A stretch of DNA of 64,000 nucleotides from Rahnella variigena (lineage in GTDB: Bacteria > Pseudomonadota > Gammaproteobacteria > Enterobacterales > Enterobacteriaceae): the NCBI RefSeq assembly GCF_003610915.1, contig NZ_NSDJ01000001.1, positions 1,426,001 to 1,490,000 on the forward strand. The letters are read 5' to 3'. Below the pieces are notes generated by a model. The model saw only the letters and a list, made by a program, of their open reading frames with translations, was not told the DNA's origin and searched no databases. Shown one piece after another: positions 1-64,000 of this stretch. The position numbers and the translations under genes were made by a program. How positions within the stretch are numbered: position 1 is the first letter of the stretch; each line of letters opens with the position of its first letter.

Positions 1-170
1 CGCTGGCTTGCGGGATTTCGGGTTCCGGTCCGACGCTGTTTGCGGTTTGTAATGACAGCGCAACAGCGAAACGTATGGCTGACTGGTTGCAGACGCACTA
101 TCTGCAAAATGACGAAGGCTTTGTTCATATTTGTCGTCTTGATACCGCGGGCGCGCGGGTATTGGGATAA
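1..170 (+). CDS. thrB: Homoserine kinase, C-terminal fragment
   Basis: Only the last 55 codons are present; the gene begins before the window. The reading frame starts at base 3. It contains the GHMP-kinase C-terminal [10 protein letters not shown] motif and ends [12 protein letters not shown], nearly the same as the E. coli ThrB tail. ThrB phosphorylates homoserine in the cytoplasm, the step before threonine synthase. The next gene is thrC, as in the thrABC operon. The stop (168-170) lies inside one copy of a 12-bp direct repeat that separates it from thrC. Confidence 0.93.
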
Positions 171-193
171 CTCGATAATTTATTGGGATAACT
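161..193 (+). repeat. 12-bp direct repeat between thrB and thrC (21-bp period)
   Basis: ATTGGGATAACT occurs at 161-172 and again at 182-193. The first copy carries the thrB stop codon; the second lies directly before the thrC ATG at 195. Removing one 21-bp unit would leave the two genes almost touching, as I recall for E. coli. It looks like a small duplication that widened the junction while keeping the GGGA ribosome-binding sequence beside thrC. Confidence 0.7.
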
Positions 194-194
194 A

Positions 195-1484
195 ATGAAA
201 CTGTACAACCTGAAGGATCACAACGAGCAGGTCAGCTTTGCTCAGGCCGTCAAACAAGGTCTTGGAAAACAGCAGGGTTTATTCTTCCCGCTGGATCTGC
301 CTGAATTTGAACTGACTGAAATCGACCGCTTGCTGGAACTGGATTTCGTCACCCGCAGCAGCCGCATTCTTTCTGCTTTCATCGGCGATGAAATTCCTGA
401 AGAGGAATTACATCAGCGTGTGAAAAACGCCTTTGCTTTCCCGGCACCGGTAGTGAAAGTGGAAGAAGACATTGCCTGTCTGGAACTGTTCCACGGTCCG
501 ACCCTGGCCTTTAAAGATTTCGGTGGCCGCTTCATGGCGCAGATCCTGACGCAGGTTTCAGGTGACGAGCCGGTGACCATTCTGACCGCAACGTCGGGCG
601 ATACCGGCGCAGCCGTGGCGCACGCTTTCCACGGTCTGAAAAATGTCCGTGTAGTGATCCTGTATCCGCGCGGCAAAATCAGTCCGTTGCAGGAAAAACT
701 GTTCTGTACCCTTGGTGGCAACATCCATACTGTCGCCATCGACGGTGATTTTGACGCCTGTCAGGCGCTGGTGAAACAGGCGTTTGATGATGAAGAACTG
801 AAACATGCGCTGAAGCTGAACTCGGCCAACTCCATCAATATCAGCCGCCTGCTGGCGCAGATTTGCTACTACTTTGAAGCGGTGGCTCAGTTGCCGCAGG
901 AAGCGCGCAATCAGCTGGTCGTTTCCGTGCCAAGCGGTAACTTCGGGGATCTGACGGCCGGTTTACTGGCGAAATCTCTCGGCCTGCCGGTGAAACGCTT
1001 TATCGCAGCGACTAACGCCAATGATACCGTGCCGCGTTTCCTGTCTGACGGCGAATGGGATCCGAAGAAAACCGTAGCGACATTGTCGAACGCCATGGAC
1101 GTCAGCCAGCCAAATAACTGGCCACGTGTGGAAGAGCTCTATCGTCGTAAAACCTGGCAGCTGAAAGATCTGGGCTTTGGCGCAGTCAGCGATGACACCA
1201 CCGAAGATGCGATGCGCGAGCTGGCGAATATCGGTTATATCTCTGAACCTCACGCGGCTATTGCTTACCGAGTATTGCGTGATCAGCTGCAACCGGGCGA
1301 ATTTGGTCTGTTCATCGGTACTGCGCATCCGGCGAAATTCAAAGAAAGCGTGGAAGCGATTTTGGATCAGGACATCGGTTTGCCGAAAGAACTGGCGGAT
1401 CGCGCAGATCTGCCGTTGCTGTCGCATAACCTTCCGGCTGATTTCAGTGAAATGCGCGCATTCCTGATGGCGCTGCCTGAATAA
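195..1484 (+). CDS. thrC: Threonine synthase
   Basis: A 429-residue PLP-dependent enzyme of full family length that converts O-phosphohomoserine to threonine in the cytoplasm, the last step of the pathway. The N-terminus MKLYNLKDHNEQVSFAQAV matches the enterobacterial protein. The PLP lysine is in LAFKDFGGRF (K107), and TSGDTGAAVAHAF and SVPSGNFGDLTAG are the cofactor-phosphate and glycine-rich loops. It follows thrB in the thr operon by 24 bases and is closed by the hairpin terminator at 1505-1531. The ATG is preceded by GGGATA as a weak ribosome-binding site. Confidence 0.98.
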   Translation: MKLYNLKDHNEQVSFAQAVKQGLGKQQGLFFPLDLPEFELTEIDRLLELDFVTRSSRILSAFIGDEIPEEELHQRVKNAFAFPAPVVKVEEDIACLELFHGPTLAFKDFGGRFMAQILTQVSGDEPVTILTATSGDTGAAVAHAFHGLKNVRVVILYPRGKISPLQEKLFCTLGGNIHTVAIDGDFDACQALVKQAFDDEELKHALKLNSANSINISRLLAQICYYFEAVAQLPQEARNQLVVSVPSGNFGDLTAGLLAKSLGLPVKRFIAATNANDTVPRFLSDGEWDPKKTVATLSNAMDVSQPNNWPRVEELYRRKTWQLKDLGFGAVSDDTTEDAMRELANIGYISEPHAAIAYRVLRDQLQPGEFGLFIGTAHPAKFKESVEAILDQDIGLPKELADRADLPLLSHNLPADFSEMRAFLMALPE

Positions 1485-1504
1485 AAACCGTGCTTCAGAA
1501 ATGC

Positions 1505-1531
1505 AAAAGCCCTCTTCGCGAGGGCTTTTTT
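1505..1531 (+). terminator. Bidirectional terminator between thrC and yaaA
   Basis: AAAAGCCCTC / GAGGGCTTTT hairpin with a short TTCGC loop and a T-run. The A-run on the left gives a T-run on the minus strand, so it can also end yaaA transcription arriving from the right. Confidence 0.9.
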
Positions 1532-1551
1532 ACGCATACTGCTCAGATAAA

Positions 1552-2325
1552 TCAGCGTTCCGGGCGGGTAAATACCAGCTCGTTGCCCTGTGAGCGTGAT
1601 TCATCAAATTCGTAACCTTCCAGATTGAAATCCTGAAGTTGTTTCGGCTTATCCAGACGCTCTTTGATAATGAACCGGCTCATCAGGCCACGCGCTTTTT
1701 TGGCGTAGAAGCTGATGACTTTGTACTTACCGTTCTTCTCATCAAGGAAGACAGGTTTGATGATTTCCCCATCCAGCAGTTTAGGTTTCACCGCTTTGAA
1801 GTATTCATCAGACGCCAGATTCACCAGCACTTTGCTTTTCTGTTCGCTGAGTAACAGATTCAGTTTTTCAGTCAGTAAATCGCCCCAGAACGCATACAGA
1901 TTCGCACCCTGCGGGTTTTCCAGACGGATACCCATTTCCAGACGGTAAGGCATCATTAAATCCAGCGGACGCAACAGACCGTATAAACCGGACAACATGC
2001 GCAGATGTTTTTGGGCAAAATCGAAATCTTTCTCGCTAAAATCTTCCGCCTGCAGACCGGTATACACGTCACCTTTAAAGGCCAGAAGCGCCTGTCGGGC
2101 ATTTTTCGGGGTGAAATCCGGCTGCCAGTCATTGAAGCGTTCAGCGTTCAGATGGGCCAGTTTATCGCTGATCCCCATCAGTGAAGAGATCTGCGCCGGG
2201 GACATTTTACGCGCCACGTTGATCAGTTCACTGGATTTATCCAGCAACTCTGGTTGGGTATAGCGCGTTGTCGCAAGCGGGCTTTCGTAATCGAGCGTTT
2301 TGGCAGGTGAAATAATGGTCAGCAT
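1552..2325 (-). CDS. yaaA: Peroxide stress protein YaaA (DUF328/UPF0246)
   Basis: 257 residues, the usual length. It begins [19 protein letters not shown], the family signature, and contains the conserved stretches [28 protein letters not shown] and [11 protein letters not shown]. In E. coli YaaA is induced by OxyR and lowers free iron during hydrogen peroxide stress; this is family knowledge and the biochemical mechanism is not visible here. It is convergent with thrC and lies downstream of alsT on the same strand. Confidence 0.96.
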
Positions 2326-2437
2326 AGTCTTGTCCGTTGGTCAGTGACGGTTCAAATTCAGAATTTTTCGTTGCCATACTGTAGCAAAAAAGTCACTGCG
2401 ATGGGGGCATGACAGCAATAGGTAAAAGCGGTGAAAA

Positions 2438-3865
2438 TCAGCGCGGAGATGACGTTTTATCCCACACACCCGGCTCAAGCTGACCGCGTAATTCAGGGAA
2501 ATGGTCAGGGTTAAAGACGGGAGTTTTGCCCATCCGCCGCTGCCGCTCATAATCCTTCACCACTTTTACCGCGATGCCGGAAAGCAGCAGCAGGGCGGTG
2601 AGATTAAGTATGGCCATCAGCGCCATGAAGATATCAGCCAGCTTCCAAAGCATCTGGAGTTCCATCAGGCAGCCGCCGAAAACCATCGCAATGACCAGCA
2701 ACCGGAAAATCAGCAACTTAACCGGGGAAGCGCTGTGAACAAAACTGAGATTGTTTTCAGCATAGACATAGTTGCCGGCGATTGAAGTGAACGCAAAGGC
2801 GCACACCAGCATCGCCAGAATAACCGAGCTCCATTCTGGCAATGCGGGGTCGATGGCCAGGCGGAGCAGGCGAATTCCCGTGGGTGCTCCGGGAATATCC
2901 AACGCGCCGGACGTTAAAATAATCAACGCCGTAGCGGTGCAAATTACCACCGTATCAATAAACACCGCCAGCATCTGGTTAAAACCCGAAGCAGCCGGAT
3001 GGCTGACTGCTGCCATCGCCGCGACATTTGGCGATGAACCGACACCGGCTTCACTGGCAAAAGCCCCGCGCTGCATCCCCTGCGTTATCGCCTGAGTCAC
3101 GCCATAAGCCAGCGCGCCGGATGCCGCTTCCTGCAGGCCGAAGGCACTTTTGAATATCAGTGCGAATACCTGAGGAAGCTTTTCGACATGATGACCAATG
3201 ACCCAAACGGCCAGAAGCAGCCACGCAATGGCCATCAGCGGAATCATCCATTTGGACAGCCAGGTAACGGCGCGGATCCCGCCGAAAATCAGCAGGGCAA
3301 CCAGTGCCGCTAAAATACAGGCGGTTGTCAGCGCCGGAACATGCAGGAGATGGAATGATGCCTGAGCAATCGAATTGGCCTGTAACGCACTGAAAATAAA
3401 GCCGCAGGAAATGACCATCAGGAAGGAAAACAGGATCCCCATCCAGCGCATTCCCAGCCCTTTCTCCATGTAGTCTGCCGGTCCACCACGAAATTTATTA
3501 CGCGCACTGGTGCCTTTGTAAATCTGCGCCAGCGTGTTTTCTATCAGCGCGGTCGCCATGCTGAAGAGCGTAATAATCCACATCCAGAAAATGGCTCCCG
3601 GCCCGCCGAGCGCAATCGCAATGGTCACGCCTGTCAGGTTACCGGTACCCATTCGTGAAGCCATACTCAGACAAAGTACGCGCCAAGGGGATGTTCCGCG
3701 GGGATCGGCGTTGCGTTTAAAAAGGGACGGAGAGAAGAGGTGGCCAAAACGACGAAACTGAATGAACCCAAGACGGAAAGTGAGATAAATACCGCTGCCA
3801 AACAGCAGGTAAATCAGGATTGTGCTCCAGAGAATTGTGTCGAAAAATTCCAGCAAGTCATTCAT
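2438..3865 (-). CDS. alsT: Sodium:alanine (amino acid) symporter, AGCS family
   Basis: A 475-residue polytopic inner-membrane protein with about 10-11 hydrophobic segments, matching E. coli YaaJ/AlsT. Family signatures include SRMGTGNLTGVTIAIALGGP near residues 70-90, FRGGPADYMEKGLG and EAGVGSSPNVAA. It is expected to import alanine or glycine with sodium. The ATG at 3865 has AAGGACA upstream as ribosome-binding site. It is divergent from talB across a 275-bp region and precedes yaaA by about 110 bp with no strong terminator between. Substrate is inferred from the family. Confidence 0.93.
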   Translation of the reverse strand: MNDLLEFFDTILWSTILIYLLFGSGIYLTFRLGFIQFRRFGHLFSPSLFKRNADPRGTSPWRVLCLSMASRMGTGNLTGVTIAIALGGPGAIFWMWIITLFSMATALIENTLAQIYKGTSARNKFRGGPADYMEKGLGMRWMGILFSFLMVISCGFIFSALQANSIAQASFHLLHVPALTTACILAALVALLIFGGIRAVTWLSKWMIPLMAIAWLLLAVWVIGHHVEKLPQVFALIFKSAFGLQEAASGALAYGVTQAITQGMQRGAFASEAGVGSSPNVAAMAAVSHPAASGFNQMLAVFIDTVVICTATALIILTSGALDIPGAPTGIRLLRLAIDPALPEWSSVILAMLVCAFAFTSIAGNYVYAENNLSFVHSASPVKLLIFRLLVIAMVFGGCLMELQMLWKLADIFMALMAILNLTALLLLSGIAVKVVKDYERQRRMGKTPVFNPDHFPELRGQLEPGVWDKTSSPR

Positions 3866-4050
3866 GAATTGTCCTTGGTTGATTTACCCTTCATCGTTTT
3901 TATTAATTGGCTTAAGGGCAATGACCACTTTGGATGGCTAACATACCTTTTTTATCAAACCGGTGACATATGCATTTTGGCTGAAATTGTGTGTTTTGGA
4001 AGGTGATAAATCCATAGATGTTCGTAGCCGAGCATGCCGCGAGATGCGCC

Positions 4051-4078
4051 TTGCGCGTGGCTTTTTGCATGTTATCAT
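4051..4078 (+). promoter_or_regulatory. Candidate sigma-70 promoter of talB
   Basis: TTGCGC at 4051-4056 and TATCAT at 4073-4078 with 16-bp spacing, about 60 bp before the talB ATG. Found by eye in the 275-bp alsT-talB divergent region; no other strong signal was seen there. Confidence 0.4.
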
Positions 4079-4140
4079 CAGCCAAAGGCAAGGCATGAAA
4101 ATGCCTATACGAAAACGTCCAAACGATGAGATATGCCAAA

Positions 4141-5094
4141 ATGACCGATAAACTGACTTCCCTACGCCAAATGACTCAGGTTGTTGCTGACACCGGAGAT
4201 ATCGCGGCAATGAAGTTGTACCAGCCGCAGGATGCGACCACCAACCCGTCACTGATCCTCAGCGCTGCGCAAATTCCTGAATACCGTAAACTGATCGACG
4301 AAGCAATCGCCTGGGCACGTGACCAGAGCAGCGATCACGATCAGCAGATTACTGATGCCGCTGACAAGCTGGCAGTAAACATCGGTCTGGAAATTCTGAA
4401 ACTGGTCCCGGGCCGTATTTCAACAGAAGTTGATGCCCGTCTGTCTTACGACACTGACGCGAGCGTGGCCAAAGCCAAACGTCTGATCAAACTGTATAAC
4501 GATGCGGGCATCACCAACGACCGTATCCTGATCAAACTCGCTTCGACCTGGCAGGGTATCCGCGCTGCGGAAAAACTGGAAAAAGAAGGCATCAACTGTA
4601 ACCTGACCCTTCTGTTCTCCTTCGCTCAGGCTCGTGCTTGTGCAGAAGCGGGCGTGTTCCTGATTTCTCCATTCGTTGGCCGTATTCTCGACTGGTACAA
4701 AGCCAATGGCGACAAGAAAGAGTTCGCGCCGAATGAAGATCCGGGCGTGGTGTCTGTGACCGAAATCTACGAATACTACAAACAACACGGCTACGAAACT
4801 GTCGTGATGGGCGCAAGCTTCCGTAACATCGGCGAAATCATCGAACTGGCTGGTTGTGACCGTCTGACTATCGCTCCTGCGCTGCTCAAAGAGCTGGCAG
4901 AAAGCGAAGGTCCGCTGGAGCGCAAATTGTCCTTCTCCGGTGAAACCAAACCACGTCCTGCGCCACTGACTGAATCTCAGTTCTACTGGGAACACAACCA
5001 GGATCCGATGGCTATCGACAAACTGGCTGACGGTATCCGTAAGTTTGCAGTTGACCAGGGTAAACTGGAAAAAATGATTTCTGACCTGCTGTAA
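4141..5094 (+). CDS. talB: Transaldolase B
   Basis: 317 residues, class I transaldolase of the non-oxidative pentose phosphate pathway (sedoheptulose 7-phosphate plus glyceraldehyde 3-phosphate to erythrose 4-phosphate plus fructose 6-phosphate). The Schiff-base lysine is K132 in [23 protein letters not shown] and [10 protein letters not shown] are further signatures. The frame is open back to an ATG at 4126, but homology to the E. coli start [10 protein letters not shown] supports 4141. It has its own terminator at 5115-5141. Confidence 0.98.
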
Positions 5095-5114
5095 TCAGCG
5101 CTCAGTTTTCGACA

Positions 5115-5141
5115 AAAAGCGGCTAATCAGCCGCTTTTTTT
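5115..5141 (+). terminator. Rho-independent terminator of talB
   Basis: AAAGCGGCT, a 4-base loop, AGCCGCTTT and a run of T. It lies 20 bases after the talB stop. Confidence 0.92.
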
Positions 5142-5218
5142 GTGCCTGCGATAAAACCAACGGTCGGTTACCGATATACTGAGACAAATTACGAAGAAAA
5201 ATGCTGTGGAGAAATAGC

Positions 5219-5806
5219 ATGAATACATTCCGAATTGGTCTGGTATCGGTGTCGGACCGCGCCTCAAACGGTGTTTATCAGGATAAAGGCATTCCGGCGC
5301 TGGAAGCGTGGCTGGAGAAGGCGCTTATTACCCCATTCAAACTGGAAACAAGACTGATCCCAGATGAGCAGCCGCTCATTGAACAGGCGATCAGCGAACT
5401 GGTCGACGAGAGTGGCTGTCATCTGGTGCTGACCACCGGCGGAACCGGCCCTGCACGCCGTGACGTTACGCCGGATGCCACGCTGGCGGTGGCCGATCGT
5501 GAAATGCCGGGCTTCGGTGAGCAGATGCGCCAGATAAGCCTGCACTTTGTGCCGACGGCGATCTTATCGCGTCAGGTTGGGGTTATCCGCAAACAGGCGC
5601 TGATCCTCAATTTACCCGGTCAGCCGAAATCAATTCAGGAAACGCTGGAAGGCCTGAAAGATGCTGACGGTAAGGTGATTGTTTCCGGTATTTTCGCCAG
5701 CGTGCCGTACTGTATCCAGCTTCTCGACGGACCTTACGTCGAAACGCATGATGAAGTGGTAGCAGCTTTTCGTCCAAAAAGTGCCCGCCGCGATACAAAA
5801 AACTGA
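5219..5806 (+). CDS. mog: Molybdopterin adenylyltransferase
   Basis: 195 residues; activates molybdopterin with ATP to give adenylated molybdopterin for molybdate insertion in molybdenum cofactor synthesis. The MoaB/Mog fold signature LTTGGTGPARRDVTPDAT is complete, and GFGEQMRQISLHFVPTA and NLPGQPKSI follow. The frame is open to 5201, but MNTFRIGLVSVSDRAS matches the E. coli N-terminus and the TGGAG at 5207-5211 is correctly placed for the ATG at 5219. Cytoplasmic. Same strand as talB but after its terminator, so likely with its own promoter. Confidence 0.97.
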   Translation: MNTFRIGLVSVSDRASNGVYQDKGIPALEAWLEKALITPFKLETRLIPDEQPLIEQAISELVDESGCHLVLTTGGTGPARRDVTPDATLAVADREMPGFGEQMRQISLHFVPTAILSRQVGVIRKQALILNLPGQPKSIQETLEGLKDADGKVIVSGIFASVPYCIQLLDGPYVETHDEVVAAFRPKSARRDTKN

Positions 5807-5948
5807 ATAGCCCCCGATTTCAAAATTAACAGAAGTTACGCGTCAGGCACTCTGGTGTGAAAAATATTTGCCGTTATAGTAATGATTACTTTACATGAGG
5901 TGGCAAAACCTTTTTCCATTTTACACTCTGGTGTCTGACGGTATCCCT

Positions 5949-7271
5949 ATGCAACACGCACAATCGCGCCGGTTGAACCGGCAGGACTACAAAACGCTGT
6001 CCCTGGCTGCATTGGGTGGCGCACTCGAATTTTACGATTTCATCATTTTCGTCTTCTTCGCTGCGGTGATTGGCGATCTCTTCTTCCCGGTCAACATGCC
6101 CGACTGGCTGCGGCAGGTGCAGACCTTCGGTATTTTCGCCGCCGGTTATCTGGCACGTCCGCTGGGCGGCATCATCATGGCGCATTTCGGCGATTTAGTG
6201 GGTCGTAAGCGTATGTTCAGTCTGAGTATTCTGCTGATGGCCTTGCCGACACTGGCGATGGGTTTATTGCCGACTTATGCGTCGATTGGCATTGCAGCAC
6301 CGCTGTTATTATTGCTGATGCGCGTATTGCAGGGTGCGGCTATTGGCGGAGAAGTCCCAGGTGCATGGGTGTTTGTGGCCGAGCATGTGCCGCGCAGCCG
6401 CATTGGTTTTGCCTGTGGAACGCTGACGGCCGGTTTAACATTGGGGATCCTGCTGGGTTCTCTGGTGGCAACTTTACTGAACACCAGCATGACACCGGTA
6501 ACAATCAGTCAGTACGGCTGGCGTATTCCGTTCTTTATTGGCGGTATTTTCGGTTTGATCGCCATGTATCTGCGCCGCTGGTTACAGGAAACGCCGGTCT
6601 TTATTGAGATGAAAGCGCACAAAGCGCTGGCGGAAGAGCTGCCTCTGAAAGCCGTGGTCGCCAATCATAAAAAAGAAATTGTGGTCTCGATGCTGATGAC
6701 CTGGCTGTTATCGGCCGGGATCGTGGTGGTGATTCTGATGACACCAACCTGGCTGCAGAAACAGTTCGGTATTCCGGCTGCAGCGGCATTGCAGGCAAAC
6801 TGTCTGGCCACCGTGGCGCTGATGGTTGGCTGCATCATCTCAGGCAGCGTTGTGGATCGACTTGGTGCCAGCAAAACATTCATCTTCGGCAGCCTGTTCC
6901 TGGGGATTTGCACATGGTCGTTCTATCACATGGTCGCGGCGGATGCGTCGGTACTCATGGGCATGTACGCGCTCGCCGGACTGAGCGTGGGCGTGGTCGG
7001 TGCCGTGCCCTATGTGATGGTACGGGCATTCCCGGCTGAAGTGCGTTTTACCGGTATTTCTTTTTCATACAATGTGGCATATGCGATTTTCGGCGGCCTG
7101 ACGCCGATCTTCGTCACGCTCATAATGCGTCTGACCCCGATGGCTCCTGCGTACTACGTGCTGGCGCTGTCCGCAATTGGTCTGCTGACCGGTATTTATC
7201 TGAGCCGTGACCTGAACAGTGAAGCGGCGAAAGAAGCGAAATTTGCCGAGCGTGTCGCATCCGGCCAGTAA
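5949..7271 (+). CDS. MFS transporter, metabolite:H+ symporter (MHS) type
   Basis: About 440 residues and 12 predicted membrane segments. N-terminal ALEFYDFIIFVFFAAVIG and the loop GDLVGRKRMF with ARPLGGIIMAHFGD are typical of the MHS branch (ProP, ShiA, KgtP relatives), and QGAAIGGEVPGAW fits segment 4-5 of that group. These carriers take up organic acids, betaines or similar solutes with protons; the substrate cannot be told. The frame is open to an ATG at 5895, but the extra 18 residues look non-conserved and neither start has a strong ribosome-binding site. It sits between mog and satP, which adjoin in E. coli, so it is an accessory gene here. It shares a terminator with satP. Confidence 0.85.
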   Translation: MQHAQSRRLNRQDYKTLSLAALGGALEFYDFIIFVFFAAVIGDLFFPVNMPDWLRQVQTFGIFAAGYLARPLGGIIMAHFGDLVGRKRMFSLSILLMALPTLAMGLLPTYASIGIAAPLLLLLMRVLQGAAIGGEVPGAWVFVAEHVPRSRIGFACGTLTAGLTLGILLGSLVATLLNTSMTPVTISQYGWRIPFFIGGIFGLIAMYLRRWLQETPVFIEMKAHKALAEELPLKAVVANHKKEIVVSMLMTWLLSAGIVVVILMTPTWLQKQFGIPAAAALQANCLATVALMVGCIISGSVVDRLGASKTFIFGSLFLGICTWSFYHMVAADASVLMGMYALAGLSVGVVGAVPYVMVRAFPAEVRFTGISFSYNVAYAIFGGLTPIFVTLIMRLTPMAPAYYVLALSAIGLLTGIYLSRDLNSEAAKEAKFAERVASGQ

Positions 7272-7287
7272 GTTTGTTTCAGATATT

Positions 7288-7313
7288 AAAAAGCCCTGCA
7301 ATGCAGGGCTTTA
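7288..7313 (+). terminator. Bidirectional terminator between the MHS transporter gene and satP
   Basis: AAAGCCCTGCA / TGCAGGGCTTT palindrome with flanking A-run (left) and TTTAT (right). It lies between convergent genes and can serve both. Confidence 0.85.
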
Positions 7314-7331
7314 TCATCTCAGGCATGACTG

Positions 7332-7931
7332 TTATGCAACGACAGCATCAACGTGCGCAGCCTGTTTTTTCGGCTCGCCGACAGGCAGAACCGTACGGCC
7401 ATACTGTTCATTCAGTACTTCAGCCATCGCCAGATAAATCGCGCTGGCACCGCAGAAGATACCTTCAAAGCCCGCAAAATGCAGAACTGCGGTGTTGCCG
7501 GTCATATTTCCGTAGCACAGCAGGGCGAACAAAATTGTCAGGCTGCCGAAAACAACCTGAATGCCACGGTTCGCTTTCAGGGTGCCAAAGAACATGAATA
7601 AAGTGAAAACACCCCACACACCGAGATATGCGCCCAGGAAACTTTCGCTGCTGGCGTCAGCCAGGCCCATGCGTGGCAGCATCAGGATGCCAACCAGGCT
7701 CAGCCAGAAGGCGCCATATGAAGTGAACGCGGTCGTGCCGAACGTGTTCCCTTTTTTAAATTCCATCATCCCGGCGAGGATCTGAATCAGTCCGCCATAA
7801 AAAATGCCCATGCTCACAATCACTGCGGTGAGAGGGAAAAAGCCTGCATTGTGTAAATTCAATAAGATAGTGGTCATACCAAATCCCATCAGCCCGAGCG
7901 GGCCTGGATTTGCTAAGGGTTTACTGTGCAT
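7332..7931 (-). CDS. satP: Succinate-acetate/proton symporter SatP
   Basis: 199 residues with six hydrophobic segments, AceTr (GPR1/FUN34/YaaH) family. The signature [20 protein letters not shown] near the N-terminus is diagnostic, and [18 protein letters not shown] closes the protein. It imports acetate and succinate with protons at the inner membrane. The C-terminal tail ([14 protein letters not shown]) is about ten residues longer than in E. coli as I recall. The ATG at 7931 has AGAGGAT upstream on the minus strand. It is divergent from dnaK. Confidence 0.95.
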
Positions 7932-8098
7932 AGATCCTCTGTATCGGAATTATTATTAATTGATAATCGGGGGAAGAACGCTTGGAAATGGGTAAAAAAG
8001 CCACATATCTTTGGAAGCGCGCGGCATCATAAGGAGGGTTGCGTCAGCAAACATTGATCTGGCGTAACAGCAATTGAAGATTTTTTTTCACTTTGCCC

Positions 8099-8128
8099 CT
8101 TGATGCTGAGCAGCATGGCCCCATCTTA
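8099..8128 (+). promoter_or_regulatory. Sigma-32 heat-shock promoter of dnaK (P1-like)
   Basis: CTTGATG at 8099-8105 and CCCCAT followed by CTTA at 8119-8128, with a 13-bp spacer. This matches the known RpoH consensus (CTTGAAA, 13-15 bp, CCCCAT-T). It is about 120 bp before the dnaK ATG, in the position of the E. coli dnaK heat-shock promoter. Confidence 0.82.
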
Positions 8129-8175
8129 TTCCCAACCGCAGTTGTTACCGTCGGGAAATCCGTTAAATGGGGCTG

Positions 8176-8205
8176 TTGAAATCGTAAAGATCGGCCACAT
8201 ATACA
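8176..8205 (+). promoter_or_regulatory. Second dnaK promoter candidate (P2-like)
   Basis: TTGAAA at 8176-8181, then GGCCACATAT, or TATACA (8200-8205) at 18-bp spacing. It can be read as a weaker sigma-32 or as a sigma-70 promoter. E. coli dnaK also has a second heat-shock promoter closer to the gene. Confidence 0.5.
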
Positions 8206-8248
8206 GTAGCAACCTGAACGAATATGAATTTAAGTGGAGACGTTTTAG

Positions 8249-10150
8249 ATGGGTAAAATTATTGGGATCGACCTGGGCACCACCAACTCTTGTGTAGCTA
8301 TCATGGATGGCACGACTGCTCGTGTACTGGAGAATGCTGAAGGCGACCGCACCACTCCTTCCATCATCGCTTATGCGGCAGATGGCGAGACTCTGGTAGG
8401 TTCTCCGGCTAAACGTCAGGCTGTGACTAACCCGCAGAACACCTTGTTTGCGATCAAGCGCCTGATTGGCCGTCGCTTCCAGGACGAAGAAGTTCAACGC
8501 GACAAAGGCATTATGCCTTACCAGATCGTAGGCGCTGACAATGGCGACGCCTGGATCGACGTTAAAGGTCAGAAAATTGCACCTCCGCAGATCTCTGCAG
8601 AAGTGTTGAAGAAAATGAAGAAAACTGCTGAAGATTATCTGGGCGAACCAGTGACTGAAGCGGTTATCACCGTACCTGCTTACTTCAACGATGCTCAGCG
8701 TCAGGCAACTAAAGACGCCGGCCGTATCGCAGGTCTGGAAGTTAAACGTATCATCAACGAACCAACCGCAGCGGCACTGGCTTATGGCCTGGATCGTGAA
8801 ATCGGTAACCGCACTATCGCGGTATACGACCTCGGTGGTGGTACTTTCGATATCTCTATTATCGAAATCGACGAAGTTGACGGCGAAAAAACTTTCGAAG
8901 TTCTGGCAACCAACGGTGACACACACCTCGGTGGTGAAGACTTCGACAGCCGCATGATCAACTACCTCGTTGAAGAATTTAAGAAAGAGCAAGGCATGGA
9001 TCTGCGTAACGATCCACTGGCGATGCAACGTCTGAAAGAAGCTGCTGAAAAAGCGAAGATCGAACTGTCTTCAGCTCAGCAAACTGACGTGAACCTGCCG
9101 TACATCACTGCTGATGCGTCAGGTCCAAAACACATGAACATCAAAGTGACCCGTGCAAAACTGGAATCTTTGGTAGAAGACCTGGTTAACCGTTCTATCG
9201 AACCACTGAAAGTGGCTCTGAAAGACGCAGGTCTGTCAGTTTCTGACATTCAGGACGTTATCCTGGTGGGTGGTCAGACCCGTATGCCAATGGTTCAGAA
9301 GAAAGTTGCTGAATTCTTTGGTAAAGAACCACGTAAAGACGTGAACCCGGACGAAGCTGTGGCAATCGGTGCAGCAGTTCAGGGTGGTGTGTTGGCAGGT
9401 GACGTGAAAGACGTTCTGCTGCTGGACGTGACTCCGTTGTCTCTGGGTATCGAAACCATGGGCAGCGTGATGACTCCGCTTATCACTAAAAACACCACCA
9501 TCCCGACTAAACACAGCCAGGTGTTCTCTACTGCGGAAGACAACCAGTCTGCAGTAACCATCCATGTGTTGCAGGGTGAACGTAAGCGTGCAAGTGATAA
9601 CAAATCTCTGGGTCAATTCAACCTGGATGGTATTCAGGCAGCGCCTCGCGGTCAGGCACAGATCGAAGTGACCTTCGACCTTGACGCCGATGGTATTCTG
9701 CATGTGTCTGCGAAAGACAAGATTACCAACCGTGAGCAGAAGATCACCATCAAGGCATCTTCTGGTCTGAGCGAAGAAGAAATCCAGAAAATGGTCAACG
9801 ATGCTGAAGCCAATGCTGAATCTGACCGTAAGTTTGAAGAACTGGTTCAGACCCGCAACCAGGCGGATCACCTGATCCACGGTACCCGTAAGCAACTGGA
9901 AGACGCCGGCGATAAACTGCCAGCTGAAGACAAAACCGCAGTAGAAGAAGCCCTGAAAGCACTGGAAGTTTCGGCTAAAGGTGAAGACAAGGCTGATATC
10001 GAAGCGAAAATCCAGGCGCTGGTACAGGTTTCCGGCAAACTGATGGAAATGGCTCAGCAGCAAGGCCAGGCTGAAGGCGGCGATAACAGCGCGCAGAAAG
10101 ATGACGACGTTGTTGACGCTGAATTCGAAGAAGTTAAAGACAAAAAATAA
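8249..10150 (+). CDS. dnaK: Chaperone DnaK (Hsp70)
   Basis: 633 residues. The N-terminal ATPase domain (about 1-385) starts [20 protein letters not shown], with the phosphate loop [15 protein letters not shown] near 190 and [14 protein letters not shown] near 335. The linker [16 protein letters not shown] joins it to the substrate-binding domain, and the lid ends in the acidic EEV-type tail ([15 protein letters not shown]). It folds and protects client proteins in the cytosol with DnaJ and GrpE, and in E. coli restrains sigma-32. Strong GGAG ribosome-binding site. It is the first gene of the dnaK-dnaJ operon behind the heat-shock promoters. Confidence 0.99.
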
Positions 10151-10192
10151 TCGCCCTTAAGCGGGCACAGTAAGAAGTTTTACTGATAACCA

Positions 10193-10224
10193 GCACGGGC
10201 GTCGAGGAAACTCTACGCCCGTGC
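10193..10224 (+). promoter_or_regulatory. Intergenic hairpin between dnaK and dnaJ
   Basis: A perfect 10-bp stem (GCACGGGCGT at 10193-10202 with ACGCCCGTGC at 10215-10224). After one C-T mismatch three more pairs close on a GAAA tetraloop. There is no T-run, so it is not a normal terminator. The E. coli dnaK-dnaJ spacer holds a similar GCACGGGCG hairpin as I recall. It probably stabilises or processes the mRNA and sets the dnaK:dnaJ ratio. Confidence 0.75.
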
Positions 10225-10249
10225 ACGCATGTTGAGGGTAGGTTAAAGC

Positions 10250-11383
10250 ATGGCGAAGCAAGATTATTACGAGATTTTAGGCGTATCCAAAACAGCGGAT
10301 GAGCGTGAAATCAAAAAGGCTTATAAGCGCCTGGCAATGAAACATCACCCTGACCGCAATCAGGGCGATAAAGAGTCCGAAAGTAGGTTTAAAGAAATTA
10401 AAGAAGCTTATGAAATCCTGACCGATGCGCAAAAACGTGCGGCCTACGACCAGTACGGTCATGCAGCCTTTGAACAAGGTGGCATGGGCGGTGGCGGCGG
10501 TTACGGCGGCGGCGGTGCAGATTTCAGCGACATCTTTGGTGACGTCTTTGGCGACATCTTTGGCGGCGGTCGCCGTCAGCGTGCCAGCCGGGGTTCTGAT
10601 CTGCGTTACAACATGGATCTGACTCTGGAAGAGGCCGTTCGTGGTGTCACCAAAGAAATCCGCATCCCGACACTGGATGAATGTGACGTCTGCCACGGCA
10701 GCGGCGCGAAAGCGGGCAGCTCTCCGGCCACCTGTCCGACCTGTCATGGTGCAGGCCAGGTTCAGATGCGTCAGGGCTTCTTCACTGTCCAGCAGGCGTG
10801 TCCGACCTGTCAGGGCCGCGGTAAAGTGATTAAAGATCCGTGCAACAAATGTCACGGTCATGGTCGCGTAGAGCGCTCTAAAACGCTGTCAGTGAAAATT
10901 CCTGCGGGTGTCGATACCGGCGACCGTATTCGTCTGGAAGGTGAAGGCGAAGCGGGCGAGCACGGTGCTCCGTCAGGCGATCTGTACGTTCAGGTTCAGG
11001 TTAAAGCGCACAAAATCTTTGAGCGTGAAGGTAATAACCTGTACTGCGAAGTGCCAATCAACTTTGCCATGGCTGCACTGGGTGGCGAAATTGAAGTGCC
11101 AACGCTGGATGGCCGCGTGAGTCTGAAGATCCCTGCCGAAACGCAAACGGGCAAAATGTTCCGTATGCGCGGACGCGGTGTGAAATCTGTCCGTGGTGGT
11201 GCTCAGGGCGACCTGATGTGCCGTGTGGTCGTTGAAACGCCGGTCAGCCTGAGCGAGAAGCAGAAGCAATTGCTGCGTGATCTGGAAGAAAGCTTTGGTG
11301 GCGTATCGGGTGAAAAAAACAGCCCGCGTTCTAAAAGCTTCCTGGATGGCGTGAAAAAGTTCTTTGACGATCTGACCCGCTAA
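10250..11383 (+). CDS. dnaJ: Co-chaperone DnaJ (Hsp40, type I)
   Basis: 377 residues. J domain at 1-70 with the HPD motif in [10 protein letters not shown]; Gly/Phe-rich stretch at about 75-110 ([16 protein letters not shown]); four zinc-binding CxxCxGxG repeats ([32 protein letters not shown]); C-terminal substrate-binding domains. It delivers clients to DnaK and stimulates its ATPase. It follows dnaK by 99 bp and is closed by a strong terminator. Confidence 0.99.
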
Positions 11384-11418
11384 TCTCTCGCTGACTTCAG
11401 CGGCAGAGAAAGCCACAT

Positions 11419-11456
11419 AAAATCCCCGGCAGCGTTCACGCTCCGGGGATTTTTTT
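11419..11456 (+). terminator. Terminator of the dnaK-dnaJ operon
   Basis: AATCCCCGG at 11421-11429 pairs with CCGGGGATT at 11443-11451, followed by a run of T. Confidence 0.93.
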
Positions 11457-11615
11457 ATGGGTTTTATAAAGAAAATGCAAAGCCATACCATTCGTAAAAG
11501 CCGAGTTATACTCCAGAAATAATCGACTTTTTACGAAGTGATTCTGTGCGTACAATTCGCGCATTCCATTGTGGCAATCCTTTTATCGCCACGCCTTTTT
11601 TACAGGAGAGTCAGA

Positions 11616-12791
11616 ATGTCGAATATCATTCGTCAGTTTTTACGCTTAGAGGCCGCAGGCGGTATCGTACTGATCCTTGCCGCTATCGTGGCGGTTATTA
11701 TGGCGAATACCCCATTGCAGGGGGCGTATCAGGCATTTCTGGATATTCCGGTTACGCTGCGTTTTTCTGAATTGCTGATCGACAAACCGCTTTTGCTGTG
11801 GATTAACGACGGGCTGATGGCCGTATTCTTCCTGATGATTGGCCTGGAAGTGAAGCGTGAACTGTGTGAAGGCGCGCTGGCAAATCGCGAACAGGCTCTG
11901 TTCCCGGCGATTGCCGCATTGGGTGGGATGATCGTTCCGGCTCTGATCTACTTACTGTTTAACGGTGGGGACGACATTGCTCGTCAGGGGTGGGCTATTC
12001 CGGCAGCCACGGACATTGCCTTTGCGCTGGGTGTGATGGCACTGCTGGGGTCCCGCGTGCCAACTGGCCTGAAAGTGTTTCTGCTGGCACTGGCCATCAT
12101 TGATGATTTGGGTGCGATCGTTATCATCGCGTTGTTCTACAGCCATGATGTCTCAATGATTGCGCTTGGGTTATCTGCGGCGTGTATCGCGGTTCTGGCC
12201 TGGCTGAACTGGCGTGGTGTAACCAAGCTAACGCCTTATCTGCTCATTGGCGCCGTGTTCTGGGTGTGCGTACTAAAATCAGGTATTCACGCGACGCTGG
12301 CGGGTGTGATCCTTGGATTCCTTATCCCGCTCCGAACCAAAGAGAATAAAACCTCACCGGCGCGCCGTCTTGAGCATGGAATTCATCCTTACGTTGCCTG
12401 GTTCATTCTGCCTGTTTTTGCTTTCGCCAATGCCGGTATCTCGTTGCATGGTGTGACGGCTGCCGGTGCGTTTTCAATGTTACCGATGGGTATCATGGCG
12501 GGACTGTTGCTGGGTAAACCGTCAGGCATCATTCTTTTCGGCGGGCTGGCGCTGAAGCTGGGCATCACCCGTCTGCCATCCGGCATTACGTTTAGCCAGA
12601 TTGCAGCGGTGTCAGTGCTGTGCGGGATTGGTTTCACCATGTCCATTTTTATCGGCTCACTGGCATTTGCTTCACTTGATCCGGCGCTGCTGACTTACGC
12701 AAAAATGGGCATTCTGATGGGATCAGTGGCTTCAGCTGTTATAGGTTTTCTGATGCTGAGCCGCGCTTTGCCGAAAAAAGCGCATCATTAA
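11616..12791 (+). CDS. nhaA: Na+/H+ antiporter NhaA
   Basis: 391 residues, about 12 membrane segments. The ion-binding pair is in [10 protein letters not shown] (equivalent to E. coli D163-D164), and [22 protein letters not shown] precedes it; [11 protein letters not shown] and [11 protein letters not shown] are also conserved. It expels sodium in exchange for protons at the inner membrane, giving salt and alkaline pH tolerance. The frame is open to 11538, but AGGAGAG at 11604-11610 and homology place the start at the ATG at 11616. nhaR follows directly, as in E. coli. Confidence 0.97.
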
Positions 12792-12856
12792 ACCCTGTGC
12801 TGTGCGGGAAACCGCGCAGCATGATGCTGACTTCATACTTCAGAAAGGATGAAACC

Positions 12857-13744
12857 ATGCCTCATATTAACTACAACCATTTGTATTATTTCTGGCACGT
12901 GTGTAAATCAGGTTCTGTCGTGGGAGCCGCAGAGGCACTGTATCTGACGCCGCAGACCATCACCGGCCAGATTAAATCGCTGGAAGAGAGACTGGGTGGC
13001 AAGCTGTTCAAACGTCAGGGGCGCGGTCTGGTACCTTCTGAGCTGGGGCAACTGGTGTATCGCTATGCGGACAAAATGTTCACGCTCAGTCAGGAAATGC
13101 TGGATATCGTGAATTATCGCAAAGAATCGAGCCTGCTGTTTGATGTGGGCGTGGCGGATGCGCTATCCAAACGCCTGGTCAGCCGGGTGCTGGAAGCGGC
13201 CGTGCCGGACAATGCGAAAATTCATCTGCGTTGCTTTGAATCAACACATGAAATGCTGCTTGAGCAGCTGAGTCTGCACAAGCTGGATATGATTTTGTCA
13301 GATTGCCCGGTGGACTCCACGCAGCAGGAAGGATTGTTCTCCGTGAAACTGGGTGAAAGCCCGATCAGCTTCTTTTGCTGCCAGCCGATGTCGGAAATGA
13401 GTTTTCCAGCCTGTCTCGAGCAGCGGCCTTTGCTGATCCCCGGGCGGCGATCCATGCTGGGTCGCAAGCTGCTTAACTGGTTTAACACGAAGGGGCTTAA
13501 CGTCAATATTCTGGGGGAGTTTGATGATGCGGCGCTAATGAAAGCTTTCGGAATGAACAATAATGCGATTTTTGTCGCGCCAGCCATCTATTCGTCGACA
13601 GAATTTCAGGATGAAAAAATTGAAGAGGTCGGGCGGCTGGAGGGGATCATGGAAGAGTACTATGTGATTTTTGCGGAGCGTATGATCCAGCATCCTTCAG
13701 TACAGCGGATTTGTCACACCGATTTCACGGCGCTGTTTGAGTAG
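12857..13744 (+). CDS. nhaR: Transcriptional activator NhaR (LysR family)
   Basis: 295 residues. The LysR-type helix-turn-helix lies in the first 65 residues ([20 protein letters not shown]), followed by an effector domain with [18 protein letters not shown]. In E. coli NhaR senses sodium and activates nhaA. The frame is open to 12797, but AAAGGA at 12844-12849 and the homologous start [15 protein letters not shown] support 12857. It lies 65 bp after nhaA and is convergent with rpsT. Confidence 0.96.
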
Positions 13745-13772
13745 CTTCTCGCTGTGACTCAAATTTCAGATA

Positions 13773-13802
13773 TAAAAAAACCGGCCTGAGCCGGTTTTTT
13801 TA
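13773..13802 (+). terminator. Bidirectional terminator between nhaR and rpsT
   Basis: AAAAAAACCGGC, CTGA loop, GCCGGTTTTTTT. It is symmetric, so it serves both convergent genes. Confidence 0.93.
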
Positions 13803-13825
13803 TCAAGCATTTCAGCGTAATGCGA

Positions 13826-14089
13826 TTATTGCATTGCGTTGATTTGCGCAGTCAGATTTGACTTATGACGCGCTGCTTTGTTTTTGTGGATCAGGCCTTT
13901 GCAAGACTGACGGTCCACGATTGGTTGCATTTCGTTAAATGCGTTTTGTGCAGCAGCTTTGTCGCCTGCTGCAATAGCCGCGTATACCTTCTTGATAAAG
14001 GTACGCATCATAGAACGACGGCTCGCGTTGTGCTTACGGCGTTTTTCTGACTGTACGGCGCGTTTCTTAGCTGATTTGATATTAGCCAA
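13826..14089 (-). CDS. rpsT: 30S ribosomal protein S20
   Basis: 87 residues, lysine- and arginine-rich, matching E. coli S20 ([51 protein letters not shown]). It binds 16S rRNA in the small subunit. The start is a UUG: the codon at 14089-14087 is TTG and lies 6 bases after GGGAG. A second in-frame TTG at 14095 touches the GGGAG and cannot be the start. E. coli rpsT also uses UUG. Flanked by a good promoter and a shared terminator. Confidence 0.97.
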
Positions 14090-14138
14090 GGCCAACTCCC
14101 AAATATTTTTCTATTGATGAACAATTCAAAGGCCGAGG

Positions 14139-14167
14139 AATATGCCTTTTCGGTCTTCTTTTGTCAA
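14139..14167 (-). promoter_or_regulatory. Sigma-70 promoter of rpsT
   Basis: On the minus strand a perfect TTGACA (14167-14162), a 17-bp spacer and CATATT (14144-14139), about 50 bp before the UUG start. Confidence 0.6.
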
Positions 14168-14453
14168 CGGATTTGTGCAAATAAGCGGCGTTTTAAAGAG
14201 TAAACTTCGATCGTCGCTTGTTACGTTGTGATGGCGCAGGATTTTAACAGCTTCCGGCATCGGAATACAGTCTTTCGCGAGAAAAATCGACAGGAGAGTG
14301 TACAAACTGCCCACTACGGCCATTAACGCTTTGTTTATGCGAAAAGTCACGCATTCCCTGTATGCAACGAAAGATTTTCATCGCCACGCCGCCATTTGAA
14401 CCGCAATATCTGCCGTATGCAAGAGAGAATGGTGAGATCCTGCTAATCGCTGG

Positions 14454-14482
14454 TTAACCTTGGAGGCTGTACAAGGTATAAT
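14454..14482 (+). promoter_or_regulatory. Sigma-70 promoter of the ribF-ileS-lspA-fkpB-ispH operon
   Basis: TTAACC at 14454-14459, 17-bp spacer and a perfect TATAAT at 14477-14482, about 45 bp before the ribF ATG. Confidence 0.62.
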
Positions 14483-14528
14483 CCGCCGATTTCCATCTTT
14501 ATGAGTCAGCATTGGATTTGAGCCAGCT

Positions 14529-15467
14529 ATGGAGCTAATTCGCGGAATACACAATATTCGAGCACGTCATCATGGATGTGTGCTGACTATTGGCAATTTT
14601 GATGGTGTACACCGTGGCCACCAGGCCCTGATTGAACAGCTGAAGCTGGAAGGTCAACGTCTGGGGTTACCGGTGATGGTAATGATTTTTGAGCCACAGC
14701 CTCTGGAGCTGTTTGCCGGTGATAAAGCACCTGCACGACTGACCAGTTTGCGCGACAAAGCCAAGTATCTGGCAGAGTGCGGCGTTGATTATCTTTTATG
14801 TGTGCGTTTCGAACCCCGGTTCGCTGCCCACATGGCGCAGGCCTTTATCTCGCAACTGCTGGTCGAAAAGCTGGGCGTTAAATTCCTGACTGTCGGGGAT
14901 GATTTCCGTTTTGGTGCCAGTCGTCTGGGAGATTTTGAGCTATTGCAGAAAGCCGGGGAAGAATACGGCTTTGAAGTGATCAGCACGCAAACTTTCCGTG
15001 AAGGGGAGAACCGCATCAGCAGTACGGCTATCCGTAATGCGCTGCGGGATGACGATTTAGCCCTGGCCGAAAACTTACTCGGCCATCCGTTCAGTATTTC
15101 AGGGCGTGTTGTTCACGGCGATAAGCTGGGACGTACCATTGGTTTCCCGACCGCCAACGTCCCGCTCAAGCGAGTCGTTTCACCGGTACGCGGCGTGTAT
15201 GCCGTTGAAGTCTTAGGCCTCGGGCCTGAACCTTTGCCGGGCGTGGCGAACATCGGAATACGTCCGACAGTCGGTGGTGTGCGCAAGCAGTTGGAAGTGC
15301 ACCTTCTCGACACCACATTAGATTTATACGGGCGCCACATTGACGTGGTGCTCCGCGCGAAATTGCGCAACGAACAGCGTTTCTCCTCGCTTGATGCTTT
15401 AAAGCAACAGATTGCGAACGATGAAGTGACGGCCCGGGAATTCTTTGGGTTAAAGACACTGCGCTAA
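14529..15467 (+). CDS. ribF: Bifunctional riboflavin kinase / FAD synthetase
   Basis: 312 residues. The N-terminal FMN adenylyltransferase domain (about 1-180) has the nucleotidyltransferase motif TIGNFDGVHRGHQALI and ISSTAIRNALRDDD. The C-terminal riboflavin kinase domain (about 185-310) has GRVVHGDKLGRTIGFPTANV. It makes FMN and FAD from riboflavin and ATP in the cytosol. It is the first gene of the ribF-ileS-lspA-fkpB-ispH operon. The ribosome-binding site before the ATG is weak. Confidence 0.97.
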   Translation: MELIRGIHNIRARHHGCVLTIGNFDGVHRGHQALIEQLKLEGQRLGLPVMVMIFEPQPLELFAGDKAPARLTSLRDKAKYLAECGVDYLLCVRFEPRFAAHMAQAFISQLLVEKLGVKFLTVGDDFRFGASRLGDFELLQKAGEEYGFEVISTQTFREGENRISSTAIRNALRDDDLALAENLLGHPFSISGRVVHGDKLGRTIGFPTANVPLKRVVSPVRGVYAVEVLGLGPEPLPGVANIGIRPTVGGVRKQLEVHLLDTTLDLYGRHIDVVLRAKLRNEQRFSSLDALKQQIANDEVTAREFFGLKTLR

Positions 15468-15528
15468 ACATGTACTGACAGGCGTGTAACAAAGCCTGGA
15501 ATCCAGCCGAAAACGGAACCGAGAATCT

Positions 15529-18345
15529 ATGAGTGACTACAAGAACACCCTGAATTTGCCGGAAACAGGGTTCCCGATGCGTGGCGATCTGGCCAAGCGT
15601 GAACCTGACATGCTGAAAAATTGGTATGACCAGGATCTGTACGGGATTATTCGTGCTGCCAAGAAAGGCAAGAAAACCTTTATTTTGCATGACGGCCCTC
15701 CGTATGCGAACGGCAGCATTCATATTGGTCACTCAGTAAACAAAATTCTTAAAGACATGATCGTTAAGTCCAAAGGACTGGCGGGCTTTGATGCGCCGTA
15801 TGTTCCTGGCTGGGACTGTCATGGTCTGCCAATCGAGTTGAAAGTCGAGCAGCTGATCGGCAAGCCGGGCGAGAAAGTCACTGCGGCAGAATTCCGTGAA
15901 GCGTGCCGTAAATACGCAGCAGAGCAGGTTGAAGGCCAGAAGAAAGATTTCATCCGTCTGGGCGTATTGGGCGACTGGGATCACCCGTACCTGACCATGG
16001 ACTTCAAAACTGAAGCCAACATTATTCGTGCGCTGGGTAAAATCATCGGTAACGGCCACCTGCACAAAGGGGCTAAGCCGGTTCACTGGTGTACAGATTG
16101 CGGTTCATCCCTGGCAGAAGCAGAAGTTGAGTATTACGACAAAGCGTCTCCATCTATTGATGTGGCGTTCAACGCGACTGACGCTGCCGCCGTGGCTGCG
16201 AAGTTTGGCGTATCTGCTTTTAACGGCCCAATCTCGCTGGTTATCTGGACCACCACGCCGTGGACCATGCCTGCTAACCGTGCGATTTCACTGAACCCTG
16301 AGTTTTCTTATCAGCTGGTTCAGGTTGAAGGCCAGTGCCTGATCCTGGCAACCGATCTGGTTGAAAGCGTCATGAAACGCGCCGGTATCGCAGAATGGAC
16401 CATCCTGGGCGAGTGTAAAGGTGCGGATCTCGAGTTGCTGCGCTTCAAACACCCGTTCCTCGGTTTCGACGTTCCGGCGATCATGGGCGATCACGTAACG
16501 CTCGATGCCGGTACCGGTGCCGTGCATACCGCACCAGGCCACGGTCCGGATGACTTTGTCATCGGCCAGAAATACGGTCTGGAAGTGGCGAACCCGGTAG
16601 GGCCGAACGGCTGCTACCTGCCAGGCACTTACCCGACGCTGGACGGTAAATTCGTCTTTAAAGCCAACGACCTGATCGTTGAACTGCTGCGCGAAAAAGG
16701 CGCATTGCTGCACGTTGAGAAAATCACGCACAGCTACCCGTGCTGCTGGCGTCACAAAACGCCGATCATCTTCCGTGCTACGCCACAATGGTTCATCAGC
16801 ATGGATCAGAAAGGTCTGCGTCAGCAGTCTCTGGAAGAGATTAAAGGCGTGCAGTGGATCCCGGACTGGGGTCAGGCGCGTATCGAAAACATGGTCGCTA
16901 ACCGTCCTGACTGGTGTATCTCCCGTCAGCGCACGTGGGGCGTGCCGATGTCTCTGTTCGTTCACAAAGACACCGAGCAACTGCATCCGCGCAGCATTGA
17001 GCTGATGGAAGAAGTCGCTAAACGTGTTGAAGTGGATGGCATTCAGGCGTGGTGGGATCTGAATCCGGAAGACATTCTGGGTGCGGACGCTGCCGATTAC
17101 GTCAAAGTGCCGGATACGCTGGACGTGTGGTTTGACTCCGGTTCAACACATTCTTCCGTTGTGGATGTGCGCCCTGAATTTAACGGTCATTCGCCGGATC
17201 TGTATCTGGAAGGTTCTGACCAGCATCGTGGCTGGTTCATGTCTTCCCTGATGATTTCGACTGCCATGAAAGGCAAAGCGCCTTACAAACAAGTTCTGAC
17301 GCACGGTTTCACCGTGGATGGTCAGGGCCGCAAAATGTCTAAATCCATCGGCAACACCATCGCGCCGCAAGACGTGATGAACAAGCTGGGTGGCGACATC
17401 CTGCGTCTGTGGGTGGCATCAACGGATTACACCGGCGAAATTGCCGTGTCCGACGAAATCCTCAAACGTGCTGCGGATTCTTACCGCCGTATCCGTAACA
17501 CCGCGCGCTTCCTGCTGGCGAACCTTAACGGTTTCGATCCGGCGCTGCACAGCGTGGCTCCGGAAGACATGGTTGTTCTGGATCGCTGGGCTGTTGGCCG
17601 TGCGAAAGCCGCTCAGGAAGAAATCATTGCCGCGTATGAAGCCTATGATTTCCACGGTGTGGTTCAGCGCCTGATGCAGTTCTGCTCGATCGAAATGGGT
17701 TCCTTCTATCTGGACATCATTAAAGATCGCCAGTACACCGCGAAAAGCGACAGCATTGCACGTCGCAGCTGCCAGACTGCGCTTTACTATATCAGCGAAG
17801 CACTGGTCCGCTGGATGGCGCCAATCATGTCGTTCACCGCAGATGAAATCTGGGCTGAGCTGCCGGGCAGCCGTGAGAAATTCGTCTTTACCGAAGAATG
17901 GTATGACGGCTTGTTCGGTCTGGCGGGCAACGAATCCATGAACGATTCGTTCTGGGATGAACTGCTGAAAGTCCGTGGCGAAGTGAATAAAGTGATTGAA
18001 CAGGCGCGTGCAGATAAACGTCTGGGCGGTTCTCTGGAAGCGGCGGTCACGCTGTTTGCTGATGATGCGCTGGCAGCCGACCTGCGTTCTCTGGGCAACG
18101 AACTGCGCTTCGTGCTGCTGACTTCAGGTGCGAAAGTTGCCGCGCTGTCTGAAGCAGACGATGCCGCTGTGCCAAGTGAATTGCTCAAAGGCCTGAAAAT
18201 CGGTCTGGCGAAAGCGGAAGGCGACAAATGTCCGCGCTGCTGGCATTACACTACTGACGTCGGCCAGAACGCGGAACATAGCGATATCTGCGGCCGTTGT
18301 GTCACTAACATCGCTGGCGACGGCGAAGAGCGTAAGTTTGCATAA
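15529..18345 (+). CDS. ileS: Isoleucyl-tRNA synthetase
   Basis: 938 residues, class I. The HIGH motif is in [18 protein letters not shown] (about 57-74), the editing domain (about 190-410) contains [17 protein letters not shown], and the KMSKS loop is [10 protein letters not shown] near 603. The C-terminus has the zinc site [12 protein letters not shown] and CGRC. It charges isoleucine tRNA. The stop codon TAATG overlaps the lspA start by one base, a sign of translational coupling. Confidence 0.99.
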
Positions 18346-18851
18346 TGAGTAAATCGATTTGTTCCACCGGACTCCGCTGGCTCTGGCTGGCGGTCGTGGT
18401 CATTATCGTGGATCTGGGCAGTAAGTTTCTCATTATGGGAAACTTCCAGCTCGGCGAATCCATGCCGTTGATCCCGTATTTAAATCTGTTCTACGCCCAG
18501 AACCATGGCGCTGCGTTCAGTTTCCTGGCAGATAAAGGCGGCTGGCAGCGTTGGTTCTTCGCGTTAATCGCACTGGTTATCGTCGTGGCGCTGGTCGTGC
18601 TGATGTATCGTGGCAGCGCGAAGCAGAAGCTGAATAACATTGCCTTCGCTATGATTATCGGTGGCGCACTCGGTAACTTGTTTGACCGCCTGTACCACGG
18701 TTTCGTGGTCGACTTTATCGATTTTTATGTCGGTAGCTGGCATTTCGCGACCTTCAATCTGGCCGACAGTTTTATCTGCGTCGGTGCGGCAATGGTGGTG
18801 CTGGAAGGTTTTCTGGCTAAACCGAATGAAGCCACGAAGAGCAAAGGATAA
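18345..18851 (+). CDS. lspA: Signal peptidase II (prolipoprotein signal peptidase)
   Basis: 168 residues, four membrane segments. The two catalytic aspartates sit in [19 protein letters not shown] and [23 protein letters not shown] is also conserved. It cleaves lipoprotein signal peptides at the inner membrane after diacylglyceryl addition. Start ATG overlaps the ileS stop by one base. Confidence 0.98.
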
Positions 18852-18856
18852 GAATT

Positions 18857-19327
18857 ATGTCTCAACAGGTGAAACACGACAGCGCCGTGCTGGTGCATTT
18901 TACGTTGAAGCTGGAAGACGGCTCGACGGCAGAATCGACCCGCGCTAATGGGAAACCTGCGCTGTTTCGCCTTGGCGACAGCAGCTTGTCTGACGCGCTG
19001 GAAAATCAGCTGTTAGGGCTGAACGTGGGGGATAAACGTGCATTCACGTTAGCCCCTGAATCGGCATTCGGGACTAAAAGCCCGGATCTGGTTCAGTTCT
19101 TCTCCCGTCGTGATTTTCAGGAAACAGGGGTGCCGGATGTCGGCACCATCATGTTGTTCAGCGGCCGTGATGGCAGTGAAATGCCGGGCGTTGTCCGTGA
19201 AGTGACCGAAGATTCCATCACTGTAGATTTCAACCATCCGCTGGCAGGGCAACATATCGATTTCGATATTGAAGTGCTGGAAATTGACCCGGAGCTTGAG
19301 GGGAAACATGCAGATATTGCTGGCTAA
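18857..19327 (+). CDS. fkpB: FKBP-type peptidyl-prolyl isomerase FkpB
   Basis: 156 residues of the SlpA/SlyD FKBP class: [21 protein letters not shown] at the start, [23 protein letters not shown], then an inserted flap (LAPESAFG) and [19 protein letters not shown]. It catalyses proline isomerisation in the cytosol; its clients are not well known. The start is 6 bases after lspA with AGGATAAG as ribosome-binding site, and the 3' end overlaps ispH by 20 bases. Confidence 0.96.
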
Positions 19328-20261
19328 CCCGAGAGGGTTTTGCGCGGGCGTTGACCGCGCAATCAGTATTGTTGAACGTGCGCTGGAAATTTACGGCGCG
19401 CCTATTTATGTGCGTCACGAAGTGGTACACAACCGCTATGTGGTCGACAGCCTGCGTCAGCGCGGGGCGGTTTTTATTGAGCAAATCAGCGAAGTGCCGG
19501 ATGGCTCAATTCTGATCTTCTCCGCCCACGGTGTTTCTCAGGCTGTGCGCGCAGAAGCGAAAGCCCGTGACCTGACGATGTTGTTTGATGCGACCTGTCC
19601 GCTGGTGACCAAAGTCCATATGGAAGTGGCGCGCGCCAGTCGTAAAGGCACTGAAGCCATTTTGATTGGTCATGCCGGTCACCCGGAAGTGGAAGGCACG
19701 ATGGGCCAGTACAGCAACCCGAACGGGGGCATGTATCTGGTTGAAGCACCGGAAGATGTGTATAAATTGCAGGTGAAAGATGAAAACAACCTGTGCTTTA
19801 TGACGCAAACCACGCTGTCGGTTGACGATACTTCAGCGATCATTGATGCGTTGCGCGATCGTTTCCCGAACATTGTCGGGCCGCGCAAAGATGATATCTG
19901 TTACGCCACCACTAACCGTCAGGAAGCCGTGCGTACGCTGGCGGATGGCGCAGATGTTGTGCTGGTGGTGGGGTCGAAAAATTCGTCGAACTCCAACCGT
20001 CTGGCGGAACTCGCCCAGCGTGTCGGTGTGCCTTCTTATCTCATCGACTCGGCAGCTGATATTCAGGAAGGCTGGCTGAAAGATGCGAAAAGCATTGGCG
20101 TAACGGCAGGCGCATCTGCACCGGATATTCTGGTGCAGGACGTGATCAGCAAGCTGAAAACCTTTGGTGGCCTCGATGTGATTAACATCGAAGGACGCGA
20201 AGAAAATATCGTGTTCGAAGTGCCGAAAGAGCTGCGCGTAGATGTAAAACAGATCGACTGA
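19308..20261 (+). CDS. ispH: 4-hydroxy-3-methylbut-2-enyl diphosphate reductase
   Basis: 317 residues; last step of the MEP isoprenoid pathway, producing IPP and DMAPP. The three [4Fe-4S] cysteines are in [12 protein letters not shown] (C12), [12 protein letters not shown] and [11 protein letters not shown], with the substrate-contact motifs [13 protein letters not shown] and [11 protein letters not shown]. The frame is open to 19269, but [11 protein letters not shown] with GAGGGG upstream sets the ATG at 19308, inside the end of fkpB. Last gene of the operon. Confidence 0.98.
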
Positions 20262-20278
20262 CATCAGGCTTTAAAATG

Positions 20279-20309
20279 AAAAACCGGCTCACTGTGGCCG
20301 GTTTTTTTA
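20279..20309 (+). terminator. Terminator after ispH (probably bidirectional)
   Basis: AAACCGGC, 8-base loop, GCCGGTTT and a T-run. The A-run on the left would also serve the SMP-30 gene on the minus strand. Confidence 0.9.
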
Positions 20310-20329
20310 TCGCTGAAATCCGAAGGGAA

Positions 20330-21205
20330 TTAAGGCTTTTCGAGTTTAAACAAATTCTGTGGCGCACCCACCGCGGTGGTTTCTACATGCAGTAACGCAC
20401 CTTCCAGTGCATGTGGCGCATCGAGGTTTTTACGGGCTGAGGTGATAAACAGCTCAGTCATATCCGGACCACCAAACGTGCAGCAGCTCGGTTGTGTCAC
20501 CGGCACCGGTTGCGTATCCAGCTTCAGTAATTCACCCTGATTAATCTGCTGACGCAGCAGGCATTTCGATCCCCAGCATGCGGTGATCAGCCAGCCATTT
20601 TGTGTCAGTGCTGAACCATCCGGGATTTTATCGCCTGAAGAGAAGCAGGATATTTTCAGTGGATTGATCCGGCGGGCGTTGGCGGAAAAGAAGCGTTTTT
20701 TCTTGCTGTCAGCGAACCAGACTTTACCTTCATGCCAGACCAGCGTGTTGGTACAACCGACGCCATCGAGCATCATTTCAGGTTTTTTTGCCCCTGCTTC
20801 ATAGCGGAACCATTCGCCGTTGTCCTTCTCTTCCTTAATATCGAGCGTACCAAACCACAGCGAACCGTCGGGGGCGACAGCGGCTTCGTTCGGCCGCGTG
20901 CCTTCGGCACCGGGATAATCACAAAGCTTCTGACGGGATTTTTGCTCGTAATCGTAGAGGTAGATCCCGTCGACGGAAACCAGCAAAAATTGATTTCTCT
21001 TTTCGGTCAGCAACACGGCGCTGGTGACGGCGGGAAGCTCATGGATTTCAGTTTGCCCGGTATCGGGCCAGTAGCGCAGAACGCGCTGAGCCAGAATATC
21101 GACCCAAAGCAAAGATTGTGTGCGCTGGCACCAGACGGGAGTTTCACCCAATTCGGCTCGATAGTCGCCAATGGCAGTTATGTCGGACCGGAATAATGCT
21201 GACAT
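20330..21205 (-). CDS. SMP-30/gluconolactonase family protein
   Basis: 291 residues with the six-bladed propeller pattern of SMP-30/LRE lactonases: AELGETPVW carries the first metal-binding glutamate, followed by LLWVDILAQRVLRY, GTRPNEAAVAPDGSLWFGTLDI and the IPDGSALTQNGWLITACW blade. Such enzymes open sugar lactones such as gluconolactone or arabinonolactone; the substrate is not known. The start at 21205 has AGGAGAG 8 bases upstream on the minus strand; the frame is open to 21247. No signal peptide, so cytosolic. Not present at this position in E. coli (rihC is there); it may act with the porin gene upstream, though a terminator separates them. Confidence 0.85.
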   Translation of the reverse strand: MSALFRSDITAIGDYRAELGETPVWCQRTQSLLWVDILAQRVLRYWPDTGQTEIHELPAVTSAVLLTEKRNQFLLVSVDGIYLYDYEQKSRQKLCDYPGAEGTRPNEAAVAPDGSLWFGTLDIKEEKDNGEWFRYEAGAKKPEMMLDGVGCTNTLVWHEGKVWFADSKKKRFFSANARRINPLKISCFSSGDKIPDGSALTQNGWLITACWGSKCLLRQQINQGELLKLDTQPVPVTQPSCCTFGGPDMTELFITSARKNLDAPHALEGALLHVETTAVGAPQNLFKLEKP

Positions 21206-21300
21206 CGCAAAGCTCTCCTGCAGGTTACAAAGTGGATATAGCGACAATTGTCTCTATGAGTCTAGTCTGGCTTTGCTTCTGCGGGATAGGTGAAATGATG

Positions 21301-21344
21301 TAAAAAGAAAGGGCCAGCCCGTCAATAAGACGTAAAGCCGGCCC
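21301..21344 (-). terminator. Terminator of the porin gene
   Basis: On the minus strand GGGCCGGC pairs with GCTGGCCC (7 of 8) and is followed by TTTCTTTTTA. It ends the porin transcript before the SMP-30 gene. Confidence 0.75.
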
Positions 21345-21365
21345 TCAGAGTTCAATCGTTAAGGC

Positions 21366-22511
21366 TTAGAAGTCGTAACGAAGACGGATCAGGTTCATAT
21401 CACCGAGGTTATCGGTAGAGGACGTGAACACGTGCTCGTAATCAACACGGAAGCCGTAATCAAGCTGGAAGGACACGCCCAGCCCGTTATCAATACGCTG
21501 GTAATTACGGCCAGTCACATAGGTCAGACGGTCACCCATGAAGTATGGCTGAATGGTTTTAACTGCCAGCTGATTGATTGGGAAAGCATAACCCAGGAAG
21601 TATTCCAGCCCGTAAGCGTCGCCCGCGAAGAAGTTGTCTTCAGTTTTCACGCCAGTGGTCAGGAAGTCATGGTAGTAACCGCCGCCGAAGGACGCCGTCC
21701 AGTTGCCCGGTTTCCAGCTCAGTGCGGTACCGACAATGCTCTGGTTGTAGTCTTTAGAGGTGTTATCGCCAGGGTTTCTCATTTCTGCGTCGGTGTAGTT
21801 GTACGCCGTACCCCAGGTCAGATCTTTGGTGATGTGGTAATCCACACCGACGGAACCGCCGCCGTTACGTTTGTAACGCAGGCCATTTTTGCCGGTCAGC
21901 AACTCGTTGTCTTCGAACAGGTAAGAGGCATACACATCGGCGTCGCCGAAAGTGTTTTTGTATTTCAGCATCTTACGGGAACGGTAAGAACCGTCGTAAT
22001 CGCCGTTCACACCATTACCCGGTGCCTGGGCGAGCATGTCGTAATCCCAGATATCCGTTTTCGCACCGACCACATCGTAGTAAACGCTGTTTTGCTGACC
22101 GAAAGTCAGCTGCCCGTAGGTTTTGCTTTTCAGACCGGTATAAAGCATACGGCGGCTGGTGTTATGCGCGCCATCTGCGTGGTGATTGTCCCAGCCCGTC
22201 AGGGCCGGGATATTGACACCCAGTTCGTAGTAGTTAATCCAGCTGATATCATCAAACAGATAATAATCAGTGGAGAAACGGAAACGTGTACCGCCATCAA
22301 AACCGTTAGTTTTGTAGTTTTTCACGCCATTCTGGAACTGGAACTGCGGACGAATACTCCCGCCAACCTGGAATTGCAGGCGGCTCAGCGGATCGTTCGG
22401 CTGCGGGTCTTGTTTAATCAGGGTGATTTCTGCGTGTGAAGCGAAAGAGGCTAAGCCGAAGAGCAGGCCAGCAGTAGTCGCCTGGGCGACTTTGTTTAGT
22501 TTGAATTTCAT
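21366..22511 (-). CDS. Outer-membrane porin
   Basis: About 381 residues. The signal peptide MKFKLNKVAQATTAGLLFGLASFASHA ends before EITLIKQD. The mature chain alternates as in beta barrels, is rich in aromatic and glycine residues (RRMLYTGLKSKTYGQLTFGQ, WTASFGGGYYHDFL) and ends in RLRYDF with the terminal phenylalanine needed for assembly. It resembles the general Gram-negative porin superfamily rather than close OmpC/OmpF copies; YGQLTFGQQNSVYYDV fits the porin loop 2-3 region. Substrate unknown, possibly acidic sugars given the adjacent lactonase. The frame is open to 22556; AGGGA supports the ATG at 22511. Confidence 0.82.
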   Translation of the reverse strand: MKFKLNKVAQATTAGLLFGLASFASHAEITLIKQDPQPNDPLSRLQFQVGGSIRPQFQFQNGVKNYKTNGFDGGTRFRFSTDYYLFDDISWINYYELGVNIPALTGWDNHHADGAHNTSRRMLYTGLKSKTYGQLTFGQQNSVYYDVVGAKTDIWDYDMLAQAPGNGVNGDYDGSYRSRKMLKYKNTFGDADVYASYLFEDNELLTGKNGLRYKRNGGGSVGVDYHITKDLTWGTAYNYTDAEMRNPGDNTSKDYNQSIVGTALSWKPGNWTASFGGGYYHDFLTTGVKTEDNFFAGDAYGLEYFLGYAFPINQLAVKTIQPYFMGDRLTYVTGRNYQRIDNGLGVSFQLDYGFRVDYEHVFTSSTDNLGDMNLIRLRYDF

Positions 22512-22531
22512 CTTGAGTCCCTGTGCCAACA

Positions 22532-22552
22532 TGCTGATTAGAAAAATCAGCA
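22532..22552 (-). promoter_or_regulatory. Hairpin in the porin mRNA leader
   Basis: A perfect 7-bp inverted repeat TGCTGAT / ATCAGCA with a 7-base spacer, ending about 20 bases before the porin ATG. It may be a leader hairpin or an operator; no T-run. Confidence 0.45.
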
Positions 22553-24019
<1,467 letters not shown>

Positions 24020-24068
24020 AAGATGATTTAGATGTGATGTGGTTGTTTTGGTCATAATGTTTTGATAA

Positions 24069-24100
24069 AAGGGCAGTTCCTTGATTGCCCTTCTCTTTTT
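24069..24100 (+). terminator. Terminator of dapB
   Basis: AAGGGCA pairs with TGCCCTT across a 10-base loop, followed by CTCTTTTT. Moderate strength. Confidence 0.65.
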
Positions 24101-24257
24101 ATTAAAAAATAAGTGTTTCGCTTATTTTTATCTGTGTGTTCTCATTTTTATAGTGTTTTCACTGGTTTTATCTGATGTATTGCATGTTTTTTGAACGCGA
24201 CCACTCTCCGGTTCTGTAACAATTCCCCTTTTCTCGTCATTTTCCACACATCCTCTC

Positions 24258-24273
24258 CCGCAAACGGTTACTA
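24258..24273 (+). promoter_or_regulatory. Possible PurR operator upstream of carAB
   Basis: CCGCAAACGGTTACTA matches 11 of 16 positions of the PurR palindrome, with a good left half (CGCAAACG). It lies about 120 bp before the P1 start, where E. coli carAB has a PurR box. Confidence 0.35.
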
Positions 24274-24358
24274 TGACGACTTAGTCACTATTTTTATGCC
24301 AGTCAGAGAGCCTTTTCTCTGAGTTGTACGAAAAGAAGAGAAATATTGGTGCTTTTGG

Positions 24359-24387
24359 TAGACAAACCGTACTGCCATCATTAGAAT
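24359..24387 (+). promoter_or_regulatory. carAB P1 promoter (pyrimidine-type)
   Basis: TAGACA at 24359-24364, 17-bp spacer, TAGAAT at 24382-24387 and a GC-rich start region. Position and sequence fit the upstream, pyrimidine-controlled carAB promoter of E. coli. Confidence 0.62.
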
Positions 24388-24448
24388 GCGCGCAATTTGC
24401 CAAAAATTGCCTTTGGGAGCGATTTTTGCATTGATTTAGATCGGGTTA

Positions 24449-24487
24449 TCTGAATTAATATGCAGATATTGTGATTTATTATTCTTG
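24449..24487 (+). promoter_or_regulatory. Two ARG boxes (ArgR operator) over the carAB P2 region
   Basis: The first box at 24449-24466 matches the 18-bp ArgR consensus with one mismatch. The second at 24470-24487 has three mismatches. They are separated by exactly 3 bp, the spacing used by the ArgR hexamer. A TTGATT (24431) with an AT-rich -10 overlaps them as P2. The second box runs into the carA ribosome-binding site. Confidence 0.72.
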
Positions 24488-24496
24488 GAGGATGCT

Positions 24497-25669
24497 TTGA
24501 TAAAGTCAGCGCTATTGGTTCTGGAAGACGGAACCCAATTCCACGGTCGGGCCATCGGGGCAGAAGGGTCGGCAGTGGGGGAAGTGGTCTTCAATACGTC
24601 GATGACCGGTTATCAAGAAATCCTCACTGATCCTTCCTATTCCCGCCAGATTGTCACTCTCACTTATCCCCATATCGGTAATGTCGGCACTAACGCCGCT
24701 GATGCAGAATCCTCCGCAGTACACGCTCAAGGCCTGGTCATTCGCGATTTACCTCTGATTGCCAGCAATTACCGCAGTGAAGAAAACCTCTCTGATTATC
24801 TCAAGCGCAACAACATCGTTGCCATCGCCGATATTGATACCCGCAAACTGACCCGCCTGTTACGTGAAAAAGGCGCACAGAACGGCTGCATCATTGCGGG
24901 CGATTCACCGGATGCTGAACTGGCGCTGCAAAAAGCCAAAGCATTCCCGGGGCTGAAAGGGATGGATCTGGCGAAAGAAGTGACGACGACAGAATCCTAC
25001 AGCTGGCAGCAAGGCAGCTGGACGCTGGAAGGCGAACTGCCGGAAGCGAAGAAATCTGAAGAACTGCCATTCCACGTGGTGGCTTACGACTACGGCGCGA
25101 AGCGTAATATCCTGCGCATGCTGGTGGATCGCGGTTGCCGCCTGACAGTGGTTCCTGCGCAAACGCCTGCAGAAGAAGTGCTGAAGATGAATCCGGACGG
25201 TATTTTCCTGTCCAACGGCCCGGGTGACCCGGAGCCATGTGATTACGCGATCGCGGCGATCAAATCCTTCCTGGAAACTGACATTCCGGTATTCGGCATC
25301 TGTCTCGGCCACCAGTTACTGGCACTGGCCAGCGGCGCGAAGACCGTAAAAATGAAGCTCGGCCACCACGGCGGTAACCACCCGGTAAAAGATATCGATA
25401 AAGATATCGTGATGATCACCGCGCAGAACCACGGTTTTGCGGTTGATGAAACCGGTCTGCCTGCCAACCTGCGCGTGACCCACAAATCACTGTTCGACCA
25501 CACGGTGCAGGGAATTCATCGCACTGATAAAGCGGCGTTCAGCTTCCAGGGGCACCCTGAAGCCAGTCCGGGCCCGCACGATGCGGCACCGCTGTTCGAC
25601 CACTTCATCGAACTGATCGAAGCTTTTCGCGCTACCAATAAAAACGACGCCACTCTTACAGGCAAATAA
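24497..25669 (+). CDS. carA: Carbamoyl-phosphate synthase, small (glutaminase) subunit
   Basis: 390 residues. The C-terminal class I glutamine amidotransferase domain has the nucleophile cysteine in [15 protein letters not shown] and the His/Glu pair in [26 protein letters not shown] forms the oxyanion region. It releases ammonia from glutamine for CarB. The start is UUG at 24497, five bases after GGAGG (24487-24491), giving [21 protein letters not shown]. coli carA also starts with UUG. An in-frame TTG at 24485 overlaps the GGAGG and is not the start. Confidence 0.97.
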
Positions 25670-25686
25670 ATCAGGAGCAAGAAAAA

Positions 25687-28600
25687 ATGCCAAAACGTAC
25701 AGACATAAAAAGCATCCTGATCCTGGGCGCCGGCCCGATTGTTATCGGCCAGGCTTGTGAATTTGACTACTCGGGTGCGCAGGCGTGTAAGGCGCTGCGT
25801 GAAGAGGGTTACCGCGTCATTCTGGTGAACTCCAACCCTGCGACCATCATGACTGACCCGGAAATGGCCGATGCGACTTACATCGAGCCAATTCACTGGG
25901 AAGTGGTGCGCAAGATTATCGAGAAAGAACGTCCGGATGCCGTGCTGCCAACCATGGGCGGCCAGACCGCACTGAACTGTGCGCTGGAACTGGAACGTCA
26001 GGGCGTGCTGGAAGAATTCGGCGTGACCATGATTGGTGCGACCGCCGATGCGATTGATAAAGCGGAAGACCGTCGCCGTTTCGACGTGGCGATGAAAAAA
26101 ATCGGCCTCGACACCGCACGTTCCGGTATCGCACACACCATGGAAGAAGCGCTGGCGGTTGCCGCTGATGTTGGCTTCCCGTGCATCATTCGTCCTTCCT
26201 TCACCATGGGCGGCACCGGTGGCGGTATCGCGTACAACCGTGAAGAGTTTGAAGAGATTTGCGAACGCGGTCTGGATCTTTCCCCAACCAAAGAGCTGCT
26301 GATTGATGAGTCGCTGATTGGCTGGAAAGAGTACGAGATGGAAGTGGTGCGTGATAAAAACGACAACTGCATCATCGTCTGCTCCATCGAGAACTTCGAT
26401 GCGATGGGCATCCATACCGGTGACTCCATCACCGTGGCCCCCGCGCAAACCCTGACCGACAAAGAATACCAAATCATGCGTAACGCCTCGATGGCGGTAC
26501 TGCGTGAAATCGGCGTAGAAACCGGTGGCTCTAACGTCCAGTTCTCGGTAAACCCGAAAAATGGCCGTCTGATCGTTATCGAAATGAACCCGCGCGTATC
26601 ACGTTCTTCCGCGCTGGCGTCTAAAGCGACCGGTTTCCCGATTGCCAAAGTGGCCGCGAAACTGGCGGTGGGTTACACCCTCGATGAACTGATGAACGAC
26701 ATCACCGGCGGCAAAACCCCGGCCTCGTTCGAACCTTCCATTGACTACGTTGTGACTAAAATTCCTCGCTTCAACTTCGAGAAATTTGCCGGTGCCAACG
26801 ACCGTCTGACCACGCAGATGAAATCTGTCGGCGAAGTGATGGCGATTGGCCGCACTCAGCAGGAATCTCTGCAAAAAGCCCTTCGCGGTCTGGAAGTGGG
26901 CGCGAGTGGTTTTGACCCGAAAGTGAGTCTGGATGACCCGGAAGCGCTGACTAAAATTCGTCGCGAGCTGAAAGAAGCCGGTGCCGAGCGTATCTGGTAC
27001 ATCGCTGATGCTTTCCGCGCTGGCATGTCCGTTGACGGTATCTTCAACCTGACCAACGTGGATCGCTGGTTCCTGGTGCAGATTGAAGAACTGGTGAAAC
27101 TGGAAAATGAAGTGGCCGAAGGTGGCTTCAACATCCTGACCCACGATTACCTGCGCATGCTCAAGCGTAAAGGTTTTGCGGATCTGCGTCTGGCGAAACT
27201 GGTCGGCGTTTCAGAAAGCGAAGTGCGCAAACTGCGTCACAAATACAACCTGCATCCGGTCTACAAACGTGTGGATACCTGTGCGGCGGAATTCTCTACC
27301 GATACCGCCTACATGTATTCGACGTATGAAGAAGAATGCGAATCTAACCCGACCAACGACAAGCCGAAAATCATGGTGCTGGGCGGTGGTCCAAACCGTA
27401 TCGGTCAGGGTATCGAGTTCGACTATTGCTGCGTTCACGCCTCACTGGCGCTGCGCGAAGACGGTTACGAAACCATCATGGTTAACTGTAACCCGGAAAC
27501 GGTGTCTACTGACTACGACACTTCCGATCGTCTGTATTTCGAATCCGTCACACTGGAAGACGTGCTGGAAATCGTGCGTATCGAACAGCCGAAAGGGGTG
27601 ATTGTTCAGTATGGCGGCCAGACTCCGCTGAAACTTGCGCGTGAACTGGAAGCCGCTGGCGTGCCAATTATTGGTACCAGCCCGGACGCGATTGACCGTG
27701 CCGAAGACCGCGAACGTTTCCAGCAGGCGGTTCACCGTCTGGGTCTGAAACAACCGGCGAACGCCACCGTTGCGACTATCGAACAGGCAGTCGAAAAAGC
27801 GGCGGGTATCGGTTATCCGCTGGTGGTGCGTCCTTCGTATGTGCTGGGCGGCCGCGCGATGGAAATCGTCTACGACGAAATCGACCTGCGCCGTTACTTC
27901 CAGAATGCGGTCAGCGTCTCGAACGATGCTCCGGTTCTGCTGGATCGCTTCCTTGACGACGCCGTAGAAGTTGACGTTGATGCTATCTGCGACGGCGAGC
28001 GCGTACTGATTGGCGGCATCATGGAGCACATCGAACAGGCGGGTGTTCACTCCGGTGACTCCGCATGTTCATTGCCTTGTTACACGCTGAGCCAGGAAAT
28101 TCAGGATGTGATGCGTCAGCAGGTCGAGAAACTGGCTTTCGAGCTGAGCGTTCGCGGTCTGATGAACGTCCAGTTCGCCGTGAAGAACAACGAAGTCTAT
28201 CTGATTGAAGTTAACCCGCGTGCAGCCCGTACCGTACCGTTCGTCTCCAAAGCGACCGGTGTACCGCTGGCGAAAGTGGCGGCTCGCGTGATGGCGGGTC
28301 AGACACTGGCACAGCAGGGCATTACTGAAGAAGTGATCCCGCCTTACTACTCCGTCAAAGAAGTGGTGCTGCCGTTCAACAAATTCCCTGGCGTTGACCC
28401 GATTCTGGGGCCGGAAATGCGTTCTACCGGTGAAGTCATGGGCGTCGGCCGTACCTTCGCAGAAGCCTTTGCTAAAGCGCAGCTGGGCAGTAATTCCGGT
28501 ATGAAGAAAGCCGGTCGCGCACTGTTGTCAGTCCGCGAGGGTGACAAAGGTCGCGTGGTGGATTTAGCCGCGAAACTGCTGAAACGCGGTTTCGAGCTGG

Positions 28601-28911
28601 ATGCAACCCACGGTACGGCGGTAGTGCTGGGCGAGGCCGGGATTAATCCACGTCTGGTCAACAAGGTGCATGAAGGCCGTCCGCATATTCAGGACCGTAT
28701 CAAGAACGGCGAATATGTCTATATCGTGAACACCACGGCTGGCCGTCAGGCGATTGAAGACTCTAAGCTTATCCGTCGCAGCGCACTGCAATACAAAGTG
28801 CATTACGACACCACGCTGAACGGTGGTTTTGCTACCGCGATGGCGCTGTCATCTGACCCGACTGAGCAGGTAATTTCGGTGCAGGAAATGCACGCCAAAA
28901 TCAGCAAATAA
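25687..28911 (+). CDS. carB: Carbamoyl-phosphate synthase, large subunit
   Basis: 1074 residues. Two homologous ATP-grasp halves: [18 protein letters not shown] opens the first and [18 protein letters not shown] the second. [17 protein letters not shown] and [17 protein letters not shown] are the matching ATP loops. The C-terminal MGS-like domain (about 935-1074) is the allosteric region for UMP and ornithine. With CarA it makes carbamoyl phosphate for pyrimidine and arginine synthesis. It follows carA by 17 bases. Confidence 0.99.
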
Positions 28912-28937
28912 GTCTCCGCTGTTTTCATCCGGTCGTT

Positions 28938-28975
28938 AAGACGCCCGCTCCCGAAAGGGGCGGGCGTCTTTTTAT
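28938..28975 (+). terminator. Terminator of carAB
   Basis: AGACGCCCGC / GCGGGCGTCT stem (10 bp) with CCCGAAAGG-type loop and a T-run. Confidence 0.93.
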
Positions 28976-28989
28976 ATCAGTTAGGCTAA

Positions 28990-29024
28990 AATGTTAAACA
29001 TAATCATTAATTATGTTTAACATT
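28990..29024. repeat. 35-bp perfect interrupted palindrome upstream of chitinase
   Basis: 15-bp arms (28990-29004 and 29010-29024, core ATGTTAAACATAAT / ATTATGTTTAACAT) around a 5-base centre. No T-run follows, and carAB is already terminated, so an operator or cruciform is more likely than a terminator. It lies about 225 bp before the chitinase ATG. Confidence 0.75.
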
Positions 29025-29106
29025 AAAATCATATTTTTTATGTATTGGTATCTTCATATGAATGAAAGTTTTGATGTAACTTATTATTTTAGATCGATAT
29101 TTCAGG

Positions 29107-29130
29107 TTAATGTGATGAGTGTCATGCTGT
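29107..29130 (+). promoter_or_regulatory. CRP-like site upstream of chitinase
   Basis: TGTGA, 6 bases, TCATG at 29111-29126, two mismatches from TGTGA-N6-TCACA, with flanking AA. Chitin utilisation is often under cAMP-CRP control; binding here is inferred. Confidence 0.38.
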
Positions 29131-29207
29131 TTTAATGTTTAATTATTGTTATGTGTTTATGTCTGATTTTATACTCGAAGCCTTGGTTAGTTCACATCGA
29201 GAATTAA

Positions 29208-31841
<2,634 letters not shown>

Positions 31842-31856
31842 ACCTTTCATCTAAAT

Positions 31857-31882
31857 CAACAGGGCCTGAGGGCCCTGTTTTT
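31857..31882 (+). terminator. Terminator of the chitinase gene
   Basis: CAGGGCC, TGAG loop, GGCCCTG, then TTTTT. Confidence 0.88.
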
Positions 31883-31958
31883 CATCGTGTTTACGGCAGT
31901 TAATAAATGTTAAAAATACTTTATGATGAATGCATATTTTGTCGATATGAGTTCACTG

Positions 31959-32513
31959 ATGATTTTAATAATTTACGCCCATCCTTATCCGCGTCATTCA
32001 AGAGCCAATCAGGGGCTGCTGTCTGCCGTCAGTGATTTGCCCAATGTTGAAGTGCGCTCGCTTTACGACCTCTATCCCGATTTCAATATCGATATCGCCG
32101 CTGAACAGAAAGCGGTTGAACGCGCGGATTTGGTGGTTTTTCAGCATCCCATCCAATGGTACAGCCTGCCGCCGCTGATGAAACTGTGGATCGACAAAGT
32201 GCTTGAGCACGGCTGGGCCTACGGTCACGAAGGCAATGCGCTGAACGGAAAACATTGCCTGTGGGCGGTGACGACCGGTGGCAACGAGCACCATTTCGAA
32301 CTGGGTGATCACCCTGATTTCGACGTGCTGGCGCAGCCGTTACAGGCGACAGCCATTTATTGCGGTATGCACTGGCTGCCGTATTTTGCCGTCCACAACA
32401 CCTTTATTTGTGATGAAGTGGCGCTGAAGGCGGCGGGCGAGGAATATCGCCGGCGTTTAACGGCTTGTCTGAGTCTGAAAGAAGGCTGTCCGCCGGAGGT
32501 GAGTCTTGGATAA
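31959..32513 (+). CDS. kefF: KefF, quinone oxidoreductase and ancillary subunit of KefC
   Basis: About 184 residues, flavodoxin-like NAD(P)H quinone oxidoreductase family: [72 protein letters not shown]. It binds FMN, stimulates KefC and can reduce quinones in the cytosol at the membrane face. Upstream in-frame starts exist at 31923 and 31947; 31959 matches the E. coli N-terminus, though its ribosome-binding site is poor. The last 8 bases overlap kefC. Confidence 0.93.
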
Positions 32514-34359
32514 CCATAACCTGATGATCGAAGGCCTGATTTATCTCGGCTCGGCGGCGCTGTTTGTGCCGATTGCTGTGCGGCTGGGGCTGGGTTCCGT
32601 GCTCGGTTATCTGATCGCCGGCTGCATTATCGGTCCGTGGGGGCTGAAGCTGGTGTCAGATGCGGAGTCGATTCTGACCTTTGCGGAAATCGGCGTGGTG
32701 CTGATGCTGTTTGTCATCGGTCTGGAGCTGGATCCCAAACGGTTATGGACCATGCGTGCCTCAGTATTCGGCGGCGGCAGTATTCAGATGGTCGGCTGCG
32801 GCGTGGTGCTCAGCGCGTTCTGTTACTTCCTCGGGCTGGACTGGAAAATCGCGTTGCTGATTGGCCTGACGCTGGCGCTGTCCTCAACGGCCATAGCCAT
32901 GCAGGCGATGAGTGAGCGCAGCCTGACCGCGTCACCCATTGGCCGCAGCGCGTTTGCGGTATTGCTGTTTCAGGATATCGCGGCGATCCCGCTGGTGGCG
33001 ATGATCCCGTTACTGGCAAGTACCGGCGAAGCCACTACGCTGATGAGTTTTGGTTTGTCAGCGGCAAAAGTGGCCGGTGCGCTGGTGCTGGTTATTCTGC
33101 TCGGACGCTATGTCACGCGGCCATTACTGCACTTCGTGGCACGCTCCGGCATGCGTGAAGTCTTCAGTGCCGTTGCGCTGTTTCTTGTATTCGGTTTCGG
33201 CATTTTGCTGGAAATGGCCGGTATGTCGATGGCGATGGGCGCATTTCTGGCAGGCGTATTGCTGGCGAGTTCTGAATACCGTCACGCGCTGGAAAGCGAT
33301 ATTCAGCCGTTTAAAGGCCTGCTGCTCGGCCTGTTCTTTATCGGCGTCGGGATGTCTATCGACTTCGGCACGCTGGTCCATCAGCCGTTGCTGATCGCCA
33401 CATTGCTGGTCGGATTTATGGCGCTGAAAGCCGCTTTGCTGTGGCTGATTGCGCCGTGGCTGGGTGTGCCGAAAAAGCAGCGCGGCCTGTTTGCCATCTT
33501 AATCGGGCAGGGCAGTGAATTCGCGTTCGTGATTTTCAGTACGGCGCAGATGGCCGGTGTGTTGCCGGTGGAATGGTCAAAGGCGCTGACGCTGGCCGTT
33601 GCACTTTCTATGGCGGTGACGCCATTACTGCTGGTGTTGTCGGCGCGTCTTGAACGCAATGCGCCAAAAGATGACCGTCCGCAAGACACCATCGATGAAG
33701 AAAATGCCCAGGTTATTATCGCCGGATTCGGTCGTTTTGGTCAGATTGCCGGTCGTCTGTTACTGGCCAACAACGTTCATACCGTGGTTCTTGACCACGA
33801 TCCTGACCATATTGAAACGCTGCGCAAATTTGGTACCAAAGTATTTTACGGCGATGCCACGCGCGTGGATTTGCTGGAATCGGCAGGCGCGGCGCAGGCT
33901 AAAGTCCTGATTAACGCCATTGATGATGTGGACGCCAACCTTCAGCTGACCGCGCTGGCGAAAGAGCATTTCCCGAACCTGAAAGTGATTGCCCGTGCGC
34001 GTGACGTTGATCACTGGTATCAGTTGCGCCAGTTAGGTGTAGAAGCGCCGGAGCGTGAACTGTTTGAAGGTTCACTGCGCGTCGGTCGTGATGTGCTGGA
34101 AGCGCTGGGGCTGGATGCTTATGAAGCCCGTGAGAAAGCCGATTTGTTCCGCCGCTATAACCTGAAAATGCTGGAAGCGACTATCGAGAATTACGAAGAT
34201 ACCGAATTCCGCATCGCCAGTATGCAGCGTGCGAAAGATATGCTGACGGCAGCGATTGAGCAGGATCAGGAGCGTCTGGCTTCCGGTCAGCAACAGGGCT
34301 GGCGCGGCAGTATTGACGGAAAAGCCCCGGAGAATGAGGTGATTGAAGCGAAGGGGTAA
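32506..34359 (+). CDS. kefC: Glutathione-regulated potassium-efflux protein KefC
   Basis: 617 residues. N-terminal CPA2 antiporter membrane domain (about 1-380; [35 protein letters not shown]-type [16 protein letters not shown]). The cytosolic RCK/KTN domain (about 400-520) has the dinucleotide motif [17 protein letters not shown] and senses glutathione adducts. It lets potassium out to acidify the cell during electrophile stress. The start is UUG at 32506, placed 5 bases after GGAGGT and inside the kefF end, so the two are translationally coupled. Confidence 0.97.
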
Positions 34360-34374
34360 AAAGATTCTAAATAC

Positions 34375-34404
34375 AAAACCGGTGCCTGATGCACCGGTTT
34401 TTTT
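34375..34404 (+). terminator. Bidirectional terminator between kefC and the LysE-family gene
   Basis: AAACCGGTGC, CTGAT, GCACCGGTTT plus T-run; A-run on the left. Confidence 0.9.
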
Positions 34405-34424
34405 CTTTCCTGATTCAGTACAAA

Positions 34425-35039
34425 TCAGCTCAGTGCGACTTTGATACCTAAACCAATCAGCACGCCACCCAGCAGCTTATCGATAATTTTTTGTGCTTTT
34501 GCCAGACCGCGACGTACCGGCGGGCTCTGGATCAGCAAGGCCAGTGACGGCCACCAGATAGCAGACAAACTCACGATTATCGAGGCGTACCACAGCTTTT
34601 CACCGACGGTGGAGTTGATCTGCAAAACCTGAGTAAACATCGCCAGGAAGAAAAGCGTCGCCTTAGGATTCAGCAGATTACACAGGTAACCCTGCACGAA
34701 CGCCGTGCGTAATTTCACCTGCTGCGGCTCGAGCCCGTCGAGGTTCATTTTGCTGTTGCTGCGGGAGAACAACGCCTGAATACCCACCCAGATCAGATAC
34801 ACGGCACCGACGTATTTCAGCAAATTGAATAACCACGGCGTAGTGGTGATCACCACTGCCAGACCCGCCACGCAATAAGACATGTGCGTAATCACGCCGC
34901 AAATCACACCCAGCGACGTCATGAGTGCAGCAATGCGCGGATAGCGGGCCGCATTTTTGATCACCAGAAAGAAATCAGGGCCGGGAGAAAGCATGCCGAG
35001 GAAGGCAATACTGGCAACAAAAAGGGTGGTTTCAAGCAT
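34425..35039 (-). CDS. LysE/RhtB-family amino-acid exporter
   Basis: About 204 residues with six hydrophobic segments. LSPGPDFFLVIKNAARYPR is the family signature near the N-terminus, and NLLNPKATLFFLAMFTQ marks the fourth-fifth segment. Closest in type to RhtC-like threonine/homoserine exporters; the true substrate is not known. The frame extends to 35069, but MLETTLFVASIAFLG gives the usual length. Ribosome-binding site weak. Divergent from the yjjP homologue. Not at this site in E. coli. Confidence 0.88.
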   Translation of the reverse strand: MLETTLFVASIAFLGMLSPGPDFFLVIKNAARYPRIAALMTSLGVICGVITHMSYCVAGLAVVITTTPWLFNLLKYVGAVYLIWVGIQALFSRSNSKMNLDGLEPQQVKLRTAFVQGYLCNLLNPKATLFFLAMFTQVLQINSTVGEKLWYASIIVSLSAIWWPSLALLIQSPPVRRGLAKAQKIIDKLLGGVLIGLGIKVALS

Positions 35040-35144
35040 GAAAATAACCGTCGTCAATGTTCGGAGCAAAATAAGGCGGCATGATACGCCAATCCTCAGT
35101 AAGTTAAATCACTCTTATTGCTTTTTTTGCGGACGGTGAATGGT

Positions 35145-35954
35145 ATGCAGGATCCGGTCATAGAATACCCGGTGCGTGAAAGCCCCGAGGCGCATCATCA
35201 GCGTGAAATTACCCGGTTATGCATCGAATGTGCCCTGATACTGTTGCAGCATGGCGCGGAAAGTATGCTGGTCGAACAGCTGTCGGCAAGACTTGGTGTC
35301 GCGCTGGGCATGGACCGGGTGGAAAGCTCAATCTCCGCCAATGCCATTGTGCTCAGCACGCTCAGCGGCGGTTACTGCCTGACCTCAACGCGTAAAAATG
35401 TCGATCGCGGGATCAACATGCAGGTGGTGACCGAAGTCCAGCACACGGTGATTCTGGCTGAGCATAAACTGCTCGACAGCGCGCTGGTGGCAAAACGCCT
35501 GCAAAAAATCAAACCGCTGCGCTATCCGCGCTGGCTGATGGTGCTGATGGTGGCGCTCTCCTGCGGGTGTTTCAGCAAACTTAACGGCGGCGGATGGGAT
35601 GCTTTCATCGTCACCTTTTTAGCCAGCGGCGTCGCTATGGCCGTTCGCCAAAGTCTGACTGCGCAGCACATGAATCCGCTGATCAACTTTTGCTGTACTG
35701 CATTTGTGGCGACCTCCATTTCAGGGCTGTTGTTGCGGCTGGGCATTTTTGATCAGTCGTCAAACGTCGCCATGGCCGCCAGTGTATTATTGCTGGTGCC
35801 GGGTTTTCCGCTGATTAACGCTGTGGCGGATATGTTCAAGGGGCATGTGAATACCGGGCTGGCACGCTGGACGATGGCAAGTCTGCTGACGCTGGCAACC
35901 TGCATCGGTGTGGTCATGGCCATGGCGCTGTGGGATTTGCGGGGGTGGTCATGA
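35145..35954 (+). CDS. yjjP: YjjP, ThrE-family membrane subunit (succinate exporter component)
   Basis: About 269 residues: a soluble N-terminal part ([37 protein letters not shown]) followed by about five membrane segments ([20 protein letters not shown] onward). ThrE N-terminal domain. In E. coli YjjP with YjjB exports succinate. The frame is open to a TTG at 35118; the ATG at 35145 gives near the usual length. It overlaps yjjB by ATGA. In E. coli the pair sits beside dnaT, far from folA. Confidence 0.9.
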
Positions 35955-36415
35955 GTCTTTTATGGGCGCTGATCGAGGACATGATTTTTGCCGCGGTGCC
36001 TGCGCTGGGCTTTGCGATGGTGTTTAATGTTCCACGCCGGGCATTACCCTATTGCGCACTGCTTGGCGGGCTCGGCCATGGCACCCGGATGTTACTTATT
36101 CATGGCGGGATCAACATTGAGTGGGCGTCCCTGCTGGCGGCTATACTGATTGGCATTATGGGCATTCGCTGGTCACGCTGGTTGCTGGCGCATCCTAAAG
36201 TTTTCACCGTTGCCGCCGTTATACCGATGTTCCCCGGTATATCAGCCTACACGGCGATGATTTCCGTGGTGGAGATTTCTCACCTTGGCTACAGCGAGGC
36301 ATTGCTGTCGACGGCGCTTACCAATTTTCTAAAAGCCAGTTTTATCGTCGGAGCTTTATCTATCGGATTATCATTACCGGGATTGTGGCTGTACCGTAAA
36401 CGCCCCGGTGTGTAA
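35951..36415 (+). CDS. yjjB: YjjB, ThrE C-terminal-type membrane subunit
   Basis: 154 residues, about five membrane segments: [59 protein letters not shown]. It forms the transporter with YjjP. Start ATG at 35951 overlaps the yjjP stop as ATGA; the frame is open to 35930. Confidence 0.93.
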
Positions 36416-36596
36416 GGGTTGTTGTACAACATGGATATACAGGACGAAATGAAGATAAACGGTTCAGCATTTTCGACTGAATTACGGCGAAAGCTTCCGG
36501 CTTTTGACCACTCTTCAGGGGCTGAACTGGCACTTTTGACGGGGAATATCCCGGCAGTGTTAAAGCTCTCTTATATCTTTGTAAAGCGCAGGTCTT

Positions 36597-36629
36597 CCTA
36601 TCGACGGCTGATAGGGCTTTCCGTATAGT
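36597..36629 (+). promoter_or_regulatory. Possible folA promoter with a small hairpin
   Basis: TCGACG at 36601-36606, 17 bp, TATAGT at 36624-36629, 55 bp before folA. CCTATC / GATAGG (36597-36602 and 36610-36615) forms a short hairpin over the -35 region. Confidence 0.4.
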
Positions 36630-36683
36630 GTCAGCTCTTTTTTCGGGTCACGCTCCAATTCCTTCTCTACACAGGGCTTCACA

Positions 36684-37169
36684 ATGATTATTAGCCTGAT
36701 CGCCGCACTGGCGACCGATCGCGTTATTGGCATGGAAAACGCTATGCCTTGGCATTTACCCGGTGATCTGGCCTGGTTCAAGCGTAATACGCTGAACAAA
36801 CCTGTCATCATGGGACGCAAGACGTTTGAGTCAATCGGACGCCCATTGCCTGGCCGGCTGAATATCGTCATCAGCTCTAAACCGGGCGAACATGAAGGCG
36901 TGACCTGGGTAACGTCCGTTGACGCTGCACTGGCGGCGGCCGGTGATGTGGAAGAAGTGATGGTGATGGGCGGAGGCCGCGTTTACGAGCAGTTGCTGCC
37001 AAAAGCTAACCGTTTATACCTGACTCACATCGACGCAGAAGTGGAAGGCGACACGCATTTCCCTGATTACGAGCCGGATGACTGGGAAAGCACCTTCAGC
37101 GAATTCCATGATGCGGATGAGCAGAACTCCCACGGTTATTGCTTTGAAATTCTCGATCGCCGCGCCTGA
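36684..37169 (+). CDS. folA: Dihydrofolate reductase
   Basis: 161 residues. Starts [29 protein letters not shown], with the active-site acidic residue in [31 protein letters not shown] for NADPH binding, and [23 protein letters not shown]. It reduces dihydrofolate to tetrahydrofolate in the cytosol and is the target of trimethoprim. No substitution typical of resistance was judged. Convergent with apaH. Confidence 0.98.
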
Positions 37170-37189
37170 TCCCTGATCAACCTGAAATA

Positions 37190-37217
37190 AAAAAGGCACC
37201 CTTTGAAGGTGCCTTTT
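37190..37217 (+). terminator. Bidirectional terminator between folA and apaH
   Basis: AAAAAGGCACC, CTTTGAA, GGTGCCTTTTT; symmetric and suited to both convergent genes. Confidence 0.93.
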
Positions 37218-37241
37218 TGCTGTCTGAATGTCTGCGGTTTA

Positions 37242-38096
37242 TTAAATCGCTTTTGGGATCTCAGACTGCTCTTTTTCGCTGTGGCGGTTGGACGGCTGCG
37301 TGAAGTAGGTTTTATCTTCCCAGCGTAGCATCGTCAGATCTCCGCCCCAGCAACAACCGGTATCGAGTGCGTAAATACCTTCCGGCGCGCCTTTTCCTTC
37401 CAGGGACGCCCAGTGACCAAACGCAATGCTGTAACCTGCTTCCCGGACAGGACCCGGAATATCAAACCAGGGTTTGAGCGGTTTTGGCGCGCTTTCCGGC
37501 ACATCTTTGCAAATCATGTCCAGCTGACCGTTTGGGAAACAGTAGCGCATACGGGTAAACGCGTTGGTGCTGAAACGCAGGCGTGCCAGGCCCGAAAGCT
37601 CCGGGTGCCAATTGTTTGGCATATCGCCATACATCGCATCCAGAAATAGCGGATAGGTGTCGCTGCTCAGCACGGATTCCACTTCACGGGCGCACATCTG
37701 CGCCGTTTCGAGATCCCACTGCGGCGTGATCCCGGCGTGTGCCATGACCAGCTTCAGCTCATCGTCTACCTGCAATACCGGCTGACGTCGCAGCCAGTTG
37801 ATCAGCTCATCAGCATCTTCGGCTTCAAGCAGAGGCGTGATGCGATCTTTCGGTTTGTTAAAGCTGATGCCGGCGTAAACCGCCAGCAGATGCAGATCAT
37901 GGTTCCCGAGCACCATGCGAACCGAATCGCCCAAACCGCTGACAAAACGCAGCACGTCAAGAGAGGACGGACCGCGGGCAACCAGATCACCGGTCAGCCA
38001 CAGGACATCATTTTGCGGATCAAAATCCACCTGCGCCAATAGCGCCTTGAGTTCATCGATGCAGCCGTGAACATCACCAATAAGATATGTCGACAT
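37242..38096 (-). CDS. apaH: Bis(5'-nucleosyl)-tetraphosphatase, symmetrical
   Basis: 284 residues. Calcineurin-type metallophosphatase motifs [24 protein letters not shown] and [10 protein letters not shown] at the N-terminus. It hydrolyses Ap4A to two ADP and can remove Np4-type RNA caps in E. coli. Last gene of the minus-strand cluster lptD-surA-pdxA-rsmA-apaG-apaH; the start lies 5 bases after apaG. Confidence 0.98.
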
Positions 38097-38101
38097 GAGG
38101 A

Positions 38102-38479
38102 TTAATTTATCAGCGTAGGGATGGCGAGGCGGAAGACCGGAACAGGCACACGGAAGGCTTCACCGTCTTGTGCGACCATTTCATAATGGCCTTCCATCGT
38201 GCCCAGCGGCGTTTCTAAAATCGCGCCGCTGGTATAGTGAAATTCATTGCCAGGCAGGATCAGCGGTTGTTCACCGATGACCCCTTCGCCCTGAACTTCT
38301 GTCTGGCGGCCATTACTGTTGGTAATCAGCCAGTAACGGCGAAGCAGTTGGACATTAAAACGCCCCAGATTGCGGATGGTGATGGTGTAAGCGAAGACAA
38401 AACGTTCTTCTTCCGGTATCGACTGTGACTCAACGTAGATACTTTGCACCTGAACACAAACGCGGGGCGAATTAAGCAT
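38102..38479 (-). CDS. apaG: Co2+/Mg2+ efflux-associated protein ApaG
   Basis: 125 residues, single ApaG (DUF525) fibronectin-like beta-sandwich domain: [53 protein letters not shown]. Molecular role unclear; in Salmonella linked to cobalt resistance and magnesium efflux. Tight spacing to rsmA (4 bases) and apaH. Confidence 0.96.
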
Positions 38480-38483
38480 AACG

Positions 38484-39311
38484 CTACTCCTGAGGTTCCG
38501 GGGTTTTAGGTCGTGTGGACAACCAGTTAGCCAGTTTACAGAATTGCTCTACAGAAATATTTTCAGCACGCATGCTGAGATCTAAGCCCAGTTCGGTCAT
38601 TTGCTCTGGTGTGAACAGATGGCCGAGGCTGTTGCGTACGGTTTTACGACGCTGGTTGAACGCATCGGTAGTCAGACGGCTCAGAATGCGAATATCCGGG
38701 ACCGGATACGGGATCACTTCATGCGGCACTAAACGTACCACAGCGGATTCCACTTTCGGCGCCGGTGTGAAGGATTCTGGTGGAACTTCCAGCACCGGGA
38801 TCACGTTGCAATAATATTGCGCCATCACCGTTAAACGACCATACGCTTTGCTGTTCGGACCTGCAACCAGACGGTTTACCACTTCCTTCTGCAACATAAA
38901 ATGCATGTCTTTGATGGCGTTGGTATAGGTGAACAAATGAAACATCAGTGGCGTAGAAATGTTGTACGGCAGGTTACCAAAGACGCGCAGTGGCTGACCG
39001 AGTTCTTCAGACAGCTCGCCGAAATTGATTTTCATTGCGTCAGACTGAATGACCCGCAATTTTCCCTGAAACTTAGGGTTATTTTCCAGACGCGTTGCCA
39101 GATCACGGTCGAGTTCGATCACCGTCATGCTGTCCAGACGTGAAGCGACAGGCTCAGTTAATGCTGCCAGACCCGGACCGATTTCAACGACAGCTTCACC
39201 CGGCATAGGGTGAATGGCCGACACGATGCTATCGATAACAAACTGATCGGTTAAGAAGTTTTGCCCAAAACGTTTACGGGCAAAGTGACCTTGGTGGACT
39301 CTACTATTCAT
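38484..39311 (-). CDS. rsmA: 16S rRNA (adenine1518/1519-N6) dimethyltransferase
   Basis: 275 residues. [21 protein letters not shown] motif [17 protein letters not shown], motif [20 protein letters not shown]. It dimethylates two adenines in the 3' hairpin of 16S rRNA late in 30S assembly (kasugamycin target). The start lies 5 bases downstream of the pdxA stop on the minus strand. Confidence 0.98.
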
Positions 39312-39316
39312 TGTTG

Positions 39317-40330
39317 TTATTTATCGTTGCTGTTATTTGCCATGTGAATGGCGAGATTTATTGCTGTCTTGAAACTGCCCGCATCGGCGGTGCCGGTGGC
39401 GGCGAGTTCAAGGGCGGTACCGTGATCAACGGAAGTCCGGATAAAAGGCAGGCCAAGCGTGATATTCACTGCGCGACCGAATCCCTGATATTTTAGCACC
39501 GGAAGGCCCTGATCGTGATACATCGATAAAACAGCATCGGCATGTTGCAGATATTTAGGCTGGAATAACGTATCAGCGGGCAGCGGGCCGATGAGATCCA
39601 TCCCTTGCTGGCGCAGTTCGTCCAGTGCAGGAATGATAATGTCGATCTCTTCGTGCCCCATGTGGCCACCTTCGCCGGCATGTGGATTCAGACCACACAC
39701 ATAAATTTTCGGCGCGGTAATACCAAATTTGGTTTTCAGATCATGATGCAAAATGGTGATGACTTCATGCAGGCATTCACGGGTAATGGCACCCGGCACC
39801 GCCAGCAGAGGCAAGTGCGTAGTCGCCAGCGCAACGCGCAATTCTTCAGTCGCCAGCATCATCACAACACGGTTGCAATGGCTGCGGTCGGCGAAGAATT
39901 CGGTGTGACCGATGAAGGGAATACCGGCATCGTTGATAATGCTTTTCTGAACCGGACCGGTAATCAGTGCGGAAAATTCGCCGCTGATGGCACCGTCGCA
40001 GGCACGCGCCAGCGTTTCTACCACGTAAGGCGCGTTAGCAACATCCAGTTTCCCGGCTGTCACAGGCGCGGCGAGGTTAACGGGTAAAACGGTCAGTGTG
40101 CCTGCCGCCTGAGGCTCAGGCGGACGACCTTGCTGATAATCACGCAACTGAATACTCAGACCCAGTTTCTCAGCACGTTCAAGCAGTAAGGCCGGATCGG
40201 CACATACCACTAACTCAACAGGCCATGCCTGCTGAGCCAGAGCGAGTACCAGATCCGGCCCAACCCCGGCTGGCTCGCCGGGGGTGATGACCACAGATTT
40301 TGTCACGGAAGTATTATTTTCCATTACCAT
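39317..40330 (-). CDS. pdxA: 4-hydroxythreonine-4-phosphate dehydrogenase
   Basis: 337 residues (335 if the ATG at 40324 is used). [20 protein letters not shown] at the start; metal-binding histidines in [25 protein letters not shown] and [18 protein letters not shown]-dependent oxidation step of pyridoxal phosphate synthesis. The start codon lies inside the last codons of surA (11-17 base overlap), so translation is probably coupled. Confidence 0.97.
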
Positions 40331-41609
40331 CCATAATTTTCACATACGCTTCAGCACGTTGTTCCTGCATCCACGTCTGAGCTTCTTCCGCAAATTTACG
40401 GTTGAACAGCATGCGGTAAGCACGTTCTTTCTGTGCTGCATCTGTTTTATCGACCTGACGGGTGTCCATCAGTTGGATCAAATGCCAGCCGAACGAGGAG
40501 TGAACCGGTGCGCTCATTTCACCTTTTTTCAGGTTCATCAGGGCATCACGGAACGCCGGATCGTACATGTCTGGTGAAGCCCAACCTAAATCGCCGCCCT
40601 GATTGGCAGAGCCCGGATCCTGAGAAAGCTGTTTAGCTTCATCAGCGAAGGTCGCTTTGCCGCTCTTAATATCAGCAGCCACTTGTTCCAGTTTTGCACG
40701 CGCCTGCGCATCGGTCATCACCACTGAAGGTTTCAGCAGGATGTGGCGGGCGTGTACTTCGGTGACGGAAACGGTTTTGTTATCGCCACGGATATCGTTC
40801 ACTTTCAGGATATGGAAGCCAACACCTGAACGGATCGGACCGATAACCTGACCTTTCTGCGCGGTGCTCAACGCCTGTGCAAACAGGGAAGGCAGTTCCT
40901 GCAATTTGCCCCAGCCCATGTTACCGCCTTTCAGCGCCTGGGAGTCAGCAGAGTAGGTGATCGCCAGTTTGCCGAAATCCGCACCATTGTTCAGATCAGA
41001 GACGATTTTCTTCGCCAGCTGTTCTGCAGAATCAACCTGATCCTGCGTCGGGTTTTCTGGCAATGGCAACAGGATGTGGCTGAGGTTGAATTCAGCACCG
41101 CTGCCATTTTGCGCAGCAACCTGTTTGGCCAGCTGATCCACTTCCTGAGGCAGGATCGTAACGCGACGACGTACTTCGCTGTTACGCACTTCGCTGATGA
41201 TCATTTCTTTGCGGATCTGGGCACGGTAGGTGCTGTAGTTCAAACCGTCATATGCAAGACGGCTGCGAAGCTGATCGACAGAAATGTTGTTCTGCTGGGC
41301 GATACTGGCGATGGCTTTATCGACATCCTGATCGTTTGGCGTGATCCCCATACGGGTCGCCATCTGCAACTGGATCTGATCCATGATCAGACGATCGAGG
41401 ATCTGGTGACGTAACGTTGCGTCATCCGGCAGCTGTTGTTTAGCCTGCTGTGCCTGCTGTTTAACGGAATTAAACAAACCATCCACGTCACTTTGCAATA
41501 CGACGCCGTTGTTCACGACGGCAGCAACTTTATCAACTTCCTGAGGGGCAGCAAACGCAGTGCTGGCACAAAGCGTCACGCCGAGGAGAAGTGTTCTCCA
41601 GTTCTTCAT
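40314..41609 (-). CDS. surA: Periplasmic chaperone and peptidyl-prolyl isomerase SurA
   Basis: 431 residues. Signal peptide [21 protein letters not shown]-terminal chaperone domain ([20 protein letters not shown]), two parvulin domains at about 175-275 and 285-385 ([36 protein letters not shown]) and a C-terminal helix. It escorts outer-membrane proteins, including LptD encoded just upstream, through the periplasm. Confidence 0.98.
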
Positions 41610-41734
41610 ACTTTTTCCATTTGTCTAATCCGCAAGCGCGGGTTTCAAGTTCACTGAGTTCGTAGTGTCTTCACTAAATCAGCCCTGTCTGCACGAAATG
41701 ACATGCAGACAGGAAATCAAGAGTGTCGTCGGGC

Positions 41735-44113
41735 TTAGAAAGCTCGCTGATATGGCAGTATGCCGGTGGCCAACATTTCTTTTGTTCCGAGGGTTTGATT
41801 GTTACCCAGGCCTCTAAGTTCAATATTGAAACCAATCTTATTGTCATACTTACTTTCGGACTTGGTCGTGTCGTAGTTGGTGATCTTACGTTCGTAACCG
41901 ACATTGATTGCCCAGCAGCAGGTATTGTATTGCAGGCCGATTAACTGATCGGCGCTTTGCTGTGCTTTGGTATCGTAATAATACGCACCGACGATGGACC
42001 AGCGATCGGCAATCGGCCAGCTGGCGATACCGCCGACCTGAGAAATACCGTCCTGATACCCCGGGTTGGTGACCTGAGGTAATGTCGCCTGAATATATTC
42101 CGGGCTGGCATAACGGTAGCTCAACTGAATCATTTTCTCTGAGTCAGCACGATACTCAAGCACTGCATCGCCCAGCGCCAGTGCATCAAGACGGGTGTCA
42201 TATTGCACACCGCCGCGAACGCCCCAGAAGTTATTGATTTTGTAATAAGTGTCACCTGCCCAAACCAGGCTGCCGGTGTCATCATTTTTATCCAGCACGC
42301 TGTTCTGATCGCCAGTGCGCGGTGGCTGGAAGTAATAAATCTGTCCGGCAGAGGCGTTAAAACGCTCTTCCAGATTTTCGTCATAAATACGGGTGGTTAA
42401 ACCACTCGCCACCTGATTGGCAGAAGCGATGCGGTCAAGACCACTGTAACTTTTATCGCGGAACAGACCGGTGTAGTCGGACTGCAACAACGTGGAGTCA
42501 TAGGTATTGATCGAACTCTGGTTACGATACGGAATGTACAGGTACTGCACTCGCGGCTCGAGGGTCTGGGTGTAATCACTGTTCCAGTCCATCGTACGGT
42601 CAAACACCATTTTGCCGTCGGTTTTAAATTCAGGCATAACGCGGTTCACGGATGAACGCAGTTTGGTGTCCGGGTTCGCATCATAATAGGCATCTGGAAT
42701 ATCCTGCTGATAGTGGGTAGCCATCAGCTTGATTTCGTTATCCAGACTGCCCCAGCCATTACTGAGCGGCAGGCTTAACGTAGGTTCGAAGTGCGTACGT
42801 ATCGCTTCCGGGTTATCCGGGTTCACGCTGGTGAATTTCACCGCCTGACCGTACAGGTGCAGGTCGAACGGACCTACATCGTTTTTATAATAGTTAATGT
42901 CCAGCTGTGGCTGGGCACGGTAAGCATTGCTGTTACCATAATCAGTGAAGACCTGGAACTGCTTACTTGCCAGTGTCACATCCCAGTTCTTATTCGCATA
43001 CCCTACACTGAATTTTTGCGTGGAATAGCCATCGGTACTGGAACCGTATTTCGAATCGAAATCGGTGAAGTAATAAGGGTCACTGACTTTGGTGTAATCG
43101 ACGTTGAAGCGCCACACCTGATCGTAAACACCTGAATGACGCCAGTAATACATCCAGCGTTTGGTGGTGTTATCACTGGTACGGCCTTCGTCCTTCAGGA
43201 ACTGATCGTCGATCTTCTTATCATTACCCAGATAATCGAACTCCATCAGACCCGCACCGGCGACGGTCAGGTAGCGGAATTCGTTCTGCAGCTGCAGACC
43301 ACGATCGCTCATGTAATTTGGCGTGATCGTGGCGTCGTAGTTTGGCGCAATGTTCCAGTAATAAGGAACTGTCAGGCCGAAACCATTGTTAGTGCTGTAT
43401 TTAGCGTTAGGGATAAGGAAACCGGAACGGCGCTTATCCCCAATCGGTAACTGCATATAAGGGCTGTAGAACACAGGAACCGGGCCGATATGGAAACGTG
43501 CGTTCCAGATCTCAGCCACTTCTTCCTGACGGTCCTGAATCACTTCTGAACCGACGACGCTCCAGCTGTTATCACCGGGCAGACAGGTGGTGAACGTGCC
43601 GTTATCCATGATGGTGTAGCGGTTATTGTCACGCTGCTTCATCTTGTCAGCCTGGCCACGACCCTGACGGCCAACCATCTGATAATCACCATCCTGAACA
43701 TCAGTGTCTTTCGTGGTCAGGTTTGCAAAGCCTTTCGGGCCCTTCAGCTTGATTTGATTATCGTTATAACGCACGTTGCCGGTCGCTGTGGCGGTTCGGG
43801 TCGGCGTTGGCTGATTAGGATTCGCGATTTGATTGAGCTGAACCTGATCAGCGTCCAGTGTGCTGTTTCCCTGAACAACGTTAACGTTGCCGCTAAACAA
43901 CGCGCTGTCGGGATAATTGCCTGTCGCCTTATCGGCATTAATAGTAACAGGCAGTGAGTTAGGATCACCCTGCACCAAAGGTTTGTCATAGGTCGGAACG
44001 CCGAGCATACATTGTTCTGCGAGATCGGCCATTGCGCCGTGACTGTACAATACTGACCAGATTGTGGCGGCCAGCATTGTCGGTAAGCGTGTTTTCAGAC
44101 GTCTGTTTTTCAT
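41735..44113 (-). CDS. lptD: LPS-assembly outer-membrane protein LptD
   Basis: 792 residues. Signal peptide [29 protein letters not shown], periplasmic OstA/LptA-like beta-jellyroll (about 55-170; [20 protein letters not shown]), then the 26-strand barrel. The disulfide cysteines are present: LAEQCMLG (C35), [10 protein letters not shown] and the pair NTCCWAINV. With LptE it inserts LPS into the outer leaflet. surA follows, as in E. coli. It ends ILPYQRAF, a terminal phenylalanine. Confidence 0.97.
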
Positions 44114-44294
44114 ACGTAAAATGGTGTTCCGTCATCAGAGGCATCATGCCGGCAAACGGTCAGAGACTATCTCACTCATCATGGTTGCGCTAGTGTTAAA
44201 TCCCACCGGTTACGTTGCCGCCGTTAGGCACAACGATAAATGCCGGTTATGATAAAGCAATTTTTAAGCGACGGCATGGCGAATTGAGGAGTAT

Positions 44295-45116
44295 ATGCAG
44301 TATTGGGGAAAACTGCTCGGACTTATCCTTGGCTTATGGTCAGGTTTAGGCTTCTGGGGAATTGTTGCAGGGCTGGTGATAGGGCATATGTTTGATACCG
44401 CGCGTTCCGCGAAACGCCGGGGATATTTTGCCGATCAGCAGACACGTCAAACCATCTTTTTCCGCACCACCTTTGAGGTGATGGGGAATCTGACTAAATC
44501 AAAAGGTAGAGTTACCGAAGCAGATATTCAGATCGCCAGTCTTTACATGGAACGTATGCAACTGCATGGCGAGCAACGTGAAGCCGCGCAACGTGCCTTC
44601 CGTGATGGCAAAGAAGCCAATTATCCTTTGCGGGAAAAAATGCGTGAACTGCGCAGTGCGTGTTTTGGTCGTTTTGACCTGATACGGACTTTTCTGGAAA
44701 TTCAGATCCAGGCGGCCTATGCCGACGGTTCATTGCATCCTAACGAACGCGAAGTGCTGTATGTGATTGCTGAAGAACTGGGTATTTCACGGATGCAGTT
44801 CGATCAGTTCCTGCGCATGATGGAAGGCGGCCAGCAGTTTGGCGGCCATCAGCAGGGCGGGCGTTCCTATGGCGGCGGTTATCACCAGACGCAGCAAGGC
44901 CCGACGCTGGCGGATGCCTGTAAAGTGCTGGGCGTGAATGCCACCGACGACGCGACGACCATCAAGCGTGCCTATCGCAAACTGATGGGCGAGCATCATC
45001 CTGACAAACTGGTGGCGAAAGGTTTGCCACCTGAAATGATGGAAATGGCCAAGGAAAAAGCGCAGGCGATACAGGCGGCGTATGACCTGATCAAACGCGA
45101 AAAAGGCTTTAAATAA
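44295..45116 (+). CDS. djlA: Co-chaperone DjlA (membrane-anchored J-domain protein)
   Basis: 273 residues. One N-terminal membrane segment ([24 protein letters not shown]), a central TerB-like helical domain (about 55-180), a Gln/Gly-rich linker ([20 protein letters not shown]) and a C-terminal J domain with HPD in [14 protein letters not shown]. Works with DnaK at the inner membrane; linked in E. coli to Rcs signalling. GAGGAG lies before the ATG. Confidence 0.96.
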
Positions 45117-45126
45117 CGTCATCGTA

Positions 45127-45156
45127 AAAAAGGCGTCCATTCCAGGACGCCTTTTG
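45127..45156 (+). terminator. Bidirectional terminator between djlA and the autotransporter gene
   Basis: AAAAGGCGTCC, ATTCC, AGGACGCCTTTT (one bulge base) between convergent genes. Confidence 0.88.
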
Positions 45157-45182
45157 CTTTTCGTTTCATATGCGGTCAGGGA

Positions 45183-48100
45183 TCAGAAACTCACCTTCAC
45201 GCCTGCAATCGCCTGCCAGTAATCAACCCCTTCATCTTCAATTCTGTGCTGATACTGCACACCGGTGTTCAGTGACACATTTGGTGTCGGGTTACTGATA
45301 ATCCCCAGATCGATCATACCAGAGCTACCTGTTGCCCCACTGCGGAAGCTGTTGCTGACGTCGCTGTAGGTGTCCCCGATGTCCACTGACGCATCGTCAC
45401 TGAGATCTTTAATGAACAGGGTATTGGCGGTCACCGCCCATTTACCTGCATTCGCGGTATCCCAGTCGTAGCGGTAACGCATCCCTAAGCGGGCAGTCGG
45501 ACGGGTGATATCGTCATAATGCACCTTGGTATTATCAACATCTGTAAAATCATCGACTTGCAGTCGCTGAACGCCAAACCCAACGGATGGCGTCAGCTCA
45601 TGATTGCCTGCCTGGATTTTATATCCTACATCGACAGAGCCGCCGAAGGATTTCGCACTGATATCCGCCACTTCACCGCTGCGCAGGTCGGTCGAGACAT
45701 TGCCATCATAGATGGCGACATCCGAAGCCACATCCACCGTTAATCCGCTGACATACTGATACGAAAGCAGTGAAGAGAGTCCCCAGGTGGTGTATTGCGT
45801 TTTGCTGTTGCCATCGGCGGCATCCGGCGTGACATCCAGATTAGCGCTGGAAAGGCCGAGGCTCAGTCCCAATGCGTGAGTATCATTACCCAGTTGCAGA
45901 ACTTTACCGCCAAACAACCAGCCTTCTTCTTTCTGGGTGTAGTCATAGCCATAATTCATAAAGCCCAACGAGGAATGATATTTGTCTTCTCCGTTGAGGT
46001 ACTGGAAGAACATGTGCAGTTTTTTATCATCCTGCGCCAGTGTCTGGTTACGGAATGTCTCATTCACCCGGCTGTTATAGCTCAGCAGGGCGGAAGGTAA
46101 TGAAAGATAGGAAGGTACCTGCGGTGTGACAGCCGGGCGTGTATTTTTCCCGTTGTCATCCTCATCGGGTGTCGGAGCAGGAGGAACAGGTATGTCGCTG
46201 TCATCCGGAGTTGGGTCTGGAATCGGTGTATCATCGCCGCTGTCATCCGGTGTCGGATCGGGAACCGGCGTATCGTCGCCGCCGTCATCCGGCGTGGGAT
46301 CCGGAACAGGCGTGTTATCGACAGGCACCGTATTATCGCCTTCAGTCAGCATGTTGTTTTGCAGACGATAGTCCCAGAACTGATCGCCGCTTCCTTCAAC
46401 ATCACGCTGCTCTTCGGAGCTGCGTCCCGGCGCGAAAGCGTAAAGGTTGTAGGCATAAGCGCCACGCGCGACGTATTCCCCCGCCAGTTTGAAGCTGTTT
46501 TTTGTGGCGTTACCCGCTACCTGAATCAGAGAAATCCCTTCCTGATTATCTGCTGCACCGTCATTATCCGTGTCGGTGAAGAAGCCGGCACCCGAAGGTG
46601 TGACCTGAACGATAACAGGGGTTGAAGAAACCACGTCGCCATTGATCAGTAACTTGTCGGTTTGCGCAAAACTCGGGTCGAAATGTGTGCGCAAGCTGAG
46701 CAGATTATTGTTACCTGCAGCGAGTGTGCCGTTAACGGTTTGTGTTGCCGGCACAAAGGCATCGCTTTCGCTCTCTGCTGGCCATTGAGGAAGAAGCTGA
46801 ACATCATCTTTCAGAATAAGATCTGTGACGGTGCTGTTTCCTGCCAGCACGGTGTTTTGTTCCATAGTCACGGTCGAGGTAAGGGAGCCGTTGAGGATCA
46901 ATGCGCCGCTGTAAATATGGGTTGAGCCGGTGAAGGTATTATCGCTGTTGATATATAACGCACCCGGCGCCATTTTTTTCAGCGTCCCGTTACCGGAAAT
47001 GGCGGCATCTATGATCACATCATTATTGCCATCAGTGCTGGTGGTTTTATTGTCTGTCTGATCAACGGAAATCACACTGCCAGAGGCTAACTCAACCTGA
47101 CCGCTCAAATGTGATTTGCTGTTCAGCATCATGTTTGCCTGCTCATTGAGCTTAACGTTGGCATTCAGCGTGGCATGTTCATTCACCCGCAGGGTGGCAT
47201 GGCTGGCGACATCAACCTGGTTAACATTATAGGTTTCATCAATCCAGTCATCACTGAAAACAGTGCCGCCGGCATGCGGTGTCGGGCGTCCGACCAGTCT
47301 TAGAATGCCGTTTTGCACGGAAAGCTGATTCAGATCGGCACCGCCCGCCAGGTCCCAGATGCCCGCAGAAGAATCAGGAGCATAATCGACATTTAAATTT
47401 GATGCTGTTTCTTTACTGCCGAGATGGCCAATAAATGTCTGGTTATCTGAGTTATTCAACGTCAGCGTACTGATCTGGTCTGCATTGCTGTTAATAATCG
47501 CTGCACCAGAATCACTGTGATTGATGGTGCTGAAAGCCATGTCATAGCCATTCAGATCCAGATTACCGCCACGGTAGCCAAAGTTTATGTCACTGCTTTC
47601 AATCTGGTTTTCACCGCCGATCTGCACCGTCGGGCGCCCGCTTACGATGGTGATTTTGGAGAAGGCCTTTTGCTCACCCGCTTCATTGGCTTGTTGTGCC
47701 AGAACCACCAGACCGTCGCCAACATTCAGCGCGCCGCCATTATTGCCCACGGCATTGACGTACAGCGTACCTTCACCGATTTTATGCAGGGTGTCTCCGT
47801 CTAATCCATTGACTTCCCAGTCGACGGTTTTCCCCGCATCGACTTCGATCCCGCCGCCCACCCAGGTGCTGTTGGCTCCGTCGGCAGAGACGACGCGGTA
47901 ATCGTTGGAAAACTGCAGTTTTGCCGCACCGTGATTCACCGCGCTGTCGAGTACGATCAGGCCGCCATCACCGGCAAAGCGCAGGTCTTTGGAGGCATCG
48001 AGTTCATCATTCGTGGCCTGCGAAGGCAGAGCCGTGTTAACACCGTGCCACTGCCAGCTGTTATCGCCCTGGGTAATATTGGCCGCCGTCCAGTGAATGT

Positions 48101-48974
48101 CGCCATCGGCGGCGATATCAGTCACATCCGGGTCAATATTTTTGGCAAACACGCTCTCCATGAAAGCCTGTTGTATGTAAAGGGTATAGCTGTCGTATTT
48201 ATAAGGTCCGTAACCGCCGCTCCAGGGTGAAACCCCGACAATTTTCCAGATTTTTTCTTTATTGTCATAAACAAACAGCGGGCTGCCGCTGTCACCGGCC
48301 TGAATTGCACTGCTGAAAGGCTGAACGCGTGAATCTGTAGGACCATAATTGATCCACTTCAGTTGCCCGCTCTGAAAGGTAGGATTAACAATCGTGCCAC
48401 CCGATTTCCAGACATACGCATCCGCGAGATATTTCATTTTATGCGTAACAGGATCGACCTGATATTGCGTGCCGGATCCGGCGCGTGCGAAATAGGTATA
48501 ACGCTCTTTATCAGTGGTAAACTCAGCGGGATCTGCGACAGGCATCGGTGCAGCTTCAGTAACCACTTTATTTAAACGCGGGACATGGAAATCTTTATTT
48601 TTGGTGTAATACTCCGGGTCAATGTTGCGATTAATCAGTTTATAGGTAGTTCTGTATTTCGCATGATTCCCAAAGTCTACGGAAGTATATCCACCGTTAT
48701 GGGCCACGCTGACAATATAAGAGGGAGAAATTAATGTCGCGAACCCCAGACTGCTGACGGCGCCAAAATCAGGCATAGGGAAGTTAAGAATGCCCGCTGA
48801 CGTGCCGTCCGTTTTAAAAACTTCGATATTTTCTTCACCCGCACCATATTTCCCAAGGTTTTCAGCAAAATCACGATAGTCCTGAACCGCGACATCCTCG
48901 CGCATTACACCGGCATCGGCATCAAAAAGCGCCAATGCAATCAGGCTGCTGAGCAGCTTTGGTTTCCATTTCAT
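45183..48974 (-). CDS. S6-protease-like autotransporter (type Va secretion)
   Basis: 1263 residues. Signal peptide-like MKWKPKLLSSLIALALFDADA. The N-terminal S6 (IgA1-protease/SPATE-type) chymotrypsin-like domain has the catalytic His in IVSVAHNGGY, a probable Asp in KDFHVPRLNKVVTEA and the serine in QAGDSGSPLF. The passenger is a beta-helix rich in Asn/Asp/Gly repeats. An acidic Pro-rich linker with three 14-residue repeats (DDTPVPDPTPDD) precedes the C-terminal 12-strand autotransporter barrel (about 1000-1263), which ends IAGVKVSF. No SPATE-type cleavage motif was seen between helix and barrel, so the passenger may stay attached or be cut otherwise. Substrate unknown. Inserted between djlA and rluA. 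Confidence 0.93.
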   Translation of the reverse strand: MKWKPKLLSSLIALALFDADAGVMREDVAVQDYRDFAENLGKYGAGEENIEVFKTDGTSAGILNFPMPDFGAVSSLGFATLISPSYIVSVAHNGGYTSVDFGNHAKYRTTYKLINRNIDPEYYTKNKDFHVPRLNKVVTEAAPMPVADPAEFTTDKERYTYFARAGSGTQYQVDPVTHKMKYLADAYVWKSGGTIVNPTFQSGQLKWINYGPTDSRVQPFSSAIQAGDSGSPLFVYDNKEKIWKIVGVSPWSGGYGPYKYDSYTLYIQQAFMESVFAKNIDPDVTDIAADGDIHWTAANITQGDNSWQWHGVNTALPSQATNDELDASKDLRFAGDGGLIVLDSAVNHGAAKLQFSNDYRVVSADGANSTWVGGGIEVDAGKTVDWEVNGLDGDTLHKIGEGTLYVNAVGNNGGALNVGDGLVVLAQQANEAGEQKAFSKITIVSGRPTVQIGGENQIESSDINFGYRGGNLDLNGYDMAFSTINHSDSGAAIINSNADQISTLTLNNSDNQTFIGHLGSKETASNLNVDYAPDSSAGIWDLAGGADLNQLSVQNGILRLVGRPTPHAGGTVFSDDWIDETYNVNQVDVASHATLRVNEHATLNANVKLNEQANMMLNSKSHLSGQVELASGSVISVDQTDNKTTSTDGNNDVIIDAAISGNGTLKKMAPGALYINSDNTFTGSTHIYSGALILNGSLTSTVTMEQNTVLAGNSTVTDLILKDDVQLLPQWPAESESDAFVPATQTVNGTLAAGNNNLLSLRTHFDPSFAQTDKLLINGDVVSSTPVIVQVTPSGAGFFTDTDNDGAADNQEGISLIQVAGNATKNSFKLAGEYVARGAYAYNLYAFAPGRSSEEQRDVEGSGDQFWDYRLQNNMLTEGDNTVPVDNTPVPDPTPDDGGDDTPVPDPTPDDSGDDTPIPDPTPDDSDIPVPPAPTPDEDDNGKNTRPAVTPQVPSYLSLPSALLSYNSRVNETFRNQTLAQDDKKLHMFFQYLNGEDKYHSSLGFMNYGYDYTQKEEGWLFGGKVLQLGNDTHALGLSLGLSSANLDVTPDAADGNSKTQYTTWGLSSLLSYQYVSGLTVDVASDVAIYDGNVSTDLRSGEVADISAKSFGGSVDVGYKIQAGNHELTPSVGFGVQRLQVDDFTDVDNTKVHYDDITRPTARLGMRYRYDWDTANAGKWAVTANTLFIKDLSDDASVDIGDTYSDVSNSFRSGATGSSGMIDLGIISNPTPNVSLNTGVQYQHRIEDEGVDYWQAIAGVKVSF
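46201..46326 (-). repeat. Three 42-bp tandem repeats in the autotransporter linker
   Basis: Units at 46201, 46243 and 46285, each starting TCATCCGG on the plus strand, encode three copies of a 14-residue D/P/T motif. They are in frame and slightly diverged. Copy-number change would alter linker length between passenger and barrel. Confidence 0.9.
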
Positions 48975-49120
48975 TATTATCTTCCCTGAGGATGAAATTA
49001 TTAAAAAGGAGGGGATGTTAACAGTTGCAGGAAGAGTAATGACAGGTCAGTCAATAACTGGCTCAGGGAATATACTATTTTGCGGGGCGTTAAAACCTAA
49101 TAAAACAATATGATGGAAAT

Positions 49121-49163
49121 ACAATACATATTACTTAAAAGTGATTTAAGAAATATGTATTGT
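49121..49163. repeat. Long AT-rich hairpin between rluA and the autotransporter
   Basis: Outer arms ACAATACATATT (49121-49132) and AATATGTATTGT (49152-49163), an A-A mismatch, then inner arms CTTAAA / TTTAAG around a 5-base loop: 18 pairs in 43 bases. It starts about 145 bp before the autotransporter ATG and 9 bp after the rluA stop. No strong T-run follows on the minus strand. Confidence 0.8.
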
Positions 49164-49171
49164 TTGAATGA

Positions 49172-49891
49172 TTAAAAATCCGGCTCGCAATTAAACACCA
49201 GCGGCGCATCCGTTATCGGATGGTAGAACGATAATTCCTGGGCGTGCAGTTGCAAACGGTCTGCTGCCGCCAGTGCCTGCGGATGCGCATAGAATTTATC
49301 GCCCAGAATCGGATGCCCGAGCGCCAGAAGGTGTACGCGCAGCTGATGCGAACGTCCGGTGATTGGCCGCAGTTTCACCCGCGTGGTGCCGTCATCATCC
49401 CATGACATCACTTCGTATTGCGTCAGCGCCTTTTTGCCGGTTTCATGGCAGACCTTCTGCTTTGGCCGGTTGGGATAATCGCAAATCAGCGGCAAATCGA
49501 TAATGCCGTAATCTTCTTCAACCCGTCCCCAGACCCGTGCGATATACACTTTCTTGGTTTCGCGCTCGCGGAACTGACGTTTCAGCTCACGCTCAGCCTC
49601 TTTGGTCAGTGCCACGACGATCACGCCGCTGGTCGACATATCCAGACGATGGACGGATTCAGCCTCGGGAAATTGCTGCTGAATACGCGTCATCAGGCTG
49701 TCCTGATGCTCAGCCAGTTTGCCCGGTACCGAAAGCAGGCCGCTCGGTTTATTGACCACCATGATGTGTTCATCCTGAAAAATCACCTGTAACCAGGGAT
49801 CGGTCGGTGGATTGTAATTTTCCAGCGGCCGGGTTTTTGAAGGTTCAGGGATTATGGGTTGATGTTCGCTCATAGCGGTTTCAGTCTGCAT
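49172..49891 (-). CDS. rluA: 23S rRNA pseudouridine746 / tRNA pseudouridine32 synthase
   Basis: 239 residues. Catalytic aspartate in SVHRLDMSTSGVIVVAL; KPSGLLSVPGK near the start and ITGRSHQLRVHLLALGHPILGD later are family motifs. It modifies both 23S rRNA and some tRNAs. The protein is about 20 residues longer at the N-terminus than in E. coli; an ATG at 49873 would shorten it by six. It lies just after the rapA terminator. Confidence 0.96.
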   Translation of the reverse strand: MQTETAMSEHQPIIPEPSKTRPLENYNPPTDPWLQVIFQDEHIMVVNKPSGLLSVPGKLAEHQDSLMTRIQQQFPEAESVHRLDMSTSGVIVVALTKEAERELKRQFRERETKKVYIARVWGRVEEDYGIIDLPLICDYPNRPKQKVCHETGKKALTQYEVMSWDDDGTTRVKLRPITGRSHQLRVHLLALGHPILGDKFYAHPQALAAADRLQLHAQELSFYHPITDAPLVFNCEPDF

Positions 49892-49897
49892 TCGGGT

Positions 49898-49932
49898 TGA
49901 AATAAAGAAGGGATGCAGACCGGCTGCATCCC
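49898..49932 (-). terminator. Terminator of rapA
   Basis: GGGATGCAG (49910-49918) and CTGCATCCC (49924-49932) form a perfect 9-bp stem with a 5-base loop; on the minus strand TTCTTTATTT follows. It ends just before the rluA start. Confidence 0.8.
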
Positions 49933-49939
49933 GTCGGGC

Positions 49940-52837
49940 TTACTGGTGGCTGACCACCACCAGGCGGATCGCATCCAGACGCCAGCTGGCATCGTTCAGA
50001 TTCGCCAGCACCTGTTTACGGTTAGAGTCTACCGATTCCAGTTCGTCATCACGAATGTTCGGGTTCACTTCCTTCAGTGCTTTCAGGCGATCCAGCTCTT
50101 GGGTCAGTTGCTCGTCGGCTTCCACTTTGGCCGCTTCAATCAGGGCGCGTGCCTGCTCAGCGATTTCCGCTTCTGCCTGTTGCAGCATGGCGTGAACGTC
50201 CTGCTGCACCGCATTCACCAGCTTGCTGGAGTTATGACGGTTAATGGCGTTCAGCTGTCGGTTAAAGCTTTCGAATTCGACCTGAGCCGCCAGATTGGTG
50301 CCTTTGCGATCCATCAGCATGCGCACCGGCGTCGGTGGCAGGAAACGGGTCAGTTGCAGATGTTTCGGCGCCTGACATTCCACCACGTACACCAGCTCAG
50401 CCAGCAGGGTACCGACCGGCAGTGCTTTATTTTTCAGGATCGACACCGCACAGCTGCCGGTATCGCCGGACAGGATCAGATCCAGCCCGTTTCGCACGAT
50501 GGGATGTTCCCAGCTGATGAACTGCGCATCTTCACGGGACAGCGCCTGTTCACGATCGAAGGTGACGGTACAACCGTCTTCCGGCAGCCCCGGGAAATCC
50601 GGCACCAGCATGTGATCGGAAGGCGTCAGTACGATCAGATTGTCGCTGCGATCCTCCTGATTGATGCCGACGATATCGAACAGATTCAGCGCAAAGTTGA
50701 CCAGGTTAACGTCGTTATCCTGCTCGCCGATTTCCTTCGCCAGTTGCTGCGCACGTTCGCCGCCGTTGGAATGCATCTCCAGCAGACGGTCGCGGCCATT
50801 TTCCAGCTTCTCTTTCAGCGCATCATGTTCGGCGCGACATGTGAGAATAAACTCATCCAGACCTGCCTGCTCGGCAGGCGTCGCCAGGAAGGCAATCAGT
50901 TGCTCATAGGCGCTGTCATAAATGGTACGGCCGGTCGGACAGGTATGTTCAAACGCGTCCAGACCTTCATGGAACCAGCGAACCAGCACCGACTGCGCGG
51001 TCTGTTCGAGGTAAGGCACCATGATGTCGATATTATTTTGCTGGCCGATACGATCCAGACGCCCGATACGCTGCTCCAGCAGATCCGGGTTAAACGGCAG
51101 ATCGAACATCACCATTTTGCTGGCGAACTGGAAGTTACGGCCTTCGGAGCCGATTTCGGAACACAGCAACACCTGCGCGCCTTCTTCCTGAGAAGCAAAG
51201 TAAGCGGCAGCGCGGTCACGTTCAATGATCGACAACCCTTCGTGGAACACGGCGGCACGGATCGCTTCACGTTCACGCAGAACCTGCTCCAGTTGCAATG
51301 CGGTGGCGGCTTTGGCGCAGATCACCAGCACTTTCTCGTCACGGTTGGCGGTCAGATAACCGAGCAGCCATTCGACGCGTGGATCAAAGTTCCACCAGGT
51401 GGCGTTCTCGCCTTCGAACTCCTGATAAATCTGCTCCGGGTACAGCATGTCGTGCGCACGGGCTTCGGCGGTTTTCTTCGCGCCCATAATGCCTGAGACT
51501 TTAATCGCGGTCTGATACTGCGTCGGCAGCGGCAGTTTCACCGCGTGCAGATGGCGCTCAGGGAAACCTTTCACGCCGTTACGGGTGTTACGGAACAGCA
51601 CGCGGCTGGTGCCGTGACGATCCATCAGCATGGAAACCAGCTGTTTCGCTGCCGCTTCATCGCCTTTATTGGCGGCGGTCAGCAGGGCATCGGTATCGGC
51701 GTTGCCGACACTTTCACCCAGTAACGCCAGCGCTTCCGGCGTCAGAGGTTCTTTGTTGAGTAATAGCGTGACGGCATCGGCCACCGGCTGATACTGCTGT
51801 TGTTCTTCAATGAATTCTTCGTAATCGTGGAAACGATCCGGATCCAGCAGGCGCAGACGCGCAAAGTGACTTTCCTGACCCAGTTGTTCCGGCGTCGCCG
51901 TCAGCAGCAGAACGCTCGGGATTTGCTGGGAAAGTTGCTCGATAACCTGATATTCGCGGCTTGGCGCGTCTTCGCTCCACACCAGATGGTGCGCTTCGTC
52001 GACCACCAGCATGTCCCACGCCGCATCAGAAAGCTGCTCAAGGCGGGATTTATTGCGGCGCACGAAATCAAGAGAACAGATCACCAGCTGTTCAGTTTCA
52101 AACGGATTAGTCGCCTCATGCACGGATTCAGCGTAGCGGTCGTCATCAAACAGAGAGAAACGCAGGTTGAAGCGGCGCAGCATTTCTACCAGCCACTGGT
52201 GTTGCAGGGTTTCAGGCACCACGATCAATACGCGCTCAGCACGGCCAGACAGCAGTTGCTGATGAATAATCATACCGGCTTCAATGGTTTTACCCAGACC
52301 CACTTCATCAGCCAGTAAAACGCGAGGCGCGTGACGCTGACCGACTTCGTAAGCAATATGCAACTGATGCGGGATCAGGCTGGCGCGCATACCGCGCAGG
52401 CCGCCGAATTCCAGACGGAACTGCTCGCGCTGATATTTACGGGCGCGGAAACGCAGGGCGAAGCGATCCATACGGTCAATCTGACCGGCAAACAGACGGT
52501 CCTGCGGCTTACTGAACGTCAGCTTGCTGTCGAGCAGCACTTCACGCATCGCGACGCCGGTTTCTTCGGTATCCAGACGGGTACCGATGTAAGTCAGCAG
52601 GCCTTTATCTTCCAGGACTTCTTCGACCTGTAACTGCCAGCCTTCATGACTGCTGATGGTGTCACCGGGATTGAACATCACGCGGGTGATCGGGGAATCA
52701 TTTCGGGCATACAAACGGTTTTCACCGGTGGCGGGGAAAAGCAGAGTAACCATGCGCACGTCCAGCGCTACTACGGTCCCTAATCCTAATTCGCTTTCCG
52801 TATCGCTTATCCAGCGTTGACCCAATGTAAACGGCAT
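49940..52837 (-). CDS. rapA: RNA polymerase-associated ATPase RapA (HepA)
   Basis: 965 residues, SWI2/SNF2 family. Tandem Tudor-like N-terminal domains (about 1-110), Walker A in [22 protein letters not shown] box [10 protein letters not shown], helicase C-terminal motifs ([31 protein letters not shown]) and a long C-terminal spacer/coiled-coil region. It recycles RNA polymerase stalled after transcription. Monocistronic, downstream of polB. Confidence 0.98.
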
Positions 52838-53046
52838 AATCTCTCTCTGTGTTGTTTGCTCGGTATACGACGACTGCGCAATGCGTGTTCAGCCCGTGAA
52901 CTTTCTCGGGCAATAGTTTTCTTTCCCCGCCAGATGGCGCGGAGTAGTTCGCTGTGTGAGGATGTTTCAGAAATGGGAAAGGGCGCTATGGTAATGGAAG
53001 GTAAGCCTTTCGTCACCTGCGAATCAAAGAGCAATCCTTTTTTTGC

Positions 53047-55491
53047 TCAGAATAATCCCATCTGACCTGTAATCAGTGTAGCAAAGTCGTCATGCAGGAA
53101 AGGTAAAATACCGTCGGCAACCGGCTCCAGCTGACGTTCGATGTAATGATCGTAATCGATGGGGGACTGGCGGTTCTCCAGAGGTTCAGGCCCGGAGGTG
53201 GTCATCACGTAACTTATCCAGCCGCCGTTCTGATACTGTTTTGCGCGCCCGTGCTGAACATTATAATCATCCGCCAGCCTTGCGGCGCGAACATGCGGCG
53301 GAACGTTTTTTTCGTAATCACTCAGCTTGCGGCGAAGACGTTTGCGGTACACCAGCTTGTCATCAAATTCGCCGTCGAGCGTGCGCGCCACATAATCGCG
53401 GACGTAATCCTGATATGGCTGCCGGTGGAAAATGCGCTGATACAGTTCCTGCTGAAACTCCTGCGCCAGTTTCGTCCAGTCGGTGCGCACGGTTTCCAGC
53501 CCTTTATAAACGATGTGCTCGCCGTCGGCGTCATTCACCAGGCCGGCATAGCGTTTTTTGCTGCCGGTTTCCGAACCGCGGATGGTCGGCATCAGGAAGC
53601 GCTGATAGTGCGTTTCGAATTCCAGTTCCAGCGCGCTTTCCAGCCCGTATTCCTTTTGCAGATGCGCTTTCCACCAGACATTAACCTGTTCTACCAGATG
53701 ACGACCAATGACGCTGGCGTCTTCCTGTGAATGGGGTTTATTGAGCCAGACAAAGGTGGAATCGGTGTCCCCGTAAATCACCTGATAGCCTTCGGCCTCA
53801 ATCAGTTCACGGGTCTGGCGCATAATGTCGTGCCCGCGCAGCGTAATAGAAGACGCGAGGCGTGGATCAAAGAACCGGCAGCCGCTGGAGCCGAGCACGC
53901 CGTAAAAGGCGTTCATGATGATTTTCAGTGCCTGCGAGAGGGGTTTATTTTTCTGCTTTTTAGCTTCCTCGCGGCCCATCCAGATCTGGCGGACGATCTC
54001 CGGCAAACAATGTTTTTCCCGCGAGAAGCGGGCGTTGCGGTAACCCGGCACCGAGTGTTCGTCGTCAGGCTGTTGCAGTCCGGCAACCAGCCCGACCGGG
54101 TCGATCAGAAAAGTACGAATAATCGACGGGTACAAACTTTTATAATCGAGCACTAATACGGAATCGTACAAACCGGGGCGCGAATCCATTACAAAGCCAC
54201 CAGGGCTCATTTCACCCTCTAATTCGCCCAGATTTGGCGCGACATACCCGGCGCGGTGCATGCGCGGTAAATAAAGATGGGTAAACGCCGCTACCGAACC
54301 GCCGCTGCGATCTACCGCCAGACCCGTCACCGAGGCACGTTCCAGCAAAAACGGCATCAGCTCTGTTTTGGCGAAAATACGCGTCACCAGTTCGCAGTCT
54401 TTCAGGTTATAACGTGCCAGCGCCGGTTTATCTTCGCGAAAACGCTGTTCGATTTCGGCCAGCCGCTGATAGGGATTGTCACTGGCTTTGCCTTCGCCTA
54501 ATAAACTTTGCGAGACGAATTCCAGACTGAACGAGTTGAAGTTCCAGAATGCGGATTTCAGTGCTTCAATGCCGTCGATAATCAGGCGGCCAGCGGCAGC
54601 GGCAAAAAAATGCCCCTGTTTGAACCCATGTTCACGCCATTCCAGATCACCGCCACCGCGCCCGAATTTCAGCGGGATTTTGTAGCGGTCAGCATGTTTC
54701 TGTAAAACGCGCAGGTCGAACTGCACCACGCTCCAGCCGATGATGGAATCGGGGTCGTAAGTCTCCAGCCACTCATTGAGTTTTTCCAGTAACTGCGGGC
54801 GGCTGTCGACGTAAACCATGTTGAAATCGAACTGAGCATCCGGATCGCCGTTGGGCGGGCCGAGCATATAAACGTGGCGCTGCCCGCAGCCTTCCAGCCC
54901 GATGCAATACAACTCGCCGTTGCCGCTGGTTTCGATATCCAGCGAACACAGTTTCAGCGGGGGCCGGTAATCTTCCGCCGGTTTCATTTTGGTGTCCAGC
55001 AACAGCTTGTCCGGCCCGGGTTTGCCGCTGAACCAGACCGGTGCGGTGATATAGCGTTCCATCAGGAAGCGTTCCGGCGGGCGGATATCCGCTTCGAAAA
55101 CATTGACGCCATTATCTTTCAGCAGTTTTTCAATCCGCATTAACTGCCGGTGTTGCGGGCAGTAAAGCCCAAGAACGGCGCGGGATTGGAAATCCTGCAA
55201 CGGCAACGGACGCAGACTAATATTTTTTTCATCAATGAGAATACGCTCCGCCGCCGCACGCTGTTCAGCGGGAATAAACGCCACCGATTCCTGCAAGGGC
55301 AGACGCACTTTTTGCGGGCCGTCGTCTGTCGCCAGCCATAAATCCACCTCTGTACCCCGCGGCGTGTCGCGCCAGTGGCGGGTCAGCACAAATCCCTGAC
55401 GCGGCGCCGTGTCAGGGGTTCGGGCAGATGAGGGGACGGAATTTGCGTTAATAAGCGCCTCGGAACAGATGAAATAAAAGATGAAATGCAA
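53047..55491 (-). CDS. polB: DNA polymerase II (family B)
   Basis: Up to 814 codons. Exonuclease motif [16 protein letters not shown], polymerase motifs [34 protein letters not shown] and [11 protein letters not shown] are complete. SOS-induced polymerase for replication restart and translesion synthesis. The 5' end is uncertain: before [14 protein letters not shown] there is no ATG or GTG. A TTG at 55491 has no ribosome-binding site; an ATT at 55452 lies 5 bases after GAGG. A LexA-like site lies just upstream. araBAD does not follow. Confidence 0.95.
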
Positions 55492-55498
55492 AGACAGA

Positions 55499-55518
55499 GT
55501 ATGGTTATTTATACAGTC
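55499..55518 (-). promoter_or_regulatory. LexA-like box upstream of polB
   Basis: ATGG, 8 bases, ACAG on the plus strand with AT-rich centre: 6 of 8 key bases and 13 of 20 overall of the SOS consensus. One half (TATACAGT) is perfect. E. coli polB is LexA-controlled. Confidence 0.42.
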
Positions 55519-55565
55519 TTTGTCTATGCCTCAGGTTTCTGCCAAATACGCATACAATTACGCGG

Positions 55566-55594
55566 TTGACTGTGATAGTTCATGCGCTGACAAT
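55566..55594 (+). promoter_or_regulatory. Possible sigma-70 promoter of yabI
   Basis: TTGACT at 55566-55571, 17 bp, GACAAT at 55589-55594, about 100 bp before the gene. Confidence 0.33.
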
Positions 55595-55695
55595 TCAGCC
55601 GCTTGATGTATTTACTACAATGAGAATGCAGAAAACTCACACTTGTCTCATTTATCTGCGCAATTGGCGCGGACGTAACTCAATTCTGGGAATTT

Positions 55696-56463
55696 ATGGA
55701 AGCCTATCTACAACATCTGGTCGCTCAGTCGGTGGGCTTCGCATTAATTATTGTCGCTGTGGTGGCTTTCTTCGAGTCGCTGGCGCTGGTCGGGCTGATT
55801 TTGCCGGGCACCGTGATGATGGCGACGCTCGGCACGCTGATCGGCAGCGGTCAGGTCGGGTTGTACGAAGCCTGGCTGGCGGCGGGTCTGGGCTGTTTCT
55901 TTGGCGACTGGGCCTCGTATTTCATTGGCCGCGGCTTCAAGGAACCGTTACACCGCTGGCGTTTCCTTAAGCGTTACCAGTCATTACTGGATAAAACCGG
56001 TTATGCGCTGGATAGGCATAGCTTTGCCACCGTCATTATCGGGCGTTTCATCGGGCCAACACGCCCGCTGGTGCCGATGGTGGCCGGTATGCTGAACCTG
56101 CCGCCTTATAAATTTGCACCGCCGAATATCATCGGCTGCATCACCTGGCCGCCGGTGTATTTCCTGCCGGGGATTCTGGCGGGCGTTGCGATTGATATTC
56201 CGGCCAGCCACAACAGTTCAGTGTTCAAATGGATGCTGTTTGCCACCGTGGTGCTGATCTGGCTGAGTGCCTGGTTGCTGTGGCGCTGGTTCCGGTCGGG
56301 CAAAGCCTCACCTGATGCGATGACCAAATGGTTGCCTCTGCCGCGTCTGCGCGTCGTTTGTGTGCTGAGTCTGATCGCAACCGCAGTGAGTCTGGTGATG
56401 CTTAGCAAACAGCCGATGATGCCGGTCTACGGTCATCTGCTGTGGAAAGTGATCACCCGCTGA
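55696..56463 (+). CDS. yabI: DedA-family inner-membrane protein YabI
   Basis: 255 residues. DedA/VTT domain: FFESLALVGLILPGTVMMATLG, GCFFGDWASYFIGRGF, VIIGRFIGPTRPLVPMVAGML with the conserved arginine and proline region. DedA proteins are needed for envelope integrity and probably recycle undecaprenyl phosphate or other lipids. Convergent with thiQ, no obvious terminator. In E. coli araBAD lies between polB and yabI; here it does not. Confidence 0.95.
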   Translation: MEAYLQHLVAQSVGFALIIVAVVAFFESLALVGLILPGTVMMATLGTLIGSGQVGLYEAWLAAGLGCFFGDWASYFIGRGFKEPLHRWRFLKRYQSLLDKTGYALDRHSFATVIIGRFIGPTRPLVPMVAGMLNLPPYKFAPPNIIGCITWPPVYFLPGILAGVAIDIPASHNSSVFKWMLFATVVLIWLSAWLLWRWFRSGKASPDAMTKWLPLPRLRVVCVLSLIATAVSLVMLSKQPMMPVYGHLLWKVITR

Positions 56464-56478
56464 TGTCTGGCGGATGCC

Positions 56479-57192
56479 CTAAACGTCCGCTCCAGAAACA
56501 TCTATCCCCAATACTCTGGCTTCCGGCGCACTGCCTTCGGCCAGTGCCTGCGTCGGTCCGTCGTAGAAAATCCGGCCATCGACAACCAGCAGTGTGCGGG
56601 GAGCAATCCGCGCCGCGTCATCCAGATTATGCGACACCATCAGTAATGTGAGATGACGTTGCCCGCACACTTTATCCAGCAAACTCAGCATCTCACTGCG
56701 CAGCGCCGGATCGAGTGCCGAAAACGGTTCGTCGAGCAATAAGATTGGCTGGCTGCGTAACAGGCAGCGCGCCAGTGCGACACGCTGACGCTGGCCGCCG
56801 GAAAGCTGCGACGGTAAGCGATCCAGACACTCTGCCAGTCCGACCTGTCGGGCGATATCTTCCAGCTCGCGCTTCTGCTGTGCGGTGAGTTTCAGCCCCG
56901 GATGTAACCCCAGTCCCATGTTCTGACGCACGGTCAGATGCGAGAACAGATTGTTTTCCTGAAACAGCATCGACACCGGACGTTTTGCCGGTGGTGTCGC
57001 GCTGTGATCTGCATCGTTAAGCAGGATCTGTCCGCTGACCGGTGGCAGAAAACCGGCGACCAGGCTGAGCAGGGTACTTTTCCCCGCGCCGCTCGGCCCG
57101 AGAATGGCCACGCGTTCACCGGCCTCGATCTGTAAATCGAAGCGCATCGGCAGGTGTTCGTACAGGTACGTCAGTTTATTCAGCGTCAGCAT
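56479..57192 (-). CDS. thiQ: Thiamine ABC transporter, ATP-binding protein
   Basis: 237 residues. Walker [19 protein letters not shown]-loop [13 protein letters not shown], signature [15 protein letters not shown], Walker [13 protein letters not shown], and the switch histidine in [13 protein letters not shown]. It drives thiamine and TPP import with ThiP and ThiB. The ATG at 57192 overlaps thiP by 17 bases; the frame is open to 57213. Last gene of the riboswitch-controlled operon. Confidence 0.97.
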
Positions 57193-58786
57193 GGCGGCCT
57201 GGTAATTTCTCAATCAGGGTGAATAACAGGAAGCATAACAGCAGCAATAACAGCGCCGTCACCGCGCCGTCCTGGCTGCGATAGGAGCCGATCTGCTGAT
57301 ACAGATAAAACGGCAGGGTGCGGAAGTTCTCATTGCCAAATAAGGCGATCATGCCGAAATCCCCCAGCGACAGCACGCAGGCAAACGCCAGCGCCTGCGC
57401 AATCGGGCGCTTCAGTGCGCTCAGTTCCACCCAGCGCAGGCGCTGCCAGCCGTGCATATCCAGTGAAAGGCACAGCGGCGTGTAACGTTCGGCCACGTCG
57501 CGCATCGGGTTATCCAGCACTTTTAGCGCATAAGGCACCGCCATCAGCGCATTGGTCATGATCACCAGCGGCCATGGCGATTGCGGCATACCTGTCGTAT
57601 CGCCAAGGAGCAGGAAAAAACCGGTCGCCAGCACAATGCCCGGCATCGCGAGGATCAGCATACCGCTGAGATCCATCGCCTGCGCCCAGCCATTTCTCTG
57701 GCGTAATCGCAGTTCGCGACTGCTCCACAACAGCATCATGGTGAGCAGGACACACACTATCCCGCTGCCCAGGGCGATACGCACGGATGTCCATAATGCC
57801 TGCCACAGTGCGGGTTGTTGTAAAACACCGACTGCTGCACGGTTGATACCGTCAGTAATCACAGCGAGTAATGGTGGCAGGATCAGCATTAACGCCAGGC
57901 CGACCAGCACGGTATCTGCGATGCGCCTCAGCCAGGAATCGTCCGGGTTACGCCAGCGCTGAGAATGCGTTTGTCCGACCGGCAACGCCTGACTGAGTTT
58001 CTGGCTGAGCAAGACCAGCGCCAGACAACAAAACAGCTGGATCAGCGCCAGCGTGGCGGCGCGGCTTAAATCGTAGTCGTAACTTAACGCCTGAAAAATC
58101 GCCAGTTCAATGGTGGTCGCCTGCGGGCCGCCGCCCAGCGACAGCACGGTGGCGAAGCTGGCGAAGCACAACATAAAAATCAACGCGGCGGCGGGGAAAA
58201 TCTGCCGGCGAATGGCAGGCCATTCAACAAAGCGAAATTGCTGCCAGGCGTTCATCCCAAGCTGCGCAGCCAGCTGACGCTGTTCGACGGCGATATTTTC
58301 CAGCGCCTGCAATAAGAGTCGGGCTGCCAGTGGCAGATTAAAAAACACATGAGCCAGTAAAATGCCCTGTAAACCATAAGGCGAGAAACGGTAATCCACG
58401 CCCAGCCAGCCGCAAATCTGCGCCAGCCAGCCCTGCCGTCCATAGACGCTGAGAATGCCGAAGACTGCCACCAGAACCGGCAATACCAGCGTCATCGCGC
58501 ATAAGCGTAGTAACAGCTGACGTCCGGGGAAGCGGCGGCGGAACAGCGCACGGGCCAGCAGAATGGCGGGCAGCACAGAACAGAGCGCCGAAAGCAGCGC
58601 CTGCCAGAAGGTAAAGCGGATCACATGCCAGAGATAAGGATCCTGCCACAGCGAGGCGCCGCTCATCTGTGGCGCATGACGCCACAGAGAGCCTAACGCC
58701 AGCATAGCCACCAGCAACATCAGCAGCGAGGCGATGGCGCCCGGCCACAACCAGCGAGGGATCAACGGCTGACGGCGTTCTGCCAT
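57176..58786 (-). CDS. thiP: Thiamine ABC transporter, permease
   Basis: 536 residues, about 12 membrane segments in two repeated permease halves (as in FbpB-type iron permeases). EAA-type loops: [20 protein letters not shown] and [21 protein letters not shown]. Start [16 protein letters not shown] at 58786 fits E. coli; the frame is open to 58798. It overlaps thiB by 25 bases and thiQ by 17. Confidence 0.97.
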
Positions 58787-59745
58787 GCCTGGATCCATTG
58801 TGAACGGTGAGTGGCGACATCCTGTGCGCTGTATTGCAGGGACTTAGCCGGTACCGTCAGCTGTTTAAAGGCGTCAGGCAGCGGGGTGTTGATCACCGGA
58901 TACATCCAGTTGCCGGCCGGGATCACTTTCTGGAAATCTTCCGTAGTGATGAATTTCATAAATGCTTCAGCCAGTTCAGGTTGCTTGCTGTTCGCCAGCT
59001 GACCCGCCACTTCGACCTGCATGTAATGACCTTCGGTGAAATCCGCCGCCGCGTAGTTATCTTTCTTTTCTTCGACGATGTGATACGCCGGAGATGTGGT
59101 ATAGCTCAGCACCAGATCGCTCTCGCCTTTGAGGAATAAACCGTAAGCCTCGCTCCAGCCTTTGGTGACGGTAACGGTTTTCTTCGCCAGTTTTTCCCAT
59201 GCTTGCGGTGCTTTGTCGCCATAGACTTTTTGCATCCACAACATCAGGCCCAGACCCGGTGTACTGGTGCGCGGATCTTCGTAAATGACTTTCCATTTCT
59301 GGTCGCTGTTGATCAGCTCATCGAGGCTTTTTGGCGGGTTCTTCAGTTTGTTTTTGTCATACACGAACGCGAAATAGCCGTAATCGTAAGGCACGAACGT
59401 GGTGTTGTCCCAGCCGCCTGGTACGGTCAGTCTGGCATCGGTTTTCGGCGCTTTGGCAAATAATCCGGTTTGTTCGGCCGCCTGCAACAGGTTGTTATCC
59501 AGCCCGAGAACCACGTCGGCTTTGCTGTTTTTGCCTTCCATCCGCAGACGGTTAAGCAAAGAGACACCGTCTTCCAGCGCAACGTATTTCAGTTCGCAAC
59601 CGCACCGGGCTTCAAAAGCTTTTTTAATCGCCGGGCCAGGACCCCAGTCGGCAGAGAAAGAATCGTAGGTATAAACCGTCAGAACAGGTTTTGCAGCCAG
59701 TGCAGGGGCAGAAAGTAACAGCAGGCAGGACAATAATTTTTTCAA
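58762..59745 (-). CDS. thiB: Thiamine/TPP-binding periplasmic protein
   Basis: 327 residues. Signal peptide MKKLLSCLLLLSAPALA, then KPVLTVYTYDSFSADWGPGPA; DVVLGLDNNLL, YEDPRTSTPGLGLMLWMQKV and SYTTSPAYHIVEEKK bind thiamine. It captures thiamine, TMP and TPP in the periplasm. The start is UUG at 59745, seven bases after GGAG; the frame extends into the riboswitch (59805), but that part must be untranslated. First gene of thiBPQ. Confidence 0.97.
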   Translation of the reverse strand: MKKLLSCLLLLSAPALAAKPVLTVYTYDSFSADWGPGPAIKKAFEARCGCELKYVALEDGVSLLNRLRMEGKNSKADVVLGLDNNLLQAAEQTGLFAKAPKTDARLTVPGGWDNTTFVPYDYGYFAFVYDKNKLKNPPKSLDELINSDQKWKVIYEDPRTSTPGLGLMLWMQKVYGDKAPQAWEKLAKKTVTVTKGWSEAYGLFLKGESDLVLSYTTSPAYHIVEEKKDNYAAADFTEGHYMQVEVAGQLANSKQPELAEAFMKFITTEDFQKVIPAGNWMYPVINTPLPDAFKQLTVPAKSLQYSAQDVATHRSQWIQAWQNAVSR

Positions 59746-59799
59746 CTTTGCGCTCCAAAAAAATGAAAGGGCAAAGGATTTTGAGTAAGCATCGCGCAG

Positions 59800-60035
59800 T
59801 CTCAAATCCCTCCGCCGGGGTTAACCGGATCAGGTTCGACGGGTCTAAATCTCAGCCTTTTAAACTTGCTGTGCGTGTGTTGATCGGGCGTCGTACAGTG
59901 CTCGAAATGCTCACGTACTTTGTGTACGCTCCGCTTTCTGTACGCTGGACTTCACCCGCTGAACACGCGCTCGCGGCGTTTAAAGATCGAGTTCATTCTT
60001 CTTGAAAAAGAACGCACTTTGGCACCCCGTTGAGA
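59800..60035 (-). ncRNA. TPP (THI-box) riboswitch with an enlarged P3 arm
   Basis: On the minus strand the order is TCTCAA (P1), CGGGGTGCC, the P3 arm, GGCTGAGA, ACCC, GAACCTGATCCGGTTA, GGAGGGA and TTGAGA (P1 closing). These are the conserved TPP-aptamer elements. The two core parts lie 163 bases apart (59858-60020), whereas the P3 loop is usually some 10-30 bases. The insert starts and ends with pairing GTGCGT / ACGCAC, so the P3 helix is simply extended. It controls thiBPQ by TPP, probably at translation since no T-run was seen. Confidence 0.93.
59858..60020 (-). repeat. Palindromic insertion element in the riboswitch P3 arm
   Basis: The insert folds on itself: 59877-59881 with 59962-59966 (GTGTT / AACAC), 59885-59888 with 59955-59958 (CGGG / CCCG), and 59892-59898 with 59938-59944 (CGTACAG / CTGTACG), all coaxial, topped by a smaller CGTAC / GTACG hairpin. 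Such a roughly 90-nt imperfect palindrome is typical of short mobile repeats (REP/MITE-like) of Enterobacterales; identity is inferred. Confidence 0.75.
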
Positions 60036-60079
60036 ACGGATGTCATTCTAGAGACTAACGGCGCGATGCGATAGTCCGA

Positions 60080-61741
60080 TTAACTGTCCGGCGGCGCAAA
60101 CCACGCGGATTTGAAATCGAACCAGCCGAGGGTGTTCATGCGCACGCCGCGCATACTGCGCTGCCCCTGCAACACCAGCCAGTGATGAAACAGAGGATGG
60201 ATCTGATGGCTGACTGTTTGTTTCTGACTCCATTTGGCGATCGATAAATTCCCCGCATGCCACTGCGCGGCGTCATCTTCCATCTCTTCACTGAAGCAGT
60301 GTTTCGCCAGCGGTAATTCATAGAAATGCGCAAAGAGTGAAAATTCCAGCGGCAGGGTAAAGTTGGCGCTGCCGAGCCACAGATCACTTTTGGCGTCGCC
60401 ACGGTGCCAGACCGCGTAATCCACGACCTGAATAATCAGCTCAATGCCTTCGGATGCCAGAAGCGGCTGCAGCGCATTGCAGATCGCCTGATGCTCGGAA
60501 TGCTCGCCGTAAAATGTGAGTGTCACCTGCGTCAGGTTTTGCGGTTTGGGCGGACGCGGTTGTGGCGCTTTATGGTGCCAGCGTGGCAGCAGGCCGTAAG
60601 CCGGCGACCAGTAGCGCTGATAAATCGGTTCGGCATTATTCAGTAAAGCGATGGGATTGAGTAAATCGCACAGCCACTGGCGGGTTTCTGCGGATTGTCC
60701 CACCGGCGAGCGCTGGTCAAATAACAAAAAATAGCAGCCTTCTTCCAGGCGACTTTCCAGTTCGCTTTTGCCCGATTCATCAGCCTGTAGCTGTACACCG
60801 GAATGCACCAGTTCTTCACTCAGTTCCGGCAACACCCAGATATTTACTTCGTCAATCAGTGCCCGGAAGCCAAAATAATCATCAAAGGCGCGGATGCGCA
60901 GTTGGGTTTTCAGGTTACGCACCACGGCGTAAGGGCCGGTACCGACCGGATGGCGGGCAAAATCGGGCAGCGACTGCCACTCCTGCGGCAGGATCATCGC
61001 GTGGATATTGCCGAACAGCCACGGCAACCAGCGATCGGGTTCATTCAGGTGGATATCAATAACATTTGGCGTGGGCGTTGTGACTGACTTCAGGTTACTG
61101 AACAGCGGATGCGTTTTCAGCCGGGTGAAGGTAGCAATGATATCCACCATCTCCAGCTCACGGCCATGATGAAAATGAATGGCAGGGCGCAGATAAAACC
61201 GCCACTGCAATGGCGAAATCTCCTGCCAGTGATGGGCTAAATCGCCTTCGACTTCCCCTTTTTCCTCATTTATGCGTGTGAGGCCGCTAAAAATCTGCCG
61301 GGCAATATGGGTTTCAGAGCGGCGTAACATGGTGCCGGGCAGCAGATTAATCAGCGGACGGTAATACAACACACGCAGGATATGCTTACCCTGACGAAAG
61401 CTGCGGCCGAGCTGGGAAAGCAGCATCTGGCGCACCAGGGTTTTGTCGCCGACCAGTTGTACCAGCTGATCAATACGATCCTGCTCCAGCAGCTCTTCGG
61501 CGCGCTGTTGCTGGAGTGCGAGGCCGGTATACAAAAATTTCAGCGTGGAACGTTTGCCGCGTCCGGCTTCTGCATCCCACGTCAGCCAGCCCTGTTCCTG
61601 CATGGTGCTGAGCAACGAGCGCATGTGTCTGCGTGAGCAACTCAGAACTTCCGACAGTGCCTGTAGCGTCGTTTCAGTGTCTTGACCGTGACAGCTTTGC
61701 CACAGGCGGATGAACTGTTGTTGCAAACGGGACGAGGACAT
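60080..61741 (-). CDS. sgrR: Transcriptional regulator SgrR
   Basis: 553 residues. N-terminal winged helix-type DNA-binding domain (about 1-110; [20 protein letters not shown] with [17 protein letters not shown]) fused to a SBP_bac_5-like solute-binding domain (about 160-550; [20 protein letters not shown]). It senses glucose-phosphate stress and activates sgrS, which lies divergently next to it. Same orientation as thiBPQ downstream. Confidence 0.97.
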
Positions 61742-61843
61742 AAAAGAGGAACTCCACGGGCAATTTTCATCAATTTATCTTTCCTCATATTACGCTGATA
61801 CTGTTTCTCAACGAAAGCCTGTTGTGAATCACCGGAGGTCAGC

Positions 61844-62029
61844 ATGAAACGCAGTCTGAACGCCCGTTTCTATCAGCGTTATTTTGAAGCCATCAAAAAG
61901 AACGCCTCTAAAAATCATGCAGACTGGCTGTCCTGGATTCCGGTGCAATACCGTCTGGATATTCTGTCCCGTCTTACGCAGTGGGATATGGAAACGCTGG
62001 ACGACGAGCAATACCGCCGGCGACTGTGA
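61844..62029 (+). CDS. sgrT: SgrT-like small protein (inhibitor of PtsG)
   Basis: 61 residues. Core ARFYQRYFEAI, then W..W..VP-type SWIPVQYRLDILSRLTQWD, aligns with E. coli SgrT (FYQHYF, RWLSVPQRL, LMQWDD). Good ribosome-binding site GGAGG, 5 bases before the ATG. About 20 residues longer than E. coli SgrT, at both ends. SgrT blocks glucose uptake by binding IIBC(Glc); direct evidence is only the motif match and position inside SgrS. Confidence 0.85.
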   Translation: MKRSLNARFYQRYFEAIKKNASKNHADWLSWIPVQYRLDILSRLTQWDMETLDDEQYRRRL

Positions 62030-62080
62030 CTTCAGGTCTGACTAAATTCGATTTTCTGAGTAATGGTGTATTGTCACCAG

Positions 62081-62107
62081 CCAGTGAGGAAACTCACTGG
62101 TTTTTTT
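62081..62107 (+). terminator. Terminator of sgrS
   Basis: CCAGTGAG, GAAA tetraloop, CTCACTGG and a run of seven T; perfect 8-bp stem. The T-run is also the Hfq-binding tail. Confidence 0.94.
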
Positions 62108-62126
62108 ATTCGTACACCCTTCACAT

Positions 62127-62225
62127 TTCGAGCCGCAGACGCGTTGGCCGCTCTTACTCACCCGAATCACTGACCTGTGTCAGCTCATCGGGATTCGTGC
62201 GCTTGCCGCCTTTCTGCAACTCGAA
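62127..62225. repeat. Palindromic repeat-like element between sgrS and setA
   Basis: Outer arms TTCGAG (62127-62132) and CTCGAA (62220-62225), then GCAG / CTGC (62135-62138, 62214-62217), and a core CTGAC / GTCAG (62170-62174, 62179-62183) with CCCG / CGGG. Together a 99-bp imperfect palindrome with a CCGCAGACGCG-GCCGC end. I recall very similar intergenic sequences in Serratia and Yersinia, but cannot check copy number here. Confidence 0.68.
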
Positions 62226-62285
62226 CTATTTTGGGTATACACTGTATGTTGTGCTGTAAGACATTCATTTCTCAGGGACGACGTC

Positions 62286-63449
62286 ATGCCAAAACCTCGT
62301 TTTAATCGTATTTATGTCACCTTTCTGGTGGTCTCCTTGCTGTGCGGCGTGGCGGGTGCATTACAGGCGCCGACGCTGAGTCTGTTTCTGACCAACGAAG
62401 TGAAGGTCCGTCCGCTGTGGGTGGGGTTCTTTTATACCGTTAACGCCATCGCCGGGATCGCGATCAGTTTTCTGCTGGCTAACCGTTCCGATAACAAAGG
62501 CGACCGGCGGAAATTGCTGATGTTCTGCTGCCTGATGGCGCTGGGTAACAGCCTGGTGTTTGCCTTTAGCCGCGATTATCTGGTGCTGATCACCGTCGGC
62601 GTATTGCTGGCGGCGATAGGCAATGCGTCGATGCCGCAGCTGTTTGCGCTGGCGCGTGAACATGCGGATCGCTCCGCCAGTGAAGTGGTGATGTTCAGTT
62701 CGATGATGCGTGCGATGCTCTCGCTGGCTTGGGTGCTGGGCCCGCCGCTCTCTTTTATGCTGGCGCTGAATTACGGCTTTACGCCGATGTACCTGAGTGC
62801 CGCCGCAGTGTTTGTCGGCAGCATATTAATGATCCTTTTCTTCCTGCCGTCAGTGCCGCGCCTTGAACAGCCGGTGGATGAAAAAGCCGTGCCGGTTAGC
62901 GCCTGGCGCAACAAAGATGTGCGGCTGTTGTTCTTTTCCTCCCTGCTGATGTGGACCTGCAATATCATGTATGTCATTGATATGCCGCTGTACATCACCC
63001 GTGATTTGGGGCTGCCGGAAGGGCTGGCGGGGCTGCTGATGGGAACCGCTGCCGGACTGGAAATTCCGGCGATGTTGCTGGCGGGTTATCTGGTCAAACG
63101 TACTGGTAAACGCAAGCTGATGCTGTATGCCGTGGTAAGCGGTGTGATTTTCTATGCCGGACTGGTGGCGTTTCAGTTCAAAGCCGCGCTGATGATCCTG
63201 CAATTGTTCAACGCGATTTTCATCGGCATCGTCGCCGGGATCGGAATGTTATATTTTCAGGATCTGATGCCGGGAAGGGCGGGTTCAGCGACCACACTTT
63301 TCACCAACAGCATCTCCACTGGTGTGATTTGCGCGGGGTTGTTGCAGGGCTTTATCGTGGAAAACTTCGGCCACTATCCGGTGTACTGGGCGGCGACTGT
63401 GCTGGCGGTGGTGGCACTCGGGCTGATGTATAAAGTCAAAGACGTCTGA
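62286..63449 (+). CDS. setA: Sugar efflux transporter SetA
   Basis: 387 residues, 12 membrane segments, SET-type major facilitator: TLSLFLTNEVKVRPLWVGFFYTV, LANRSDNKGDRRKLLMFC, GTAAGLEIPAMLLAGYLVKRTGKRKLM, YFQDLMPGRAGSATTLFTN. It exports sugars such as glucose analogues and lactose and helps recovery from sugar-phosphate stress; SgrS stabilises setA mRNA in E. coli. Completes the sgrR-sgrS-setA module. Confidence 0.95.
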   Translation: MPKPRFNRIYVTFLVVSLLCGVAGALQAPTLSLFLTNEVKVRPLWVGFFYTVNAIAGIAISFLLANRSDNKGDRRKLLMFCCLMALGNSLVFAFSRDYLVLITVGVLLAAIGNASMPQLFALAREHADRSASEVVMFSSMMRAMLSLAWVLGPPLSFMLALNYGFTPMYLSAAAVFVGSILMILFFLPSVPRLEQPVDEKAVPVSAWRNKDVRLLFFSSLLMWTCNIMYVIDMPLYITRDLGLPEGLAGLLMGTAAGLEIPAMLLAGYLVKRTGKRKLMLYAVVSGVIFYAGLVAFQFKAALMILQLFNAIFIGIVAGIGMLYFQDLMPGRAGSATTLFTNSISTGVICAGLLQGFIVENFGHYPVYWAATVLAVVALGLMYKVKDV

Positions 63450-63528
63450 TTTATTTCACTTCAGTACATTATATATTTATTTGAGCGCCCGTTATCTGAT
63501 GTCATGGATGTCGGGATGCTATCCAATA

Positions 63529-63566
63529 GGATCACTCCTTTTGAAATAATCAACAGGGAGTGATCC
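63529..63566 (+). promoter_or_regulatory. Hairpin hiding the ribosome-binding site of the final gene
   Basis: Perfect 10-bp inverted repeat GGATCACTCC (63529-63538) and GGAGTGATCC (63557-63566), with one more T-G pair and a 17-base loop. The right arm contains the GGAG Shine-Dalgarno of the gene that starts at 63571, so folding would block translation. No T-run follows. Confidence 0.7.
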
Positions 63567-63570
63567 GAAT

Positions 63571-64000
63571 ATGATTCAGATTTGCAATATACGAAAAGAA
63601 TACAGCCAGTTTGTTATTGAGAATAAATCGAGTGGATTTTGTTTTGGTTTTTGCCTGACTTGGTTAGGCGATATTTTGAAAGAACGCCCGGCACAAAATA
63701 CCGGTGGTTGGCTGTCAGGGTGGTTTACCTCCACGCCAACAGCTGAGAAGAAAGCCTTCCTGCCTTCCGACTCTGCCCGTTTAAGAAAACTTTTTGAGCG
63801 CGCGGCAAGGAAGCAAAATAACTTTTTCCAAAGATATGATGCCAGAGATAAGTGCGCCTCTGGAAAGTCAGAATATGTCGAATTTACAGCTAATTATAAA
63901 AACACCCGTCAAAGTGCGAAGGAAAAGATCAGCGGTGTCCCCGGGCTGAATTATCGGTATTTTGAGCGAGATTATTTTAGGCAGTGCGAAGGCGCTGATC
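63571..64000 (+). CDS. Unidentified protein, N-terminal part; possible papain-like (C58/YopT-type) cysteine protease
   Basis: 143 complete codons without a stop, cut off by the window end. The ATG is preceded by GGGAG at 10 bases. Sequence begins MIQICNIRKEYSQFVIENKS, followed by GFCFGFCLTWLGDIL near residues 22-36, which resembles the nucleophile-cysteine G-x-C-x(3-5)-W pattern of YopT/AvrPphB C58 peptidases. The rest (WLSGWFTSTPTAEKKAFLP, FERAARKQNNFFQRYD) is basic and has no recognised domain. It is visibly more AT-rich than its neighbours, suggesting transfer. No signal peptide. Family assignment is weak; the His and Asp of the triad would lie beyond the window. Confidence 0.8.
   Translation, partial: MIQICNIRKEYSQFVIENKSSGFCFGFCLTWLGDILKERPAQNTGGWLSGWFTSTPTAEKKAFLPSDSARLRKLFERAARKQNNFFQRYDARDKCASGKSEYVEFTANYKNTRQSAKEKISGVPGLNYRYFERDYFRQCEGAD

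Follow-up and report, generated by a model that had tools for sequence, protein, structure and literature searches.

The window analysed here, a stretch of 64,000 nt from Rahnella variigena (assembly GCF_003610915.1, contig NZ_NSDJ01000001.1, positions 1,426,001 to 1,490,000), carries on its minus strand the gene thiB (58762..59745), which starts with TTG and encodes the substrate-binding protein of the thiamine ABC transporter. The protein is 94-98% identical in 13 congeners, and the order sgrR-thiB is as annotated in K. pneumoniae. Upstream of thiB, on the same strand, lies a complete TPP (THI) riboswitch aptamer, extending from P1 to P1 over 59800..60035 and including a long insert in P3. 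Its 5' half (60021..60035) comprises the P1 5' strand TCTCAA (60035-60030) and GGGGTGCC (60028-60021), with the GGGG of P2 and the GCC that opens P3. The 3' half (59800..59857) comprises the P3 3' strand GGC (59857-59855), which continues into CTGAGA (59855-59850) and then into ACCC and P4/P5, together with the P3a loop, the CCC of P2, GAACCTGATCCGG and the P1 3' strand TTGAGA (59805-59800). All conserved elements had been assigned to the minus strand in a preliminary description of this DNA, at coordinates that proved exact, and the 19 pairs placed in P1, P2, P3, P4 and P5 are all standard. The core features of the Rfam family RF00059 (GGGGTGC, CTGAGA, ACCC, GAACCTGA, P4/P5 and P1) are present, all helices can form, and the position is upstream of a thiamine gene.

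Directly before P1, the hexamer TAGAAT (60045..60050, minus strand) is, from the comparison of leaders, the probable -10 element of a promoter, from which transcription is predicted to begin a few nt downstream of 60045; its counterpart in several other genera is TACAAT. On the other side, GGATTTGAG and CTCAAAATCC form a probable anti-P1 hairpin (59776..59809, minus strand), the putative expression platform, whose role is suggested by analogy with E. coli tbpA (PMC11487190); CTCAAAATCC recurs in Ewingella-type and Klebsiella-type leaders. It is followed by a probable Shine-Dalgarno sequestering hairpin (59746..59776, minus strand), in which CTTTGC and GCAAAG would pair around GGAG (59756-59753), and CCTTTGC and GCAAAG were found again in other compared thiB leaders. 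Together, the anti-P1 stem and this hairpin would probably match the arrangement of E. coli tbpA (= thiB).

No match to RF00059 at the gathering score (54.3 bits) was obtained anywhere in the 64-kb window. In E-value mode the model returned a partial match of 37.8 bits (E 4.4e-6) over 59790-59885, in which the tail of the insert was misread as the 5' half of the aptamer. The gathering score is a detection threshold and not a structural feature, and the window falls below it because the insert splits the aptamer and the model cannot bridge it. Among the thiB leaders of 14 Rahnella genomes, the three with a P3 of 47 nt reached 58.3, 60.8 and 63.8 bits, and the 11 with a long P3 scored 37.8-46.0 bits. 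The recognition by RF00059 that the preliminary description had looked to was thus obtained as a partial match in the window and in full for the short-P3 orthologues, but not at the gathering score for the window itself. The insert was absent from all 30 non-thiB TPP riboswitch matches in the 14 Rahnella, which are of ordinary length (one of them scores 46.5, below the cut-off, yet spans 100 nt), and from the 31 above-cut-off non-thiB matches in 13 other genomes, where two further TPP matches of 19 bits were taken as noise.

The P3 arm of the window is 169 nt long, of which about 165 nt are inserted, and the insert is made of two parts. The first is P3b (59985-60020, minus strand), a small and fast-changing hairpin between the P3 5' strand and the second part, with 14 of its 36 columns varying in nine Rahnella; by eye, an inverted repeat is also present at this position in an Ewingella leader (L055). 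The second is a palindromic repeat element of 126 nt (59859-59984, minus strand), here referred to as family R1 (model match of 135.8 bits, G000:C1:1485859-1485984), which folds into one long imperfect hairpin within P3. An insertion into the length-tolerant P3 arm had been proposed before, and this holds. However, of the 163 nt then taken as a palindromic repeat, 126 nt are repeat and the remainder is not, and the long hairpin, then estimated at about 90 nt, exists but spans about 126 nt. The pairing GTGCGT/ACGCAC that was thought to close the ends is absent from the best fold, in which GTGCGTTCTT makes a small hairpin of its own and the partner of the ACGCAC side is GCGTGTT in the opposite arm of the element; in the alignment of nine Rahnella, judged by eye, the two strands do not covary.

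The predicted fold of the insert (-58.3 kcal/mol) was better than those of all 200 dinucleotide shuffles (-40.6 +/- 3.9 kcal/mol; z -4.5). Forcing the 17 aptamer pairs raised the energy above the unconstrained minimum by 5.2-13.4 kcal/mol in 15 long-P3 leaders (mean 8.6) and by 2.3-10.3 kcal/mol in seven short-P3 leaders (mean 7.4), with only 10 pairs instead of 17 forced in L031. In long and short leaders alike the unconstrained minimum-energy fold differs from the aptamer fold, which counts against the explanation preferred below. The element hairpin is identical in both folds of the window, free and aptamer-forced; since the costs are similar and the hairpin is the same, the insert is expected to behave as an autonomous folding module.

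The R1 covariance model was built on an alignment (A1) of 13 copies, 12 from thiB P3 leaders and one dispersed, the window's own copy being included, and the structure and covariation counts derive from this one set of 13 sequences. RNAalifold placed 32 pairs on A1, of which 15 were changed on both sides. None of 500 shuffles reached the observed 94.6% of paired cells, the 15 two-sided pairs, the 49 two-sided cells or the covariation score of 0.36, and slid structures dropped to 22-39% paired; a fifth covariation measure, further pair types, was equalled by 23 of the 500 shuffles and counts against. As a palindrome kept as DNA would give an equal signal, this covariation speaks for a maintained palindrome and not necessarily for an RNA function. 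The outer arms are paired, imperfectly, in A1, corresponding to the terminal inverted repeats expected of a MITE.

A search of the window's genome with this model gave eight matches at E < 0.001, the insert and seven more copies, which bears out the earlier proposal of a dispersed palindromic repeat with relatives elsewhere; of three weaker matches, two resemble ERIC by eye. Copies at E <= 0.001 were found in 28 of 59 genomes (the window's included), among them all 14 Rahnella. A blastn comparison with the insert region gave matches in 5375 of 5426 complete E. coli genomes, at a median of 4 places and covering about 32% of the query among the matches listed; two of these places, at qseG-qseE and pyrH-frr, were examined and gave 70.8 and 76.3 bits. 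The RSA repeats of E. coli are about 152 bp long and occur in few copies, and the copy number and intergenic position of R1's E. coli relatives would fit them, on a comparison by description only.

Three published repeat families were rejected as the identity of the insert by alignment to sequences from PMC2759123. ERIC (RU-1, 127 bp), like R1 a dispersed enterobacterial palindromic repeat of similar size, scored 22 against a shuffled maximum of 27 (200 shuffles); YPAL (RU-2), a repeat of about 168 bp from Yersinia that is likewise palindromic and whose reported targets span or adjoin dyad symmetry (PMC2229807) but which has no sequence similarity to the insert, scored 17 against 25 with its published 168-nt sequence; and RU-3 scored 16 against 23. 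A match to RF02228 (sX9) opposite the repeat (window 59913-59989, plus strand; 17.5 of 44 bits) was attributed to chance or palindrome similarity. In Y. aleksiciae the same family, a Xanthomonas sRNA, scores 44.6 against a gathering score of 44 (L095, 2306-2233, minus strand), probably a false annotation of the palindrome. Four sequence strings of the R1 repeat were not found in the openly licensed literature searched.

The long P3 form occurs in 11 of the 14 Rahnella genomes, two of these (L022 and L052) with a 148-nt form, and the 47-nt P3 is found in R. bruchi, R. inusitata and one more. The short P3s retain TAAACGCCG and GCAAGTTT, and since these are pieces of the element's two ends, the short forms look like internal deletions. 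The direct repeats (A)GCAAG that distinguish L022/L052 from the short forms lie within the element arms and were read as deletion end points. The alternative reading of (A)GCAAG in the 148-nt and 47-nt forms, a target duplication left by a recent insertion, is the less likely one: a tandem unit in Erwinia rhapontici (L094) shows TAAAACGC..GCGAGC and GCAGCACGTT to be the element's own ends.

Beyond Rahnella, P3 contains this element in the same orientation in Ewingella, in Hafnia psychrotolerans (whose ThiB, 91% identical to the window's, branches inside the Rahnella fork in the ThiB tree), in six of ten Yersinia leaders, in E. rhapontici and in the genomes G033, G162 and G207. The P3 element of Y. 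similis was matched weakly (58.5 bits), and in E. persicina (L103) a remnant was recognized by eye where the model lists none. Tandem copies also occur: L094 has two by reading, in 288 nt, where the model lists one, and the leader of G207 (L352, 796-1276) has four R1 copies in one P3 of 528 nt, with the core present. This spread, together with the distance of the P3 copies from most dispersed ones described below, speaks against a landing that is recent or confined to Rahnella.

In a tree of 103 copies, a branch with support 100/99 sets 25 P3 and nine other copies apart from 69 dispersed ones, so that the P3 copies are separate from 69 of the 78 dispersed copies. Mean identity of the window copy is 77% for two P3 copies of Erwinia type, 67% for five P3 copies from Yersinia and 57% for the seven dispersed copies of its own genome. 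Against this, the best dispersed copies are 69-70% identical to it, equal to the closest P3 copy from Yersinia (70%). In the best element tree the P3 copies do not form a single clade, and the P3 label needs 4 changes (8 with core columns only), but a single P3 clade was not rejected in either case (p-AU 0.20 and 0.28). On a quick ThiB tree (97 rows) no fewer than 10 changes of the insert state are required, a minimum that drops to 7 when scars are scored as presence; this counts against a single origin. In view of the tree changes and the close dispersed copies, there is room for several insertions of one subfamily or for cross-genus transfer of the leader. On these sequence comparisons we favour, at roughly two to one, a single old entry of R1 followed by losses, perhaps with cross-genus transfer, over repeated landing.

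Repeated landing is a rival reading that we regard as possible, on the weaker side. It holds that P3 (and P3a) is a hot or permissive site and that a shared subfamily supplied the R1 copies of Rahnella/Ewingella, of Yersinia and of Erwinia in separate insertions. The state changes on the ThiB tree, at least seven, point in this direction, as do the thiB leaders that carry ERIC, a family different from R1. On the other hand, the R1 copies in P3 cluster together against the bulk of the dispersed ones, and in Rahnella, Yersinia and Erwinia they share their outer arms, their orientation and a right-hand boundary at the P3 3' strand. Some dispersed copies have inverted repeats in their flanks, which would favour separate landings: 76 dispersed copies, reduced to 32 loci by shared flanks, have a mean flank stem of 4.9 bp, where mismatched flanks give 4.0 bp (none of 5000 permutations reached the observed mean), and inverted repeats of at least 8 bp are present at 4 of the 32 loci versus 0.9% of mismatched flanks. 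However, as this excess comes from few loci and partly from longer elements whose ends were clipped by the model, hairpin targeting is unsupported as a rule of the family.

The extent to which thiB leaders have hosted repeats was assessed in 177 thiB upstream regions, 97 with their ThiB in the tree and 80 further chosen, which are not a random sample. A strict pattern parsed 161 of them, giving 144 distinct leaders. Inserts of 90 nt or longer are present in 33 of these, the P3 of 108 is shorter than 60 nt, and three are intermediate. The 33 consist of 26 with R1 (each with a model match), four with ERIC in P3, two with ERIC in P3a and one other. R1 was matched in none of the 16 unparsed leaders; by looser patterns 12 of these have a P3 of 10-25 nt, and the remaining four (L120, L300, L311 and L318) are without a complete aptamer. 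The latter, from E. aphidicola and three other genomes, thus have no complete thiB riboswitch upstream of thiB, and in L300 only the riboswitch 3' end is left, behind unrelated sequence.

ERIC in P3 belongs to the K. pneumoniae group and relatives, with full-length copies in L291 and L312 and eroded ones in L332 and L338, and ERIC in P3a to leaders of the Serratia type (L289, and L123 from Serratia sp. PL17). Alignment to the published ERIC consensus gave scores of 117-125 for the four full copies and 50 and 43 for the eroded ones, against shuffled maxima of 23-26. The P3 insert of L291 has 15-42 matches in each of five genomes, and two K. pneumoniae records with sgrR-thiB match the L312 leader at 98% identity. 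ERIC-like remnants that are shorter still, in L315, L324, L335 and L349, scored within the shuffled maxima and were left uncounted, and the 105-nt P3 insert of L319 was not accepted as a dispersed repeat, having only one match in its genome. Full-length ERIC within the thiB aptamer was also noted in L354 (P3) and L355 (P3a), and in the Serratia-type P3a copies a TATA-type junction suggests a TA duplication. Because ERIC, a different family, sits in P3 and P3a of other thiB leaders, more than one landing in the thiB leader must have occurred, and palindromic repeats have thus entered P3/P3a of this riboswitch on more than one occasion.

Conservation was evaluated in nine long-form Rahnella, the eleven without the two that have a 148-nt P3. 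Mean identity was 95.8% for the element, 82.5% for P3b and 68.0% for fourfold sites of thiB. The element exceeded the fourfold sites in 36 of 36 pairs, but so did P3b, and therefore part of the conservation of the element is the slow change of the whole leader. Within the leader, the element is less variable than the adjoining P3b (0.825) and the P3a loop (0.722). Orthologous dispersed copies at three other sites, however, have identities of 0.91-0.99 between Rahnella species (10 comparisons), compared with 0.89-0.98 for P3 copies (4 comparisons). As the dispersed copies are about equally conserved, it is apparently the repeat family that is under constraint, which is no proof of a role specific to the riboswitch.

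These values bear on two further readings, both of which we consider rather improbable. According to the first, the insert is neutral filler without effect or selection, tolerated since the tip of P3 is free. The absence of the full element from three of the 14 Rahnella agrees with this, as do orthologous leaders with the same core and a P3 of anything from 10 to 528 nt; the identity of the element relative to the fourfold sites, its lower variation than P3b and the P3a loop, and paired changes that keep the fold (15 of 32 pairs compensatory) argue against it. The preliminary description had allowed for a neutral insert, and pure neutrality is disfavoured by 95.8% against 68%, although the dispersed copies are about as conserved. 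According to the second, exaptation has turned the hairpin into a functional module by which the switch is tuned, for example through folding speed, RNase access or transcript stability; a possible change of folding speed and ligand response had been raised in the preliminary description too. In addition to the conservation in nine Rahnella, this could draw on E. coli tbpA, described as sensing TPP more efficiently during transcription, with transcription rate of importance (PMC11487190), and on K. pneumoniae thiC, where single nucleotides of an extended P3 are reported to alter the response to pyrithiamine (PMC12632268). The loss of the element in some species and the similar conservation of dispersed copies at three other sites weigh on the other side. 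A bolder combination, in which P3/P3a of thiB would be a recurrent dock for at least two unrelated repeat families and R1 would, by exaptation, have become a structural module under selection within a composite riboswitch in Rahnella, Ewingella, Yersinia and Erwinia, the tandem copies in the 528-nt P3 being the extreme, is likewise doubtful.

The integrity of the core was compared between inserted and short leaders. The parser itself demanded GGGGNGN after A-A/T-C, CTGAGA and GAACCTG, and counts of these motifs are for that reason not independent evidence of the core. GGCGNAGGGATTTGAG, which was not required, is present in 33 of 33 inserted versus 102 of 108 short leaders, ACCCGT(C/A) ahead of GAACCTG in 32 of 33 versus 106 of 108, and GAACCTGA(T/A)CCGG, partly required, in 31 of 33 versus 108 of 108. 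Across the nine Rahnella of long form, every column of the 5' core and of GGCTGAGA is invariant, and 3 of 43 columns vary in the 3' core. Every leader with a repeat-model match in P3 retains a complete core, in agreement with the earlier view of an insertion that did not destroy it. That the repeat ruined the aptamer and left a non-functional riboswitch, as the RF00059 score under the cut-off might suggest, is very improbable given the invariant 5' core and GGCTGAGA, the retention of GGCGNAGGGATTTGAG in every inserted leader, and the conserved probable promoter, anti-P1 stem and SD hairpin.

We therefore consider the locus a TPP riboswitch of thiB that is of the usual working type, with an old, inherited copy of a dispersed repeat and a small extra hairpin in its P3, an explanation to which we give a probability of about three in four. 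The leaders now seen in Rahnella, Ewingella, Yersinia and Erwinia would have had an ancestor or donor in which the repeat came into P3; later it would have been deleted in some species and tandemly multiplied in others. Its RNA is predicted to fold by itself as one long hairpin soon after synthesis of the P3 5' strand, and this hairpin would join the two aptamer halves over a distance of about 165 nt. Neither the ligand pocket (P2, CTGAGA, P4/P5) nor the anti-P1/SD switch would differ from those of E. coli thiB (tbpA), presumably with the ligand response that goes with them. During transcription, the 5' strands of P1 and P2 would have to wait for about 165 additional nt. Since the insert precedes P4/P5, the interval from completion of the aptamer to formation of anti-P1 would not be lengthened; in E. 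coli tbpA, where TPP sensing takes place during transcription, the sensing window is expected to close with the anti-P1 stem (PMC11487190).

The thiB/tbpA riboswitch of E. coli shares with that of Rahnella the core motifs, P1-P5, the gene and, as far as can be inferred, anti-P1 formation and SD sequestration (PMC11487190). It differs from the Rahnella leader, with its 169-nt P3 of P3b and repeat and its Rfam score below the cut-off; most sampled thiB leaders have a P3 of less than 60 nt (108 of 144). Long P3 arms have been described in fungal TPP riboswitches, averaging about 150 nt and reaching 172 nt, and RF00059 often fails on those with a P3 above about 60 nt; these switches are, however, eukaryotic, and in the account given by PMC11683625 their P3 is not linked to a named repeat family. 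Among bacteria, the thiC riboswitch of K. pneumoniae likewise has an extended P3, but of 24 nt and, in what PMC12632268 presents on it, without a demonstrated dispersed repeat; Table 1 of that paper lists no K. pneumoniae thiB switch. P3a has been described as an optional helix of the TPP aptamer (PMC2258182), and in a 2024 review the formation of riboswitches by MITEs is treated as merely conceivable (PMC10969869). Among the matches listed in the openly licensed literature, as titles and starts of abstracts, there was no report of ERIC or another dispersed repeat within a TPP aptamer.

The Rahnella leader thus contains a real TPP riboswitch whose P3 is extended by an old repeat, and thiB leaders have accommodated repeats of this sort on more than one occasion. 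A metabolite-sensing RNA has here kept its core while a peripheral arm more than once took up whole mobile-type repeats, including ERIC in thiB of the K. pneumoniae group. The natural pairs of long and short P3 within one genus offer material for testing arm length and folding time in a cotranscriptional switch. For annotation it is relevant that repeat-bearing switches tend to miss the Rfam cut-off, as do 11 of 14 Rahnella thiB leaders and 11 of 13 in genomes chosen for inserts; the cut-off is still passed by two Yersinia leaders of the insert-chosen set and by Y. aleksiciae. The sole Rfam match at gathering score in the window is the tpke11 sRNA (RF02031, 70.5 bits) at 10181-10251 on the plus strand.

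Several minor observations concern the repeat family itself. In three Yersinia P3 copies (L071, L075 and, by reading, L107) about 16 extra nt are present at the tip of the repeat hairpin, which are missing in Y. aleksiciae. Dispersed copies occupy apparently the same operon-internal spacers in several genera (L139, L160 and L191; L172, L204 and L220), which from their flanks we take to be dnaN-recF and nuoL-nuoM, respectively, and because of this sharing single R1 positions seem to persist across genera. In one genome (G017), near-identical relatives of the repeat are found at several places (L168, L206, L207 and L208), possibly copies in rRNA spacers; the sequence downstream of them reads like what is presumably the start of 23S rRNA. 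Finally, a distant relative of the repeat occurs in another family of the order (L236-L241, genome G048), with 21 matches and longer terminal inverted repeats (AGAAGCCATCTCAAAAAT in several copies).
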